From Methylotuvimicrobium alcaliphilum 20Z (GTDB taxonomy: Bacteria > Pseudomonadota > Gammaproteobacteria > Methylococcales > Methylomonadaceae): a stretch of 64,000 nt of DNA. Shown here piece after piece: positions 1-64,000 of this stretch. The notes beneath the pieces are model-generated. The model ran no database searches. It was not told the DNA's origin and saw nothing but the letters and a program-made list of their open reading frames with translations. Every line of letters begins with the position of its first letter. Position 1 is the first letter of the stretch. The DNA is taken from assembly GCF_000968535.2 (NCBI RefSeq), contig NC_016112.1, positions 1,612,001-1,676,000 of the forward strand, given 5' to 3'. Made by a program: the position numbers and the translations under genes.

Positions 1-1
1 G

Positions 2-1369
2 AAGGGCGAGGAAGAAAGCGCATGGGTAACCGCGATTACTCCCGGTTTTTTTGTTAACGGTCAATCGGGCCGTTATAACCTAAATCTGAATTACCGATTG
101 CAAAGTATTTATAATGCCGGCGGCGATTCCGACATCGATTTGAATCACCAATTACAATTTAACAGCAACTACATCGTTTCGCCGGGGCGATTTTTTGTTC
201 AGTCTCGTAGCTCCATCAGTCAGCAAAATATTTCCAACACGCGGATTGTCAGCGATAACTTTACCGGCGATAGAAGCAATACTTCAACGATTTCAACATT
301 TGGGATCGCTCCGACATGGACTCCAAGGTTCGGAAGCTATGCTAACGGTATGGCACGAGCGAGTTACGATAGGGTAAGTTCCAGCGAAGGCCCCTTGTCC
401 GATACCGATAGTTTTTCGCAAAATGTCATGCTGAATAGCGGCAGGTATTTTTCGAAAGTGGGTTGGCGTTTAAATTTCAATAATAGAATCAACCGAAACA
501 GTAGCGGCGAAGAAATACGCTTTCAAGATTCCAATGCTTTACTTCGATACAATCTGAATAGAAAATTTAGCTTGATCGCGCAAGGCGGGTATGCAAACAA
601 CGACTTTCGGTCGACTACCGGATTCAGCCGAAACGGCTTTTATTATAATTTCGGCGGACAATGGAGACCAAGCCAACGATTCAGCGTATCGGCGGGCTAT
701 GGCAACAACTCTTATGTAACCGTTTTTATTTCGCCGTTCCAGCGCCTGCAATGGACGACGACTTATCGTAATAATGATGTCGGTACTAATACCGGCAATG
801 TTTGGCAAACCAACCTGCGTTATTTTACGCCTCAATCAGTTGTTAATTTAACTTATAACGAGGATACCACCACAGTTCAGCAGGTGTTGTTCGAAGAACA
901 AATCATTCCGTTTGAGGATGAGTTCGGTGAGCCTATCAATGACGCAGACGGTAATCCGATTCTTTTTAATATCGCTTTGCCGAATTTGATTGACGATGTT
1001 TTTGTCAGAAGAAGAGGGCAGCTCTCGTATTCTTACCGCACCGGTAAAAGCATTCTTAGTGCAAATGTTTTCACTGAAAGAAGAACGTTTCAAGAGAGTC
1101 AAGTCAAGGACGAAGTTTACGGTATCAGAGGTACTTGGATGTGGCGATTCATGCCCAGAACCAATACCTTTTTAAGTTCCGGTTACCAGGTGACCGACAC
1201 CGATTTTTCAACGGACAACCGCTTCGACGTAGCTTTTCGAGTACAAAGAAGCATCTTGAGGCAATTGAACGGTAACATTGAATATCGTTATATCAATCAA
1301 AATTCAAACAGCAATATCAATAGTTTCGATGAGAATCGTATTACACTGAATTTGATGGCGTTTTTCTAA
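2..1369 (+). CDS. XrtA/PEP-CTERM-associated outer membrane beta-barrel protein, 5' truncated
   Basis: The reading frame is open from base 2, so the gene starts before the window; about 455 residues are visible. The sequence is full of alternating polar/aromatic strands (for example NLNLNYRL near the window start) and ends in a short hydrophobic strand finishing in FF, as outer-membrane barrels do. It fits the TIGR03016-type putative outer membrane protein of exosortase-A loci, thought to help export a polysaccharide. The three following genes belong to the same locus type, which supports the call. The signal peptide is outside the window. The family assignment rests on context and recognition of the sequence style, not on a search. 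Confidence 0.75.
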   Translation, partial: KGEEESAWVTAITPGFFVNGQSGRYNLNLNYRLQSIYNAGGDSDIDLNHQLQFNSNYIVSPGRFFVQSRSSISQQNISNTRIVSDNFTGDRSNTSTISTFGIAPTWTPRFGSYANGMARASYDRVSSSEGPLSDTDSFSQNVMLNSGRYFSKVGWRLNFNNRINRNSSGEEIRFQDSNALLRYNLNRKFSLIAQGGYANNDFRSTTGFSRNGFYYNFGGQWRPSQRFSVSAGYGNNSYVTVFISPFQRLQWTTTYRNNDVGTNTGNVWQTNLRYFTPQSVVNLTYNEDTTTVQQVLFEEQIIPFEDEFGEPINDADGNPILFNIALPNLIDDVFVRRRGQLSYSYRTGKSILSANVFTERRTFQESQVKDEVYGIRGTWMWRFMPRTNTFLSSGYQVTDTDFSTDNRFDVAFRVQRSILRQLNGNIEYRYINQNSNSNINSFDENRITLNLMAFF

Positions 1370-1392
1370 ATTTAAGGGTAACTGGTCTTTCA

Positions 1393-2250
1393 ATGGGGAA
1401 TAATAAAATAACGAATGCGATGACCGTCGATGTAGAGGATTATTTTCAAGTCTCCGCGTTTGAGAAAACGATTGCCAAATCCGAATGGGAAACATTGCCG
1501 CAACGGGCGGATTACAATACGCATCGTTTCTTGGATTTATTCGAAAAACACAATATTAAAGCGACTTTTTTTACTCTCGGTTGGGTTGCCGAGCGGCATC
1601 CGTCATTGATACAAAGAATCGTCAAGGAAGGCCATGAGCTAGCCTGTCACGGTTATGATCATATTCGAGTCACCGAACTCGATCCCGAGCAATTTCGAAA
1701 CGATGTCGTCAAAACCAAAAAAATGCTGGAAGATATCGGCGGCCGGGAGGTGATCGGTTACCGGGCGCCGAGTTATTCGATCGGCGCGAGTAATCCTTGG
1801 GCGCACAATATTCTCGCTGAAGTCGGATTCAGATATAGTTCCAGCGTCTATCCGGTCAAGCATGATTTATACGGTATGCCGGAAGCGCCGCGGTTTATGT
1901 ACGAACCGATCGAGGGTAAAAATTTCAAGGAAATTCCGATTACCACGTTGCCATTAGCCGGTAAGAATTGGCCGTGCGGCGGCGGCGGTTTTTTCAGGTT
2001 CTACCCTTATTTTTTATCCAAATGGGCCTTCAACGTCATTAATCAAAAAGAACATCAGCCCGGAATTTTTTATTGCCATCCTTGGGAAATCGACCCCGAA
2101 CAACCGAGACAGAAAAACGTGAGTTTCAAATCGAAATTCCGGCATTATTTGAATCTCGATAAAATGGAAGGGCGCATCGTCAATCTGCTCCACGATTTTT
2201 CTTGGGATACGATGTCAAACGTTTTTCTCAATATCGATAAAGGCCGATGA
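1393..2250 (+). CDS. XrtA system polysaccharide deacetylase
   Basis: 285 residues, NodB-homology carbohydrate deacetylase. The N-terminus has the metal/catalytic motif TVDVEDYFQ (about residues 11-19), followed by TFFTLGWVAERHP and the second motif ELACHGYDH (His pair binding the metal), then RAPSYSIG. The C-terminal part (about 190-285) with CHPWEID matches the DUF3473 extension of the deacetylases in PEP-CTERM/exosortase-A polysaccharide loci (TIGR03006). It probably removes acetyl groups from an exopolysaccharide. It starts 23 nt after the barrel gene stops and is followed after 30 nt by the FemAB-like gene, so all are likely co-transcribed. Confidence 0.9.
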   Translation: MGNNKITNAMTVDVEDYFQVSAFEKTIAKSEWETLPQRADYNTHRFLDLFEKHNIKATFFTLGWVAERHPSLIQRIVKEGHELACHGYDHIRVTELDPEQFRNDVVKTKKMLEDIGGREVIGYRAPSYSIGASNPWAHNILAEVGFRYSSSVYPVKHDLYGMPEAPRFMYEPIEGKNFKEIPITTLPLAGKNWPCGGGGFFRFYPYFLSKWAFNVINQKEHQPGIFYCHPWEIDPEQPRQKNVSFKSKFRHYLNLDKMEGRIVNLLHDFSWDTMSNVFLNIDKGR

Positions 2251-2280
2251 GCCGCTCTTATTCCTTTACTTCATCAAACA

Positions 2281-3300
2281 ATGCTCAAATTACTGGACTC
2301 TGACAACTATAAAAAATGGGACGCCTTCGTAGAGCAGCAAGCGGACGCCACTTTTTTTCATCTATCCGGCTGGAAAGACGTCATAGAACGAGCCTTCGGT
2401 CATAAGACATATTTCTACTATATTGAAAAAAACGGTAAGGTCACAGGAATATTACCGTTGTCCCAAATTAAAAGTCCGCTGTTCGGGCATGCTTTGTGTT
2501 CGCTATCGTTTTGCGTTTACGGCGGTATAGTCGCCGAGGACGAAGAAAGTTATGCCATGCTCGATCAAGAAGCCTGTCGTTTGGCCGAGCAATTGAATGT
2601 CGATTATCTGGAAATGCGAAACCGGGTTCAAAAATCGCCGGATCGTCCCTACAAAGAACTCTATGTAACTTTTCGAAAGACGCTCGATCCGGACCCTGAA
2701 AAGAACATGCAGGCGATTCCGCGTAAACAACGTGCGATGATCCGTAAAGGTATCAATGCAGGTTTGGTGAGCGTTATCGATCAAGACCTCGAACGTTTTT
2801 ATCAAGCGTATTCGGAAAGCGTCAGAAACCTCGGTACGCCGGTTTTTGCCAAAAAATATTTCCAAATTTTGCAGGATGTCTTTAAGGATCAATGCGAGAT
2901 ATTGACGGTCGAAAAGGACGGTCAGCTGATTGCCAGTGTCATGAGTTTTTATTTTAAGGATGAAATACTGCCTTATTACGGCGGCGGTACCGATCAAGCT
3001 AGAGCGGTGCAAGGTAACGATTTCATGTATTGGGAAGTAATGCGACGGGCCGTCGACAAAGGCGTAAAGATATTCGATTACGGCCGCAGTAAAATCGGTA
3101 CCGGTTCCTACCGTTTTAAAAAGCATTGGGGCTTTGAGCCCGAGCCGTTATTTTACGAGTTTCATTTGGTCAAGGCTGAACGATTGCCCGATATCAATCC
3201 GCTGAATCCGAAATATCGTCTGTTTATCGCGGCCTGGAAACGTTTACCTTTGCCAATCAGCCAGATCGTCGGGCCTTGGCTATCGAAAGATTTGGGGTGA
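2281..3300 (+). CDS. FemAB-family protein of the XrtA/PEP-CTERM locus
   Basis: 339 residues with a GNAT-like fold of the FemAB type. The N-terminus WDAFVEQQADATFFHLSGW and the later YYGGGTDQAR and FDYGRSK..TGSYRFKKHWGF segments are typical of the TIGR03019 proteins found beside exosortase A. FemAB enzymes use aminoacyl-tRNA to add residues to peptidoglycan; the substrate of this branch is not established, and a role in modifying the exopolysaccharide or surface layer is inference. It lies in a same-strand series with the deacetylase upstream and the glycosyltransferase 3 nt downstream. Confidence 0.85.
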   Translation: MLKLLDSDNYKKWDAFVEQQADATFFHLSGWKDVIERAFGHKTYFYYIEKNGKVTGILPLSQIKSPLFGHALCSLSFCVYGGIVAEDEESYAMLDQEACRLAEQLNVDYLEMRNRVQKSPDRPYKELYVTFRKTLDPDPEKNMQAIPRKQRAMIRKGINAGLVSVIDQDLERFYQAYSESVRNLGTPVFAKKYFQILQDVFKDQCEILTVEKDGQLIASVMSFYFKDEILPYYGGGTDQARAVQGNDFMYWEVMRRAVDKGVKIFDYGRSKIGTGSYRFKKHWGFEPEPLFYEFHLVKAERLPDINPLNPKYRLFIAAWKRLPLPISQIVGPWLSKDLG

Positions 3301-3303
3301 TGT

Positions 3304-4497
3304 ATGAGGGAAAATTTATTATTTTTGGTTCATCGTATTCCCTATCCGCCGAATAAAGGCGATAAAATCCGCTCGTTTCATTTTCTTAAGGCCTTATCGC
3401 AGCGGTATCAAATCTTTTTGGGTAGCTTCATTGATGATCCAAATGATTGGCAGTATGCCGACACGGTCAAAAATTACTGTCAAGAATCCTGCATCGAATC
3501 GTTAGATCCGTTGCAATCCAAAATCAAAAGCCTTACCGGGTTATTGACCTGCAAGGCCCTAAGTCTGCCTTATTACAAGAATCCTAAGCTCCAGCAATGG
3601 GTGAATGACGTCATCGAGCGCCATCAGATTCGCAAAGTGTTGATTTTTTCGTCGGTCATGGGGCAATATGTCCTTAATCGTGAAGATTTGACGCTGATCG
3701 CCGATTATGTCGACGTCGATTCGGATAAATGGCGGCAATATGCCGAGAAAAAAACTTGGCCGGAAAGCTGGATCTATCGGCGCGAGTCCGAACGCTTGCT
3801 CGAATTTGAGAAACAATTAATCTCTCAAGCCAAAGCCGGTTTTTTTGTTTCCGAACAAGAAGCTGGTTTATTTAAAACCTTGGCTCCGGAATTCGAGGAT
3901 CGCATCGGTTCGGTCAATAACGGCGTCGATACCAATTATTTTTCGCCGGATCATGCATTCGACTCTCCGTATCGCCCTGAAAGCCAAGTATTAGCGTTTA
4001 CCGGCGCGATGGATTATTGGGCCAATGTCGATGCGGTTAAATGGTTTGCCGAAAAGGTATTTCCGGCCATTCGGAAAAAACACCCCAATACCGAATTTTA
4101 TATTGTCGGTTCCAAGCCGACCAAGGACGTGTTGTCGCTTGCCCAAATAGACGGTGTCGTCGTGACCGGTAGTGTAGACGATGTCCGCCCCTTTATCGCG
4201 CATGCCGATTTGGTCGTGACGCCTTTGCGTATTGCGCGAGGCATTCAAAATAAAGTGCTGGAAGCAATGGCCATGGCTAAACCCGTCATTGCGACATCGA
4301 TGGCGATTGAAGGCATTCCGGTCAATGACAGTTTGAATGTCGCGATAATCGACGATGTACAGCCGTTCGCCGATCGAGTGTGTGAGGCGCTTGCCCAGGG
4401 TAAAGGAGGCAAGCGGTCGGAAAACAATCGGCGGTTCGTGCTGGAGAATTTCAGTTGGCAAACGTCGACCGACCGATTGCTCGAGTTGATCGGTTGA
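3304..4497 (+). CDS. XrtA-locus sugar transferase, GT4-like (TIGR03087 type)
   Basis: 397 residues, GT-B glycosyltransferase. The N-terminal Rossmann domain begins LFLVHRIPYPPNKGDKIRS, a hallmark of this subgroup. The C-terminal nucleotide-sugar domain contains FTGAMDYWANVDAVKWF, FYIVGSKP, VTGSVDDVRPFI and the ..GIQNKVLEAMAMAKPVIAT motif with the conserved glutamate that contacts the nucleotide sugar. It probably adds a sugar during assembly of the exosortase-linked exopolysaccharide on the cytoplasmic side. It follows the FemAB-like gene by 3 nt and is the last gene of the block; nearly 900 bp of repeat-rich DNA follows. Confidence 0.9.
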   Translation: MRENLLFLVHRIPYPPNKGDKIRSFHFLKALSQRYQIFLGSFIDDPNDWQYADTVKNYCQESCIESLDPLQSKIKSLTGLLTCKALSLPYYKNPKLQQWVNDVIERHQIRKVLIFSSVMGQYVLNREDLTLIADYVDVDSDKWRQYAEKKTWPESWIYRRESERLLEFEKQLISQAKAGFFVSEQEAGLFKTLAPEFEDRIGSVNNGVDTNYFSPDHAFDSPYRPESQVLAFTGAMDYWANVDAVKWFAEKVFPAIRKKHPNTEFYIVGSKPTKDVLSLAQIDGVVVTGSVDDVRPFIAHADLVVTPLRIARGIQNKVLEAMAMAKPVIATSMAIEGIPVNDSLNVAIIDDVQPFADRVCEALAQGKGGKRSENNRRFVLENFSWQTSTDRLLELIG

Positions 4498-4570
4498 TCC
4501 TATAAAATAGTTTTTGTCGACGAAGCATACGAAAATCACGAAATATTTTCAATTACGCCCCCCTTCAAGC

Positions 4571-4747
4571 TATAGGTATCTACATAAGTTCTCAGCTTTA
4601 TAAAACAATTAGTTAAGTTAATTTTTCTGTAATCTAGGATAAAAAAGTAGACTAAAAACTTCAATTTTTAGTCCCTATCTTCATAAAAATCAGAAGAAGC
4701 TTTATAACAACATGATTTTAAAAGATAAAGATGTGTAGATACTTATG
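4571..4747. repeat. 177-bp AT-rich MITE-like element with 9-bp flanking duplication
   Basis: The ends form imperfect inverted repeats: TATAGGTATCTACATAAG at the left, and the reverse complement of the right end reads CATAAGTATCTACACATC. The element is flanked on both sides by the 9-bp direct repeat CCTTCAAGC (4562-4570 and 4748-4756), the pattern of a target-site duplication. Inside is a 9-bp-stem hairpin (GACTAAAAA/TTTTTAGTC). It has no coding capacity, so it would need a transposase in trans. No second copy was seen in this window. Confidence 0.7.
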
Positions 4748-4828
4748 CCTTCAAGCCCAGGGCAAACGCATTATACTCAGCGTAGATCAAAATTCGGCAC
4801 AGAGGTGTCCGTCAAAGGACGTCGTGAA

Positions 4829-4894
4829 CCTAGCATCTAAATTTATCCAAGATAGTTAACCATAGCCAATGGGCTATGGAATTTAGGTGCTGGG
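4829..4894. repeat. Nested inverted-repeat module (family B) inside family A copy 1
   Basis: The right arm is AATTTAGGTGCTGGG; the left arm CCTAGCATCTAAATT is a diverged inverse of it. TGAA stands on both sides (4825-4828 and 4895-4898), and uninterrupted family A copies have only one TGAA/TTCA at this place. It is therefore read as an insertion with a 4-bp target duplication. Confidence 0.75.
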
Positions 4895-4916
4895 TGAATA
4901 CATCCCTGTAGGCTCT

Positions 4917-5018
4917 GGTTTAATCCAGTCCTCAGGCTCAAGCGGCCTCCCAATGAACTTGGTACAGCTTAAAGCTTAAAGTATTTCCTGGCTAAAAGTC
5001 ATTTAAATTAATCATACA
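4917..5018. repeat. 102-bp insert (family C) inside family A copy 1
   Basis: This segment separates two copies of AGGCTCT (4910-4916 and 5019-5025), where uninterrupted family A copies have one. A 95-bp version lies at 53598-53692 in the same position and orientation. The 7-bp difference is one CTTAAAG unit, which is doubled here. No open frame. Confidence 0.7.
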
Positions 5019-5114
5019 AGGCTCTATGCCAGACCCTCTCCTAGCGTTAGGTGAGGGGCCGCACACCCCAGTGCCTCCTCAGGCACTGCCGAAATTTGAA
5101 GTACGAAAGGTATA

Positions 5115-5379
5115 AAAAACTATGGAAAATTAAATAGTTAAGATATTCCTTTTTTCTAGTTAACTATAAGATCTAAATAAGGCTTTGTGTCGCTATCGCG
5201 ACGCTTATGTGTAGTCGGTTCGCGGACCGTCAGCCGCGATACTGCTACGAAACCCATCCATGGGTTTTCGCCCTTGTTTTAAATGCAGTGGTCTGAATAA
5301 TGACTTCAACTTTTATCACATACAGAGCCTTATAAAAGCTAGCAAACCACAGCAAACCAATTCTCTGCGCGAGTAATTT
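5115..5379. other. Intergenic stretch without a gene
   Basis: 265 bp between family A copy 1 and the stop of the CNNM gene. It contains small palindromes, including AAACCCATCCATGGGTTT near 5250, but no supported frame and no recognised RNA. The same CATCCATGGG motif appears near 28985. Confidence 0.5.
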
Positions 5380-6585
5380 TTAAGTCTTCAACGGCGGGGC
5401 AGGTTGGGCGATTTTGCGCAATAAACGTCCGAGTAAATCCGAGCCGGTAATGATGCGGCGTTGATTATCTTCCCAAACCAAGATCAAATCCTCGTCGATG
5501 ACGTCGTCGCCCGGTTTTTCAGAGCGAACGGTAAGGCGGTGCAGTACTTGGCCGAGCGGTTGGGTTGAATCGAACACGACTAGCGGATGGTGGCAGAGCG
5601 TTTGCGGATCGAATGGCGTAGCTCCGAATAAAGCTCTGCGTAAGAAGGTTGGTGCGCTCAGTATTCTACGAGGCTCGCCGCGGTCGTCGACCAGCACGAC
5701 CCATTTTTTACCGGAGGCGGCAACTTTTTGTAAAAATGGGTCGTCGGCATTGCGTTGTAATGTTGGGAACACCGGACGGCCGTCACGAAACGGCAAGTTA
5801 ATCACGCTGCGCGGGTCGAGCGGTTCGCCTTCCTGGCTGACCGGTATGTCATCGAGTTTCAGAAAATTGATCGCGCCGGTGGCTTCGATTTGGCTGATTT
5901 CGGTATCGATTTCTCGCGCGTGAAGCTCAAGCAATTGATGCACCTCATGTTCTCTCAACCAAGGAATGCCTTCTTGGCCGATCCAGGCATCAAGAAGTTT
6001 GCCCGATGGCCAAGCCAACGGCCACAGTAAGACTTGATAAAAGCGTAATAAAGGCGTCAGGAAACCCGCCACGCGTAGCGCATGACGCGAAAAATAAGCT
6101 TGAGGGACGATTTCGCCGAATAGTGTGATCACAACGGTCGAGAAGAAAAACGCCGATAAACCGAACAATACCGAATCGGCCAATAGGGTTAACAAGACAT
6201 TGACCGAGACGTTACCCCACAAAATAGCGGTCAGGGTAAAGTTGGAATTCCGGCGTAACGCCAAAACCCGGCGGGCATTTCGGTCGCCTTTTTCGGCGGC
6301 GGTTTCGAGATGCAAACGGCTCAAGCTGAATATCGCCAGATTCAGTCCCGATAATGACGCCGATTGCGAAAGGCAAATGACGATGCCGGTCCAAATAAAT
6401 AGCGGGCTTAACGGCCATGCGTCGGCGAATGCAATAGCGTCGAGCGTCTCTTGCCAACCGTATAAAACGACTTGCCATGCTTCGGGATCAAGAGCGTCGG
6501 TTCGTAAGCCCGCCAAGACAAATGTGATAATTGCCAGCAGGATGGCGGTCAGGGTCCCGGAATGGCGGGCTTTAATATGTAGCAT
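5380..6585 (-). CDS. CNNM-type transmembrane protein with CBS-like domain
   Basis: About 401 residues from the ATG at 6585, chosen over an upstream in-frame start because AAAGGAA stands just before it and the membrane domain begins soon after. Residues about 10-180 form the DUF21/CNNM membrane domain (hydrophobic spans around AILLAIITFVLAG and LFIWTGIVICLS; LFGEIVPQAYFSRHA is typical). The rest resembles the cytoplasmic CBS-pair region. Relatives (CorC/YfjD/HlyC group) act in Mg2+/Co2+ efflux or membrane homeostasis. It starts 11 nt after the flavocytochrome gene stops, so the two are probably co-transcribed. The substrate is unknown. Confidence 0.8.
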   Translation of the reverse strand: MLHIKARHSGTLTAILLAIITFVLAGLRTDALDPEAWQVVLYGWQETLDAIAFADAWPLSPLFIWTGIVICLSQSASLSGLNLAIFSLSRLHLETAAEKGDRNARRVLALRRNSNFTLTAILWGNVSVNVLLTLLADSVLFGLSAFFFSTVVITLFGEIVPQAYFSRHALRVAGFLTPLLRFYQVLLWPLAWPSGKLLDAWIGQEGIPWLREHEVHQLLELHAREIDTEISQIEATGAINFLKLDDIPVSQEGEPLDPRSVINLPFRDGRPVFPTLQRNADDPFLQKVAASGKKWVVLVDDRGEPRRILSAPTFLRRALFGATPFDPQTLCHHPLVVFDSTQPLGQVLHRLTVRSEKPGDDVIDEDLILVWEDNQRRIITGSDLLGRLLRKIAQPAPPLKT

Positions 6586-6596
6586 CGGCGATTCCT

Positions 6597-7919
6597 TTAG
6601 ACGAGGTTGAAACGTTCCGAATAAACCCGGTTGAGTGCGGCTCCCCGGGCGATCAAAATCGGTTCGACACTGTCCATCATCGGCGGCGGGCCGCACAGAA
6701 AATATTCGATCGACTCGTTATCATCGGGTAGATGACGGGCGAGTAAATCCTCATCGACGTAGCCGGTCTCGCCGCTCCAATCTTCCGGTGGATTTGTAAT
6801 GACGTACACCAAGGTTAACGGCAATTGGGCGGCCATCTCATCTAACTCTTCTCGAAAGAGGATGGCTTCGGCATCCGAACAGGCATAAATCAGCCATAAA
6901 GGAGAATGAGCGCCCAGCTCGCGGTAGGTTCTCAACATGCTGATAATCGGCGTGATGCCGACGCCGCCGGCAATGAATACAGTAGCGCGCGAGCGAGTCG
7001 CATCGTGAAAGAATACGCCGTAAGGGCCTTCCAGCCAAGCGCGGGTGCCCGGTTTAACTTCACTTAGTCCGCTGGTGAAGTCGCCGAGCGCCTTGGCGGT
7101 AATCTCCAATCGTTCCGGATGGGCTGCGCTCGAGCAAATCGAAAAAGGGTGTTGTTGGAGCGAAAACGGTGAATCGCCTAGCGTCAACCAGGTAAATTGT
7201 CCGGGCCGAAATTTCATTCCAGCGTGGCCTTCGGCCTCGAACACCAAGGTCGTGGCTTGATCGGTTTCAGCTTTGGCTTCAATGACGCGCCACGGCTGCC
7301 GGAGCATTCTTAGGGGGCGCAGAAGGCGGGACTCGATAATCAATAGTAGCGACAATCCGATCAGGCACGCCAAGACCGCTTTTTTCCAATCCTGAGCGAA
7401 ATAGTTGTTGACCAGCAGTGCGTGCCCGAGTCCGCCAACAATGATCAGCAGTGGCAAGATTCCGTGAATGAGGCGCCATAGCTCGTAGGGCAACCGGAAT
7501 TTCGTTCGCCACAGAGAGCTTGTGACTAAGAATAGGGCGGCGACGACGACGAAACCTAAAGCCGCGGCGCGTAAAAAATTGACTCGAGGGTCGATATAAA
7601 GAAGCAGATAGCCCGGATCTGCGATGAACATCGCTGCCGGATGTGATAGCACTAATAAGAGGGCGAAGATGCCGAGTTGGCGATGGAATTGCAGGATATT
7701 GTCCATACCGGCGCCTTGAGCAAACCAGCGTTGGCGTCCTGAAATAACGGATTGCATTGCCAGAACGCCGAGCGCGAGAGCGCCGAGCAGTGCGCCGAAT
7801 TCGGCCGCGAATGGACGTGCCGGCGGCGCTTGAAAGCCGATCGCTAGTATCATCGGAAGAAGCACTGTGCCCAAATAGACGACGATCCACGTCAGCGCTT
7901 GTCGGAAACCGTATTTCAT
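6597..7919 (-). CDS. Ferric-reductase-like transmembrane NAD(P)H:flavin oxidoreductase
   Basis: About 440 residues from the ATG at 7919 (GAGGA lies 5-10 nt upstream). The N-terminal half holds about six membrane helices of the ferric-reductase-like domain with candidate haem histidines in FHRQLG, LSHPA, LIHGILP and GHALL. The C-terminal half is a ferredoxin-NADP reductase module: RPGQFTWLTLG and HPFSICSS for FAD, FIAGGVGITPIISMLR for NAD(P), and the terminal CGPPPMMDS motif. It moves electrons from NAD(P)H across the membrane to an acceptor that cannot be told from sequence. It shares an operon with the CNNM protein, which hints at metal or redox homeostasis (inference). Confidence 0.85.
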   Translation of the reverse strand: MKYGFRQALTWIVVYLGTVLLPMILAIGFQAPPARPFAAEFGALLGALALGVLAMQSVISGRQRWFAQGAGMDNILQFHRQLGIFALLLVLSHPAAMFIADPGYLLLYIDPRVNFLRAAALGFVVVAALFLVTSSLWRTKFRLPYELWRLIHGILPLLIIVGGLGHALLVNNYFAQDWKKAVLACLIGLSLLLIIESRLLRPLRMLRQPWRVIEAKAETDQATTLVFEAEGHAGMKFRPGQFTWLTLGDSPFSLQQHPFSICSSAAHPERLEITAKALGDFTSGLSEVKPGTRAWLEGPYGVFFHDATRSRATVFIAGGVGITPIISMLRTYRELGAHSPLWLIYACSDAEAILFREELDEMAAQLPLTLVYVITNPPEDWSGETGYVDEDLLARHLPDDNESIEYFLCGPPPMMDSVEPILIARGAALNRVYSERFNLV

Positions 7920-7970
7920 TTGTGTGTCCTCATGGATAATCGACAAATAACGGCGTCAACCATCGGCTTT

Positions 7971-8203
7971 TATACCTTTTGCACTTCAAATTTCGGCATT
8001 AGCCTCAGGAGTTGTTGGAGCTTGTTCGGCTCGACGGCGCCTATCAGTCTAACGACCGCACTCTCTTGGTTTTGTGTACTTTAACAGTAATTCGGCAGTT
8101 TAACCATGAAGCACATGAACTTCATAAAGGACTTCAAGAAAATACCTAAATATTCTCGCTAATCTATTCGATGAGCGAAATTTTTATGCAAACCATCAGC
8201 AAG
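7971..8203. repeat. Family A end fragment plus FHHEE-type repeat fragment
   Basis: A single family A end (TATACCTTTTGCACTTCAAA) begins at 7971 and loses similarity after about 8010. Near 8098-8150 is a piece of another dispersed repeat, TTTAACCATGAAGCACATGA, which also appears in variants near 9664, 28557, 30526, 31170 and 58365. No gene is supported in this stretch. Confidence 0.55.
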
Positions 8204-9181
8204 TCATTCGGGTTCGGAATTCGCACTATTGCTAATCTGTATCAACTCTGCCGCGATACTGACTGCGATCTCCTCGGGCGTATGGCTATGGATCGGCAAG
8301 CCGATGGGACCTCGAATGCGTTGAAGCTCATCGGCCGACAGTGTTTCGGCAAGCTTGGCTTTGAGTTGGGCGATTTTTTTGCGGCTGCCCAATACGCCCA
8401 TATAGTCGACTTTTTTGCCGGCCAAGCACTCGGCTATTTTCTGGTCGGCATAATGACTATGCGTCATGATCAAGACATAGATCAGGCTGCCTTCCGGTAT
8501 CGCGGTGCCGATTTCGCGGTACGGCAGAGTCAACTTTTGCCGAGCATACACATTGCGCGTTAGGGTGTCGAGATTTTCGCGTTCGTCGATCACGGTGATG
8601 TCGAAATCGAGCGTCGCCAGGATTCTCGACAAGGCCAGACCGACATGACCGCCGCCGATGATATAAGCCTGTTTGGACCAACCGACGGATTCCTTATACC
8701 ACCAATCGTTGTCGCCCTGCCGGGTAAACCGGCACGACTCAGGCAAGGTCTGCGCGTCATCGAATGCGATACCGGCCGGCGACAGTGTCAACACGCCTTG
8801 CGGATTATCCGCCAAGCTTCGGAATAAGGCGGACTGATCTTGCCGGCAATTATACAGCAGAACGGTTTGTTCGCCGCCGCAGATCATGCCGGATGCTTCG
8901 CCGTCTCTTGTCGGATGATGCTGCAAGCGTCTCAGCCTCGGCTCTAAACCATCCTCTTGCAAGGCCGAACGGGCTTCTTTGAGCAAGGCGCTTTCAAGCG
9001 CACCGCCGCCGATCGTGCCGAAGCATTCGCCATGCGACGTCACCGCCATTTTCGCCCCTGGCTTGCCGGGCGAACTGCCATGACTTTCGACGACGATCAT
9101 GAGCATGACGGACCGATACCGTGTTAGCCGGTTCGCAAGCCAGTGCCATAAAGATTCCGATTTAGCCAAAGAATGCCTCAC
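8204..9181 (-). CDS. xdhC: XdhC/CoxI-family molybdenum enzyme maturation protein
   Basis: 325 residues. The N-terminal XdhC/CoxI domain shows VVESHGSSPGKPGAKM and the GTIGGGALESAL segment (about residues 55-70). The C-terminal domain has a Rossmann motif AYIIGGGHVGLALSRIL and ends with MGVLGSRKKIAQ and IGLPIHSHTPEEIAVSIAAELI, all typical. XdhC binds molybdenum cofactor, promotes its sulfuration and delivers it to xanthine dehydrogenase. It is the last gene of the ade-xdh operon and overlaps the membrane-protein gene by 20 nt, so translation is probably coupled. Confidence 0.93.
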   Translation of the reverse strand: MRHSLAKSESLWHWLANRLTRYRSVMLMIVVESHGSSPGKPGAKMAVTSHGECFGTIGGGALESALLKEARSALQEDGLEPRLRRLQHHPTRDGEASGMICGGEQTVLLYNCRQDQSALFRSLADNPQGVLTLSPAGIAFDDAQTLPESCRFTRQGDNDWWYKESVGWSKQAYIIGGGHVGLALSRILATLDFDITVIDERENLDTLTRNVYARQKLTLPYREIGTAIPEGSLIYVLIMTHSHYADQKIAECLAGKKVDYMGVLGSRKKIAQLKAKLAETLSADELQRIRGPIGLPIHSHTPEEIAVSIAAELIQISNSANSEPE

Positions 9182-9644
9182 TCATCGCGTAATAGACCGC
9201 CATCATAGCCGAAAAAATCGCGCTGCTGATGAAACGCCAGCGCAGCGGAATATGATTTTGAATCAGGTAATTGGCTGTTAGCGCCAGCGGCACGATGCGC
9301 AGAAATGAGGCCAAACCGATGTTCAGCAAGTGCCAGTGCAGTTCGGCAAAGCGGCCCGAAACACAATAGATCAATGCGATATGCCGCGCTATCCAGAGCG
9401 GATTGAAAAACGCCTGGGCCAGCAGGGCGCGTAGAATACGGTTGCGAAGATCGCTCCCTCCGAAACGACGCGCCAGCCAACTGAAATAGGCGGGAATTTC
9501 GATCGCATACAACGTCCCGCCGACCAGCATCATACCGAGCAATCGCGGCCATAGGAATTCGCCGGTCAAAAGCGCCGCCCCGCTATCGCCCGCAGCATAA
9601 ATCAACGCGCCGGACACACCGTTACGCAACGTCAACAACGCCAT
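9162..9644 (-). CDS. Unrecognised small integral membrane protein in the xdh operon
   Basis: 160 residues with about four hydrophobic spans (around RLLGMMLVGGTLYAIEI, AFFNPLWIARHIALIYCV, LLNIGLASFLRIVPLALTANY and FISSAIFSAMMAVYYAMS). No family recognised. It lies on the same strand as the xanthine dehydrogenase genes and overlaps xdhC by 20 nt, so it is probably expressed with them. A purine uptake or membrane-anchoring role is conceivable but unsupported. It is separated from xdhB by about 400 bp of repeat-derived sequence. Confidence 0.7.
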   Translation of the reverse strand: MALLTLRNGVSGALIYAAGDSGAALLTGEFLWPRLLGMMLVGGTLYAIEIPAYFSWLARRFGGSDLRNRILRALLAQAFFNPLWIARHIALIYCVSGRFAELHWHLLNIGLASFLRIVPLALTANYLIQNHIPLRWRFISSAIFSAMMAVYYAMSEAFFG

Positions 9645-10053
9645 TATCCTAAATCCGGTAGTTTAACCATGATGCACATGACGTTCATAAAGTCTTTCAA
9701 CGGCTTGCTTTAAAATAGTGAATAACCTCACTGTGAAAGTTCGTAGATTGAGACTCTTTTATCTAATTTTTTGATATGCAAAAGCTCAGCAACGAAATTG
9801 CCGGTTCCGAAGAGGGTGCGGTTGCTCGATCGACAGGCGTCGGCGGCAGGGAAAGCCGCCGTCGAGCCTACAAGGACGTATTCACGGCGTCCTGTCGGGC
9901 GAGTGACCGCACCCTCATCTCCCCGAGAACTTTCATCAACCGGGGTGATTGCCAGGTCTTCATGAGCATTAGAAGAGCAAAAATGATTTGCATAGGCATA
10001 ATAAGCCATTAAATGATCTTCGTATTCTTCATGGTGAAATGTTTTTTCTTGGA
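9645..10053. repeat. Repeat-derived block splitting the xdh operon
   Basis: The block holds three recognisable pieces. Near 9660-9710 is a TTTAACCATGATGCACATGA-type repeat. Around 9790-9970 is a variant of family A (the GACGTATTCACGGCGTCC core, then GGGCGAGTGACCGCACCCTC), which recurs at 20345-20455. At about 9975-10055, read on the minus strand, is a CATTTCACCATGAAGAATA-type repeat that matches 30516-30590. An open frame on the minus strand (9728-10057) consists of these repeats and is not called as a gene. Confidence 0.65.
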
Positions 10054-12309
10054 TCATGACTCAGCATACAAGGCCAGCAACACTTTTTCCGGCGTCATCG
10101 GCGCGGTGAACTCCGGTTCAAAGGCCGGATTGAAAGCCTGTATCGCCTTGATCAGCGCGAAATACACGCCGATGCCGTACATGAACGGTGGCTCCCCGAC
10201 CGCTTTCGAATGCAGAATCGCGGCCGGATTGTCCTTGGCCAAAAATTCGACGTTGATCTCCGGTGCGAAATGAATATCGGGAATCTTATAGGCGGTCAGC
10301 GTATCGTTCAGTAAACGGCCCTGGCTATCATGACGGATATCTTCGATCGTCATCCAGCCCAAGCCCTGCATCAGACCGCCCTCGACCTGGCCGAGATCGA
10401 CCTCGGGCGCGAGACTCTTGCCGCCGTCATGCACGATAGCGACTTCATCGATGCGATAAATTCCGCGCAAGCAATCGACCGTCACTTCGACGGCGGCGCA
10501 GCCGTAAACATGATAGGCGAAAGGCCGGCCCTGTTCCTTGCTTCTGTCGAAATAGACGCCGGGCGTCGCATAATGCGCATGCGCCGACAACGCCGTCCGG
10601 GACAGATAGGCTTCGGAAATCAATTGATTCCAGCCGATTGCGGTCGGCTGGCCGTTGAAATATACGCGTTCTTGTTCGATGACGATTTTATCCGCTTCGG
10701 CCTCGATATCGAGCAGTCCGGCCGCGACTCGCTTCAAACCCTGCAGAATCTGCCGGCAAGCCAGTAAAGTCGCCTGACCGTTGAGATCGGCGCCGACGCT
10801 GGCCGCGGTCGGCGACATATTCGCGATGCGCGAGGTATTCGTGCTTTCGACTTTGACGCGCTCCCGATCTATCGAAAAGGTCGACGCGACGATGTTTCCG
10901 ATTTTTTGCTTGACGCCTTGGCCCATTTCGACCGCGCCGCAACTGACGCCGACCGAACCATCGGCGTAAACATGCATCAGCGCGCCGGCTTGATTCAGAA
11001 AGGTTGCGGTAAACGAAATCCCGAAGCAGATCGGCATCAATGCCAAGGCTTTTTTCTCGAGTCGATGGCTCGCGTTGAAGTCGTTTATCGCCTGTTGCCG
11101 CCGAGACAACGCAAGATTTTCCTGCAAGCGCTCCCAACAGAGACCGGCTCGGCATTCTATCGCGGGCATGCCGTAAGGAAACGCTTGTCCTTCTTGCATT
11201 AAATTGAGGCGCTGAATTTCGGCTGCATCGATTTGCAATGCCGCCGCGGCTTTGAAAATCGCGGCTTCCAGCACGAACATCGCCTGCGGCCCGCCGAAGC
11301 CCCGGAATGCGGTATTCGGCGGCAGATTTGTGCGGCAACTGACCGCAGACGCGCGCACGTTCGGAATGAAATAACTATTGCAAGCATGAAACAGCGTGCG
11401 CTCCAAGATAGCCAGCGAAAGATCGGCGACCGCACCGGCATTCTGGTAAAAATTGACTTCATAAGCCAAGATTTTGCCGCTGCGGTCCAAGCCGATCTTG
11501 AAGTCGGCATCGTAAGGGTGACGCTTGCCGGTCCAACGCATGTCGTCGCTTCGGCTCAATCGTATTTTGACGGGCCGTTGCAGACGGCTGGCCGCCAATG
11601 CCGCGATTGCGGCCCAGGCCGTCGCCTGTTCTTCCTTGCCGCCGAAACCGCCGCCGAGACGCAGCACATCGACTTCGACCTGCGTCATCGTCAGTTTCAA
11701 CACGCGCGCGATGACCCGCTGCACCATGCCCGGCGACTGCGTGGCCGATACGACTCTTAAACCGCCGTTTTCCAGCGGATAAACGAGCGCGGTTTGAGTT
11801 TCCAGGTAGACATGCTCTTGCGCGCCCGATTGCGTCTTGCCTTCAACGATCACATCGCATGTTTGCCAGGCTTGCTCGATATCGCCGAGCGAAAAAATGC
11901 GCGGCGGCGCGATGTGCAGGCCTTGCCGGTGCGCCTCTCGGGCATCGAATACGGCGGGCAGTTCTCGATAGTCGACTTTGATGCGGGCGGCCGCGTGCCG
12001 GGCTTCGTGTTCGGATTCGGCAACGACCAAGGCGATCGGCTGGCCTTGATATATCACGGTTTGTTCAGCCAACAGCACTTCTTCGGCCTCGACATTGCCG
12101 ATGTTGTTGACGCCCGGTATATCGGCTGCGGTCATTATCGCGGCGACTCCCGAGCACGCCAAAGCCTCGCTGAAATCGATGCTTGCGATCAGGCCGTGAG
12201 CGATTGTCGACACGACAGGAAAGGCATGCAGCAAACCGGCCGGCGGCGCGATATCGTCGACGAAAGTCGAGCGCCCTTGGGCATGCAGTTCGAGATCATT
12301 AGCGTGCAT
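10054..12309 (-). CDS. xdhB: Xanthine dehydrogenase, molybdenum-binding subunit
   Basis: 751 residues, normal for the separate large subunit of bacterial XDH. The start MHANDLELHAQGRSTFVDDIAP matches XdhB-type sequences. Motifs include LGGGFGGKEEQA (Mo-pterin binding), NTAFRGFGGPQAMFVLE with the catalytic-site arginine, VSCGAVEMGQGVKQK, and a late GEPPFMYGIGVYFA with the active-site Glu context. With XdhA it oxidises hypoxanthine to xanthine and urate in the cytoplasm. It overlaps xdhA by 11 nt. Confidence 0.95.
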   Translation of the reverse strand: MHANDLELHAQGRSTFVDDIAPPAGLLHAFPVVSTIAHGLIASIDFSEALACSGVAAIMTAADIPGVNNIGNVEAEEVLLAEQTVIYQGQPIALVVAESEHEARHAAARIKVDYRELPAVFDAREAHRQGLHIAPPRIFSLGDIEQAWQTCDVIVEGKTQSGAQEHVYLETQTALVYPLENGGLRVVSATQSPGMVQRVIARVLKLTMTQVEVDVLRLGGGFGGKEEQATAWAAIAALAASRLQRPVKIRLSRSDDMRWTGKRHPYDADFKIGLDRSGKILAYEVNFYQNAGAVADLSLAILERTLFHACNSYFIPNVRASAVSCRTNLPPNTAFRGFGGPQAMFVLEAAIFKAAAALQIDAAEIQRLNLMQEGQAFPYGMPAIECRAGLCWERLQENLALSRRQQAINDFNASHRLEKKALALMPICFGISFTATFLNQAGALMHVYADGSVGVSCGAVEMGQGVKQKIGNIVASTFSIDRERVKVESTNTSRIANMSPTAASVGADLNGQATLLACRQILQGLKRVAAGLLDIEAEADKIVIEQERVYFNGQPTAIGWNQLISEAYLSRTALSAHAHYATPGVYFDRSKEQGRPFAYHVYGCAAVEVTVDCLRGIYRIDEVAIVHDGGKSLAPEVDLGQVEGGLMQGLGWMTIEDIRHDSQGRLLNDTLTAYKIPDIHFAPEINVEFLAKDNPAAILHSKAVGEPPFMYGIGVYFALIKAIQAFNPAFEPEFTAPMTPEKVLLALYAES

Positions 12310-13705
12310 GTAATTGCTCCCAGCGAATCGCTTCCGGAAATAGCTTCATGAAATGCGCGAAGATCAACTGTCTCAACAACAAACGTTTGTAATCGGCGGA
12401 ACCGCGCAAGTCGGAAATCGGCGCGATTTCTTGCCGGGCGATATCGGCCGCGGCAGTTACGGTCTCCGGAGTTATCGGTCGGCCTTGCAAATAGTCGCAG
12501 GCCTTCTCGAAATAAAACGGCACCGGCGCGACACCTCCGGCCGATAAACAGGCGCTGACGATGCGTCCGTCGGTATGCTCGATGCCGAGCGCCGAATTTA
12601 CGGCGGCGATATCGAGATGCCGACGCATGCCGACCTTCTCGTAACTGAAACTCTGTGCCGCGGCTCGATTAAAACGGATGGCCTGCAAGCGTTCGCCGCT
12701 TTGCAAATCGACTTGTTTATAGCCTTGAAAAAAATCTTTGAGAGAAACGGTGCGGCATGCGTCATGCGAAACCAGCAGCAGACTGGCATTCAAGGCCAGA
12801 AAAAACACCGCTAGATCGGCAATCGGCGAGGCATTGACCAGATTGCCGCCAACCGTCGCGCGCGTCCGAACCGGCGCCGAGCAAATCAATTCAAAGTCTT
12901 GCGTGACCGACGGAAACAATTGCCGAAACAACTTGGAGGTTTGAAGTTGTTCTATCGATGCCGCGGCATTTACGATGCAATCGTCAGCATCAAAACGAAC
13001 ACTGTCGGAGCTATCGGGCAAAAATGCCAATGGCCGGATGTGCAGCGAATGCGGTCTGGCCACCCATAAATCAGTGCCGCCGCCGACCAGTAACGCGTCC
13101 GGCGACGGCTCGACCGCATCGCGCGGCGAAAGGGCCGCGAGTTTCGCGGCAATCTCCGAAAAATAAGCCGGCAGAATTTGCCAGCGGACCAAATCGTCGA
13201 TTCTGCATTCCGGCGGCGAGACGGACAGGTCGAATTGTCGGCAGAGCCGTGCTATCGCGCGTTTGATGCCGGCGTAACCGGTGCAGCGGCATAGATTACC
13301 GGCAAGCGCATCGATCGCGGCCTGTTCATCGGAAGTTTCGGCATTCAGAAAAAAGCCGGTCAAGGCCATTACCAGGCCGGGCGTGCAGAAGCCGCATTGA
13401 ATCGCGCCGCAATCGACCAAGGCGCGTTGAACCGGATTCAATGATTCGGCGTTAAGGCCCTCCACCGTTACGACATGACAAGCGTCGATCGCGCCCAACG
13501 GTAACAAGCAGGCATTGACGGCCTGATAGCGTAAGCGGCCTCCGCGAATTTTTCCGAGCAACACTTGGCAGGCGCCGCAATCGCCTTCCCGGCAGACGTC
13601 CTTGGTGCCGGTTAGACCTTGGCGCTGACGAATCAAATCCAGCACGACCGTTGCCGGGTGAGCATGATCGCCGATCGCTATTCGATTCAAGATAAAACGA
13701 GTCAT
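12299..13705 (-). CDS. xdhA: Xanthine dehydrogenase, iron-sulfur/FAD subunit
   Basis: 468 residues. Two [2Fe-2S] domains come first: CREGDCGACQVLLG (about 38-52), then CGFCTPGLVMAL and CRCTGYAGI. The FAD domain follows with LLVGGGTDLWV and APVRTRATVGGNLVNASPIAD, and a CO-dehydrogenase-like C-terminal domain ends the protein. It carries electrons from the molybdenum subunit to FAD and NAD+. It overlaps ade by 4 nt and xdhB by 11 nt, so the three genes are one translationally coupled unit. Confidence 0.95.
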   Translation of the reverse strand: MTRFILNRIAIGDHAHPATVVLDLIRQRQGLTGTKDVCREGDCGACQVLLGKIRGGRLRYQAVNACLLPLGAIDACHVVTVEGLNAESLNPVQRALVDCGAIQCGFCTPGLVMALTGFFLNAETSDEQAAIDALAGNLCRCTGYAGIKRAIARLCRQFDLSVSPPECRIDDLVRWQILPAYFSEIAAKLAALSPRDAVEPSPDALLVGGGTDLWVARPHSLHIRPLAFLPDSSDSVRFDADDCIVNAAASIEQLQTSKLFRQLFPSVTQDFELICSAPVRTRATVGGNLVNASPIADLAVFFLALNASLLLVSHDACRTVSLKDFFQGYKQVDLQSGERLQAIRFNRAAAQSFSYEKVGMRRHLDIAAVNSALGIEHTDGRIVSACLSAGGVAPVPFYFEKACDYLQGRPITPETVTAAADIARQEIAPISDLRGSADYKRLLLRQLIFAHFMKLFPEAIRWEQLHAR

Positions 13706-15363
13706 TGCGGAGTCACCGTCAGTGGCGTAAAGGAAAATGTCCGGCCGTCGAACAAACCCCGGTCGCTCAATTTCAATTCTGGAATGACCAGCAGAGCCAT
13801 GAACGATAAGGTCATGAACGGCGCGCGCAGAGGCGAACCCAGTCGCTTGGCCAATGCGTCCAAATCGGCATAGCGCGCCGCGACGCTGTCGCCGTCGGCG
13901 TCACTCATCAAGCCGGCGATCGGCAGCGGCAGTAATTCGACACGCTCCCGGTCCGCTACGGCAATGCCGCCTCGCGCCGCGATTACCGCATTGACAGCTA
14001 GGCAAATGGCCTCGCTATCGGCGCCGACCGCGATGACGTTATGCGAATCGTGGGCTACGCTCGACGCCAATGCGCCTCGTTGCAATCCGAAGCCTTCGAT
14101 GAAGGCCAGCGCCGGGCGGGCTGCTTCGTAACGATTGACAACGGTTAGTAATAACCGGTCGGATTCGATGTCGGGCACGATCTGTCCATGCACGATTTTA
14201 GGCGTGCGCAACACGGCTTGCGTGAACAATTCGCCGTCGAACGCTTTGATGACGCGGATTTGCTCGCCGCTCGCCGGCGCTTCGAGATCGGATGCGCTAA
14301 TCGGTGCGGCGGCGAAGCGATTGACGGGGTTTGTTGCGTGATGCGTTAACAGGCTCTTGCCGTGCTCGGCAACTTTTTGGCCTCCAACCCAAGTGCCGAG
14401 TACGCTAAAGTCGGCCAGATTTTCGACCAGCACCGCATCCATGCGTTCGCCGACGCGCAGACGTCCGACCGGCAAATTATAATGATCGACCGGATTCCAA
14501 CAGGCACAGCGCAAGACATCGAAAACGCTGTGACCGTGCGCGACGGCCCGGGCAACCAAGACATTGATATGACCTGCGACCAAGTCATCCGGGTGCTTGT
14601 CGTCGCTGCACAACATCACGCGCTCGGGAGCTTCGTCGATCAATGGATGCAATGCCTCGAAATTGCGCGCCGCCGAACCTTCCCGAATCAATATGTGCAT
14701 CCCGACCGCGAGTTTTTCGCGGGCTTCATCGAGCGTGCTGCATTCATGATCGGTCGAAATGCCGGCTGCCGCATAGTGCTTGACGTCTTCGCCGCTCAGG
14801 CCAGGCGCATGACCGTCGATCGGGTAGCCGAAACGCTTGGCCAATGCCAATTTTGCCGTAATATCAGGATCATCATGCAAAACCCCGGGATAATTCATCA
14901 CTTCAGATAGATAACCTGCCTGCCGGTTTTCGAACAACCAGGCCAATTGTTCGCTGTCGAGGCGCGCGCCGGCCGTTTCGAACGGCGTTGCCGGCACGCA
15001 TGAGGGCGCTCCGAACAATATCGGCATCGGCGTCAATGCGGCGCTGTCGCACATGAAGCGAATCCCGTCCAGGCCGAGCACATTGGCAATTTCATGCGGG
15101 TCGGATACCGCAGCGACGGTACCGTGCCGGCACGCGATTCGGGCAAATTCGTCCGGCGTCAGCATCGAGCTTTCGATATGCACATGCGCATCGATAAAAC
15201 CCGGCAATAGATAAGGTTTGTCCGGGTCTTCATCGCCCAATTCGATGATCGAGGCGATCGTTTCGTTATCCCAACCGATTTCGGACAAGACTATCCGCCG
15301 TTCGAGTATTTGAACAACATTCGCGATGATGCTTCCTTGATTTAGACTCACGTTCTTGGCCAA
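13702..15363 (-). CDS. ade: Adenine deaminase (amidohydrolase type)
   Basis: 553 residues, usual length for the YicP/AdeC type. The metal-binding motif PGFIDAHVHIESSMLTPDEF (about 54-73) is diagnostic; DPHEIANVLG, GHAPGLSGEDVKHYAAAGISTDHE and MLCSDDKHPDD follow in family order. It converts adenine to hypoxanthine, which the next genes (xdhA, xdhB) oxidise, so the cluster reads as an adenine to urate route. It is the first gene of the leftward operon; its start lies 21 nt after the stop of the MscS-type gene, which runs in the same direction. Confidence 0.95.
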   Translation of the reverse strand: MAKNVSLNQGSIIANVVQILERRIVLSEIGWDNETIASIIELGDEDPDKPYLLPGFIDAHVHIESSMLTPDEFARIACRHGTVAAVSDPHEIANVLGLDGIRFMCDSAALTPMPILFGAPSCVPATPFETAGARLDSEQLAWLFENRQAGYLSEVMNYPGVLHDDPDITAKLALAKRFGYPIDGHAPGLSGEDVKHYAAAGISTDHECSTLDEAREKLAVGMHILIREGSAARNFEALHPLIDEAPERVMLCSDDKHPDDLVAGHINVLVARAVAHGHSVFDVLRCACWNPVDHYNLPVGRLRVGERMDAVLVENLADFSVLGTWVGGQKVAEHGKSLLTHHATNPVNRFAAAPISASDLEAPASGEQIRVIKAFDGELFTQAVLRTPKIVHGQIVPDIESDRLLLTVVNRYEAARPALAFIEGFGLQRGALASSVAHDSHNVIAVGADSEAICLAVNAVIAARGGIAVADRERVELLPLPIAGLMSDADGDSVAARYADLDALAKRLGSPLRAPFMTLSFMALLVIPELKLSDRGLFDGRTFSFTPLTVTPQ

Positions 15364-15384
15364 TGGGTTTTCCTGGAGGCTTGA

Positions 15385-17814
15385 TTAACCAATTTCAGAT
15401 AATTTAGGCTCCGAAACTGTCTTATTATGTACATACAGCGACTGAGTCGGGTAGGCGAATTCAATGCCTTCCTGTTGGAACTGTTGGTAAATGTCCAGAT
15501 TGATGGCTTGCTGCGCATCCATGTATACACCGTAGTCAGGGCTGAGCACATAATAGACGATTTCGAAATCGAGAGAGAACTCACCGTATTGAAAAAAATG
15601 AGCGCGATCGAAGCGAGTTTTATCTCGCTTCTCGACGATTGCTTTGAGCATTGCCGGAATGCCTTGCAGCTTTTCATAGGGCGTATCATAGACCACGCCA
15701 AGTTTGAATACCACGCGCCGCTCTTGCATGCGTTTGTAGTTGCGGATACGGGTGTCGAGCAGTTCGCCATTGGCGCAAATGATCTGCTCGCCGGTGAGGC
15801 TGCGCAACCGGGTGGTTTTGACGCCGATATGTTCTATGGTGCCGAAAAAGTCGCCGAAATTAACGAAATCTCCGATTACGAAGGGTTTGTCGAGCACGAT
15901 AGACAGCGATGCGAATAAATCGCTGAGGATGCGTTGCAGCGCCAAAGCGACCGCGATACCGCCGATACCGAGTCCGGCAACCAATGCGGTGATATCGATA
16001 CCGATGTTTTGCAGGATCAGTAGCAGAGCAACTGCCCATAACAATACCTGGCTAATGAAATTAAGGATTGCCAAAGCGCCCATGCTCGCGCCGTCGCGTT
16101 TGGTTTTGCGCGACAAAATACGGAAAATCCAGGCTCGTATAAAACCGCTCAGCCAAATCGCGATCTGTAACGCGATAACGACTTTTGTGATTTTAGCGAT
16201 CGTTGCGTCTGTGGCGGGGTCAAGCGTTAGCGATAATGATGCGAAAAATACAGCGACGACCAGAAAGAAAATAAGATTGGCGCGTTTGACCGTGCTCAGA
16301 ATTTCATTTGCTTGGGAGAAATGTTTGCGTTCGGCGGCATGCCTCAATCCGCGTATCAGAAACCAACGCAAAACGAATAATAAAATAAAGGTCACCGACG
16401 CGATGGCAAAGGCGTAAAACCAATCCAATAGCGAATTATGATTGATCTCCATGTTGATTAAACTTTTGATCCGATCGCGAAGGTTGTATTGCGAGGTTCT
16501 GGCATTAATATCTTCGATTAAGTATTGGTGAAGCCGGCGGCTTTCATCCATGGCACCGTTTAATTCGGTCAACGTGCCGATGATACTTTGTATGTGTTCG
16601 CTTTGACGGGATTCCCAAATGGGCTTGTCCGGTATCGTTTTGCTGCCGACTGCATTCAGTCGGCTTTGCCAGTCGCTGAGCCAAAGCTTGATGGTGGCTT
16701 GTTCTTGTTCGATTTGTGTAATGGCTGAGTTAGAATGCGATCGCCAATTCGGTAATTCCTGTTGTTCGACTGATTCATTGAATACGGCATGGCGCTTTTG
16801 CCATATCTCCTTTCTTTCCGAAATTAATTTTAGTTCGCGTTGCGCGGCATCGGTTTTCGATTTAAGTGCTTCTAGCTCCAGGCGGCGCGCTTCTGTTTCT
16901 TCAATGGCGTGTATATCTTCGAAAGAAGCCGCTTCCAGACGCTTCCTGGCTTGATCCAATAGGCTTTGTGCCTTTGATTGCTGATCGTTGAGTCGAGACA
17001 AATCGCGGTTCAGTTCGAATTGATGTTTGCGAATGCTCTCGTTTTTTTGGGTCAATTCCGAACTGTTGAAGCCGGCGTGTTGCTGTAAATAGTCGGTTTG
17101 ACGACGTAATAGATCAAGATGGGTGTCGTAGACTGAAAACGTTTTTTCTTCGTTTTTCAGTTCCAGTTCGCGAAGCGTTTGTTGTTGTTCGGCGAGAGCA
17201 TTTTCCAATTCCGCCGCTTTCAGCAGCAAGGGCTCGATTGCGCCATTTTGATTTTGTATTTGAGTCAGTTTGTCTTGTGTTTGTTTAAATGCCAGTTGCG
17301 TTTGCGCCAAGCCTTCTTTAGCGAAATCGACTTTGGCGCGAACTACTTTAACCCGGGCCGACTCTATGGCGAGTTGTTCTCGTGCGCGGTCCAAATCCAA
17401 AACTGAAAAAGGTTTTTCAGGCTCAGGCTCTTTCTCTAGTCGGGCAATTTCTTGTAAGTCGGCGGTTTTTTGTGCATCTAATTCCTGACTTCGATTGAGT
17501 TCGATGATTTGTGCCGTAAAGGTTGCCGCTGTTTGTTCCAGCAGTGCGAGTTGCTTTTGTAATAGTTCGGAATCTTGGTCCGATGCTTTTTGCAAACGCC
17601 GGTTGATTTCAGTTCTTTCATTTTCCAAGGCTTTACGACGTTCCGTAATGGCTTCGATGGTTTGGTCGAGCGTGGCGTATTCGGTGCTATTCTCGGGTTC
17701 CGTAGCTTGTTGTGCGTCTTGAGACCAGGCTACATTAAACGGTGCCATCAAGAAAAATAGCAATAGCCAGAGACTTGGATTTCGGGTCAGTGAAATTGCT
17801 TCGTTGATGTTCAT
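15385..17814 (-). CDS. Large mechanosensitive ion channel, MscS family with periplasmic coiled coil
   Basis: 809 residues. The start MNINEAIS is supported by GAGGAA upstream and leads into a signal-like hydrophobic segment ending AWS. Residues about 45-340 are Gln/Glu/Leu-rich with long predicted coiled coils, as in the periplasmic domains of MscK/YbdG-like channels. Several membrane helices follow (FAIASVTFILLFVLRW, FLVVAVFFASLSL and others). Near residue 610 begins the pore helix GLGIGGIAVALALQ and the MscS beta domain (DKPFVIGDFVNFGDFFGTIEHIG). It should open under membrane tension to release solutes on hypo-osmotic shock. Confidence 0.9.
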   Translation of the reverse strand: MNINEAISLTRNPSLWLLLFFLMAPFNVAWSQDAQQATEPENSTEYATLDQTIEAITERRKALENERTEINRRLQKASDQDSELLQKQLALLEQTAATFTAQIIELNRSQELDAQKTADLQEIARLEKEPEPEKPFSVLDLDRAREQLAIESARVKVVRAKVDFAKEGLAQTQLAFKQTQDKLTQIQNQNGAIEPLLLKAAELENALAEQQQTLRELELKNEEKTFSVYDTHLDLLRRQTDYLQQHAGFNSSELTQKNESIRKHQFELNRDLSRLNDQQSKAQSLLDQARKRLEAASFEDIHAIEETEARRLELEALKSKTDAAQRELKLISERKEIWQKRHAVFNESVEQQELPNWRSHSNSAITQIEQEQATIKLWLSDWQSRLNAVGSKTIPDKPIWESRQSEHIQSIIGTLTELNGAMDESRRLHQYLIEDINARTSQYNLRDRIKSLINMEINHNSLLDWFYAFAIASVTFILLFVLRWFLIRGLRHAAERKHFSQANEILSTVKRANLIFFLVVAVFFASLSLTLDPATDATIAKITKVVIALQIAIWLSGFIRAWIFRILSRKTKRDGASMGALAILNFISQVLLWAVALLLILQNIGIDITALVAGLGIGGIAVALALQRILSDLFASLSIVLDKPFVIGDFVNFGDFFGTIEHIGVKTTRLRSLTGEQIICANGELLDTRIRNYKRMQERRVVFKLGVVYDTPYEKLQGIPAMLKAIVEKRDKTRFDRAHFFQYGEFSLDFEIVYYVLSPDYGVYMDAQQAINLDIYQQFQQEGIEFAYPTQSLYVHNKTVSEPKLSEIG

Positions 17815-18305
17815 GTTTATTCCTCGAATTTATTAGTAGGCCGTTTTCGTAGCGTACTCGGTCATAAGTCGTGTTTACCAAAATGTCGCGGCATTGCAAT
17901 CATCCCGGTTGTCAGCAATCAAAGTGTGTAAATTGGTGAAGGTGGAAACTTCGATTAACCGAGTTGACGCCAATTTTTACTGGTATCTACGTCCCGGGTA
18001 TTAGCGAGAGAGTATGATTAATTGGAAACTTAAATTTGATGGATGAGCGGCAGCTGCATTTGAAGTGTCGTGAAATCAATGAAAAATGATTATAAGCTCC
18101 CCTTTTGGAACTGGGAGTATCTAATATTTAAGACTTCACTGCAAATCGCGGCCGATCAGAATACCGGTGGTGGCAATTTCTTTTTTGGGGTTTTGGCGAA
18201 AATATCCTGGCGCTCGTATCAATTCGCCAGTTGTTCTTCAGCAGACGTTAAGTTTATTGAGCTATTTTAAGAATGTTTGTCAATATATTGAATTTTAAGT
18301 ATCTT
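17815..18305. other. Intergenic stretch without a supported gene
   Basis: About 490 bp between the divergent MscS-type and RlpA genes. It must hold both promoters but no clear -35/-10 pair or operator stands out. A 66-codon frame at 18070-18270 shows no family-like features and is not called. Confidence 0.5.
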
Positions 18306-18839
18306 ATGGCTTTTCAGTTGTTGCATAAAAAATCGTATCATTTGCTCGTTAGACGTAATTACGGGTTCGCTGTCGTTTTGGCGATTTCTGCTTTGATGTT
18401 ATTCGGTTGTTCAGTCAAACAACCGGTGCCGGAAGATGGCTTCGATAGAGCAATCGAATTCAAGAGAGATGCGCCTTATAACAGGCCTTACCAAGTGAAT
18501 GGCAAACGCTACTATCCCTTAGTCAATCCCAATGGATATAAAGAAAGAGGCATTGCTTCTTGGTATGGCGCCGAATCCGGAAATCGGACTGCGATGGGCG
18601 TCAAGTTTAATCCCGATGGCTTAAGCGCCGCGCATAAAACGCTTCCTTTACCTTCCAGAGTCAAAGTGACTAACTTGCAAAATGGCCGGTCGATTATTTT
18701 GGTCGTGAACGATCGCGGCCCCTTCGCCAAAAATCGTTTGATCGATCTATCGAAAGGCGCGGCTAAAGCGATAGGCGTTAAAGGACTTGTCGAAGTGGAA
18801 GTGGAGTATATCGGCGAGTATGCCGGTAGCAATAGATAG
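18306..18839 (+). CDS. rlpA: RlpA-like septal ring lipoprotein (double-psi beta-barrel)
   Basis: About 177 residues from the ATG at 18306; an in-frame ATG at 18273 would add 11 residues, and neither has a strong ribosome site. A lipoprotein signal with lipobox LMLFGC lies near residues 30-35. The mature part has the RlpA core: GIASWYGAESGNRTAMGVKF, LPLPSRVKVTNLQNGRS and VVNDRGPF, with the conserved Asp/His-region of RlpA lytic transglycosylases, then LIDLSKGAAKAIG. It acts on peptidoglycan at the outer membrane/septum. It lacks the C-terminal SPOR domain of Escherichia coli RlpA, so it is a short form. Confidence 0.85.
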   Translation: MAFQLLHKKSYHLLVRRNYGFAVVLAISALMLFGCSVKQPVPEDGFDRAIEFKRDAPYNRPYQVNGKRYYPLVNPNGYKERGIASWYGAESGNRTAMGVKFNPDGLSAAHKTLPLPSRVKVTNLQNGRSIILVVNDRGPFAKNRLIDLSKGAAKAIGVKGLVEVEVEYIGEYAGSNR

Positions 18840-18857
18840 TCGATGCCGACGCGAAAG

Positions 18858-19032
18858 TATACCTTTCGCACTTCAAATTTCGGCAGTGTCTAAGGAGGCA
18901 CCGGGGTGTGCGGCCCCTCACCTAACGCTAGGTGAGGGGCCAGCATGGAGCTGGCATAGAGCCTACAGGGACGTATTCACGGCGTCCTTTGACGGGCACC
19001 CCTGCGCCGAATTTTGATCTACGAGGGGTATA
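18858..19032. repeat. Family A MITE-like element, copy with palindromic hairpin insert
   Basis: Ends TATACCTTTCGCACTTCAAA and, in reverse complement, TATACCCCTCGTAGATCAAA. It lacks nested module B. In its left part is a near-perfect hairpin (stem GGCCCCTCACCTA at 18912-18924 and its complement at 18929-18941, loop ACGC). It sits between the convergent rlpA and kinase genes, where the hairpin could act as a bidirectional terminator. Confidence 0.75.
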
Positions 19033-19038
19033 AATCAT

Positions 19039-20313
19039 TCAGTCATGCGTTTGATGAATAGGCAACCAAATCTTAAAACTGGCGCCCTCTCCGATTTGGC
19101 TCGAAACATCGATTCTGCCATGATGAGCTCGGACAATATTATTTGCGGTCGATAAGCCCAGGCCGATACCTTTGCCAATAGGGCGCGTCGTGAAAAACGG
19201 TTCAAATAATCGATGCATATGGTTCGGATTAATCCCGGGGCCGTCGTCTGCAATTTCCACCCATATTTGTTTGTCGTCGATACCGGTTCGTATGATGATT
19301 TCGCCGGATTCGCCGACGGCTTGCCAGGCATTAGTCAGCAAACTTAAAAAAACTTGATTCATGAGTTGAGGAATGCATTCGATCTCGGGCGTGTCTCCAT
19401 ATTCTTTGCGAATACGGCATTGGATATTTTGGCTGCAGACGAACACCTTTAAAGTCGTATCCAAGCTCTGCTTGATATCGTATTGTTGCCAGTTTTGGCC
19501 GTTGTCATCGGTGAATTGATTGAAGGCACGTACGATATTTCGTACTCGGGTTAAACCTTCTTTGGATTCGCTAATCAGATCGGCTATATCCTCGCGCAAA
19601 AAATTCCAGTCTTTTTGCTGCTTCAAGGCTTGTAATTTTTCGATACAGTCCGGTTGGGGCCGGCATTTGGAAAGTTGATTATCGTATTGGTCGATCAAGT
19701 CGAATATTTCGAGGGCATATTCTTGAAAGGAATTGAGGTTGGAAAAAATAAACCCCAACGGATTATTGATTTCGTGTGCAATGCCGGCCGCTAATTGACC
19801 GATCGCGGCGAGTTTTTCCGATTGCATCAGTTCGGATTGAATCAATTGATGTTCCTGCATGCGTTTTTGCAGTTCCGTCTCGAGATGGATATTTTGATTT
19901 TGTAAGCGTTCGCGCGCTTTTTTAAGTTCTATTTGTAAGTTGACCCTGACCGATAATATCGATAAGTTGCAGGGTTTATAGAGATAATCCGCCGCACCCA
20001 ACGAAAAACCGAATGTTTCGTCTAGTTCGGAGGTCAACGCCGTCACGAAAATGACAGGAATGTCTTGCGTCTTCGGATTACTCTTCAACGCTTTAATGAC
20101 TTCGTAACCATCCATGCCGGGCATCATAATGTCCAACAGTATGAGGTCTAGTGAGGTATTATTCGCTATTTCCAAGGCTTTAACGCCCGATGTTGCGACC
20201 AATACCGCATAATCCGTCATCAAACATTGTCCGAAAACCGAAAGATTTACGCTTTCGTCATCGACTATCAGAATGCTAGGGCGCTGCTCAAGGCTAGCGG
20301 TATCGTTTGACAT
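19039..20313 (-). CDS. Receiver-histidine kinase
   Basis: 424 residues. An N-terminal receiver domain (about 12-128) has the acidic pocket VDDE and phospho-acceptor Asp61 in LLLDIMMPGMDGY, with the conserved Lys in YKPCNL. A coiled-coil linker (130-165) leads to a HisKA-like dimerisation domain with H180 in GIAHEINNPLGF. The ATPase domain follows with LTNAWQAV, ADDGPGI and GKGIGLGLS. There is no membrane span or obvious sensor domain, so it takes its input through the receiver, probably from another kinase. It is divergent from the corrinoid operon and 150 nt from its start, so it may regulate that operon (inference). Confidence 0.9.
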   Translation of the reverse strand: MSNDTASLEQRPSILIVDDESVNLSVFGQCLMTDYAVLVATSGVKALEIANNTSLDLILLDIMMPGMDGYEVIKALKSNPKTQDIPVIFVTALTSELDETFGFSLGAADYLYKPCNLSILSVRVNLQIELKKARERLQNQNIHLETELQKRMQEHQLIQSELMQSEKLAAIGQLAAGIAHEINNPLGFIFSNLNSFQEYALEIFDLIDQYDNQLSKCRPQPDCIEKLQALKQQKDWNFLREDIADLISESKEGLTRVRNIVRAFNQFTDDNGQNWQQYDIKQSLDTTLKVFVCSQNIQCRIRKEYGDTPEIECIPQLMNQVFLSLLTNAWQAVGESGEIIIRTGIDDKQIWVEIADDGPGINPNHMHRLFEPFFTTRPIGKGIGLGLSTANNIVRAHHGRIDVSSQIGEGASFKIWLPIHQTHD

Positions 20314-20344
20314 TAAGACCTCAAAATTTATTTATCATCATCGT

Positions 20345-20458
20345 AGATCAAAATTCGGCATCGGCGTCCTATCGGGCGAGTGACCGCACCCTCCGCCACC
20401 AGAGAACTTTCATTTGCCGGGACGATCGATTGCCAGACCTTCATGAATATTACTATAG
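20345..20458. repeat. Family A-derived fragment upstream of the corrinoid operon
   Basis: The stretch from GTAGATCAAAATTCGGCATC through GGGCGAGTGACCGCACCCTC to CAGACCTTCATGAATATT matches the variant at about 9890-9970. It fills most of the interval between the two divergent genes, so promoter elements for both may lie in or around it. Confidence 0.6.
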
Positions 20459-20462
20459 TAAT

Positions 20463-22148
20463 ATGAGTTCCACCCTCCAAGATAGTGCCCGAATTGCGGC
20501 TAAAAGACCGATGCCAAAAAATTTAGAATCCATCGAAGAAAAAAAATATTATCGGTTGCGCGTCAGCACGGATGATTGCGGTTTAGAGCTTTACCTGTCC
20601 GATTCGTTATCGGTTCGAGAAGCGCTAGATCACACCGAAATTCGGGTTCGTGCGGCCTGTGGAGGACTAGGTACATGCGGCGCTTGTTTGATACAAGTCA
20701 TTTCCGGCCGGTTCAATCCTCCGACACCGGCAGAGCGGCAAAAATTATTGCCGGATCAATTGGTTCAGGGATATCGACTCGCCTGTCAATTAAGGCCTCT
20801 GAGTGATGGTGAAGCCTACCTTGCCCATCCTGCTCCGCCGTCGCAATGGAGAAGTCCGGATCGATGCGAGTGGCCTACGGTCGAGTTTTCAAAAGATGTC
20901 GACGAGGTTCGGCAGCCGTATGGGATTGCGGTCGATTTAGGAACGACTCATATTCGTTTGTCTATTTGGAATCGTCATACCGCTCGGCTCATCGGTTGCC
21001 GGGTAGGTATCAATCCTCAAGTGGCTCATGGTGCCGATGTCCTGACTCGTTTGGATTCCCGGCGATTGGACGTTTATGCCTCGCGGGACTTGATGATCGA
21101 AGGGCGTAAGGCTATCTTGGACGGCATTCGAGATATTTTAAGTCGAGATTTTGGGGAAGTCGTTCACGTCCTTGACGAAACCGGAAAGATTATTATCGTC
21201 GGAAACACCGTCATGTTGATGTTGATTGGCGGCGGTAACGATAGCGATGATCTGTATCGGCTTGAAAATTGGCATATTCCTGTCGAGTGTCGAATCGATG
21301 ATATTGCCGCTTGGCGCCATGATTGGCGTATGCCCCATGCGGATATCTCGATCGCTCAGCCATTGGCCGGTTTTGTCGGGTCGGATTTATTGGCCGATCT
21401 TTTGGCTTCAGGTATAACCGAGCAACCCGTTCCGATGCTGTTGGCGGATTTGGGAACCAATACTGAAATTGCTCTGTGGGACGGCACTGCGGCATGGGTG
21501 ACATCGGTACCGGGCGGCCCGGCGTTTGAAGGCGTCGGGATGCGCAATGGTATGGCGGCTGAAACGGGTGCCGTTTATCGGGTTCGCGATGACGGCGATC
21601 GTTGGCTGATTGCTACGATTGGCGATCAGCCGATTCGAGGATATTGTGCCAGTGGCTTCATCGATGCGATTGCAGTGATGTTGGACAAACAAATACTCAA
21701 GCCCTCCGGTCGCTTTACCCAATCATTGCAACCGAGCGGTACGGGTTATCGGCTTGATGCCGACAATGCTAGGTCGGCGATTTTTGGTAGTGATGTCGAT
21801 ATTTTTCAACGAGCCAAGGCTTCGACCGCCGCAGCCATGATGCAATTACTCGGGTTCGCCGATTTGAAACCAAGCGATTTACAGGCTGTTTGGATTTGCG
21901 GCAGTTTGGGTCAGCATCTGGATTTACACAATGCGATTCGTGTCGGTTTGTTGCCCCGTTTACCGGTCGACAGATTCAAACGTTTTGCGAATGCGAGTCT
22001 GGCCGGGTGCGAGCAGTTGTTGCTGGACCGAAATGCAAATACTCGTTTAAATACGATCATAAGTAAGACAAAATCGATCAATTTAGGCGGGATAAGTAGC
22101 TATGAAGAAAGTTTTATCGAGCATTTGCGCTTGCAGCCGATGGCATAA
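20463..22148 (+). CDS. RACo-type reductive activator of corrinoid protein (2Fe-2S/ASKHA, DUF4445)
   Basis: About 561 residues from the ATG at 20463. The frame is open further upstream to 20307, but that part is repeat sequence, so the later start is preferred; ATG 20511 is another option. The N-terminal plant-type ferredoxin domain has C66-x5-C72-x2-C75 and C108. From about residue 160 an ASKHA ATPase fold follows: AVDLGTTHIRLSIWN, NPQVAHGADVLTRLD, LLADLGTNTEIAL, PGGPAFEGVGMRNGM, GYCASGFIDA and ICGSLGQHLDLHNAIRVGLLP. Proteins of this family use ATP and an electron to return inactive Co(II) corrinoid to Co(I). First gene of a tight six-gene unit. Confidence 0.88.
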   Translation: MSSTLQDSARIAAKRPMPKNLESIEEKKYYRLRVSTDDCGLELYLSDSLSVREALDHTEIRVRAACGGLGTCGACLIQVISGRFNPPTPAERQKLLPDQLVQGYRLACQLRPLSDGEAYLAHPAPPSQWRSPDRCEWPTVEFSKDVDEVRQPYGIAVDLGTTHIRLSIWNRHTARLIGCRVGINPQVAHGADVLTRLDSRRLDVYASRDLMIEGRKAILDGIRDILSRDFGEVVHVLDETGKIIIVGNTVMLMLIGGGNDSDDLYRLENWHIPVECRIDDIAAWRHDWRMPHADISIAQPLAGFVGSDLLADLLASGITEQPVPMLLADLGTNTEIALWDGTAAWVTSVPGGPAFEGVGMRNGMAAETGAVYRVRDDGDRWLIATIGDQPIRGYCASGFIDAIAVMLDKQILKPSGRFTQSLQPSGTGYRLDADNARSAIFGSDVDIFQRAKASTAAAMMQLLGFADLKPSDLQAVWICGSLGQHLDLHNAIRVGLLPRLPVDRFKRFANASLAGCEQLLLDRNANTRLNTIISKTKSINLGGISSYEESFIEHLRLQPMA

Positions 22149-22160
22149 GGGGGCCGAAAT

Positions 22161-22826
22161 ATGTTGAGTCGTTATGTGCAGGCATACAACGAAGCGGTTT
22201 TCGAAACCGATAAACAGGCGGCCTTGGCCGTGGTCGACGGGGCTCTACAGGACGGTTATAGCCCGGAAGATATTGTGTTCAATTTGGTCATCCCTGCCGT
22301 GGAAGCCATGATGGCGCGCATCGAACAGGACCCCGATTCCAATTTGGCGCAACATTTCATGACGGCACAAATCGCCTCGGAAGTGACCGAGCGAATGCTG
22401 GAAAAATTCGCTAGCCCGCCGGAAGCGATAGGCAAAGTGGTGATCGGCGCCGCCTATGGCGATTTACACTCGCTCGGTAAACGTATCGTGATCGGGTGTC
22501 TTAAATCGCTGATGGTGGATGTCATCGATCTAGGTATTAATATCCGCGCCGAACAATTTGTCGACAGGGCTGTTGAAAACGGCGCGCAAGTCATCGCGAT
22601 CTCGGCCATGATGGTGCATACCGCGACCGGCGAGAACGGCAGTATCAAGGTTCGAGCCTTATTAAAGGAGCGAGGCTTGGAAGACAAAATAAAATTGGCG
22701 GTTGGCGGCGCGCCTTACCGATTCGATCCGGAGTTATACAAAAAAGTGGGGGGCGACGCATGGGCTCCCGACGGCGTGACGGCGGCAAAAGTTATTATCC
22801 AATTGATCAAAGAGGTGAACGCATGA
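22161..22826 (+). CDS. Cobalamin-binding corrinoid protein (MtbC/MtaC-like)
   Basis: 221 residues, the full two-domain corrinoid protein of methyltransferase systems. Residues about 1-88 form the helical B12-binding cap. From about 90 comes the Rossmann domain with the His-on motif D101-x-H103-x-x-G106 (GDLHSLGKRIV), the SAM segment at 148-150 and VGGAP at about 181-185. H103 should be the lower cobalt ligand. It would carry a methyl group between methyltransferases and be reactivated by the upstream RACo-like protein (12 nt away). Its stop overlaps the next gene's start (ATGA). Confidence 0.93.
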   Translation: MLSRYVQAYNEAVFETDKQAALAVVDGALQDGYSPEDIVFNLVIPAVEAMMARIEQDPDSNLAQHFMTAQIASEVTERMLEKFASPPEAIGKVVIGAAYGDLHSLGKRIVIGCLKSLMVDVIDLGINIRAEQFVDRAVENGAQVIAISAMMVHTATGENGSIKVRALLKERGLEDKIKLAVGGAPYRFDPELYKKVGGDAWAPDGVTAAKVIIQLIKEVNA

Positions 22827-23851
22827 CACCTTTAGAAATTTTAGCGGCGGCTATAAACGGCGATCCGGCACCGCGTATTCCGATCTTTTGCAATTTGCTC
22901 GATCAAGGCGCGCGCGAACTCAATATGCACTCGCAAGATTATTTTGCTCGAGGAGAATGCGTGGCCGAAGCGCAATTGCGAATGTTAAAGCGCTTCGGTC
23001 ATGACAATGCGTGGAGTTTGCATTATGTCGGCAAGGAAGCCGAATTGTTGGGCTGCCAAAAAATATTATTTGCCGATGACGGCGTGCCTAATGTAGAAGA
23101 TTTCGTGATCAAGAATTGGGACGATATCGCCAAATTCGAAGTCCCAACCGATATTACTCAACATCAAGCGTGGCAGGCCATTGACGATTGTTTAGCGATT
23201 CTGCGCGCCGAAATTGGGCAGACTCATGCCATTTGTGCTTATGTGACGGCTTCGACGACCTTGCCGGCGTTATTGATGGGCATGGATAAATGGATGGAGT
23301 TGTTTTTAACCGGGCCGGTCGATCTGCGCGACGAATTGTTGCGTAAATGCGTAGATTTTTTTCATCAGCACATTAATGCGCTACGTGCGGCCGGAGCCAA
23401 TGTTCTGATGTATTCGACGCCGTTCGGCTCACCCTATTTCGTCGGTAACAAAATCATCGAAGAAAACGTATTGCCTTGGATGAAACTCGATTTACAACCC
23501 GGCGGCGTTGCCGATGTCGTATATTATTGCGGTATGGCGCCATTTAACGGCGTCATCGATTTGGTGTTTGATCAACTGGGCATCACCTCGCATTACATCA
23601 GTCCATTGGCTGACTTGGCCGAAGCCAAGCGCTTGATCAATACCCGCGGCTTGACTTGTGGTGTGATAGACGACATCAAAATGATTCATTGGACTGAGGC
23701 GGAAACCAAAGCCGAAGTTAAACGCATCGTCGAGATAGGCAAGCAGGGCGGACATTTTTTATTCGGGAATGGCGTTATGCCTCTGGCAGTGCCGGAGGTC
23801 AATATCAAGGCGATGATAACGGCTGCCTTTGAGTACGGGCAGTTGACATGA
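22823..23851 (+). CDS. UroD-family methyltransferase (MtaA/MtbA-like), zinc ligands altered
   Basis: 342 residues from the ATG at 22823, chosen because it makes the classic ATGA overlap with the corrinoid gene. The fold is that of uroporphyrinogen-decarboxylase-like methylcobamide methyltransferases (MTPLEILAAAINGDPAPRIPI start). In MtaA/MtbA a His-x-Cys and a later Cys bind the zinc that activates the thiol acceptor. Here the first site reads YYCG (234-237), with Tyr for His, and the later site reads FGNGVMP (314-320) with no Cys. So it may transfer methyl groups to a non-thiol acceptor such as a pterin, or have another role. The residue alignment is by eye. Confidence 0.82.
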   Translation: MTPLEILAAAINGDPAPRIPIFCNLLDQGARELNMHSQDYFARGECVAEAQLRMLKRFGHDNAWSLHYVGKEAELLGCQKILFADDGVPNVEDFVIKNWDDIAKFEVPTDITQHQAWQAIDDCLAILRAEIGQTHAICAYVTASTTLPALLMGMDKWMELFLTGPVDLRDELLRKCVDFFHQHINALRAAGANVLMYSTPFGSPYFVGNKIIEENVLPWMKLDLQPGGVADVVYYCGMAPFNGVIDLVFDQLGITSHYISPLADLAEAKRLINTRGLTCGVIDDIKMIHWTEAETKAEVKRIVEIGKQGGHFLFGNGVMPLAVPEVNIKAMITAAFEYGQLT

Positions 23852-24471
23852 AAAAATTTGTCCTGCATCAGGAGCATACAGAGCCCTTGACGATGGTCGG
23901 TTGCGGTATTTTGCGCAAAGAAGTCGACTATTTGATCCGGACTCATGGCTGGAATGTGCAAACGCATTTTTTGGATTCGGCCCTGCACAATTACCTGAAT
24001 CGGTTATCGAAAGAACTTAACGAAGCCTTGCAAGAGCATGAGGCGAAAGGCGAAAAAACCTTTGTTTTTTACGGGAGTTGCCATCCGTTGATGGACAATT
24101 ATTTGGACGAGCATCGCACTTGCCGTACCCGTGGCCAAAATTGCATCGTTATGTTATTGGGTTATGAGCGTTTCATGCAGGAGCTTGAAAAGGGTGCGTA
24201 CTTTCTGGTCGAGGACTGGGCCTTGACTTGGCAACCGATGATCACGGCATGTTTCGGTAACAATATTACTGTCGTACGCGAAATTTTTCACAGTAGCCAT
24301 AAATTCATGCTTGCACTCAAAACCCCATGCAGCGTCGATTTTTCCGAAGCCGCTCAAACGGCGGCCGATTTTGTGGATTTACCTTTACAGTGGCTCGATG
24401 TCGATCTTGAACACTTAAAGCAAGTGTTGTTCGAAGCTATTAAGCAGCGATTAGATCAAGCAACGACTTGA
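23848..24471 (+). CDS. DUF1638 protein of the corrinoid cluster
   Basis: 207 residues, cytoplasmic, no signal or membrane span. Matches the DUF1638 family by its start (VGCGILRKEVDYLI), the FVFYGSCHPLMDNYL segment with a conserved Cys-His, HRTCRTRGQNCIVMLLGYERF, and EDWALTW. The several conserved Cys/His residues suggest a metal or cofactor site (inference). DUF1638 genes are often found beside UroD-like methyltransferase and corrinoid protein genes, and this one overlaps the methyltransferase by 4 nt. Its biochemical function is unknown; it is a candidate for the missing substrate-facing partner. Confidence 0.85.
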   Translation: MKKFVLHQEHTEPLTMVGCGILRKEVDYLIRTHGWNVQTHFLDSALHNYLNRLSKELNEALQEHEAKGEKTFVFYGSCHPLMDNYLDEHRTCRTRGQNCIVMLLGYERFMQELEKGAYFLVEDWALTWQPMITACFGNNITVVREIFHSSHKFMLALKTPCSVDFSEAAQTAADFVDLPLQWLDVDLEHLKQVLFEAIKQRLDQATT

Positions 24472-24477
24472 ACGGGC

Positions 24478-26469
24478 ATGATGAATTCAAACGATCACGA
24501 TTTGCAAAGGCGTATAGAGCACTTGGAACACCGTGTCCGTAAGCTATCCGAAGAAAAGGCCAATCTGCATCTTGTCCTGCATATGGTGGAATTGCTCAAT
24601 CCGATTGCCGGTATCGATTACTTCCTAGATAGTATGATCGCGGCTCTTTGCGGTAGTTTAGGCGGTACCAATACGGAGATTTATTATCTGGACGAAGGCG
24701 AGATTCACTATGTCAACTTATTCGGCGAAAAACGGATTGTCGGTGAGATTGAAGATTCGTTGGTGGCGGAGGTCTTTGCCACTCGCCATTTTGTCGAACA
24801 AAATACCGATTTGAACCATACCTTGCTCAAGGATAATGTAGCGGCGGTGGCTTGTACTTGGGTGATGCCCTTAACTATCGGCGACCAAATTTTGGGTGTT
24901 GTCAAAATGTCCGATTTGCTTGGGTCGGCACAGATGCGCAATTATTTGGCCCCGTTTTTTTCGCACATCGCGCTGATTCTGAATAACAAAATCCAGACTC
25001 GTAAAGCGGAAGCCGCTAATCGTGCCAAAAGCAGCTTTTTAGCGACGATGTCCCACGAAATCCGAACGCCACTGAACGGGATTCTGGGCATGGCTCAATT
25101 ATTAGCTAAGCAGGAATGCAACGATGCTAAACGCCTAGAATGTGCTCGTACGATTCTGACGTCCGGAAATAATTTGCTTGCTTTGCTCAACGATATTTTA
25201 GATTTGTCTAAGATCGAGGCGAATCGTTTGGAGTTGAATTTTTTAGCCGTTCAGCCGCAAAAGGTTTTGGATGAAATCATGACGCTTTTTTCCGGTGCTG
25301 CCCAGCAAAAAGGGCTAAGGATTTATGCAACATGGATGGGGGGCGAGGCACAGGCCTATCGACTTGACCCGCTCAGAGTTAAGCAAATGTTGTCTAATCT
25401 GGTCAGTAATGCCATTAAATTTACCGATCGCGGTTCCATCCGGATCGAGGCGCGTCCGGTCCATGACGAGTCGGGGAGTTGTCAATTGGAGTTTTCGATC
25501 AGCGATACCGGTATCGGTATTCCGAAGGACAAACAGCGAGACTTATTTAAACCGTTTACCCAGATCGATAGCAGTTCGAATCGCCGTTATGTCGGTACCG
25601 GCTTGGGTTTGTCGCTGGTGTCGCGTTTTGCCGGGATGATGCAAGGGCAAGCCGGGGTTGTGAGCGATGAAGGAGAGGGAGCGCGATTTTGGTTTCGGAT
25701 ACCTACCCGAGTCGATAATGAGTTCGAGCCCCCTGGTCTCGCAACCAATATTGACAACTCATCCCAATTATCGAATCCAAATCCCAGACTAAGCCGCGTG
25801 TTATTGATCGGCAGTCATTGTGAGCATGGCGCTAATTTGTCGGCACAACTAAAGGCACGATCTATCGAAGTGATTGGTATTGATCATGACGATCAAATTT
25901 CGGACGTTATCGTCAAGGATCTTGGGTTGGATGCAATCATTATTGAACCTAGTTTGGAAAATAAATCTCTTTGCCGGCTTGCGAGAGAGGTTCGCGACTT
26001 GGAATCGGCCAATCATCTTCCCCGCGCATTCATCATCGGCATTAGCGATCAACAGTACGGCGAAGAGTTAGACTCGGTATTTCAACAGAATATCGATGAA
26101 CGACTCGTTCGGCCCTTTACGATAGAGCATTTAGTGAACGTAATCGAAAGCCATATTCATCTGTCTGCGATTCAGCAGCAAAAGGCGTTGACTTGTAACG
26201 ATGAAGAACGCATGTTTTTCAAAAATTGCGAAGGTATCAACGACATTCTCGACGGTCTTGAGCGCCAGTTGGAAAAAAATATGTTTACTGCCGTTGAGCA
26301 ATTTAGCATGCTGCAAGCAAAACTAGAGGGTGGTTTGATCGCTACGCATTTCGCCAAGCTTGGTAAGTTGATTAACGATATGAATTTTGAGGAAGCTCAT
26401 CTAGAGCTAAAGTTATTGCGTGAGCGATTCTCCGAAACCGAGACGAAGGAAACGCATTGTGGGCATTGA
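24478..26469 (+). CDS. Hybrid histidine kinase with GAF-like sensor and pseudo-receiver
   Basis: 663 residues, no membrane span. A short coiled coil (about 8-32) precedes a GAF-like domain (35-172). The kinase core has H193 in MSHEIRTPLNG, LVSNAIKFT, SDTGIGIPK and GTGLGLSLV. Residues 438-560 have a receiver fold, but Glu490 replaces the phospho-acceptor Asp (AIIIEPS) and Arg545 the conserved Lys, so it cannot be phosphorylated normally. The C-terminal 90 residues are helical and lack a clear HPt histidine. It starts 6 nt after the DUF1638 gene, which places it in the corrinoid unit. Confidence 0.88.
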   Translation: MMNSNDHDLQRRIEHLEHRVRKLSEEKANLHLVLHMVELLNPIAGIDYFLDSMIAALCGSLGGTNTEIYYLDEGEIHYVNLFGEKRIVGEIEDSLVAEVFATRHFVEQNTDLNHTLLKDNVAAVACTWVMPLTIGDQILGVVKMSDLLGSAQMRNYLAPFFSHIALILNNKIQTRKAEAANRAKSSFLATMSHEIRTPLNGILGMAQLLAKQECNDAKRLECARTILTSGNNLLALLNDILDLSKIEANRLELNFLAVQPQKVLDEIMTLFSGAAQQKGLRIYATWMGGEAQAYRLDPLRVKQMLSNLVSNAIKFTDRGSIRIEARPVHDESGSCQLEFSISDTGIGIPKDKQRDLFKPFTQIDSSSNRRYVGTGLGLSLVSRFAGMMQGQAGVVSDEGEGARFWFRIPTRVDNEFEPPGLATNIDNSSQLSNPNPRLSRVLLIGSHCEHGANLSAQLKARSIEVIGIDHDDQISDVIVKDLGLDAIIIEPSLENKSLCRLAREVRDLESANHLPRAFIIGISDQQYGEELDSVFQQNIDERLVRPFTIEHLVNVIESHIHLSAIQQQKALTCNDEERMFFKNCEGINDILDGLERQLEKNMFTAVEQFSMLQAKLEGGLIATHFAKLGKLINDMNFEEAHLELKLLRERFSETETKETHCGH

Positions 26470-28585
26470 GCGCCAGAAAATCCTGATAATCGACGATACG
26501 CCGGCCAATATTACGTTGTTGGGGATGGCATTAAAGGATCACTACGAGATCCAGATCGCGACTAGCGGTAAAAAAGGCTTGGAGCTGGCTAGCGAGACTC
26601 CGCCCGATTTGGTTTTGCTCGATATCATGATGCCCGATCTCGACGGCTATGAAACCTGCCGGTTATTCAAGGCCGATGAAAGGTTGCGGCATATACCGAT
26701 TATTTTCGTGACTGCGTTGAGCGAAATCGAAGCCGAAATTCATGGTTTATCGCTGGGTGCTGCAGACTTTTTGATAAAGCCTTTTAATCTCCAGATTGCT
26801 CAGCTTAGGGTGCGTAATTTATTGGAAACCGAACGAATGCGGCAGGCGTTGCGTCAGACGGAAGAAGATCAACGTCTTGCCGCGACCGTCTTTGCCTATA
26901 GTCATGACGGCATCGTGATTACCGATGTTGAAAACCGTATTATCAATGTCAATAACGCCTTTAGCCGTATTACCGGTTATGGACTTGACGAAATCAAAGG
27001 CGAAAATCCACGGATACTCAAATCAGGGCGGCAGGATACCGAATTCTACCAAAACATGTGGCAAGCCTTGTTATCGGAAGGTCACTGGAGCGGCGAAATT
27101 TGGAATCGCAACAAGCAGGGTGAGATTTACGCGGCTTTGACGTCTATTGCTGTGGTCAGGGACGATCAAGACAGCATTCATCATTTCATCGGTTCATTTA
27201 TCGACATTACTCCGATCAAAGAACATCAGCACGCGTTGGAACGTATCGCGCATTTCGATCCCCTGACAGGAGTTCCGAACCGCTTTTTATTATCGGATAG
27301 ACTTGAACAAGCCATCGTTCATACGCGACGTTCGCGAAAATTAATGGCGGTGTGTTATCTGGATCTGGATGAATTTAAACCGATCAATGATCGATTCGGT
27401 CATCAAGTCGGCGATCAATTATTAATAGAAATTACCCGTCGCATCAAGGCTTGTTTACGCGAAGGCGATACGTTGGCACGCATAGGCGGCGATGAGTTTG
27501 TATTATTATTGTTAGATATCAATGACAGAGGCGAATGTAAGACGATATTACGAAGAATTCTCAAAGCTGTTTCGGCAAAAATGTTGTTGGCGAATCAATA
27601 TGTGTCGGTATCATTGAGCTTGGGTTTTACTCTGTATCCGGATGATTTTTCCGATACTGAAACACTGATTCGACATGCCGATCAAGCGATGTATCAAGCC
27701 AAGCAACAAGGTAAGAATCGATTTCAACGTTTCGACATGCTTCAAGAAAAACATGCATACGAGCAAGGGAAGCAACTTGCCCGTATCGAATGCGCATTGG
27801 CCAATAATGAATTTGTGTTGTATTTTCAGCCTAAGATCAATCTTCGCGATGGCGCTATTCTGGGAGTCGAGGCCTTGATTCGCTGGCAACATCCCGCGCG
27901 TGGTTTACTGAGCCCCTCCATGTTTTTGCCGATGATTCAAGGCAGTCAGCTTGAGATTAATATCGGCGATTGGGTGTTATCGACTGCCTTGAGTCGGTGG
28001 AATCAATGGAAAAAAGCAGGGGTCGATATTGCCATTAGTATTAATATTGCCGCTGGAGCATTGCTGCACCCTGACTTTGTTGAGAATTTATCCGCTAAAT
28101 GTGCCGAATATCCGGATTTGCAGTCAGGCTGTCTTGAGTTGGAAATACTGGAGACCGGAGCATTGGATGATGACGAACGCGCGATTAAGGTAATGAAGGC
28201 TTGCCAAGCTTTGGGTGTCGTATTTGCGCTCGACGATTTCGGAACAGGCTATTCGTCGTTGAGTTATCTGAAATCCTTACCGGCAAAAACGTTAAAAATC
28301 GACCGGTCGTTTGTATTGGGTATGCTGGAAAATGAAGGAGATTTAGCGATCGTTAAAGGGATTATTGATCTAGCCTCGATATTCAAAATGCAAGTCATCT
28401 CGGAAGGCGTCGAAACAGTCGCGCACTTATTGAAATTACTTGAGCTAGGTTGTGAAAATGGTCAAGGGTATGCAATCGCAAAACCGATGCCAGAGGAGGA
28501 TTTGCTCAATTGGTTAAAAGAATGGCAGTTGGAGCAAAAGAATTATCTTAAAAAAGCATTTCACCATGAAGAGCATGAAGATTAA
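26459..28585 (+). CDS. REC-PAS-GGDEF-EAL response regulator (c-di-GMP turnover)
   Basis: About 708 residues from GTG 26459 (AAGGAA 8 nt upstream); a GTG at 26420 is an alternative. Order: receiver domain with phospho-acceptor Asp55 in VLLDIMMPDLDGY; PAS domain (about 135-255); diguanylate cyclase with intact GGDEF and the inhibitory site REGD five residues before it; EAL phosphodiesterase domain with EALIRW, DDFGTGYSSLSYLK, KIDRSFV and EGVE. Both catalytic domains look intact. It overlaps the kinase by 11 nt, so the kinase is its likely partner. The last residues (KAFHHEEHED) come from a dispersed repeat that also provides the stop codon. Confidence 0.92.
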   Translation: MGIERQKILIIDDTPANITLLGMALKDHYEIQIATSGKKGLELASETPPDLVLLDIMMPDLDGYETCRLFKADERLRHIPIIFVTALSEIEAEIHGLSLGAADFLIKPFNLQIAQLRVRNLLETERMRQALRQTEEDQRLAATVFAYSHDGIVITDVENRIINVNNAFSRITGYGLDEIKGENPRILKSGRQDTEFYQNMWQALLSEGHWSGEIWNRNKQGEIYAALTSIAVVRDDQDSIHHFIGSFIDITPIKEHQHALERIAHFDPLTGVPNRFLLSDRLEQAIVHTRRSRKLMAVCYLDLDEFKPINDRFGHQVGDQLLIEITRRIKACLREGDTLARIGGDEFVLLLLDINDRGECKTILRRILKAVSAKMLLANQYVSVSLSLGFTLYPDDFSDTETLIRHADQAMYQAKQQGKNRFQRFDMLQEKHAYEQGKQLARIECALANNEFVLYFQPKINLRDGAILGVEALIRWQHPARGLLSPSMFLPMIQGSQLEINIGDWVLSTALSRWNQWKKAGVDIAISINIAAGALLHPDFVENLSAKCAEYPDLQSGCLELEILETGALDDDERAIKVMKACQALGVVFALDDFGTGYSSLSYLKSLPAKTLKIDRSFVLGMLENEGDLAIVKGIIDLASIFKMQVISEGVETVAHLLKLLELGCENGQGYAIAKPMPEEDLLNWLKEWQLEQKNYLKKAFHHEEHED

Positions 28586-28590
28586 GAAGT

Positions 28591-28820
28591 TATACCTATC
28601 GCACTTCAAATTTCGGCATTAGCGTATGGAGGCGTCGGGGTGTTCGGCAAAGGCTTTGGCAGCATGGATGCTGTCATAGAGCCTACATGGACGTATTCAC
28701 CCAGCACCTAAATTCCATAGCCCATTGGCTATGGTTAACTATCTTGGATAATTTAGGTGCTGGGTTCACGGCGTCCTTTGACGAGCCCCCGGCGCCGAAG
28801 TTTGACCAGCAAAGGGTATA
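28591..28820. repeat. Family A MITE-like element with nested module B
   Basis: Begins TATACCTATCGCACTTCAAA, six bases after the GGDEF/EAL stop, and ends AGCAAAGGGTATA. The nested module occupies 28700-28764, flanked by TTCA (28696-28699 and 28765-28768). Confidence 0.8.
28700..28764. repeat. Nested 65-bp inverted-repeat module (family B)
   Basis: Perfect 15-bp inverted ends CCCAGCACCTAAATT and AATTTAGGTGCTGGG, with an inner CCATAGCC..GGCTATGG palindrome. Flanked by a 4-bp direct repeat TTCA. Same position and orientation within family A as at 4829, 33576 and 54252. Confidence 0.8.
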
Positions 28821-28910
28821 TAAAACTTTCGCTTACTCAAGAAGTTGGCAGCGATGTTTAGATAATTTCTTGAATGTTTCAAGAAATTCATGTGCTTCAT
28901 GGTTAAATTG

Positions 28911-29169
28911 CAGCAATTCCCAGTTTGAGCAGTTTCGCCGATTTTAGGGTGTGGGGTATGCCTGTCGAGGAACGCCGTAAACCCATCCATGGGGCTTGGC
29001 GGCAGCTCGAACGCCAAGGATGGCGTGAATGCAGATTTTGCAGGAGCAAAAATCTGCAAGCGCCAAGGATGGCGTGAATGCAGATTTTGCAGGAGCAAAA
29101 ATCTGCCCTGCCGACATCCTCGCCAAGCATACCCCACACCCTTTTTGATCTCCAAATTGGGAATTGCTG
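28911..29169. repeat. Nested inverted repeats enclosing a 49-bp tandem duplication
   Basis: The outer arms are CAGCAATTCCCA (28911-28922) and its complement (29158-29169). The inner, perfect 15-bp arms are GGGTGTGGGGTATGC (28947-28961) and GCATACCCCACACCC (29127-29141). Between them a 49-bp unit beginning CGCCAAGGATGGCGTGAATG is repeated in tandem (29012-29060 and 29061-29106). The same unit is inserted elsewhere at 33475-33523 and, in altered form, at about 61485-61583. Non-coding; it lies just downstream of bioA. Confidence 0.75.
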
Positions 29170-29202
29170 GTTAAATTGCCGAATTTAGGCTTATTGAATC
29201 GA

Positions 29203-30480
29203 TTACTGTAAGGTTTGAAAAACCGCCTCGGTTAATTTTTGCAGTTGATGTTCATCGATTATATAAGGCGGCATAGTATAGATTAAACGCCCGAAAGGCC
29301 TTAACCAAACGCCTTGTTTAACCAAGCGGTCTTGAATTTCGGAAAGGCACACAGGGTTTTTCATTTCAACGACACCGATAGCGCCGAGCACTCTGACATC
29401 GTCGACGCTAGCCAGGTTGCGGCACGGTTCCAAGCCCTTTTTTAGCCCGGCTTCTATGGCCGTGACCTGGCTTTGCCAATCCGAATCGAGTAATAAGTCG
29501 ATGCTTGCCGATGCGATGCTGCAGGCCAGTGGATTCCCCATGAATGTCGGCCCGTGCATGAAGCAGCCGGCCGGTCCTTCCGAAATCGATTCAGCGACTT
29601 TGTCGGTCGTTAATGTTGCGGCTAGCGTCAGGTAACCGCCGGTTAAGGCCTTGCCGAGACACAAAATATCCGGAGAAATGCCGGCATGTTCGCAAGCGAA
29701 CAGTTTGCCGGTACGACCGAAGCCGGTCGCAATTTCGTCGGCGATCAGCAAGACATCATATTTTTTGCACAAGGCGCTTACCGATTTCAGATATTCGGGA
29801 TGATAAAACCACATGCCCCCCGCGCCTTGTACGATTGGTTCGAGAATGACCGCCGCGCAGGAGTCGCCGTGCTTCGATAGAATGGATTCCAACGAATCGA
29901 TATCGGACGGATTCCAAGATTCGCCGAAACGGCAAGCGGGCCGCTGCGCGAAAAGGTGCTGAGGCAATACGGGATTGAATAAATGATGCATGCCGGTAAC
30001 CGGGTCGCAGACCGACATCGCGCCGAAGGTATCGCCGTGATAACCGCCCCGAAGCGCCACGAATCGGTTTTTTTCGGGTTTGCCGAGCGCTTGCCAATAT
30101 TGAATGGCCATCTTCAATGCGACTTCGACGCTGACCGAGCCGGAGTCGCTCAAAAACACCGAACTCAAGCCCTCGGGGGTGATTTTCAATAGACGCTCGA
30201 CCAATTCGATTGCCGGCGTATGCGTAATGCCGCCGAACATCACATGGGCCATCGATTGTAATTGTTCAGTGGCCGCTTGATTGAGTTTGGGGTGATTGTA
30301 ACCGTGTATTGCCGACCACCAAGACGACATTCCGTCGATCAATTCGCGGCCGTCGCCCAGTTTAAGCATGACTCCGGAAGCGCTGGCAACATGATAAACC
30401 GGCGTCGGTGCTGTCATTGATGTGTAGGGATGCCAAATATGGTCGCGGTCGAGTTGCAGTCGTCTATTTTGTTGAGTCAT
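29203..30480 (-). CDS. bioA: Adenosylmethionine-8-amino-7-oxononanoate aminotransferase
   Basis: 425 residues, class III PLP aminotransferase. The start [13 protein letters not shown] is diagnostic for BioA (the HPYTSM substrate site). It also shows [67 protein letters not shown] and [10 protein letters not shown] with the PLP-binding lysine. It transfers the SAM amino group to KAPA to make DAPA in biotin synthesis. No other biotin gene is nearby, and both sides are repeat-rich, so it appears to be a single-gene unit. Confidence 0.96.
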
Positions 30481-30515
30481 TTATATGGAATGAGTTAGGA
30501 AAATCATTAAATCTA

Positions 30516-30600
30516 AAAAAGCATTTCACCATGAAGAATAAGAAGTTAATTCAATGGCTTATTCTACCTATGCAAATTATTTCCGCCTCCCTAGAAGGTT
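30516..30600. repeat. FHHEE-type dispersed repeat
   Basis: The stretch from AAAAAAGCATTTCACCATGA through AATGGCTTATTCTACCTATG matches, in opposite orientation, about 9975-10055. Its first 20 bases also match 28551-28570, where they encode the end of the GGDEF/EAL protein. Confidence 0.6.
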
Positions 30601-30657
30601 ATTCAAAAATTTAGAGTAAGCCGTTGAACCTAAACTCGGCAGGCAGTCTACTAAAAT

Positions 30658-31140
30658 CACGAAATACACGAAATTAATCATACGGTTACATAAAACTTTT
30701 CCTGATTAGCAAGTTTCTTCAGCTAAAGCCCAAAGATCAGCATAACCCCTAGCAAGATGGGGTTCGTAAGCCATGCGCGTCAAGCTAAAAACGGCCACCA
30801 CATCACGCTTTTTCCCAAGCTCCAGCTTGGGAAAAACACCCCGGAAGCTCCAGCTTCCTGAGACCGACACAACCTCTGCTCACTCTCAATCAACCCCGAC
30901 TCGCTTGTTCAATTTTTCTTGATTGTCGGGAAGCTAGAGCTTCCAGAACAGGTTACCCAAGCTGGAGCTTGGGTAACAGCATATTTTAGTTTTTGCGACT
31001 ACGACTGGCCCCTGCTCGGACACTTGGCTTCGGCAAGCCGAAGCATCTTGCTAATCAGGAAACTTTTTATCAACCCAATGGGTGTGCAATATGGATAGTG
31101 TAACTAATTGAATATTTTTGTGATTTTCGTGTGTTTCGTG
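30658..31140. repeat. CACGAAATACACGAAA inverted-repeat element with a nested 365-bp element
   Basis: The outer arms are CACGAAATACACGAAA (30658-30673) and TTTCGTGTGTTTCGTG (31125-31140). A shorter version without insertion lies at 54511-54626. Inside, the perfect 16-bp arms TTTCCTGATTAGCAAG (30698-30713) and CTTGCTAATCAGGAAA (31047-31062) delimit a second element. Its interior carries palindromes of the type CCCAAGCTCCAGCTTGGG and GGAAGCTCCAGCTTCC. This fills most of the 768-bp gap between bioA and the protease gene; no gene is seen. Confidence 0.75.
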
Positions 31141-31248
31141 GACAAAATACTTTTTATAGGTTGAAAGACTTCATGAGCTTCATGGTTAAACTGCCGAATT
31201 TAGGTTAAACCTAGAAAAGCAATTGGGCCGCGAAGTACACGAATGCGT

Positions 31249-32730
31249 TTAGCGCCATTGCAAGACGACATAGCGGGACATGCCGCGATCGCTGATCAGT
31301 AACAAGACCCGCTTGTTATCCTTGCTTTGGTTGACGGCGCGATTGAATTCGTTGGCCGAATTAACCGGTTTACGGTCGACTTGCAGGATTACAGTTCCGG
31401 GGCGTATGCCGGCCATTGCGGCAATCGAGCCCGGATTGACTTCGGTGACGATGACGCCTTGGCCGGGAGTTGCATTAAATTGTCGCGCCAGTTCCCGAGT
31501 CACGGTCTGCACGGTCAAGCCCAGTTCTTCGGTGCTTTGGGCGGGCGCTTGTGCCGCTGCAATTTGTTGATCGCCGAGTTTTTCGATTTTTATGTCGATT
31601 GTTCGCGATTTTCCATCGCGCAAGATCTCGATTTTGGCGCTTTTGCCGGGCGGTGTCAGCGCGACGCGGTTTCTGAAATCGCCGATATCGTTGACCGGCC
31701 GGCCTTGGTATTGGGTCACGATGTCGCCGGCTTTGAGGCCTGCCTTCGCCGCCGGCGAATCATCGGTGACCTGTGCGATTAAAATGCCTTGATGCGTTGT
31801 CAAGTTGAAGGACTCGGCCAATTCCTGCGTCAACGGCTGAATCACGACGCCTAAATAGCCGCGCGTGACTTCGCCTTGTTCGATCAATTGGTCGGCGATC
31901 GATTTAGCCAGATTGATCGGGATTGCGAAGCCTACACCCATATGACCGCCGCTGCGGCTAAAAATCGCGGTATTGATGCCGACTGCTTCACCATCCAGGT
32001 TGACGAGCGGGCCACCGGAATTACCGGGATTGATCGCGGCATCGGTTTGAATGAAGTCTTCATAATCGCTGATGCCGAGGCTGGTTCTGCCCTTGGCGCT
32101 TACGACCCCGACGGTCAACGTATGGCTCAAGCCGAACGGATTGCCGATGGCCACGACCCATTCGCCGACTTCCAGTTTTGTCGAGTCGCCCAGCGGCAAG
32201 GCCGGTAAGTTTCCGGCCTTGATTTCAATGACGGCAATATCCGATTTAGGATCGGTGCCGGTAATCTTGGCGACGAATTCCCGCCCGTCTTGGAATGTCA
32301 CGCGAATTTTGTCGGCATTCGCAACGACATGGTTGTTCGTGATGATATAGGAGGTTTCGCTCAACAAGCCTCGCTTCGACGCAAAAACGAAGCCGGAACC
32401 TTGGCCTATCGCGGGCGCCCGTTGTTGCGGGGTAGGGGCCGGTCCCGGGCGTCTTGGCGTGCCGGGAAATTCGTCACCGAAAAAACGCCGGAAAAAATCA
32501 TCGCCGAAAGGCCATTCGTCTCCGAACGGAGTAGCAAAGGGTGTTTGCGCGACGCCTTCACGAGAGCTTTCCACCTGGATGAAGACAACCGAGGGAGAAG
32601 CTTGCCGTGCGACCGATGCAAACGCTTTACTGGTTTCGCGAAGATTTTCGATACCGCCCGTTTGCGCGAATGAGAGAGGGGAAAATGTGACAATTAACAG
32701 TAGTAACGGTAAAAAATATTTTTTATTCAT
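31249..32730 (-). CDS. degP: Do-type periplasmic serine protease (DegP/MucD family)
   Basis: 493 residues. A signal peptide (NKKYFLPLLLLIVTFSPLSFA) is followed by a proline/aromatic linker. The trypsin-like domain has the triad His in IITNNHVV, Asp in DPKSDIAVIEI and Ser in NPGNSGGPLVNLDGE. Two PDZ domains follow (GYLGVVIQPLTQEL... and ELGLTVQTVTREL...). It degrades or refolds misfolded envelope proteins in the periplasm. The layout fits DegQ/MucD-like members, whose LA loop is short. No sigma-E type promoter was identified. Confidence 0.93.
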   Translation of the reverse strand: MNKKYFLPLLLLIVTFSPLSFAQTGGIENLRETSKAFASVARQASPSVVFIQVESSREGVAQTPFATPFGDEWPFGDDFFRRFFGDEFPGTPRRPGPAPTPQQRAPAIGQGSGFVFASKRGLLSETSYIITNNHVVANADKIRVTFQDGREFVAKITGTDPKSDIAVIEIKAGNLPALPLGDSTKLEVGEWVVAIGNPFGLSHTLTVGVVSAKGRTSLGISDYEDFIQTDAAINPGNSGGPLVNLDGEAVGINTAIFSRSGGHMGVGFAIPINLAKSIADQLIEQGEVTRGYLGVVIQPLTQELAESFNLTTHQGILIAQVTDDSPAAKAGLKAGDIVTQYQGRPVNDIGDFRNRVALTPPGKSAKIEILRDGKSRTIDIKIEKLGDQQIAAAQAPAQSTEELGLTVQTVTRELARQFNATPGQGVIVTEVNPGSIAAMAGIRPGTVILQVDRKPVNSANEFNRAVNQSKDNKRVLLLISDRGMSRYVVLQWR

Positions 32731-32807
32731 AAATTTAACCTTCTTTTCTGTTGCTTATGGCGCGTAAGGAAATTTGTAAAAGTTTAAACCTAAAAAGAGC
32801 ATTTGAG

Positions 32808-33125
32808 TGCTTCAACTACCGTTCGCCCTGAGCCCTTCGGCTACGCTCAGGAGAGCCCTGTCGAAGCGGTGAAGGGTAGTTTGAGACTTCACCAATGCGG
32901 TGAAAGTGTTGTAGACCGTTCATGCTTCGACTTGGCTCAGTACGAACGGTCTACAACACATGCCAACGTAATTATTCACACCCCCTATCGTTCCTACGCT
33001 CCGGCGTGGGAATGAAGACCGAGACGCTCTAGCGTCTCGTACCGCTGGAGCGGTACTCAGGCGTTCCCACGCCGGAGCGTGGGAACGATAATTTTCGGGG
33101 GACTGAATAATTACATGCCAACTGT
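32808..33125. repeat. REP-like inverted repeats between the protease gene and family A copies
   Basis: Two palindromic groups are visible. At about 32815-32880 is the widespread CCCTGAGCCCTTCGGCTACG type, with a partial complement in TGCTTCGACTTGGCTCAGTA (about 32930). At about 32988-33095 lies CGTTCCTACGCTCCGGCGTG, with its inverted partner CGTTCCCACGCCGGAGCGTG. Similar sequences are scattered in many bacterial genomes. A half-copy of the second type lies at about 52270-52298. No gene. Confidence 0.65.
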
Positions 33126-33136
33126 TCATTTTGGGT

Positions 33137-33298
33137 TATATCTATCGCACTTCAAATTTCGGCATTAGCGTATGGAGGCGTCGGGGTGTTCGGCAAAGGC
33201 TTTGGCAGCATGGATGCTGTCATAGAGCCTACATGGACGTATTCACGGCGTCCTTTGACGGGCACCCCGACGCCGAAATTTGACTAGCAAAGGGTATA
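33137..33298. repeat. Family A MITE-like element, uninterrupted copy
   Basis: 162 bp, from TATATCTATCGCACTTCAAA to AGCAAAGGGTATA, with neither nested module B nor insert C. It serves as the empty-site reference: a single TTCA and a single TAGAGCC(T) stretch stand where other copies carry insertions. Confidence 0.8.
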
Positions 33299-33417
33299 AA
33301 AGATTCTTTGGCCAATATGTTTTTGCCTTGTTGACTGAATCCTCGAGCGTTAATATTAGCGGGTAGCTTTTAAGGCTTTTCTCAAAAAACAATAAAATGC
33401 ACTTTCCTATGTGTGTA

Positions 33418-33697
33418 TATACCTATCGCACTTCAAATTTCGGCATTAGCGTATGGAGGCGTCGGGGTGTTCGGTCGATTTTTGCTCCTGCAAAATCGAC
33501 ATTCACGCCATCCATGGCGCTTGCAAAGGCTTTGGCAGCATGGATGCTGTCATAGAGCCTACATGGACGTATTCACCCAGCACCTAAATTCCATAGTCCA
33601 TTGGCTATGGTTAACTATCTTGGATAATTTAGGTGCTGGGTTCACGGCGTCCTTTGACGGGCACCCCGATGCCGAAATTTGACTAGTAAAGGGTATA
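33418..33697. repeat. Family A MITE-like element with module B and a 49-bp insert
   Basis: From TATACCTATCGCACTTCAAA to AGTAAAGGGTATA. Module B lies at 33576-33640, flanked by TTCA (33572-33575 and 33641-33644). The 49-bp insert at 33475-33523, in reverse complement, matches the tandem unit at 29012-29106. Apart from these, the copy is nearly identical to the one at 33137-33298, 119 bp away, so the two form a direct repeat able to recombine. Confidence 0.8.
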
Positions 33698-33740
33698 TAA
33701 GGGTTATTTTTTAAATTTCAAAATTATTCAGGAATTCTTT

Positions 33741-34172
33741 GTGGAAAATTTTACACCGTTCTCGGCTTTTCTCGGCGGAACATTGATCGGTTTGGCCGCC
33801 ACCTTGCTGTTATGGCTAAATGGTCGCATGGCCGGGGTTAGCGGCATCATGCATCGTTTACTCAATTCCCCGAAGTCGGAGTGGCTTTGGCGGTTCAATT
33901 TTTTAATCGGTCTGGTATTAGGCGCTTTACTGTTTAATTGGTTCAATCCAGGGTTTTTCACGCCGCGTTCCGACTATCCTTATTGGCTGTTGGCCGTGGG
34001 CGGTTTTCTAGTCGGTTTCGGTACTCGCATGGGTAGCGGATGCACAAGCGGTCATGGTATTTGCGGTATCGCCAACGGATCGTTGCGCTCGATAACGGCG
34101 ACTTTGATTTTTATGATCAGCGGTGTCGTTACGGTCTATTGTATCAGGCATATTATGGGAGTCGGGGTATGA
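33741..34172 (+). CDS. YeeE/YedE-family sulfur-compound transporter, N-terminal half
   Basis: 143 residues from GTG 33741. Four hydrophobic spans; the motif GTRMGSGCTSGHGICG (about residues 94-109) carries the two cysteines typical of the YeeE/YedE (TsuA-like) thiosulfate transporter family. The family often occurs as one long protein; here it is two genes that join with an ATGA overlap at 34169-34172. It lies ahead of SoxC/SoxD-like genes, so import of a sulfur compound for oxidation is a reasonable inference. Confidence 0.85.
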   Translation: MENFTPFSAFLGGTLIGLAATLLLWLNGRMAGVSGIMHRLLNSPKSEWLWRFNFLIGLVLGALLFNWFNPGFFTPRSDYPYWLLAVGGFLVGFGTRMGSGCTSGHGICGIANGSLRSITATLIFMISGVVTVYCIRHIMGVGV

Positions 34173-34612
34173 AGCATTGTTTAGCGGCTTTATTGAGCGG
34201 TACGCTGTTCGGGTTCGGTTTATCGTTGTCGCAAATGACCGACCCGAATAAGGTTTTGGGTTTTCTCGATGTCGCAGGACGCTGGGACCCGAGTTTGGCC
34301 TTCGTGATGATGGGAGCTTTGGCCGTTTCCGTTATTGCGTTTCGTTTCATCTTAAAACGTCCGAGACCAATATGGGCTGAGGAATTTCATGTCGCTAGGA
34401 AGAAATCAATAGACAAACCGCTTTTGTGCGGGGCGATGATTTTCGGTATCGGCTGGGGGATGAGCGGTTATTGTCCGGGGCCTGCGGTTGCGGGCTTGGG
34501 ATTGGGCAACCCCGAAGCATTCATTATGGTTGCCTCGATTTATTTGGGATTTATCGCGCAAGGTATTTGGGCCCGGAAACGTTTTAAAAAATCCGTACCG
34601 GTCGATGCCTAA
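34169..34612 (+). CDS. YeeE/YedE-family sulfur-compound transporter, C-terminal half
   Basis: 147 residues from the ATG at 34169, which overlaps the stop of the first half; an upstream frame to 34040 is a shadow of that gene. Four hydrophobic spans, with GFGLSLSQMTDPNKVLGFLD near the start and the cysteine motif WGMSGYCPGPAVAGLG (about 98-113), the counterpart of the GCTSGHG motif in the first half. The pair should form one channel-like membrane unit. It overlaps the SoxC-like gene by 8 nt. Confidence 0.85.
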   Translation: MKHCLAALLSGTLFGFGLSLSQMTDPNKVLGFLDVAGRWDPSLAFVMMGALAVSVIAFRFILKRPRPIWAEEFHVARKKSIDKPLLCGAMIFGIGWGMSGYCPGPAVAGLGLGNPEAFIMVASIYLGFIAQGIWARKRFKKSVPVDA

Positions 34613-35894
34613 GCAATCGGTAAAAACCGTTCAATCCAGTACCGAATTTGATGCTGCGGGCGGCGGTTTGCTCGATCGGCGCCTGTTTTTAAAGCAAGGT
34701 TTGATTTTTACCGCCGCAACTTGGGGTGCGCTTAGTTCACAGACCGCAACGGCCGAACTCGAGCGTGAATCGTGGACGAAACAACCGGGCAAGCCTTTTT
34801 CTAATTACGGGGCGCCATCCGACTATGAAAAAAAGGTGATTCGTTGGATTATGGCCAACGACGATGCTCCGGGTAATGGCGTATCGTGGACCCCGCTGCA
34901 TGAACTCGAGGGTATTGTTACGCCAAGCGGTTTGCATTTCGAGCGCCATCACAACGGTGTGCCGGCAATCGATCCTGAGCGGCATCGCTTGTTGATACAT
35001 GGTTTAGTCAAACGTCCTTTGACGTTTTCGGTATCGGATTTATTGCAATATCCGATGCAATCCCGTTTATGTTTCATTGAATGCGGCGGCAATAGCAATG
35101 CCGGTTGGCGGAGCGAGCCGATACAAACCCAAGTCGGCTATTTTCATGGCATGGCTTCATGCAGCGAATGGACCGGCGTGCCGTTGAGTGTCGTCCTTCA
35201 GGAGGCCGGCATTAAAGGCCGTGCAAAATGGATCATCGCCGAAGGGGGCGATGCGTCGATGATGAATATCAGTTTGCCGCTCGACAAAGCGCTCGACGAT
35301 TGTTTACTGGCCTTATATCAAAACGGCGAACGACTTCGGGCCGAGAACGGTTATCCGTTGCGGCTGTTGGTTCCGGGTTGGGAAGGGGTGCTCAATGTCA
35401 AATGGCTCAGGCGATTACACCTTGCGGCTAAACCTGTCATGGCTCGTAACGAAACCGCTAAATACACCGAATTGTTGCCTTCGGGTAAGGCGAGGCAATT
35501 TAGCTTCGTGATGGAGCCGAAGTCGGTGATTACCCATCCATCGTTCGGGCATCGGCTCGACCGGCACGGTTTGTACCAGATTAGCGGCTTGGCGTGGAGC
35601 GGTCGCGGTAAAATCGCGAAAGTTGAAGTATCCGCCGATGGCGGTAAGAGTTGGGCCGAGGCCGAGTTACAAGAGCCGGTATTGCCGCAGTGTTTCACGC
35701 GATTCCGGATACCTTGGAGATGGCAGGGGCAAGACGTTGTGCTCAAAAGCCGTGCGTTCGACGAAACCGGTGCGGTTCAGCCGGAACGTTCCGAGTTGAT
35801 CGCAAAGCGCGGCCGGCATGGTTATTTTCATTATAATGCTATTGTGAGTTGGGCCATTACGGAAGCGGGTGAGATTAGTCATGTCTATCTTTAA
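34605..35894 (+). CDS. soxC: SoxC-like sulfane dehydrogenase / sulfite oxidase molybdoenzyme
   Basis: About 429 residues from the ATG at 34605, which overlaps the transporter stop by 8 nt. A Tat signal (RRLFLK at 25-30, then a hydrophobic stretch to TATA) indicates folded export with cofactor. The sulfite-oxidase fold is shown by HELEGIVTPSGLHFERHHNGVP, the Mo-ligand region CFIECGGNSNAGW and WTGVPLSVVLQEAG, and a C-terminal dimerisation domain. SoxC with the cytochrome SoxD oxidises protein-bound sulfane sulfur. No soxXYZAB are in the window, so the enzyme may instead oxidise free sulfite with the adjacent cytochrome. Confidence 0.88.
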   Translation: MPKQSVKTVQSSTEFDAAGGGLLDRRLFLKQGLIFTAATWGALSSQTATAELERESWTKQPGKPFSNYGAPSDYEKKVIRWIMANDDAPGNGVSWTPLHELEGIVTPSGLHFERHHNGVPAIDPERHRLLIHGLVKRPLTFSVSDLLQYPMQSRLCFIECGGNSNAGWRSEPIQTQVGYFHGMASCSEWTGVPLSVVLQEAGIKGRAKWIIAEGGDASMMNISLPLDKALDDCLLALYQNGERLRAENGYPLRLLVPGWEGVLNVKWLRRLHLAAKPVMARNETAKYTELLPSGKARQFSFVMEPKSVITHPSFGHRLDRHGLYQISGLAWSGRGKIAKVEVSADGGKSWAEAELQEPVLPQCFTRFRIPWRWQGQDVVLKSRAFDETGAVQPERSELIAKRGRHGYFHYNAIVSWAITEAGEISHVYL

Positions 35895-36411
35895 GAGTCT
35901 GCTATGCTTTAGCCTCGGCTCGGCTAATATGGTTGTAGCCGAAGAACTGATCGGTCCCGGATTAGGTATTCAGGCGTCGCCGGCGATGTTGAAACAATGG
36001 AATAGAGATGTTTTTCCCGATGGGGCGGGTTTGCCCTCAGGGCAAGGTAGCGCTCGCGAAGGTGAGGTCGTTTACCGGGCGCATTGCATCGGTTGTCATG
36101 GTCCGGAAGGGCGTGGCGGTAGCGCCGAGGAGTTGGCCGGCGCCGAGCATTCCTTGATCGACGATCCGCCGGATAAAACGATCGGTACTTATTGGCCGTA
36201 TGCGACGACTCTTTTCGATTTTACGCGACGCTCCATGCCGTTATCGAATCCTGGGTCGCTGACCGATGATCAAGTCTATGCGGTAACCGCCTATTTGCTT
36301 TATCTCAATCGTATTATCGGCCCGGACGACGAAATGAACGCACAATTGTTGCCGGCTGTTGTCATGCCGAATCAGGACGGGTTTATTGATAATTATCGGC
36401 GAGACGATTAA
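35881..36411 (+). CDS. SoxD-like periplasmic c-type cytochrome
   Basis: About 176 residues from the ATG at 35881 (GGGTGAG upstream; a GTG at 35869 is possible), overlapping the SoxC-like gene by 14 nt. A short signal peptide ends near VVAEE. One haem site, CIGCH, lies at about residue 71, with a probable distal Met in RRSMPLSNPGSL. The DVFPDGAGLPSGQGSAREGEVVY lead-in and TVMIGTY-like region (IGTYWPYATTLFDFTRRSMP) are typical of SoxD/sulfite dehydrogenase cytochromes. Single-haem, shorter than the two-domain SoxD of Paracoccus. It would pass electrons from the molybdoenzyme to the respiratory chain. Confidence 0.85.
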   Translation: MSIFKSLLCFSLGSANMVVAEELIGPGLGIQASPAMLKQWNRDVFPDGAGLPSGQGSAREGEVVYRAHCIGCHGPEGRGGSAEELAGAEHSLIDDPPDKTIGTYWPYATTLFDFTRRSMPLSNPGSLTDDQVYAVTAYLLYLNRIIGPDDEMNAQLLPAVVMPNQDGFIDNYRRDD

Positions 36412-36518
36412 GGCGCTCGGAGTCGTTGATTTTAAGTAATGGTCGGCGATTGGGATTTTCAGTTTGAATTAATTTTTGAGTGCGATCGTTTTCGCTTTTC
36501 TAATCCATCGACTAAATC

Positions 36519-37325
36519 ATGCATAAATTAACTATCTCGGACTTGTCTATTGTCCTGATCGAGCCTTCGGTTCCGCAATTGAAACTCATTGTGAAGCATT
36601 TGCAGGAAGAAGGGGTCAAGTACATCAATGGCGTCTCTTCAGGCGAGGAGGCATTGGAGGCTATCAGCAATTATCAACCGGACTTGCTGATTAGCAGTAT
36701 GTACTTACCCGATACCACGGCGACCGAGTTGTTTACCCGAATTAAGGAATCGGACGATTTTCAGGATATGCAGTGCATGCTGATTTCCAGCGAAACCAGT
36801 CGAGCGGCGCTGGAGCCGATACGTCAAGCCGGCGTTGTGGCAATTTTACCCAAACCGTTCGATCATGCCGATTTGAAAAGGGCATTACGCGCTTCGGTCG
36901 AGTTTGTCGATCCGGAGGAACTGGAATTAGACTCTTATGATATCGAGACTGTCAGGGTTTTGTTGGTCGATGACAGTGCGCCGGCACGAAAGCATATTAC
37001 CAAAGTGCTCAACAATATGGGGATACAGTGCGTAACGTTGGCAAACGACGGGACGGACGCATTGGCGATATTCGCCGAGTCGCCGGATGCCTTCGACTTG
37101 ATCGTGACGGATTACAATATGCCGGAAATGGACGGTCAGGAATTAATCGAGGCGATACGAGCCAATAGGGAAAATAGCTCGATTCCGATATTAATGGTAA
37201 CCAGTGAGTCGAACCAAGCAACGCTCAATAAAATTCAGCAGGCCGGAGTTTCCGCGATTTGTGATAAGCCGTTCGAACCGAAAAATATAAAGGAATTGGT
37301 TTATCGCTTGTTGGAGGAAATCTAG
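36519..37325 (+). CDS. Tandem receiver-domain response regulator
   Basis: 268 residues, two CheY-like domains and nothing else. The first (about 7-128) is degenerate: the acidic pair is EP (LIEPS) and Ser replaces the phospho-acceptor Asp (LLISSMYLPD), although KPFDH is kept. The second (about 147-265) is intact, with VDDS, IVTDYNMPEMDGQE and KPFEP. With no output domain it presumably acts by protein contacts or phospho-relay. It is a lone gene between the sox-like group and the convergent fae paralogue. Confidence 0.88.
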   Translation: MHKLTISDLSIVLIEPSVPQLKLIVKHLQEEGVKYINGVSSGEEALEAISNYQPDLLISSMYLPDTTATELFTRIKESDDFQDMQCMLISSETSRAALEPIRQAGVVAILPKPFDHADLKRALRASVEFVDPEELELDSYDIETVRVLLVDDSAPARKHITKVLNNMGIQCVTLANDGTDALAIFAESPDAFDLIVTDYNMPEMDGQELIEAIRANRENSSIPILMVTSESNQATLNKIQQAGVSAICDKPFEPKNIKELVYRLLEEI

Positions 37326-37336
37326 TTTATTTTGTA

Positions 37337-37371
37337 GCGGTTTCAGTCGCGAATATCACGACTGAAACCGC
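37337..37371. terminator. Bidirectional hairpin terminator
   Basis: Perfect 13-bp stem GCGGTTTCAGTCG / CGACTGAAACCGC with a 9-nt loop, just after the stop of the tandem-receiver gene and before the stop of the convergent fae paralogue. The T- and A-rich flanks (TAGTTTATTTT, CAAACTAAAAA) suit termination in both directions. Confidence 0.75.
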
Positions 37372-37424
37372 CAAACTAAAAATCAAGTTTTTAAAGCTGA
37401 TGTCGGGGGCAATCCTCGAACCAT

Positions 37425-37973
37425 TTAAATTTTTCCGTCAAGGCCCATCTGGAAATATTTGTGAGTGATTTTTTCTTGATTTTCCAGAAGCCAATCGATA
37501 TCCGGCGTATTGGTCATGGCCTTATGGATGGCTTGTGCCATCGCTTTTCGATGAATGTCGAACAGGATTTGGTGGTTGAGGTTGTCGTCGGTTGCGACGC
37601 TTGGGTTAAGCCATACCGAGCAGATGATTCCCAAATCGTTCGCTTTTTCTTTCGGAATATCGCCCGCGCGAACTGCATCAAGTACACCATTAGCGATAGC
37701 TGCCTGAACGGTGCCCATTAATATGTTGGTGTAACGGCTATTGTTAACAGTGACCTTGCTAACCATTAAAGTGACGGGGCGGACTTGAATGTCGGTATTC
37801 AAAATTGCGAAAACCCGGCTATGACCTTTGACTTGGTCTCCTGTCAGAGTAGCAAGCGCTGTACCGACCGGTCCGTCCAGTTCGCCGATGACGACTTCCG
37901 GTTCGGCTGCAGTTCCCGGAGGCCCGCCTGCTACGAGTGATTCGCCGGTACGCATGATGATTCTTTCGCTCAT
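37425..37973 (-). CDS. Formaldehyde-activating enzyme paralogue (Fae3-like)
   Basis: 182 residues; AAGGAGA six bases before the ATG gives a strong start. It aligns with Fae along its length (VTLMVSKVTVNNSR corresponds to the family's NTLMFNKVTINDAR, then GTVQAAIANGVLDAV). Fae condenses formaldehyde with tetrahydromethanopterin. In canonical Fae a His in the AHID motif is proposed as catalytic; here the matching position is Glu24 (AAEPEVVIG), so normal activity is doubtful. Methylotrophs commonly carry such extra Fae paralogues without a settled role. It is divergent from a radical SAM gene, 59 bp apart. Confidence 0.88.
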   Translation of the reverse strand: MSERIIMRTGESLVAGGPPGTAAEPEVVIGELDGPVGTALATLTGDQVKGHSRVFAILNTDIQVRPVTLMVSKVTVNNSRYTNILMGTVQAAIANGVLDAVRAGDIPKEKANDLGIICSVWLNPSVATDDNLNHQILFDIHRKAMAQAIHKAMTNTPDIDWLLENQEKITHKYFQMGLDGKI

Positions 37974-38032
37974 AATGATCTCCTTAATAAAAATGTTACA
38001 GGGAAAGATTGTGAACGACTAGAATAGCATAT

Positions 38033-38914
38033 TTGACTCTTATTCTTAAGGTAGTGACAAATTCAACACGATTAACAATAACCGATCATAGTAGAGATTC
38101 AGCCGGATTAACTTATATTTATCCCGTTCTCTCAAGACGCGCCGGAGGCTTGTCGAGCGGTGTCAATTTTAATATCAACAATGCTTGCAACTGGCGATGT
38201 ATTTATTGTCAAGTTCCCGATTTAACGTTGGGCGCTGCGCCGCCGATTGACTTTCCATTATTGGAAAAAGAATTGAGGCGGTTTTTGAGCGATGTCTTGC
38301 ATGGCGATTTTTTTGACCGGTTTCAAGTCGCCCCCCGTAATCGAGTAATCAAAGATATTGCGATTTCGGGAAACGGCGAGCCGACCAGCGCTAAGGATTT
38401 CGATAAGGCGGTCGATTTGATCGGCCGTGTTGCCACTGAAATGGGGGTGCTACCGAATAGCGGTTTTGTTTTGATTAGCAATGGTAGTTTAATGCATCAG
38501 TCGAAGGTTCAGGACGGACTTCGATCACTGCATCGTTATGGGGGAGAAGTTTGGTTTAAGTTCGATAGTGCTACCGATGCCGGGCGAGATTTGATTAATA
38601 ATACCGCGCAAACGATGGCGTCGGCATTAAGAAATCTAAAGATTTCGGCAGCCATCTGTCAGACTAAAATTCAAACTTGTCTCGTCGATTATTCCGGTCA
38701 GGGGTTGACCGACGTGGAAAAAAACGCGTATTTGCAATTTTTAAAAAGAATCAAGAACGATGGTGTGGCGATTGGTAAAATTATGCTTTATACCATTGCG
38801 CGCCCGTCGATGCAGCCGGAAGCGGCAAAAATGAAGCCGTTGTCGCCGGAAGTCATGCGAGATTTTGCGGGCGAGATCAGGACGCTTGGTTTCGAAGTTC
38901 GGGTGGATTGTTAG
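38033..38914 (+). CDS. Radical SAM enzyme beside the fae paralogue
   Basis: About 293 residues. The [4Fe-4S] motif CNWRCIYC (C-x3-C-x2-C) lies at about residues 52-59, after SRRAGGLSSGVNFNINNA. ISGNGEPTS matches the GGEP-type SAM-binding motif. The start is uncertain: TTG 38033 is the longest, GTG 38054 fits the conserved start better but has AAGG too close. The reaction is unknown. The divergent arrangement with the Fae paralogue suggests a link to C1 metabolism or pterin cofactor chemistry, but that is only inference from position. Confidence 0.8.
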   Translation: MTLILKVVTNSTRLTITDHSRDSAGLTYIYPVLSRRAGGLSSGVNFNINNACNWRCIYCQVPDLTLGAAPPIDFPLLEKELRRFLSDVLHGDFFDRFQVAPRNRVIKDIAISGNGEPTSAKDFDKAVDLIGRVATEMGVLPNSGFVLISNGSLMHQSKVQDGLRSLHRYGGEVWFKFDSATDAGRDLINNTAQTMASALRNLKISAAICQTKIQTCLVDYSGQGLTDVEKNAYLQFLKRIKNDGVAIGKIMLYTIARPSMQPEAAKMKPLSPEVMRDFAGEIRTLGFEVRVDC

Positions 38915-38949
38915 TTGCCTTGTTTCGGGTTGATGGCTTAGGGTAAATT

Positions 38950-38998
38950 GTTAGCAGTTAGCAGTTAGCAGTTAGCAGTTAGCAGTTAGCAGTTAGCA
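38950..38998. repeat. Heptamer tandem repeat (GTTAGCA)7
   Basis: Seven exact copies of GTTAGCA in a row, 36 bases after the radical SAM gene. Slippage-prone simple repeat; no coding role. The remaining bases to 39139 show no gene. Confidence 0.9.
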
Positions 38999-39139
38999 GG
39001 GAAGGCGAATGGAGCTGGGAGGGGTAGGCGGAAAATCGGGTAAATTAGCGCATCGGAAATCCAGCGATACGACCAAAGAAGGCTGTAAACTCAGCTTTAG
39101 TCTCTCGGTTGAGAATCGTTTCTTAGTCTCAGGTCTTTT

Positions 39140-39391
39140 TTAAGCCTTAATATCTAATAAGCTTCCTATCGTTTTTTTCTCGGTTTCGAGAATTTTGACG
39201 GCTGCGGATGTTTCAAATTCCGCTTCTTTTAAGCTGAGTACCGGTTTAATAATGTCTAGAGGCTCAAATTCAGAACTGCCTACTTCATCGTTTTTTATCG
39301 GTAATGTGGCAATTTTGTGTGCCGCTTCGGCTGATTTGTGTTGTGCGCCGTTGATAAGATTCAATGCGCTGTTTGTTGGTGAAATATCCAT
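39140..39391 (-). CDS. Small protein resembling both ends of flagellar rod-type proteins
   Basis: 83 residues from the ATG at 39391, with AAGGG seven bases upstream; a TTG two codons earlier is less likely. The N-terminus (MDISPTNSALNLINGAQHKS) resembles the start of FlgB/FlgC/FlgG-like rod proteins and small flagellar relatives. The C-terminus (AAVKILETEKKTIGSLLDIKA) closely resembles their end, in which a helix finishes in LLDIKA or similar. The middle is only about 35 residues, so it would be a miniature. No other flagellar gene is near. The assignment is by pattern only. Confidence 0.5.
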   Translation of the reverse strand: MDISPTNSALNLINGAQHKSAEAAHKIATLPIKNDEVGSSEFEPLDIIKPVLSLKEAEFETSAAVKILETEKKTIGSLLDIKA

Positions 39392-39555
39392 AGCCAAACC
39401 CTTGTGAAATATGAGTGCTTAGTGGAATTATATAGACTAATTTCAGTCTTTTAAATTCAATTGCATGTTTCTTTATTGCTTTGCTCTTATAAAAAAGACT
39501 AGCTCTTTTATGTTGTTTTGTCCGAGCGTTATTTCACATTTCATTAAAATCAACT

Positions 39556-39700
39556 TATACCTTTCGCACTTCAATTTGAAGTGCGAAAGGTATGCAAGAC
39601 TCTGCACCTTAATTTCATAGTCCGTTCCATTGGCGATGATAACTATCCTGGGTAATTTAGGTGCTGAGCCTTTGATTGGCTCCTCGGCATCCAAATTTGG
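39556..39700. repeat. Collapsed family A end palindrome plus module B remnant
   Basis: 39556-39593 is a near-perfect palindrome made of one family A end and its own inverse (ATACCTTTCGCACTTCAA facing TTGAAGTGCGAAAGGTAT with one base between). A degraded module B follows (about 39605-39668, ending AATTTAGGTGCTGAG). It sits directly upstream of tilS and must overlap its leader or promoter. Confidence 0.65.
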
Positions 39701-39719
39701 TTAACAATTGGTAAATTAA

Positions 39720-41081
39720 ATGCTTCAATTAGAGTCGCGAGTCGTTGAATTAAGCCTGCAAAAATTAAAATCACCGCAACAAGTTTATATTGCCTATAGC
39801 GGCGGAGTAGATTCGCATGTGTTGTTGCATCTGTGTGCTCCAATGTCTTTGCTACAAAATAAAATTACCGCTGTTCATGTGCATCACGGTTTGCAAGCAG
39901 TAGCCGATGTTTGGCCGATTCATTGCCGGTCGATTGCTGAGCAATTGGGTGTCGATTTTATCGATATTTATGTCGATGCGCGAAGCGCCGGTCGTGAAAG
40001 CCCCGAGGAGGCTGCCAGGAATGCGCGGTATGATGCCCTAAAGGCCTTGCTTTCGAAAAACGATGTTTTGATGGTGGCTCAGCACCGAGAGGATCAATTG
40101 GAAACCGTTTTATTGCAATTGTTTCGAGGGGCGGGTTTGCAAGGGCTTTCAGGCATGCCTGAAATAATGGCCTTTGGCAAAGGGGTGCTATTGAGGCCCT
40201 TATTGAATACACCAAAACAAATCATCGACCAATACGCCCGACAGCATGATCTCAATTTTATTGAAGATCCCAGTAATCAAGGCATTGACTTCGATCGTAA
40301 TTTTTTACGCAATGAAATTGTTCCTTTACTCAAGCAGCGTTGGCCGTCCATTGATAAAACAGTCTCTCGTTCAGCGGTTCATTGCGCGGAAGCATCTGAG
40401 CTATTGAGTAAATTAGCTTGCGATCAATTCAAACAAGTCTATCAAACAAAGGATGCAACACTATCGATTTCGGCTTTGGTAAAGCTTGATGTGGCGGAGC
40501 AGGCATTGGTTATTCGGCAATGGTTCGCGAGTTTGGGGTTAAAAATGCCCTCCCGTGCTTTTGTGTTGCGCATTTTATCCATGATTCAGTCGCCATTTGG
40601 TGACCTGCGGTTGCAGAATCAAAAGCATACGATACGCCGTTTTCGGAATAGCTTGTTTTGTGTGCCGCAGCAAACCGTTGAATTACCGGAGCAAGGCGTT
40701 ATATGGTCGAATAGCGAAGCTCCCCTTGACTTGCCTGACGGTGCGGAACTGAAAATTGCTTATGCCCCCTCTGGAATTGATCAATCGGTTTGGTTTAGGT
40801 CGCATATCGACGTTAGGTTTCGTAGCGGCGGGGAAAAAATTGCTTTGCCGAATCGAGATGGGCGGCATCGATTGAAAAATCTTTATCAGGAAGCTGATAT
40901 CCCTCCTTGGGAAAGGCCCAGTATTCCATTAATCTATTTAGACGGGCGCTTGGCGGCAATTGCCGATCTTTGGATCGGTTCCGAATTTTATTGTGAAAAC
41001 AAGCCAGGGTGTATTCGGCTAATTCGGTCGCAAAAAAATAAAAACCGGAAAGGCCATGACGAATGTGTCTTAGTCGATTAA
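39720..41081 (+). CDS. tilS: tRNA(Ile)-lysidine synthase
   Basis: 453 residues. The PP-loop ATP pyrophosphatase motif YIAYSGGVDSHVLLHL (about 22-37) is diagnostic, followed by VHVHHGLQ, AQHREDQLETVLLQLFRGAGLQGLSGM and the NFIEDPSNQGIDFDRNFLRNEI segment. The C-terminal TilS domains (FRSGGEKIALPNRDGRHRLKNLYQEADIPPWERP) complete the protein. It modifies C34 of the CAU-anticodon tRNA-Ile to lysidine so that AUA is read as Ile; essential. Weak ribosome site. First gene of the housekeeping block. Confidence 0.96.
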   Translation: MLQLESRVVELSLQKLKSPQQVYIAYSGGVDSHVLLHLCAPMSLLQNKITAVHVHHGLQAVADVWPIHCRSIAEQLGVDFIDIYVDARSAGRESPEEAARNARYDALKALLSKNDVLMVAQHREDQLETVLLQLFRGAGLQGLSGMPEIMAFGKGVLLRPLLNTPKQIIDQYARQHDLNFIEDPSNQGIDFDRNFLRNEIVPLLKQRWPSIDKTVSRSAVHCAEASELLSKLACDQFKQVYQTKDATLSISALVKLDVAEQALVIRQWFASLGLKMPSRAFVLRILSMIQSPFGDLRLQNQKHTIRRFRNSLFCVPQQTVELPEQGVIWSNSEAPLDLPDGAELKIAYAPSGIDQSVWFRSHIDVRFRSGGEKIALPNRDGRHRLKNLYQEADIPPWERPSIPLIYLDGRLAAIADLWIGSEFYCENKPGCIRLIRSQKNKNRKGHDECVLVD

Positions 41082-41097
41082 AATAGGTAAATTTTAA

Positions 41098-44897
<3,800 letters not shown>

Positions 44898-44910
44898 TTT
44901 GTCTGAAAAG

Positions 44911-44930
44911 GGGCGGCACTGTCGCCGCCC
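44911..44930 (+). terminator. GC-rich hairpin between eno and ftsB
   Basis: Stem GGGCGGC / GCCGCCC with a short loop, 13 bases after the eno stop. It has no T-run, so it is more likely a pause or processing site than a full terminator. Confidence 0.45.
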
Positions 44931-44939
44931 TGATTCAGG

Positions 44940-45230
44940 ATGAGCCGTTCAATGAATAATTTCAAGATTCTCGTCGCGGTGCTGATTGCGATCATCGTGC
45001 ATCTGCAATATCGCCTTTGGTTCGGCGATGGAGGCATTGTTCAAATCAATCACTATCAAAGTCGGTTGGATGAATTGGCCTTGCAGGTACAGGAAAAAAA
45101 GGAACGTAATGCTGCCCTTTATGGCGAGGTTCTCGATTTGAGGAAAGGTCAAGAGGCCATCGAGGAAAGAGCGCGGTATGAATTAGGGATGATCAGGGAA
45201 GACGAGACGTTTTTTCAGGTGTTGGAATAG
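44940..45230 (+). CDS. ftsB: Cell division protein FtsB
   Basis: 96 residues. A single N-terminal membrane span (FKILVAVLIAIIVHLQYRLWF, about 7-27) leads to a coiled coil (YQSRLDELALQVQEKKERNAAL) and the conserved end EERARYELGMIREDETFFQV. This matches FtsB, which joins FtsL and FtsQ in the divisome. The position after eno and before ispD is the classic gammaproteobacterial location. An ATG 12 nt downstream (MNNFK) is an alternative start. Confidence 0.93.
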   Translation: MSRSMNNFKILVAVLIAIIVHLQYRLWFGDGGIVQINHYQSRLDELALQVQEKKERNAALYGEVLDLRKGQEAIEERARYELGMIREDETFFQVLE

Positions 45231-45254
45231 TTGCCTGAAAGGCATAGCATACAG

Positions 45255-45340
45255 GTAGGAAGGCTAGGTTGAGCAGCGTGAAACCCAGCTGTTCAGCACA
45301 TGGAACACCGGGTTTCACTGACGCTCAACTCGGCCTACGG
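45255..45340. repeat. Imperfect inverted repeat between ftsB and ispD
   Basis: Arms GGCTAGGTTGAGCAGCGTGA and, about 50 bases on, GGTTTCACTGACGCTCAACT, complementary with small gaps and flanked by TAGG/CCTA. A REP-like hairpin; it may attenuate read-through from ftsB to ispD. Confidence 0.55.
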
Positions 45341-45435
45341 CGCTTCGAATTTTGGCGAGGAGTGCAATAGCTTCAGCTATTGCCGTGTTCCGCTTTTTAC
45401 GGCTGTCCAGGTCATTTAAAACACATTCCTTATCG

Positions 45436-46131
45436 ATGACAAATACTCGATCCATTTGGGCGGTGGTGCCGGCGGCGGGAGTCGGTAAACGCATGCAGGC
45501 CGATCGTCCCAAGCAATATCTCCCGTTATTGGGCAAGACCGTCTTGGAGCACACGCTGACGCGTTTGCTGCAGGCCGATGTCTTTGCCGCCGTTTCTGTG
45601 GCGATTTCGGTCGAAGACCCCTATTGGCCGGAACTAACGATTTCGCAAGACAGCCGAGTGTTCACCGCGCCGGGCGGCAAGGAACGCGCCGATTCGGTGT
45701 TGTCGGCGCTGCGCGCAATCGAGGATCGTGCACGGGAAAACCACTGGGTGCTGGTTCATGACGCGGCCAGACCCTGCATTACTGCCGCCGATATCCGCTT
45801 ATTGATCGACACGTTACAAAACGACGAGGTCGGTGGCATCCTTGCGCTGTCGTCGCACGACACGCTGAAGAATGTCGATGGCGATTCGATCTTGGGAACT
45901 CTCGACAGAACGCATATTTGGCGCGCGTTGACGCCGCAGATGTTTCGTTACGGCCGGTTGAAACAGGCGCTCGAGGCGTCGGTCGGAAATCCGGCGGTGA
46001 CCGACGAAGCCAGCGCGCTCGAATTGCTTGGTTTGCAACCTAAGATCGTCGAAGGACGTTCCGATAATATCAAGATCACCCGTCCGGAAGACTTACCCTT
46101 AGCGCAATTTTATTTGGAGCAACAACAATGA
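45436..46131 (+). CDS. ispD: 2-C-methyl-D-erythritol 4-phosphate cytidylyltransferase
   Basis: About 231 residues from the ATG at 45436; the open frame further upstream lacks family features. Motifs: [24 protein letters not shown] (CTP-binding), [42 protein letters not shown] and VTDEASALE. It adds CMP to methylerythritol phosphate in the non-mevalonate isoprenoid route. Its stop overlaps the ispF start (ATGA at 46128-46131), and ispF acts two steps later in the same pathway. Confidence 0.96.
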
Positions 46132-46601
46132 TCAGAGTCGGTCAAGGTTACGATGTGCATCGTTTCAAGGAAGGCGGCGACGTCATTCTGGGCGGCGTGA
46201 AGATTCCATACGAGAAAGGCCTCGACGCGCATTCGGACGGCGATGTCGTTTTGCATGCACTGTCCGATGCCTTGTTGGGCGCGGCGGCCTTGGGCGATAT
46301 CGGCAAGCATTTTCCCGATACCGATCCGAGTTTCAAAGGAGCCGATAGCCGCGTATTGCTTCGCCATGTTTATCGGATCGTGCAAAATAAAGGCTATTTT
46401 CTCGTCAATGCCGATATCACGATTATTGCCCAAGCGCCGAAAATGGCGCCGCATATTGAGGCAATGTGCCGTAATATAGCCGAAGATTTGAATGTCGAAC
46501 TCGACTGCATCAATGTCAAGGCGACCACGACCGAAAAGCTCGGTTTTGAAGGCCGCGGAGAAGGCATTGCCGTCCAGGCGGCCGTATTGATCGAAAGGTA
46601 G
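46128..46601 (+). CDS. ispF: 2-C-methyl-D-erythritol 2,4-cyclodiphosphate synthase
   Basis: 157 residues, typical length. [11 protein letters not shown] (metal-binding Asp-His), [36 protein letters not shown] and [28 protein letters not shown] are all diagnostic. It cyclises CDP-methylerythritol 2-phosphate. It overlaps ispD by 4 nt and is followed by about 400 bp of repeats before truD. Confidence 0.97.
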
Positions 46602-46677
46602 AGTAACGCTGATGGAGCTGGATTGAGGATGATAGATTGTTATCTGAAGACCAGATGATTGTCGCAATTACCTTGGA

Positions 46678-46951
46678 TATACCCATCGTGCTGCCTTTAT
46701 ATTCAAAAATTGCCAACATGGAGCTGGCATAGAGCCTACAGGGACGTATTCACGGCGTCCTTTGACGGGCACCCCAGTGCCGAATTTTGATTTACGAGGG
46801 GTATACGTGGATGTGGTGCTAAGCATTTCCATCCGTGGCCCTTGATTCCGCCAATCCCTGGCGGAATGACGGGCTCCTTCCTTTAAGTTGGCGCTTATGA
46901 CCCTGTTGCCTCCTAAGGCACTGCCGAAATTTGAATAGCGATAGGTGTATA
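46678..46951. repeat. Family A-derived sequences between ispF and truD
   Basis: A family A copy with a rearranged left arm covers 46678-46805 (GACGTATTCACGGCGTCC core, right end GATTTACGAGGGGTATA). A separate family A end in opposite orientation lies at about 46908-46951 (GCACTGCCGAAATTTGAATA then TAGGTGTATA). Between them is a REP-like palindrome, ATTCCGCCAATCCCTGGCGG, near 46847. No gene. Confidence 0.65.
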
Positions 46952-47019
46952 TCGGCAAGAACCAGCTTGATCGACACCATCCAAGTCTCAATAGTTAAAC
47001 CAACTGATTCTTCCTAGCC

Positions 47020-48042
47020 TTGAAAAACATTGAAATACCACAGTGGCCCCATGCCTACGGAGGCCCATCCGGAACCGGAAAGATCCGGGCGGAGCCCGAG
47101 GACTTCATCGTCAATGAAATGCTGTCGTTCGAACCCTCAGGCGAAGGCGAGCATGTTTTTCTGCTCATTGAGAAAAAAGGTGAAAATACCGAGTTTGTGG
47201 CGAGACAACTGGCGCGTTTTGCCGGCGTTAGGCAGCGCGATATCGGATATGCCGGCTTGAAGGATCGTCATGCCGTTACGACGCAATGGTTCAGTGTATG
47301 GTTACCGGGCAAGGAAGCACCGCAATGGTCCGATTTCGAATCGGAAACGATTACAGTTCATCGGTCAATACGTCATGCTCGTAAATTGAAACGCGGCATA
47401 TTATCCGGTAATCGTTTCGAACTATTGATTAGAGATTGGCAAGGTGACGAAAAGCGGCTTGAAGATCAGTTGAGTCGGATTAAGACCTGCGGTGTACCGA
47501 ATTATTTCGGCGAGCAGCGCTTCGGAAATCTCGGGCAGAATGTTAATAAAGCTTTGGCTCTATTCGAAGGCGCTAAGGTTAAGCGTGAACAACGCGGTAT
47601 TTACCTATCGGCAGCACGTTCGTTTTTGTTCAATCATATTTTGGCTGAAAGAATCAGGCTGGAGAGTTGGAATAAACCGGTCGATGGCGATGTATTCATT
47701 GTTGAAGGATCCCGAGGGTTTTTTAAAGTCGACCAAATCGATCCGACCATTTCTATGCGGATCGACGCATGCGAAATTCATCCGAGCGCAGTCCTTTGCG
47801 GGCAGGGGGCTTCCGAAGCAACCGGTGAGGCCTGGGCTATCGAATCAGCCGTGATCGAACGTTTCGATTTTATGGTTCGCGGTTTGTTCGACTGCGGCCT
47901 GGAAAGCGCACGCAGGGCGCTTAGAATGAGTTTGACCGATTTAGAGTGGCGCTTTATCTCGCGGGGCCGATTGCAACTAAAATTCACCTTACCGGCGGGT
48001 AGCTATGCGACCGCTTTACTTCGAGAAATAATAGAGAGTTAA
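47020..48042 (+). CDS. truD: tRNA pseudouridine(13) synthase
   Basis: 340 residues from TTG 47020; no ATG is in frame near the family start, so a TTG start is accepted. Motifs: the lead-in PEDFIVNEMLSFEPSGEGEHVFLLIEKKGENT, catalytic Asp in GYAGLKDRHAVTTQWFS, ILSGNRFELLIRD, GVPNYFGEQRFG and SAARSFLFNHILAERI. It makes pseudouridine 13 in tRNA-Glu. In Escherichia coli truD directly follows ispF, as here, apart from the repeat insertion. Confidence 0.95.
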   Translation: MKNIEIPQWPHAYGGPSGTGKIRAEPEDFIVNEMLSFEPSGEGEHVFLLIEKKGENTEFVARQLARFAGVRQRDIGYAGLKDRHAVTTQWFSVWLPGKEAPQWSDFESETITVHRSIRHARKLKRGILSGNRFELLIRDWQGDEKRLEDQLSRIKTCGVPNYFGEQRFGNLGQNVNKALALFEGAKVKREQRGIYLSAARSFLFNHILAERIRLESWNKPVDGDVFIVEGSRGFFKVDQIDPTISMRIDACEIHPSAVLCGQGASEATGEAWAIESAVIERFDFMVRGLFDCGLESARRALRMSLTDLEWRFISRGRLQLKFTLPAGSYATALLREIIES

Positions 48043-48045
48043 ATC

Positions 48046-48840
48046 ATGGATATTATTCAAGCCATCTCGTTGGCCTTGTTGCAGGGGCTGACTGAATTCT
48101 TACCGATTTCGAGTTCCGCACATTTGATTTTGTTGCCGGTCATTTTGGGTTGGGAGGATCAGGGGCTCGCATTCGATGTCGCGGTGCATGTCGGTACCTT
48201 AACGGCTGTTGTAGCCTATTATCGCAAAGACTTATTGACGATTATTGCGGCATGGTTCGGTTCGTTCACCGGCAAAGGGGCTTCGGACGATTCCCGTTTG
48301 GCCTGGTATGTGGTATTAGGCACGATTCCGGTTGGTCTCGCGGGCTTATCGATGCCTCACTCGCTTGAAGAGTCTTTGAGATCGCCTCTGGTGATTGCGA
48401 CTTCGACCATTGTTTTCGCGATGTTGCTGTGGGCTTCGGAAAAGTTCGCTAAAGAGCGCCGGACTGTCGTGACTTTATTCGATGCTTTGCTGGTCGGCGT
48501 ATTTCAGGCGATTGCATTGATTCCCGGTACTTCCCGTGCGGGTATCACGATCACGGCCGGCTTGTTTTCGGGATTACAGCGCGAGCAAGCCGCGCGTTTT
48601 TCGTTTCTATTGTCGATTCCGGTCATTGCCTTGGCCGGTATGCTAAAGGCTTTTGAATTGTTCAAGTCCGATATCGAAGTCATGTGGGCCTTTATGGCGA
48701 TCGGGGCGGCGGTTTCCTGTGTCGTTGCTTACCTGACAATCGGTTGGTTTTTGAAATTGCTGAATCGGATCGGCATGATTCCTTTCGTTTGGTATCGTTT
48801 AGCGCTCGGTATCGTTTTGTTCGTCGTATTTATCCGTTAA
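48046..48840 (+). CDS. uppP: Undecaprenyl-diphosphatase
   Basis: 264 residues, polytopic membrane protein. The first motif LLQGLTEFLPISSSAHLILLP (about 11-31) and the second, LIPGTSRAGITITAGLFSGLQREQAARFSFLLSIPVI, are the two conserved phosphatase regions of the BacA/UppP family. It recycles the lipid carrier for cell-wall and polysaccharide synthesis. It starts 3 nt after truD. Its last 42 bases overlap the end of the convergent Smr gene. Confidence 0.96.
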   Translation: MDIIQAISLALLQGLTEFLPISSSAHLILLPVILGWEDQGLAFDVAVHVGTLTAVVAYYRKDLLTIIAAWFGSFTGKGASDDSRLAWYVVLGTIPVGLAGLSMPHSLEESLRSPLVIATSTIVFAMLLWASEKFAKERRTVVTLFDALLVGVFQAIALIPGTSRAGITITAGLFSGLQREQAARFSFLLSIPVIALAGMLKAFELFKSDIEVMWAFMAIGAAVSCVVAYLTIGWFLKLLNRIGMIPFVWYRLALGIVLFVVFIR

Positions 48841-49365
48841 GCGCAGCAGAACAAAAACCGCCCCCGTGCCGCCTTTTCTGTGCGGCGCGGAACAAAAGGC
48901 CTGTACGTCGCGGTGTTGGCGAAGCCATAAATTGAGGCTGTTTTTCAAAATCGGTAGGTTATCCGGTGAGCGATAGCCCTTGCCATGTACGATACAGACG
49001 CAACGGAAACCTTCCTCTACACAGCTATGCAGAAAGCGTAATAATTGCTTTTTTGCCTCGTGGCTACTCAGGCCGTGTAAGTCGATTTCGGCATCGAGTC
49101 CGTAATGCCCTTTGCGCATTTTTCGCAAAACATTTTTTTGTAAGCCGGGGCTTAAAAAGCTCAGGCTATCCTCGAGACTTAGCAATTCAGTGACCAATAT
49201 TGATTCGTCAAGCGATTGAGCATTATCAACTGAACGTTTAGCGGGTATGGGTTTGGGTTTAGGTGTGGTGCTCAGGTGCAGTTTGTCGCTGTCTATCGAT
49301 ATGACTTTCCCGGCTGCTTGGCGAAACAGATCCCGATCTTCTTGTGTTAGGTTTTTTTTTCTCAC
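48799..49365 (-). CDS. Smr-domain protein
   Basis: 188 residues. The N-terminal half is charged and probably disordered. The Smr domain (about 92-175) has the family motifs AEIDLHGLSSHEAKKQL and CVCIVHGKGYRSPDN. Small MutS-related domains of this stand-alone (YdaL/SmrA-like) type are DNA- or RNA-binding, and some nick or cleave nucleic acids; the target here is unknown. Its 3' end overlaps uppP by 42 bp on the opposite strand. Confidence 0.88.
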   Translation of the reverse strand: MRKKNLTQEDRDLFRQAAGKVISIDSDKLHLSTTPKPKPIPAKRSVDNAQSLDESILVTELLSLEDSLSFLSPGLQKNVLRKMRKGHYGLDAEIDLHGLSSHEAKKQLLRFLHSCVEEGFRCVCIVHGKGYRSPDNLPILKNSLNLWLRQHRDVQAFCSAPHRKGGTGAVFVLLRLTDKYDEQNDTER

Positions 49366-49439
49366 GTTAGCTGATTTAAATACGATAAGTTGTTAATATT
49401 AGGGATTTTATAAACTATTTGCGCGCGGGGCGACTTAAA

Positions 49440-50180
49440 ATGCATATTTTGTTGAGCAATGATGACGGCTATCTGGCTGAAGGCCTGAATGCATTGGCGG
49501 ATGCATTAAGCGCTCATGCCGAAATTTCGGTTGTGGCGCCGGACCGAAACCGCAGCGCGGCCAGTAATTCGCTGACTCTGGAAAGACCGCTCAGAGCTTA
49601 TCAAGCCTCTAACGGTTTTATTAGAGTAGACGGCACGCCGACCGATTGCGTTCATTTGGCGATCACCGGTTTGTTGGCGCAAGAGCCTGATATGGTATTT
49701 GCCGGAATCAATCACGGTTCTAATTTGGGCGATGACGTACTCTATTCCGGCACCGTGGCGGCGGCGACCGAAGGCCGGTTTTTAGGCCTGCCGGCTGTGG
49801 CGATTTCGTTGGCCGGCAATAATCCGAGGTATTTCGATACGGCGGCGCAAGTTGCGGTTATATTACTACAAAGATTGATAGAAGAGCCTTTGCCTCAAGA
49901 TAGTATTTTGAATGTCAATGTACCCGATATTCCTTTTAGCAAGCTTAAAGGCTTTCAGTCGACACGTTTGGGGCAACGCCATAAAGCCGAACCGGTGGTC
50001 AAAAGTGTCGATCCTCGAGAAAGACCTATTTACTGGGTTGGGCCGCCAGGAGTCGAGCAAGATGCGGGGCCAGGAACCGACTTTTACGCGATTAAATCGG
50101 GTTATGTTTCGGTGAGCCCCTTGCAAGTCGATTTGACACGCTATGAACGTATAGGCGCTTTAGAAAATTGGTTGCCTTAG
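49440..50180 (+). CDS. surE: 5'/3'-nucleotidase SurE
   Basis: About 246 residues from the ATG at 49440, where the family start lies ([15 protein letters not shown], with the metal-binding Asp pair). Further motifs: [60 protein letters not shown] and NVNVPDIP. It is a metal-dependent survival phosphatase acting on nucleoside monophosphates and polyphosphates. It is followed after 13 nt by pcm, the conserved surE-pcm pair. Confidence 0.97.
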
Positions 50181-50193
50181 GAGAAATATAATA

Positions 50194-50856
50194 ATGATGA
50201 TGCTTAATGTAAAAGGAATAGGCATGACTTCCATGCGAACCCGGGAGCGCATGGTGGGGCGATTGAAGGAACAGGGGGTCAATAATCATAAAATTCTCGA
50301 TGCGATGCGTAATACGCCGCGTCATTTGTTCGTAGATGAAGCGCTCGCTAGTCGGGCCTACGAAGATACCGCTTTGCCGATCGGTTATAACCAGACGATA
50401 TCGCAACCGTATATCGTCGCTAAAATGACCGAGTTGCTTTTGGCATCCGGTCCGCTTGCCAAGGTCTTGGAAATCGGCACCGGTTGCGGCTATCAGACGG
50501 CGGTATTGTCGCAAGTGGTCGATTACGTTTACACGGTCGAAAGGATTCAACCGCTGCAGAAGAAAGCCAAAAATTTGGTATGGAGTTTGAAACATAAAAA
50601 CATCAGCTATTTGCACAGCGATGGCGGCTGGGGATGGCCGGATCATGCCCCGTACGATGGCATTTTAGTAACGGCGGCGCCGCCCGAAATTCCCGAAATG
50701 TTGCTTCGGCAACTGGCTGTCGGCGGAGTGATGGTGATTCCGATCGGTCATGCCGGCGGACAGGAGCTACAACGGGTTACGCGAAACGCATCAGGATTCG
50801 AAGTCGAAATCCTAGAGTCTGTTAATTTCGTGCCGTTTTTGTCGGGCAGGGAGTAA
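50194..50856 (+). CDS. pcm: Protein-L-isoaspartate O-methyltransferase
   Basis: 220 residues from the first of three consecutive ATGs (GGAG nine bases upstream); ATG 50224 ([10 protein letters not shown]) is also a plausible start. Motifs: [40 protein letters not shown], the SAM motif [17 protein letters not shown], and [21 protein letters not shown]. It methylates isoaspartyl residues for protein repair. Three bases separate it from the next gene. Confidence 0.96.
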
Positions 50857-50858
50857 GT

Positions 50859-51446
50859 ATGTTTCAAACGCTATACGATAAGACGCTATTGTGGTCCCGG
50901 CATCGGCATGCCTTGAAGTATCTTTGCGCTTTGAGCTTTGCCGAATCGTCTTTTTTTCCGATTCCGCCCGATGTCATGTTGGCGCCGATGGCACTCGGTC
51001 GTCCTCAACACGCTTTCCAATTTGCGCTATGGACCACGGTATTTTCGGTCTTGGGAGGCATCTTGGGTTATGCGATCGGTTTTTTTATGTTCGACCAGCT
51101 TGAGCCTTGGTTAAAAACCACGCATTATTGGGAGGGCTTTCTATTGGCCCGGCAATGGTTTACCGATTGGGGGTTCTGGGCAGTCTTGGTGGCCGGTTTT
51201 TCGCCGATACCTTACAAAGTATTCACGATAGCGGCCGGCGTGATGAGTATGGTGTTTTTACCGTTCGTGCTGGCATCGACAGTCGGGCGCGGCGCGAGGT
51301 TTTTTTTGGTGTCGTTGCTAATCTCGGCAGGTGGCGAAAAACTGGAAGCGAAACTACGCGAATATATGGATCGTCTGGGCTGGGCTTTGGTTGCACTGGT
51401 AGTTATCGGAGGGGGGGCTTATAAGTTGATGGCGGGTGGTCAATAG
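50859..51446 (+). CDS. YqaA-type VTT-domain membrane protein
   Basis: 195 residues. Matches the YqaA branch of the DedA/VTT (SNARE-associated) family: YLCALSFAESSFFPIPPDVML near the start, then a Gly-rich membrane stretch (VFSVLGGILGYAIGFF) and VLVAGFSPIPYKVFTIAAGV, with the re-entrant-loop proline motifs. The DedA superfamily includes lipid-carrier flippases, but the role of YqaA members is not settled. The gene directly follows pcm and is probably co-transcribed. Confidence 0.88.
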   Translation: MFQTLYDKTLLWSRHRHALKYLCALSFAESSFFPIPPDVMLAPMALGRPQHAFQFALWTTVFSVLGGILGYAIGFFMFDQLEPWLKTTHYWEGFLLARQWFTDWGFWAVLVAGFSPIPYKVFTIAAGVMSMVFLPFVLASTVGRGARFFLVSLLISAGGEKLEAKLREYMDRLGWALVALVVIGGGAYKLMAGGQ

Positions 51447-51509
51447 TTGTAATCACTCTTCACTTATATCGAAACTTGATTTACGAAAGAAGTCTTTCTA
51501 GGAGTCGCA

Positions 51510-52256
51510 ATGAATGATAAAGAATTGGTGGCAGTCCATGCTGCAAAGCTGGTTAAAGACGGGATGCGTGTCGGACTCGGAACCGGTTCCACGGCCGACT
51601 GTTTTATTAAAGAGTTGTCTCGCCTCCATAAAGATGAAGGATTGAAAGTGATCGTGATTGCCAGTTCGGTTGTCAGCGCGATCAAGGCTGGCGAAATGGG
51701 GTTACCCCTACAGTCGATTGAGCAAACCGAGCGAATCGATCTTTATGTCGATGGCGCCGATGAAGTTACCCTCGATAAGACGCTGCTCAAAGGCCGGGGC
51801 TACGATTTAGTACGAGAAAAATTGTTGGCGAAGGCGGCCGACCGGTTCGTCGTTCTGATCGATAAAAGCAAGTTGGTCGGCCGAATCGGCGAGCGATTTC
51901 CTGTTCCAGTCGAGGTTATGCCATTTGCCTGGCGAATGGTTAAAGACAGTTTGGAAAAACTGGGAGGCAGGCCGACACTACGACGGACTGCAAATGAAGA
52001 CGGCTTGGTGATGACGTCCTACGGAAGCTTAGTGCTCGATACCGTTTTCGATGCCACGATTGATATCGCTGATCTCGACGATGCGCTCAACGCCATGCCG
52101 GGCGTTATCGAGCACGGTATATTTCGGGGCTTGGCAAGTTCGGTTTTGATAGGCGCCGATGGCGCCATCCAAGAATTGGATATTGAAAGGAGGTCCGATT
52201 CGCAAGATGTCGATAGTCGGGATTTTGTCGATGACGGCACTGCAGATGGCGATTGA
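51510..52256 (+). CDS. rpiA: Ribose-5-phosphate isomerase A with acidic C-terminal tail
   Basis: 248 residues. Motifs: RVGLGTGSTADCFIKEL, DLYVDGADEVTLDKTLLKGRGYDLVREKLLA and VIDKSKLVGRIGERFPVPVEVMPFAW (here VLIDKSKLVG), ending with GVIEHGIFRGLASSVLIGADGAIQ. It interconverts ribose-5- and ribulose-5-phosphate; it also serves formaldehyde-assimilating pentose cycles. RpiA usually ends soon after this motif at about 220 residues; this one carries about 20 extra residues rich in Asp and Ser. AGGAG precedes the ATG. Confidence 0.95.
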   Translation: MNDKELVAVHAAKLVKDGMRVGLGTGSTADCFIKELSRLHKDEGLKVIVIASSVVSAIKAGEMGLPLQSIEQTERIDLYVDGADEVTLDKTLLKGRGYDLVREKLLAKAADRFVVLIDKSKLVGRIGERFPVPVEVMPFAWRMVKDSLEKLGGRPTLRRTANEDGLVMTSYGSLVLDTVFDATIDIADLDDALNAMPGVIEHGIFRGLASSVLIGADGAIQELDIERRSDSQDVDSRDFVDDGTADGD

Positions 52257-52409
52257 AGTAAAGTTGGTTTTCGTTCCCATCGCTCCAACGTGGGAATGTA
52301 TACCCGTCGTAGCTCAAAATTCGGCGCCTGGGTGTCCGCTAAAGGACGCCGTGAATACGTCCATGTAGATACTCTGTTTAAAATCAAGTTAAAAATAGGC
52401 ATTTTTCTG

Positions 52410-53444
52410 CTATTCAGCGATTGACGGAATTGCATAAAAACGCGTGTTATCGAATGGTTTATCATGCTTGAGCATGCCGTGAATCGCATGTAACAATTTA
52501 CGCATGACCGCACAACAGGCTTGCAACGGTAATTTACCCATATCCAGGAGATGTTGGTAATACGCCTTAATATGGCGATCATGCTGCACAGCGCTCCAGA
52601 CAGGCATATACAGGGCGGCGCGAATCTGGCTGTTACCGGCCTTGGATATACGCGTTTTTTTGTGGACACTCGTGCCGGAATCAAAAGCTCTTGGATCGAG
52701 CCCCGCAAACTTGACCCACTCACGGTGCGACATATCCGCAGGCAAAATCAGTAGTTCTCCCATGAGGGCAATCGCACTGGTATTGGCAATACCCTTAATG
52801 CTCGTGAACAAAACTAATGCTCGACTGAGTTCCGGATGTTTTTCGATCAATGCCAAGGCGCCAGCCGTTAACTGATCGATACGCTTATCTAATTGATCGA
52901 TGGCTGCTTGTGCATCTTTTAGCACGGCTTTGGGTGTTTCAACTGTTGCGCTTAAGGCATGCAATTGATTCTTTGCTGCTGTTTTTTGATCGGTTAGTGC
53001 ATTAATACGGCGTGAGAAACAACGTAAAGCGATCTTTTCATTCGAAGGACGGGACCAAGGCGCAAAATCCATCCGTTCGGCATACACCGCCAGAGTATTC
53101 GCGTCCACATCATCTGTTTTACTATTGTTCATCAACACTTTAGCAAAGTTATGAGAGACCTTGGGATTGATGACCATTACCTTGACGCCGGCATCATGGA
53201 GCGCAACGGCTAAATCGAAATGATAACTGCCGGTGGCTTCCATACACACGATAATGCCGGACAATTTGTTCAGTTTCTTGGCCATCCGGGCATGATCAGC
53301 TGGGGTATTGGAGAACTTCTGCGGATTGAAAGGTTTGCCATTTTTGCGCACCACCAAAACCAGTTCTTTAGATCCTACATCGACGCCAGCGAAGATACGG
53401 GTTTGTGTGTCAAGTGAAGCGCTGTTAATTTGTTGATCTGCCAT
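52410..53444 (-). CDS. IS110-family transposase (DEDD recombinase)
   Basis: 344 residues, intact. The N-terminal RuvC-like DEDD domain has Asp in FAGVDVGSKELVL, Glu in IVCMEATGSYHFD and the Asp pair in SKTDDVDANTLAVYAE. A coiled-coil middle region follows. The C-terminal Tnp domain has IKGIANTSAIALMGEL, FAGLDPRAFDSGTSVHKK and the conserved serine region SKAGNSQIRAALYMPV. It would carry out RNA-guided insertion and excision. The frame is full length with no stops, so the element may be active. Confidence 0.95.
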   Translation of the reverse strand: MADQQINSASLDTQTRIFAGVDVGSKELVLVVRKNGKPFNPQKFSNTPADHARMAKKLNKLSGIIVCMEATGSYHFDLAVALHDAGVKVMVINPKVSHNFAKVLMNNSKTDDVDANTLAVYAERMDFAPWSRPSNEKIALRCFSRRINALTDQKTAAKNQLHALSATVETPKAVLKDAQAAIDQLDKRIDQLTAGALALIEKHPELSRALVLFTSIKGIANTSAIALMGELLILPADMSHREWVKFAGLDPRAFDSGTSVHKKTRISKAGNSQIRAALYMPVWSAVQHDRHIKAYYQHLLDMGKLPLQACCAVMRKLLHAIHGMLKHDKPFDNTRFYAIPSIAE

Positions 53445-53588
53445 GTTTAATTGTTATTCTGTGATAAGGAAAGTAAACTAGTCATTGGTTCCCGACCCTG
53501 CGTATGCACCTACCATCCTTGTGAATGCAGGCTCTAAGCCTCAGATACTCCGCGGTATAGGTGAATAGGGCGGGGGCCAATCTACATG
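53445..53588 (-). ncRNA. Candidate bridge RNA region of the IS110 element
   Basis: Non-coding end upstream of the transposase start. It contains CAGGCTCT (53528-53535), identical to the host DNA at the right junction (53590-53597), and AGATACTC (53543-53550), identical to the IS left end (52367-52374). Matches of this kind are expected if target and donor guide loops lie here. Secondary structure was not computed, so this is a proposal. Confidence 0.4.
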
Positions 53589-53597
53589 ACAGGCTCT

Positions 53598-53692
53598 GGT
53601 TTAATCCAGTCCTCAGGCTCAAGCGGCCTCCCAATGAACTCGGTAAAGCTTAAAGTATTTCCTGGCTAAAATTCATTTAAATTAATCATACA
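53598..53692. repeat. 95-bp insert (family C) in the interrupted family A copy
   Basis: Starts GGTTTAATCCAGTCCTCAGG and lies between AGGCTCT at 53591-53597 and 53693-53699. Equivalent to 4917-5018. Confidence 0.7.
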
Positions 53693-53868
53693 AGGCTCTA
53701 TGTCAGCTCCATGCTGGCAAAGCCTTTATCGGACACCCAGGCGCGCCTCCTCTGGCACTGCCGAAATTTGAAGTGCGAAAGGTATATAATTTCGCCTCGG
53801 CAGCCAAGGTATAGGTTCCTACGGAGGACCGTGGGAACCAGAAATTAGACAATTTTTAAGTTAGTGAG

Positions 53869-54177
53869 ATGAATTACTATAAACACCATGTTTTTTTCTG
53901 TACCAATCAGCGCGAGAATGGCGCGGCCTGCTGCCAGGATCATGATGCTCAGTTTTTTCGAGATTATGCGAAAACGCAATTGAAAAAGCTAAAAATGAGC
54001 GGGCCCGGTAAATGTCGCATCAACAATGCCGGTTGTCTGGATCGTTGCAAGGAGGGTCCGGTAATGGTCGTCTATCCCGATGCTGTTTGGTATCGTTATG
54101 AAAATCAAGCCGATATCGATGAGATTATCGAGGAACATTTGCAGAATGGACGAGTTGTCGAACGCTTGAAAGTTTGA
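53869..54177 (+). CDS. Thioredoxin-like [2Fe-2S] ferredoxin
   Basis: 102 residues, soluble. The start YKHHVFFCTNQRENGAACCQDHDA and the second pair NNAGCLDRCKEGPVMVVYPDAVWY give the cysteine pattern (FFCTNQR.....C, then C-x3-C) of thioredoxin-like [2Fe-2S] proteins that occur alone in many proteobacteria. It should carry electrons in the cytoplasm; the partner is unknown. The start is an ATG with no strong ribosome site (TTAGTGAG upstream). It is flanked by family A copies on both sides. Confidence 0.85.
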   Translation: MNYYKHHVFFCTNQRENGAACCQDHDAQFFRDYAKTQLKKLKMSGPGKCRINNAGCLDRCKEGPVMVVYPDAVWYRYENQADIDEIIEEHLQNGRVVERLKV

Positions 54178-54194
54178 GATTAACCTAAATTCGA

Positions 54195-54423
54195 TATATC
54201 CATCGCAGGTCAAAATTCGGCGCCGGGGCGTCCGTCAAAGGACGCCGTGAACCCAGCACCTAAATTATCTAAAACAATTAACCATAACCAATGGGCTATG
54301 GAATTTAGGTGCTGGGTGAATACATCCCTGTAGGCTCTATGCCAGCTCCATGCTGGCAAAGCCTTTGCCGCACACCCCGGCGCCTCCTCAGGCACTGCCG
54401 AAATTTGAAGCGCGAAAGGTATA
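54195..54423. repeat. Family A MITE-like element with nested module B, reverse orientation
   Basis: Starts TATATCCATCGCAGGTCAAA and ends AAGCGCGAAAGGTATA. Module B at 54252-54316 has ends CCCAGCACCTAAATT and AATTTAGGTGCTGGG, flanked by TGAA at 54248-54251 and 54317-54320. It has no insert C and still carries the GCCAGCTCCATGCTGGC palindrome. Confidence 0.8.
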
Positions 54424-54510
54424 GTCAGCACACTAAGGATTTCGTAATGAATATCGGGCAACCGAACCCTGCCTAAAATAGGGAAGTTATTTACGACCAA
54501 ATCCTAAAAT

Positions 54511-54626
54511 CACGAAATACACGAAAGTAATCATATAGTTACAAAAATCACTTGTGCCACCCATTAGGTGAGCAGCTTGGAGGGTGTAACTTATTGAATA
54601 TTTTCGTGATTTTCGTGTATTTCGTG
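54511..54626. repeat. CACGAAATACACGAAA inverted-repeat element, short copy
   Basis: Perfect 16-bp arms CACGAAATACACGAAA (54511-54526) and TTTCGTGTATTTCGTG (54611-54626). The flanking pieces match those of the larger copy at 30658-31140 (TAATCATA.AGTTACA at the left, TGTAACTTATTGAATATTTT at the right). It stands just downstream of the helicase gene stop. Confidence 0.75.
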
Positions 54627-54648
54627 GACAAAATGCTTTTTATTAGGA

Positions 54649-55971
54649 TTAACCGTTGGTTTTCAGTTCGCTTGGCTTGCGTCTTTTACCGATTTTTTTG
54701 CGGTCACGATGACGATCTTTGATTTTGGACGCTTTCTTCTTTGTTTCTGCTTTTTTGTTTTTACTACTTGCCGCTTTTCCCGAGGCTTTGAGCTTTTTGG
54801 GGCCTTTATAGCGGCCTTCCAATTCCTTGATCGTGCGCCGGATCAGTCGCTGTTGTAGATAGCGTTCGATACCCGCCAAGACGTTCCATTCGGTAGAGTT
54901 GATCAATGCGATTGCAAGTCCCGGTCGGCCGGCTCGACCGGTGCGGCCGATTCTGTGCAGATAGTCATTACCGTTACGGGCTAAGTCGAAATTAATGACC
55001 AGGTCCACGCCTTCGATATCGAGACCGCGCGCGGCAACGTCGGTTGCGACCAATATATCGATGGTTCCGTCTCGGAAAAACCCCATGGTTTTGTTGCGTT
55101 CGCTTTGGTCCATGTCGCCATGCAGCGAGCCTACGCGCAGCTTTTGCCCTCTCAATGGTCCGCGCAATTGATCGGTATGGATTTTGGTGTTGGTGAAGAC
55201 CAAGGCTTTTTCGTATGTTTCGTGGCTTAGTAGCCAGATCAATAATTTTTTCTTATGTTCGAAATCGTCGGCCAGCAACATTTGCTGTTCGATGTCTTCA
55301 TGTTCTGCCTGTATGCCATCGAGATAGACTTTTTCCGGCTCTTTAAGAAGTGTGAGAGCAATGCCTTTGATCGTCGGATTAAGTGTCGCGGAAAATAACA
55401 GGGTTTGGCGTTCCGGCTTGCAAACGCTTGCGATTTTCAGTAAATCGTTTTTGAAGCCCATGTCGAGCATACGGTCGGCTTCATCGAGAATGAGTAGGTC
55501 GAGTCGGCTGAAATCGGCGGAGCCTTCCTCGATGACTTCGATTAGGCGTCCTGGAGTTGCGATGATGATGGCAGTGCTTTTCGCAAATAAAGCGGATTGT
55601 TTCTTGAAGTCTTCACCGCCGATAATCATACCGGACTTGATCGGAGTGAATTCAGCCAGTTGTCGACATTGTTTATGTGTCTGTTTGGCTAGTTCCCGTG
55701 TCGGCGCTAGTATCAAGACTTTTGCCGCGCTGTCCTCGGGGCAGTTTTGCAGTAGATGCTGCAAGGCGGGTATCAGAAAGGCCGCAGTTTTGCCGCTCCC
55801 GGTTTTTGCGCAAACCCAAAGATCTTTGGATTCGTTGGCCAGAGGTATGACGGCAGCCTGTACTTCGGTTGGGTGATCGAACCCCATGGCTTGCGTGGCT
55901 TGTTTGATGCGCGAATCAAGCTCGAATTGGCTGAACGTTAAAGAGGACGTTGGTTCCGGTTGTGTTTCCAT
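54649..55971 (-). CDS. DEAD-box ATP-dependent RNA helicase (RhlE/SrmB-like)
   Basis: 440 residues. Motifs in order: a Q motif region (FSQFELDSRIKQA..MGFDHPTEVQ), VCAKTGSGKTAAFLIPAL (motif I), LAPTRELAKQ (Ia), TPGRLIEV (Ib), LDEADRMLDMGF (II), LLFSATL (III), VFTNTK (IV), ATDVAARGLDIEGVDLVINFD (V) and HRIGRTGRAGRPG (VI). A strongly basic Lys-rich tail of about 60 residues follows, which in such helicases helps bind RNA, often for ribosome assembly. It appears to be a single gene. Confidence 0.94.
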   Translation of the reverse strand: METQPEPTSSLTFSQFELDSRIKQATQAMGFDHPTEVQAAVIPLANESKDLWVCAKTGSGKTAAFLIPALQHLLQNCPEDSAAKVLILAPTRELAKQTHKQCRQLAEFTPIKSGMIIGGEDFKKQSALFAKSTAIIIATPGRLIEVIEEGSADFSRLDLLILDEADRMLDMGFKNDLLKIASVCKPERQTLLFSATLNPTIKGIALTLLKEPEKVYLDGIQAEHEDIEQQMLLADDFEHKKKLLIWLLSHETYEKALVFTNTKIHTDQLRGPLRGQKLRVGSLHGDMDQSERNKTMGFFRDGTIDILVATDVAARGLDIEGVDLVINFDLARNGNDYLHRIGRTGRAGRPGLAIALINSTEWNVLAGIERYLQQRLIRRTIKELEGRYKGPKKLKASGKAASSKNKKAETKKKASKIKDRHRDRKKIGKRRKPSELKTNG

Positions 55972-56238
55972 AAAGCCTTGAATGAGTGGGCTGAGCCGGC
56001 AGTTTTCCGATTTAACAGAAGCGCCGTAAAGGTAAATCCGGCAATGTTACGTTTTGTTTAAAATATAAGCAACTTCGAATAAAAGTTATAAGTGTCGATA
56101 AGGTCTGAATGAAGCGTCATTGATTTTATCTTTCTCAGCATGCTGATATGCTAAGCAGCAAAGTCGCCGGGTATGGAATTTCAAATTCAATATACCGGTT
56201 TTATCTTTAAGATTGGGTTTTAAGGAGGATGGGTATTT

Positions 56239-57135
56239 ATGAGGGCTTTAGCGAATTTTGTGATGCAGGGACCGTATCAGGCCTTGGTCGCTGCTTGTAT
56301 ATTGGGCGCTTTATCCCAATTTGTTTTGCCGTTGGCGCTGTTTTGTTGCGGCATCATCGCATTATGCGTATTGTCGCGTTCGGATAGCTATTGGCTGATT
56401 GTTTTGATCGGTACGGCTTTGGTTGTTTATGTTAGTAGTCTTTTTGTCGAAAGTAGGCCGGGTCTCGAGACTCCGGTGGTTTTGTTTTTGTTGGTGCCGT
56501 TGGCGGCTTCGGCGAAAGTATTGCGTGTTACCCAATCGCAAAGTTTGGCGATAATGGTCGCGGCGGTGTTTGCGGCCCTCTTGGCGGTTTCGATACAAGT
56601 GGTGTCGGGTGACGCAGCGCAATGGTGGGCTAGTTGGTTGGAAGGGGCTGTTGAAGGCGTGAAAGGCGCTACTTATCAAGGTTTCGAGGCAGACGGCACT
56701 TTACGGTTGATGAATGGATTGGTGGCGATGATGTTCGGTTTCGCAGTGACTTCATCGTTGTTGATCGGACGTTGGATGCAGGCGGCTTTATACAACCCTG
56801 GAGGATTCGCCGAGGAATTTTACCGAGTTAGATATCCCATTTATGCTTTGGGCGTTTTGGGTGTCGTGTTGATCGTGACAGCGCTATTCAGTGAAGCCTT
56901 GCTTTATGATTTGTTATTGGTTTTTATGATGCCGTTTTTCTTCCATGGCATGGCGGTTTTACATTGTACGGTTGACGTTTCCGAGCGCAGCAAAAATTAT
57001 TTGCTGCCGCCGTATTTATTATTGTTTGTTATGCCGCAATATGCGATCGTCGGCATGGCTTTTCTCGGCATGGCCGATATTTTTTTAAATTTTAGAAAAG
57101 CTGTCTATAAACGGAAAGATCATGATTCCAATTAG
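56239..57135 (+). CDS. Polytopic membrane protein (DUF2232/YybS-like)
   Basis: 298 residues with about eight hydrophobic spans (among them ALVAACILGALSQFVLP, YWLIVLIGTALVVYVSSL, AIMVAAVFAALLAVSIQ, LLFVMPQYAIVGMAFLGM). General layout is like DUF2232 (YybS-like) membrane proteins, but this is a judgement from length and spans. AAGGAGG nine bases before the ATG gives a strong start. It overlaps the rhomboid gene by 14 nt. Function unknown. Confidence 0.7.
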   Translation: MRALANFVMQGPYQALVAACILGALSQFVLPLALFCCGIIALCVLSRSDSYWLIVLIGTALVVYVSSLFVESRPGLETPVVLFLLVPLAASAKVLRVTQSQSLAIMVAAVFAALLAVSIQVVSGDAAQWWASWLEGAVEGVKGATYQGFEADGTLRLMNGLVAMMFGFAVTSSLLIGRWMQAALYNPGGFAEEFYRVRYPIYALGVLGVVLIVTALFSEALLYDLLLVFMMPFFFHGMAVLHCTVDVSERSKNYLLPPYLLLFVMPQYAIVGMAFLGMADIFLNFRKAVYKRKDHDSN

Positions 57136-57808
57136 AGATACCGCTCCGTGTTATTCAAGGCCGATTGTTTCTTGGAGTTTAATGGTTTTATGTATCGTGA
57201 TCTTTATCGCGATGGAAATTATTCCCGATCAATTGAAATACCGTTTGACTTATCTATTCGGTATGGTGCCGTTGCGTTATTCAAGCCCCGCTTGGGCAGC
57301 TCATTTCGGTTTGCCCCCCGATTATTATTTATCGTTTTTGACCAGCCTTTTTTTACATGGAGGTTGGTTGCACTTAGTTACTAACATGTTGTTTATGTGG
57401 ATTTTTGCCGATAATATCGAAGACCTGATGGGCAAGGGTCGCTTTTTGGTTTTTTATGTGGTTTGCGGATTATCGGCTCAGGCCTTGCAGTTTTATTTCG
57501 ACCCCTATTTAACGATACCGGTCGTTGGCGCATCGGGAGCCATCGCCGGCGTATTGGGGGCTTATTTTTTTCTATATCCGTTTGAGCGCGTCATTGTTCT
57601 TATACCGATCTTATTTTTTCCATTGGTTTTTCATGTGCCGGCGATAGCTTTTTTGGGATTTTGGATCATTCTTCAATTGCAAAAAGCCACGGCTTCGGTC
57701 ATGTTTGATGGTGTGATGGTTGATGTGGCTTGGTGGGCGCATTTAGGCGGTTTTATTGCAGGGGCGGTTTTATATCGGTTTTTTCTGCGCAACGAGCCTG
57801 AGCAATAA
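57122..57808 (+). CDS. Rhomboid-family intramembrane serine protease
   Basis: 228 residues, six or seven membrane spans. The catalytic Ser lies in VVGASGAIAGVLGAYFFLYP (GxSG motif), and the catalytic His in the last span (VDVAWWAHLGGFIAGAVLYRF). Upstream are FLHGGWLHLVTNMLFMWIFADNIED and the loop typical of rhomboids. It cleaves membrane proteins within the bilayer; the substrate is unknown. The ATG overlaps the preceding gene by 14 nt. Confidence 0.93.
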   Translation: MIPIRDTAPCYSRPIVSWSLMVLCIVIFIAMEIIPDQLKYRLTYLFGMVPLRYSSPAWAAHFGLPPDYYLSFLTSLFLHGGWLHLVTNMLFMWIFADNIEDLMGKGRFLVFYVVCGLSAQALQFYFDPYLTIPVVGASGAIAGVLGAYFFLYPFERVIVLIPILFFPLVFHVPAIAFLGFWIILQLQKATASVMFDGVMVDVAWWAHLGGFIAGAVLYRFFLRNEPEQ

Positions 57809-57934
57809 AAAATGAAATTGGATCGCATTTCTGTATAATAAGTGTCTTTTAAAGGCTTGCCCTTTCACGATTAAAGGGCCGAACATGTTGCGGCCTTCGA
57901 GGCTTCTTAGTATTGTCGGGAAATTAAAATTACA

Positions 57935-58261
57935 ATGAAAAATATTAACGTCGCATTAGTTAGACTTCTCCAGTTCGTCGTATTCGTTCTGTTTACATTC
58001 ATGGTATTGATTTATTTCGGAGCGATGGTTTTATTGCCGCTGGATGCCGCCGTGTTATTGATTAAGTTGATGACCTTGTTCGGTTTAAACGGATTTATTG
58101 CGGCTTTTATTGCGATTCCGATAGTGGCTTATTTAGGTTTGAGAGTCTATCGAATTCCGGGACTTGTCAAAATGGTCATCGATACCGGAGTCGAATTGGT
58201 CAACACCGGAAAAGCTAAAATCGATGCGTTCAACGCGCTAGCCGAATCGGAAAAAGTTTAA
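57935..58261 (+). CDS. Small two-span membrane protein, function unknown
   Basis: 108 residues. Two hydrophobic spans (VVFVLFTFMVLIYFGAMVLL, about 14-33, and GFIAAFIAIPIVAYLGL, about 53-70) are followed by an amphipathic helix and a soluble tail. No family recognised. The frame looks genuine: it uses ordinary codons, starts with ATG after AAATTAAAATTACA, and is closed by a strong terminator. Confidence 0.65.
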   Translation: MKNINVALVRLLQFVVFVLFTFMVLIYFGAMVLLPLDAAVLLIKLMTLFGLNGFIAAFIAIPIVAYLGLRVYRIPGLVKMVIDTGVELVNTGKAKIDAFNALAESEKV

Positions 58262-58275
58262 CCGCTTAGCTAAAC

Positions 58276-58314
58276 AAAAAAGGCCGGAAAGAGCGTTCTT
58301 TCCGGCCTTTTTTG
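58276..58314 (+). terminator. Rho-independent terminator
   Basis: AAAAAAGGCCGGAAAGA is followed, after GCG/T, by TCTTTCCGGCCTTTTTT: a stem of about 10 GC-rich pairs extended by A:T pairs and ending in a T-run, 15 bases after the small membrane gene. Confidence 0.93.
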
Positions 58315-58339
58315 TTTTCAATCCTTATTTCGTAATATT

Positions 58340-58425
58340 TACTATGAACCTTGAAAAAGCATTCACCATGAAGGACTTGAAATACTTCATGTGTTTCATG
58401 GTTAAACTGCCGAATTTAGGATGAG
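58340..58425. repeat. Dispersed ACCATGAAG/CTTCATGG repeat
   Basis: Contains GCATTCACCATGAAGGACTT and, inverted, CTTCATGTGTTTCATGGTTA, ending AAACTGCCGAATTTAGG. The same ending occurs at about 31182-31204 and in part at about 28900 and 29170. Non-coding. Confidence 0.55.
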
Positions 58426-58484
58426 GGTATGAAGATAGCGTATAAGATTGAGCCGTGCTTAAAAATTCGAGCCAATTCGCCAAA

Positions 58485-61301
58485 TCAGCTAAAAAATCGT
58501 TTTAAATAGTGCCCGGTATGCGAAGCGTTGTTTTCACTCAGTTGTTGAGGTGTACCTTCAGCGACCAGTGTGCCGCCTCCGTCGCCGCCTTCCGGCCCCA
58601 TATCAATAATCCAATCCGCCGTTTTGATCACGTCCAGGTTATGCTCGATGACGATCACTGTGTTGCCATGATCCCGTAGTGTATGCAATACGCGCAATAA
58701 TTGTTTGATATCGTGGAAATGCAGGCCGGTTGTGGGCTCGTCGAGAATATAGAGCGTCTTTCCGGTATCGCGTTTCGACAGTTCCTTAGCGAGCTTGACG
58801 CGCTGCGCCTCGCCGCCGGAAAGCGTGACGGCATTTTGTCCGAGCGTGATGTAGTTCAGCCCCACTTCGGTTAAGGTGTGCAGTTTTTTGGATAATACTG
58901 GGACGGCGCTGAAAAATTGCGCGGCATCCTCGACGGTCATATCCAATACTTCGTTGATTGCCTTGCCTTTATAGCGGATTTCCAGCGTTTCACGGTTATA
59001 ACGTTTACCGCCGCAGACGTCGCAATGTACGAAAATATCCGGCAAGAAATGCATTTCGACTTTGATGACTCCATCGCCTTTGCAGGCCTCGCAGCGGCCC
59101 CCTTTGACGTTGAAACTGAAGCGCCCCGGCGTGTAGCCGCGTGAACGAGCTTCAGGCGTTGCCGCGAATAATTCCCGGATGGGCGTAAAAATTCCGGTAT
59201 AAGTAGCCGGATTCGAGCGGGGCGTTCGGCCTATCGGGCTTTGATTAATATCAATGACTTTATCGAAATATTCAATGCCTTCGATTTCATCGCAAGGTGC
59301 GGGCAGGGTGCCGGCTCGATTGATTGCGCGCGCAACATAGCGGTAGAGCGTATCGTTGATGAGCGTCGATTTCCCTGAGCCGGATACGCCGGTGATACAG
59401 GTAAGTAGGCCGACCGGCAGAGCAATATCGACGTTTTTCAGGTTATTGCCTTGAGCGTTGAGGATCACGATGCGCTTTTCCGGGTCGACCGGCGTCGTGT
59501 TTTCCGGAATCGCAATCATTTGTTTTCCCGACAAATACTGGCCGGTCAACGAATCGGGCGAGTCGATGATGTCTTGCGGCGTCCCCTGTGCGACGATTCT
59601 ACCGCCGTGAATACCGGCGCCGGGGCCTATATCGACAATATGATCGGCCGAGCGAATCGCATCTTCGTCGTGTTCTACGACGATTACGGTATTACCCAGA
59701 TCCCTGAGCCGGAACAGGGTATTCAACAAACGGTCGTTATCGCGCTGATGCAGGCCGATTGACGGTTCGTCGAGCACATACATTACGCCGACTAAGCCTG
59801 CGCCGATTTGGCTGGCCAGCCGGATACGTTGCGCTTCGCCGCCGGACAACGTATCGGCGCTACGATCGAGGGTCAGATAATCTAGCCCGACATTGACCAA
59901 AAACTCTTGTCGTTCGACGATTTCCTTGATGATTTTCGCAGCCACTTCGCCCTGTTTTCCAGGTAAATCCAACTCTTCGAAAAACTGTAAAGATTTGCGT
60001 ATCGGAAAACGGGTAAGTTCGTGCAGGGGGCGTTCGTTGACGAAAACATGGCGGGCAGCCTTGTTTAGGCGAGCTCCGCCGCAGTCGAGGCAGGTTTTTT
60101 GCGATAGATATTTGGCCAGTTCTTCACGGACCATCGGAGAGTCGGTTTCATGGTAACGGCGATCCATGTTCGCAATGATACCTTCAAAGCTGTAGCGCTT
60201 GGTTTGGCCGGCGCGTGGTCCGCCTATCAGTTTGAACTCGATCGCTTCGTTGCCGCTGCCGAATAATAATACTTTTTTGATGTTGTTCGGTAGATCCTGG
60301 TAAGGGATTTCCGGATCGAAACCATAGTGTTCGGCCAGCGAACAGATAATTTGATAATAATAAGCGTTGCGCCGGTCCCAGCCTCGGATTGCCCCGCCGG
60401 CTAGGCTGATGTTGGGATTATGCACCACCAGTTCCGGATCGAAGTGTTGACGAACACCAAGTCCGTCGCAAGTTGGGCAAGCACCTTTCGGGTTGTTGAA
60501 CGAAAAAATGCGCGGTTCTAATTCGCTGAGGCTGTACCCGCAGTGCGGACAGGCGTAGCGTTCGGAAAATAATAAGGTTGTGTTGTCGTCCATGGAAACG
60601 GCCAGCGCGATACCGTCGGCGATGCGAAGTGCCGTTTCGAATGACTCGGAAAGGCGCAATGCGATGTCGTTACGAATTTTGAATCGATCGACGATCACTT
60701 CGATCGTGTGCTTTTTCTTGGGGTCGAGCGTCGGCGTTTCGTCGAGATCGAATACGTTGCCGTCAATGCGTGCTCTGATAAAGCCTTGCACGCGTAAATC
60801 CTCAAGCAATTGTAGGTATTCCCCTTTGCGCTGGCTAATGACGGGTGCCAATAACATCCAGCGCCCTCCCTCGGTTTGTTCGAGCACGCTATCTACCATT
60901 TGGCTGACGGTTTGTGCGGCTAATGAAACATTATGGTCAGGGCAGCGAGGCGTGCCTGCGCGAGCATAGAGCAAACGCAAGTAATCATAGATTTCGGTAA
61001 TTGTGCCGACCGTCGAGCGAGGATTGTGGGAGGTCGATTTTTGTTCGATCGAAATGGCCGGGGACAGTCCCTCGATATGATCGACATCCGGTTTTTCCAT
61101 CATCGACAGGAATTGCCGGGCGTAGGCGGACAGTGATTCGACATAGCGCCGTTGGCCTTCGGCATAAATCGTGTCGAAAGCCAGTGACGATTTACCGGAA
61201 CCTGAGAGACCGGTAATGACAATCAAGGAGTCGCGGGGCAAATCCAGGTCGATGTTTTTTAGGTTATGGGTGCGCGCGCCGCGAATGCTGATGGTGTCCA
61301 T
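58485..61301 (-). CDS. uvrA: Excinuclease ABC subunit A
   Basis: 938 residues, normal length. Starts [22 protein letters not shown] with the first Walker [23 protein letters not shown]. Zinc modules are [23 protein letters not shown] and [23 protein letters not shown]. Two ABC signatures are present ([15 protein letters not shown] and [16 protein letters not shown]), and the second Walker A is [15 protein letters not shown]. It recognises DNA damage with UvrB in nucleotide excision repair. No LexA box was identified upstream. Confidence 0.97.
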
Positions 61302-61381
61302 TGATGAAATGCCGGTCTAGGAAACAGGTCGCTAATATACGGCGAAATCGGGTCGATTTCAAAACTCGGGTCGGTCAAGGT

Positions 61382-61634
61382 TATACCCATCGTAGATCAA
61401 AATTCGGCACCGGGGTGTCCGTCAAAGGGCGCCGTAAATACGTCCCTGTAGGCTCTATGCCAGCTCCATGCTGGCAAAGCCTTTGCGATCGCCATGGATG
61501 GCGTGAATGTGGATTTTGCATTACGCCACGGATGGCGTGTATTAGGGCAATGCAGGAGCAATTGCCGAGGAGCAAAAATCGACCGCACCCCGGTGCTTCT
61601 TCAGGCACTGCCGAAATTTGAAGTGCGAAAGGTA
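61382..61634. repeat. Family A MITE-like element with altered 49-bp-type insert
   Basis: Left end TATACCCATCGTAGATCAAA; the right end AAGTGCGAAAGGTA is slightly truncated. It lacks module B. Between about 61485 and 61583 lies sequence related to the 49-bp unit of 29012-29106 (CCATGGATGGCGTGAATGTG ... GGAGCAAAAATCGAC), expanded by a second partial copy. Confidence 0.75.
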
Positions 61635-61726
61635 AACAGGTCTGGTTTATCGCTTTCTAGCAGTTTGCAATTCCGACGATTTCGAGTACATTGTGTTTAT
61701 TCGAAACTTAACATAGCGTAATTGAT

Positions 61727-62476
61727 GTGAATCACTTTTATTCTTTTCAAATTCATGGCGGCGCCGATCATGGTGGCGGAGTCGCCGATTCTGTCGGGCA
61801 TTTTTTAGGATTTCTGGAAAGCCTTGCTGCACAAGAGCCTTCGGACATATTTGCGAGTATATTTCCGGGAATCGCTGAATTGGATAATATTCATCCTTTG
61901 CTAGTACATTTTCCAATCGCTTTATTGATCGGTTTTTTTATTCTCGACTTATTAGGGACTTTGATTCGTAACCCGGTTTGGCGCAGTGCCGCTTCGGCGA
62001 TGCTTTATTTTGGGACGATTGGCGCAGCAGTGACTGTTTATACCGGTTTGCAAGCCGGCGAAACGGTTGCGCACGGAGGTAATGTTCATGACATCATGGA
62101 AAGGCATGAGCAAATTGGTATTATGGTGTTAAGCTTATCGGCGTTGTTATCGGTTTGGCGTCTGTTGGCCGGCAGTTCGCTTAAAGGTGCGGCTAACGGT
62201 TTTTTTCTATTTCTGTCGGCGGGTCTGTCCGTGTTGGTCGTTTTGGGAGCCGATTTAGGCGGATTGATGGTCTATCGTTACGGTGTTGCGGTCGAAGGGG
62301 CAATCGATCCTCAAGAAGCCAGTGTGCATGAGCACGGGCAACCGCAAGTCAATGAGCATAGACATGATTCCGGTGGTGAGCCCCCTCACTCTGATTCATC
62401 TCAGAGCCATCACCCTAGTGAAAATCATTTACATCCTGACAATCACGAGCACTCCGAATCAAATCATACTCATTAG
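61727..62476 (+). CDS. DUF2231 membrane protein with His-rich C-terminal tail
   Basis: 249 residues from GTG 61727. The DUF2231 core shows LDNIHPLLVHFPIALLIGFFILDLLG (split here at about residues 52-77), SAASAMLYFGTIGAAVTVYTGLQAG and a further pair of spans. The last 49 residues contain 13 histidines with many Asp/Glu/Ser, a likely metal-binding tail. The N-terminus also has a HGGADHGGG stretch. DUF2231 proteins sit near cytochrome or metal-handling genes in some genomes, but none is near here. Function unknown; metal handling is inference. Confidence 0.8.
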   Translation: MNHFYSFQIHGGADHGGGVADSVGHFLGFLESLAAQEPSDIFASIFPGIAELDNIHPLLVHFPIALLIGFFILDLLGTLIRNPVWRSAASAMLYFGTIGAAVTVYTGLQAGETVAHGGNVHDIMERHEQIGIMVLSLSALLSVWRLLAGSSLKGAANGFFLFLSAGLSVLVVLGADLGGLMVYRYGVAVEGAIDPQEASVHEHGQPQVNEHRHDSGGEPPHSDSSQSHHPSENHLHPDNHEHSESNHTH

Positions 62477-62508
62477 TCGTTGTATTGCTCATCGGAGAAA
62501 AAAATTCG

Positions 62509-62536
62509 GCCCCTCACCTAGCGTTAGGTGAGGGGC
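62509..62536. terminator. Strong palindromic hairpin after the DUF2231 gene
   Basis: Perfect 12-bp stem GCCCCTCACCTA / TAGGTGAGGGGC with loop GCGT, preceded by an A-run. The same hairpin lies inside the family A copy at 18912-18941 and, degraded, at about 5035-5060, so it is also a dispersed module. It probably ends DUF2231 transcription before trpF. Confidence 0.6.
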
Positions 62537-62647
62537 GCTGAGGTCTCTGAATTGGGAATTGCCGTAGGCCATTTTAGCCTTAGCTTAGGGCTTTTGTTTT
62601 ATGGTATTCTATTCGGCTAAATTTTTTATTAAGTATCTTATCTCTTT

Positions 62648-63274
62648 ATGCGTACTCGCGTTAAAATTTGCGGCTTTACCCGGGTTAATGACGCAGTCCG
62701 TGCGGCGCATCTAGGCGTGGATGCGATCGGGTTGGTTTTTTATCCGCCTAGCCCGAGAAATGTTGATATTGATCAGGCGCTTGCGATTGTCGAGGCATTG
62801 CCGCCCTTTACCAGTGTTATCGGTTTATTTGTCGACGAGCAAGAGGCGCGTATTCGTGAAGTGTTGAGTCGGGTGCCGATCGACTGTTTGCAATTTCACG
62901 GCGATGAGACGCCAGATGCTTGCGAGCTGTACAATAAACCTTATATCAAGGCAATTAGGATGCGGGAAGGCGTTGATATAGCCGATTTGGCTAATCGGTA
63001 TTCCGGAGCCGCCGGTTTGTTACTCGATGCTTATCATCCGGGAGTGAAAGGCGGTTCTGGAAACCGTTTCGATTGGGATTTGATTCCGCAAGATTGCGCA
63101 AAACCGATTATTTTGGCCGGCGGTTTGGAACCCGGCAATGTCAGGCAGGCAATGGAATCGGTCGGCCCTTATGCATTGGACGTCAGCAGCGGCGTAGAGT
63201 CGGAAAAAGGTATTAAGGATGCCGGTAAAATGGCGGCATTCGTAAGAATAATTAACGAGGGTAATAGAAGTTAG
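62648..63274 (+). CDS. trpF: Phosphoribosylanthranilate isomerase
   Basis: 208 residues. Motifs: [35 protein letters not shown] with the catalytic Cys in KICG, VGLFVDE-like [46 protein letters not shown] with the catalytic Asp, [11 protein letters not shown] and [16 protein letters not shown]. It carries out the Amadori rearrangement in tryptophan synthesis. It is followed after 4 nt by trpB, as in many gammaproteobacteria outside the enterics. Confidence 0.96.
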
Positions 63275-63278
63275 TAAC

Positions 63279-64000
63279 ATGACACAGCATTATAACTTGC
63301 CGGACGAGCGCGGACATTTCGGTCCTTATGGCGGAAAATTCGTTGCCGAAACATTAATGGGGCCTATTCAAGAGTTAGAAGAGGCTTATCTGCGCTATAT
63401 GCAGGATCCTGAATTTTTAACCGAATTAGATGCCGATTTGCAGCATTATGTCGGACGCCCTTCACCGCTTTACCATGCCGAACGCTGGAGTCGGCATTTA
63501 GGCGGAGCGCAGCTTTATTTGAAACGAGAAGACCTCAATCATACCGGCGCGCATAAAGTTAATAATACGATCGGACAGGCGTTATTGGCTAAGCGCATGG
63601 GAAAAACCCGGATCATCGCTGAAACCGGCGCGGGTCAGCATGGCGTGGCTACAGCTACGGTCGCTGCGAGACTGGGACTCGAGTGCGTTGTTTATATGGG
63701 GGCGGTCGATGTCGCGCGACAGTCCTTGAATGTTTACCGAATGAAACTGCTTGGCGCAAAAGTCGTTGCGGTCGAATCGGGTTCGAAGACTTTGAAAGAC
63801 GCGTTAAACGAAGCGCTCCGTGATTGGGTTACCAATGTCGACAATACATTCTACATTATTGGAACGGTAGCAGGGCCGCATCCTTATCCCGCGATGGTGC
63901 GCGATTTTCAAACCGTGATCGGCCGTGAAGCCAAAGAACAATGCTTGACCATGACCGGGCGGTTGCCCGATGCGCTGGTCGCTTGTGTCGGGGGGGGGTC
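63279..64000 (+). CDS. trpB: Tryptophan synthase beta subunit, 3' truncated by window end
   Basis: The ATG at 63279 opens a frame that runs off the window after about 240 codons. It reads [24 protein letters not shown], then [26 protein letters not shown] with the PLP-binding lysine, [55 protein letters not shown] and the start of the phosphate-binding glycine loop (VGGGS) at the edge. It makes tryptophan from indole and serine; trpA presumably follows outside the window. Confidence 0.97.

Follow-up and report, generated by a model that had tools for sequence, protein, structure and literature searches.

Why do genes resembling those for anaerobic corrinoid methyl transfer lie directly beside genes for histidine kinase and c-di-GMP signalling in Methylotuvimicrobium alcaliphilum 20Z? 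In the window, by which we mean the whole 64,000-nucleotide stretch of DNA that was analysed, six plus-strand genes and one divergent REC-kinase gene form the cluster listed below. Open reading frames, Pfam searches and reading of the sequence confirm the six-gene set, the domains and the close junctions that an earlier note had named from the DNA letters.

19039..20313, minus strand: REC-HisKA-HATPase protein, receiver first, with no output domain (Pfam)
20314..20462, no strand: divergent intergenic region
20463..22148, plus strand: RACo-type reductive activase with Fer2, RACo middle and C-terminal domains (Pfam)
22161..22826, plus strand: corrinoid (B12-binding) protein with DxHxxG (Pfam, alignment)
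22823..23851, plus strand: UroD-like protein, URO-D (Pfam, alignment)
23848..24471, plus strand: DUF1638 protein with Cys19, His47, Cys78 and Cys99 (Pfam, alignment)
24478..26469, plus strand: histidine kinase with GAF-type domain, HisKA, HATPase and degenerate receiver (Pfam, alignment)
24478..24993, plus strand: GAF-type input domain of the kinase (profile, predicted structure)
26459..28585, plus strand: REC-PAS-GGDEF-EAL protein, start at GTG 26459 or GTG 26420 (Pfam, open reading frames)

The first four junctions, read from the sequence in order, are 12, -4, -4 and 6 nt, and both overlaps (at 22823 and 23848) are ATGA. The -11 nt previously given for the junction between the kinase and REC-PAS-GGDEF-EAL genes holds with a start at GTG 26459, but would become -50 nt with a start at GTG 26420. 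The start of the RACo gene is also uncertain (20463 or ATG 20511), and the intergenic region upstream of it (20314..20462) carries a single sigma-70-like match, at 20430-20459, that is not above chance. On the other side of this region, a REC-HK gene occupies the equivalent divergent spot in most of the methanotroph loci listed.

The plus-strand kinase, earlier described as a 'hybrid' kinase, has HisKA (73 bits) and HATPase_c (94.4 bits) domains, both above the Pfam cut-off, but its C-terminal receiver is only a degenerate one. It has no Response_reg match in Pfam, and alignment reveals that it is missing the acidic pocket that is kept in relatives such as L055. The translation of the REC-PAS-GGDEF-EAL gene retains the receiver Asp, the GGDEF motif and the EAL motif.

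We hypothesize that RACo, the corrinoid protein, the UroD-like protein and DUF1638 may together provide the input to a signalling system in the cytoplasm, and may not be a catabolic methyltransferase. We assign this interpretation a probability of roughly 0.6.

To establish how widely the arrangement occurs, a named-genome collection was scanned with an alignment of UroD-like proteins, and the best 80 of 132 relatives were used as the sensor-locus set. By record title, these loci derive from methanotrophs, Rhodocyclaceae, Magnetococcales, Mariprofundus, and Geobacter and Desulfuromonas relatives, and from Nitrospirae, Verrucomicrobia, Acidobacteria, Chloroflexi, Bacteroidales and others. Many come from MAGs and some are present twice, and all counts over the loci are inflated by this redundant and MAG-derived material. 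Among the best 80, the corrinoid gene lies upstream of the UroD-like gene in 79, DUF1638 lies downstream in 71 (and is absent from nine), and a GAF-type domain follows within 8 kb in 76 and within 2.8 kb in 74. The complete order corrinoid-UroD-DUF1638-GAF is present in 65 of these 80 loci. This conserved adjacency to the GAF-type domain bears out the earlier proposal of a link between the corrinoid set and the kinase. The UroD-like protein of Methylotuvimicrobium buryatense 5G is 98% identical to the window copy.

Some components are less constant, and the exceptions in RACo, DUF1638 and the GAF-type domain count against the hypothesis. RACo is upstream in 53 of the best 80 loci and absent from 27. 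For 12 RACo-less loci the genomes were searched, and RACo resides elsewhere in eight of these genomes and was not found in the other four (genome completeness not given). Loci without a GAF-type domain are L114 and L163, which lie at contig ends, and L141 and L152, which have the corrinoid set without this domain. In L073, the next gene encodes a kinase/pyrophosphorylase. Kinase, receiver or GGDEF genes are present in 69 of the best 80 loci, and no HK, receiver or GGDEF gene was detected at the cut-off in 11 (L089, L104, L114, L121, L133, L135, L142, L144, L146, L149 and L159). Several of these 11 stop shortly past the GAF-type domain, and some have PAS domains only. Distances between the module proteins correlate, with Mantel r values of 0.72 to 0.91 (0.80 for UroD-GAF, n 78) that ignore shared descent.

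Searches for DUF1638 gave matches in 15 of 101 relatives and 29 of 369 class genomes, and their neighbourhoods split into two types, one kinase-linked as in the window and the other metabolic. As called, the type I loci of two genomes (G030 and G096; L185 and L186) have no DUF1638. The metabolic type served as a control, represented by 21 loci (L060-L082 minus L073 and L078), several of which are short contigs. A folate-dependent methyltransferase is present in 20 of the 21 and MTTB in 10, whereas at the cut-off applied no kinase, receiver or GGDEF gene was detected in any of them. In contrast, folate methyltransferase, MTHFR and MTTB were detected in none of the best 80 of 132 kinase-linked loci by single-query phmmer. 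These partners were named by Pfam and then searched for with single sequences, and therefore distant members could be missed. Thus, the arrangement exceeds chance: 80 loci of many phyla (the best 80 of 132), versus 0/21 metabolic DUF1638 loci with a signalling gene.

The UroD-like protein itself bears on whether methyl transfer takes place. The window copy belongs to the URO-D superfamily (118.3 bits versus a PF01208 cut-off of 23.9) and aligns with MtaA (4ay7) over its length. Its match to NCBIfam TIGR01463 (MtaA/CmuA) is 72.6 bits, below the 235.4 cut-off. MtaA carries an HxC motif and a later C, which we take to be its zinc ligands. The His, Cys and Cys positions correspond to Tyr234, Cys236 and Asn316 in the window protein (Met at 22823 = 1), such that HxC reads YYC. 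The His position is Tyr in 95/95 UroD-like rows, and the later Cys position is Thr in 77, Asn in 17 and Ser in one, although these rows are not independent because some loci occur twice under different ids (e.g. L048/L087 and L050/L088). In the one metabolic case compared (L182, near MTHFR and pterin-binding genes), the UroD-like protein keeps H-x-C and the later Cys. The earlier note had described the genes as a corrinoid methyl-transfer module. That they form a working methyl-transfer unit now appears doubtful, because two of three zinc ligands are gone from all 95 rows and because the folate, MTHFR and MTTB partners were not found in the best 80 loci.

Similar comparisons were made for the remaining proteins of the set. 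The Fer2, middle and C-terminal domains of RACo, which was aligned to 3zyy, exceed their Pfam cut-offs, and the protein falls below those of NCBIfam AcsV (215.9 versus 800 bits) and TIGR04270 (80 versus 500 bits). RACo is an activase that produces Co(I). The corrinoid protein passes the PF02310 cut-off (71 versus 32.1 bits) and scores below that of TIGR02370 (93.2 versus 215.3 bits). Because DxHxxG is present in 87/87 corrinoid rows, binding of a cobamide is likely, as judged from this motif. DUF1638 (110.8 versus 27 bits for PF07796) retains Cys19, His47, Cys78 and Cys99 in 76/76 kinase-linked rows, and the same columns are invariant in a 54-row alignment that includes five metabolic copies. 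This invariance suggests that DUF1638 may have a metal or redox site.

One alternative is that the set is a true corrinoid methyltransferase acting on a methylated compound, and that the operon includes the regulators of this enzyme, much like the mec cassette. Retention of DxHxxG in every corrinoid row and the presence of RACo in 53 of the best 80 of 132 loci are consistent with this possibility, as are the invariant residues of the strongly conserved UroD-like protein, which could form another active site. Moreover, the mec cassette likewise pairs a corrinoid set with a two-component system, according to the available portion of its description (PMC9768040). However, the loss of two zinc ligands, the lack of detected partner genes, and the fusions described below of GAF-type domains to c-di-GMP enzymes and of DUF1638 to kinases argue against it, and we consider this explanation unlikely.

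A second, distant family (type II) extends the link between DUF1638 and kinases. Its loci were found via UroD profile hits with E values of about 1e-39 to 1e-48. Eight type II UroD-like loci were recovered, with a corrinoid gene called in seven (all but L085). In six of the eight (L084, L085 and L177-L180), a histidine kinase begins with DUF1638; in L083 the domain precedes a PAS domain with no kinase, and in L181 it stands alone close to a contig end. A separate profile for the type II DUF1638 domain was built from L083-L085. The Pfam DUF1638 model is above cut-off for L083-L085, L177, L178, L179 and L181, and does not support L180. GGDEF proteins are encoded close by in L177, L179, L180 and L085. 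The type II UroD-like copies keep a His, have Ala in place of the first Cys, and have a later segment without Cys. A search of five class genomes with type II loci detected no RACo gene, and therefore reductive activation would be either unneeded there or accomplished otherwise.

Another alternative is that the set is a corrinoid sensor that operates without methyl transfer, in which redox state, oxygen, NO, cyanide or light acts on the bound cobamide. The failure to find RACo in the type II genomes tested and the loss of the zinc site agree with this explanation, and the accessible text of PMC10979010 describes a B12-based light sensor with cyclase output. However, an activase that makes Co(I) accompanies 53 of the best 80 of 132 type I loci, and the window protein scores only 15.3 bits against the NCBIfam CarH model, far below its cut-off of 400. 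We consider sensing without methyl transfer improbable. CarH motifs are given as GxxW and EH in the available part of PMC11796333. When these positions are placed by spacing rather than by alignment, all 87 rows would have Ile, Val or Leu instead of the Trp, and Gln instead of the E of EH.

The GAF-type domain at the kinase N terminus appears to be a dedicated partner of the corrinoid set. A GAF-type profile was built from 58 such domains, all taken from UroD neighbours, and more divergent GAF domains in other places may consequently have escaped it. With this profile, the domain was detected in 15 of 101 relatives, and the identical 15 have a UroD-like protein of type I (E below 1e-100). Among 369 class genomes, for which up to nine candidates were scored per genome, both were present in the same four. 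In neither collection was the GAF-type domain found in a genome without the UroD-like gene. The two observations that the earlier note had named as contradicting its idea, an unconserved adjacency and a kinase conserved in the absence of the corrinoid genes, were thus not made. The co-occurrence extends to a genome in which the two reside on different contigs (G216; L073 and L183). In addition, the domain occurs a second time in G312, apart from the cluster (L184), G053 has UroD only as a 66-residue fragment, and G003, which is of the same genus and has 100% completeness, has neither the domain nor a type I UroD-like protein.

No Pfam GAF model matches the window copy above cut-off, the best being GAF_2 with 14.9 versus 28.6 bits. 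The predicted structure nonetheless adopts a GAF fold (pLDDT 90.9), and GAF proteins are its best hits in the PDB (E 4e-6, TM 0.5-0.6, rmsd 5-8). A PocR domain was not matched in the window kinase (E 0.01) or in its N-terminal part (E 1).

Most loci have the GAF-type domain at the head of a kinase; in L106, L110 and L123 it heads PAS-GGDEF-EAL, and in L129 it heads GGDEF. In L165, a single protein has the architecture DUF1638-GAF-HK. Among the best 80 of 132 loci, a GGDEF/EAL protein is fused in four and adjacent in 19 (23 in total), and is neither fused nor adjacent in 57. The window-type REC-PAS-GGDEF(-EAL) arrangement occurs in loci recorded under methanotrophs or unassigned proteobacteria. 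Therefore, the outputs vary while the input stays constant: the GAF-type protein is the constant partner of the corrinoid set, and c-di-GMP, which had been put forward as the signal output, is one output among several.

Tight gene coupling is compatible with either direction of flow, and the kinase and c-di-GMP protein might instead control the activity or localization of the corrinoid enzymes. However, the GAF-type domain and DUF1638 occupy the N-terminal, input side of kinases, and it is the corrinoid set that is constant and the outputs that are variable, making such reverse control very improbable. Finally, although kinases and GGDEF proteins can be numerous in methanotroph genomes (43 and 39, respectively, in Methylospira, according to the available part of PMC6956133), chance or hitch-hiking adjacency of unrelated genes is contradicted by the conservation, the co-occurrence and the metabolic control loci (0/21), and has a negligible probability.

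Returning to our hypothesis of an input stage that feeds a kinase, the corrinoid protein would be the sensing element, and the state of its bound cobamide (methyl-Co(III), Co(II) or Co(I)) would shift in response either to redox or to a small molecule on which the UroD-like barrel acts. Where present, RACo would return the cobamide to Co(I). Such Co(I) chemistry would not be general, because RACo is absent from 27 of the best 80 loci and was not found in the five type II genomes. DUF1638 might then relay the cobamide state to the kinase through its GAF-type domain. With its own receiver degenerate in this organism, the kinase would phosphorylate the receiver of the neighbouring REC-PAS-GGDEF-EAL protein, which in this organism would be its response regulator, and the resulting shift in c-di-GMP might alter attachment or motility. 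From sequence comparisons, we infer the direction of information, physical contact, co-transcription, signal identity, phosphotransfer and physiological response in this scheme, with the direction of sensing deduced from fusions and losses. A more ambitious proposal is that, in many phyla, methyl-transfer machinery consisting of the corrinoid, UroD-like and DUF1638 proteins, frequently accompanied by the activase, has been turned into a multi-protein sensor of a methylated compound or of the resulting cobalt state, that it acts via a dedicated GAF-type domain on histidine kinases or c-di-GMP enzymes, and that this input class is not described in the literature searched. We offer this joint claim tentatively, at somewhat less than even odds.

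The MtaA/MtbA/CmuA systems with RACo/RamA employ the same superfamilies as the window, namely the URO-D fold, a methyltransferase-type corrinoid protein and a ferredoxin-ASKHA activase. Unlike in those systems, the proteins here score under the NCBIfam cut-offs, two of three zinc ligands are replaced, a kinase lies in the cluster, and no folate methyltransferase was found. We know of no UroD-like protein, DUF1638 or activase in B12 photoreceptors. As in our interpretation of the window, CarH and the photocobilin-diguanylate cyclase sense through a B12-binding domain, which in one of the two feeds a cyclase, but the available portions of PMC10979010 and PMC11796333 describe them as single-protein light sensors that act on adenosylcobalamin. 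The mec cassette for dichloromethane resembles the window in clustering a corrinoid protein, an MtaA/CmuA-like protein and a two-component system. It differs in having a PocR-domain kinase, possibly for transcriptional control, several methyltransferase components, a transporter and a role in anaerobic catabolism, as presented in the accessible part of PMC9768040.

In Phaeobacter, a DUF1638 and DUF4445 (RamA-like) set participates in B12 reactivation that serves methionine synthase, and, as in the window, DUF1638 accompanies a RamA-like activase and a B12-binding protein. In the available text of this study (PMC5764234), the set is not described with a kinase, and DUF1638 is not assigned any particular role. 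The accessible portion of PMC12478193 likewise connects RamA-like proteins and DUF1638 with the reactivation of B12. The composition found in the window is not described in the available parts of PMC5764234, PMC12478193, PMC10979010 and PMC9768040. More broadly, no description of it was found in the open-access literature, with subscription papers mostly outside the scope of the search, so that the result does not establish novelty.

If our hypothesis is true, it would explain the presence of corrinoid methyl-transfer parts without pathway partners in aerobic and microaerobic bacteria, and would place DUF1638 beside signal transduction. In methanotrophs, one-carbon or redox chemistry would be tied to decisions made through c-di-GMP; in Geobacter relatives, Nitrospirae and others, it would be tied to kinase cascades. 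Compared with an ordinary pair of histidine kinase and REC-PAS-GGDEF-EAL regulator, the output half of the window is standard. To our knowledge, its input half has no counterpart in such systems. Should the input prove to read corrinoid state, it would represent a new class of input, joined to an output half of ordinary two-component and c-di-GMP signalling.

Control loci in which DUF1638 is accompanied by methyl-transfer partners were sampled from genomes of the window's class (loci L060-L082 minus L073 and L078; n = 21). A pterin-binding methyltransferase is encoded in 20 of these 21 metabolic clusters and MTTB in 10 of the 21, and the clusters also contain a corrinoid protein and MTHFR. A small PF13769 'Virulence factor' protein is encoded in them as well.

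In the second, distant corrinoid-UroD family (loci L083-L085 and L177-L181), DUF1638 is present as a fusion at the N-terminus of the kinase in six of eight loci, and no RACo was found in the five class genomes that carry this family. Locus L122 (7056-13908) holds a type I set adjoining a further, more distant corrinoid-UroD pair.

Genome G216 carries both a corrinoid set (L073) and a GAF-type kinase (L183), on different contigs. Gene order is almost identical in L131 and L134, which come from MAGs titled Alphaproteobacteria and Bacteroidales, pointing to either transfer or a binning error. Cas genes (Csd1, Cas7) adjoin the module in a Magnetococcales MAG (L127:12218-15510), and in some loci phosphonate-type periplasmic binding proteins are encoded close to the kinases:

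L111:2800-3735, phosphonate-type periplasmic binding protein
L155:14227-15165, phosphonate-type periplasmic binding protein
L141:9803-10651, phosphonate-type periplasmic binding protein, assigned by eye

The GGDEF-EAL gene appears to be represented by two overlapping ORFs in relative G002 (L049:5688-7776). In the window, the 3' end of the EAL gene (28560-28581) and an ORF 18 kb away (10017-10038) share a near-identical 22-base sequence, with each copy encoding an HHEE-ED peptide; no such pair arose in 100 shuffles. Another repeat lies directly 3' of the EAL gene:

window 28700-28764, inverted repeat, read from sequence

Its two 15-base arms occupy 28700-28714 and 28750-28764, and the repeat resembles a small mobile or REP-like element.
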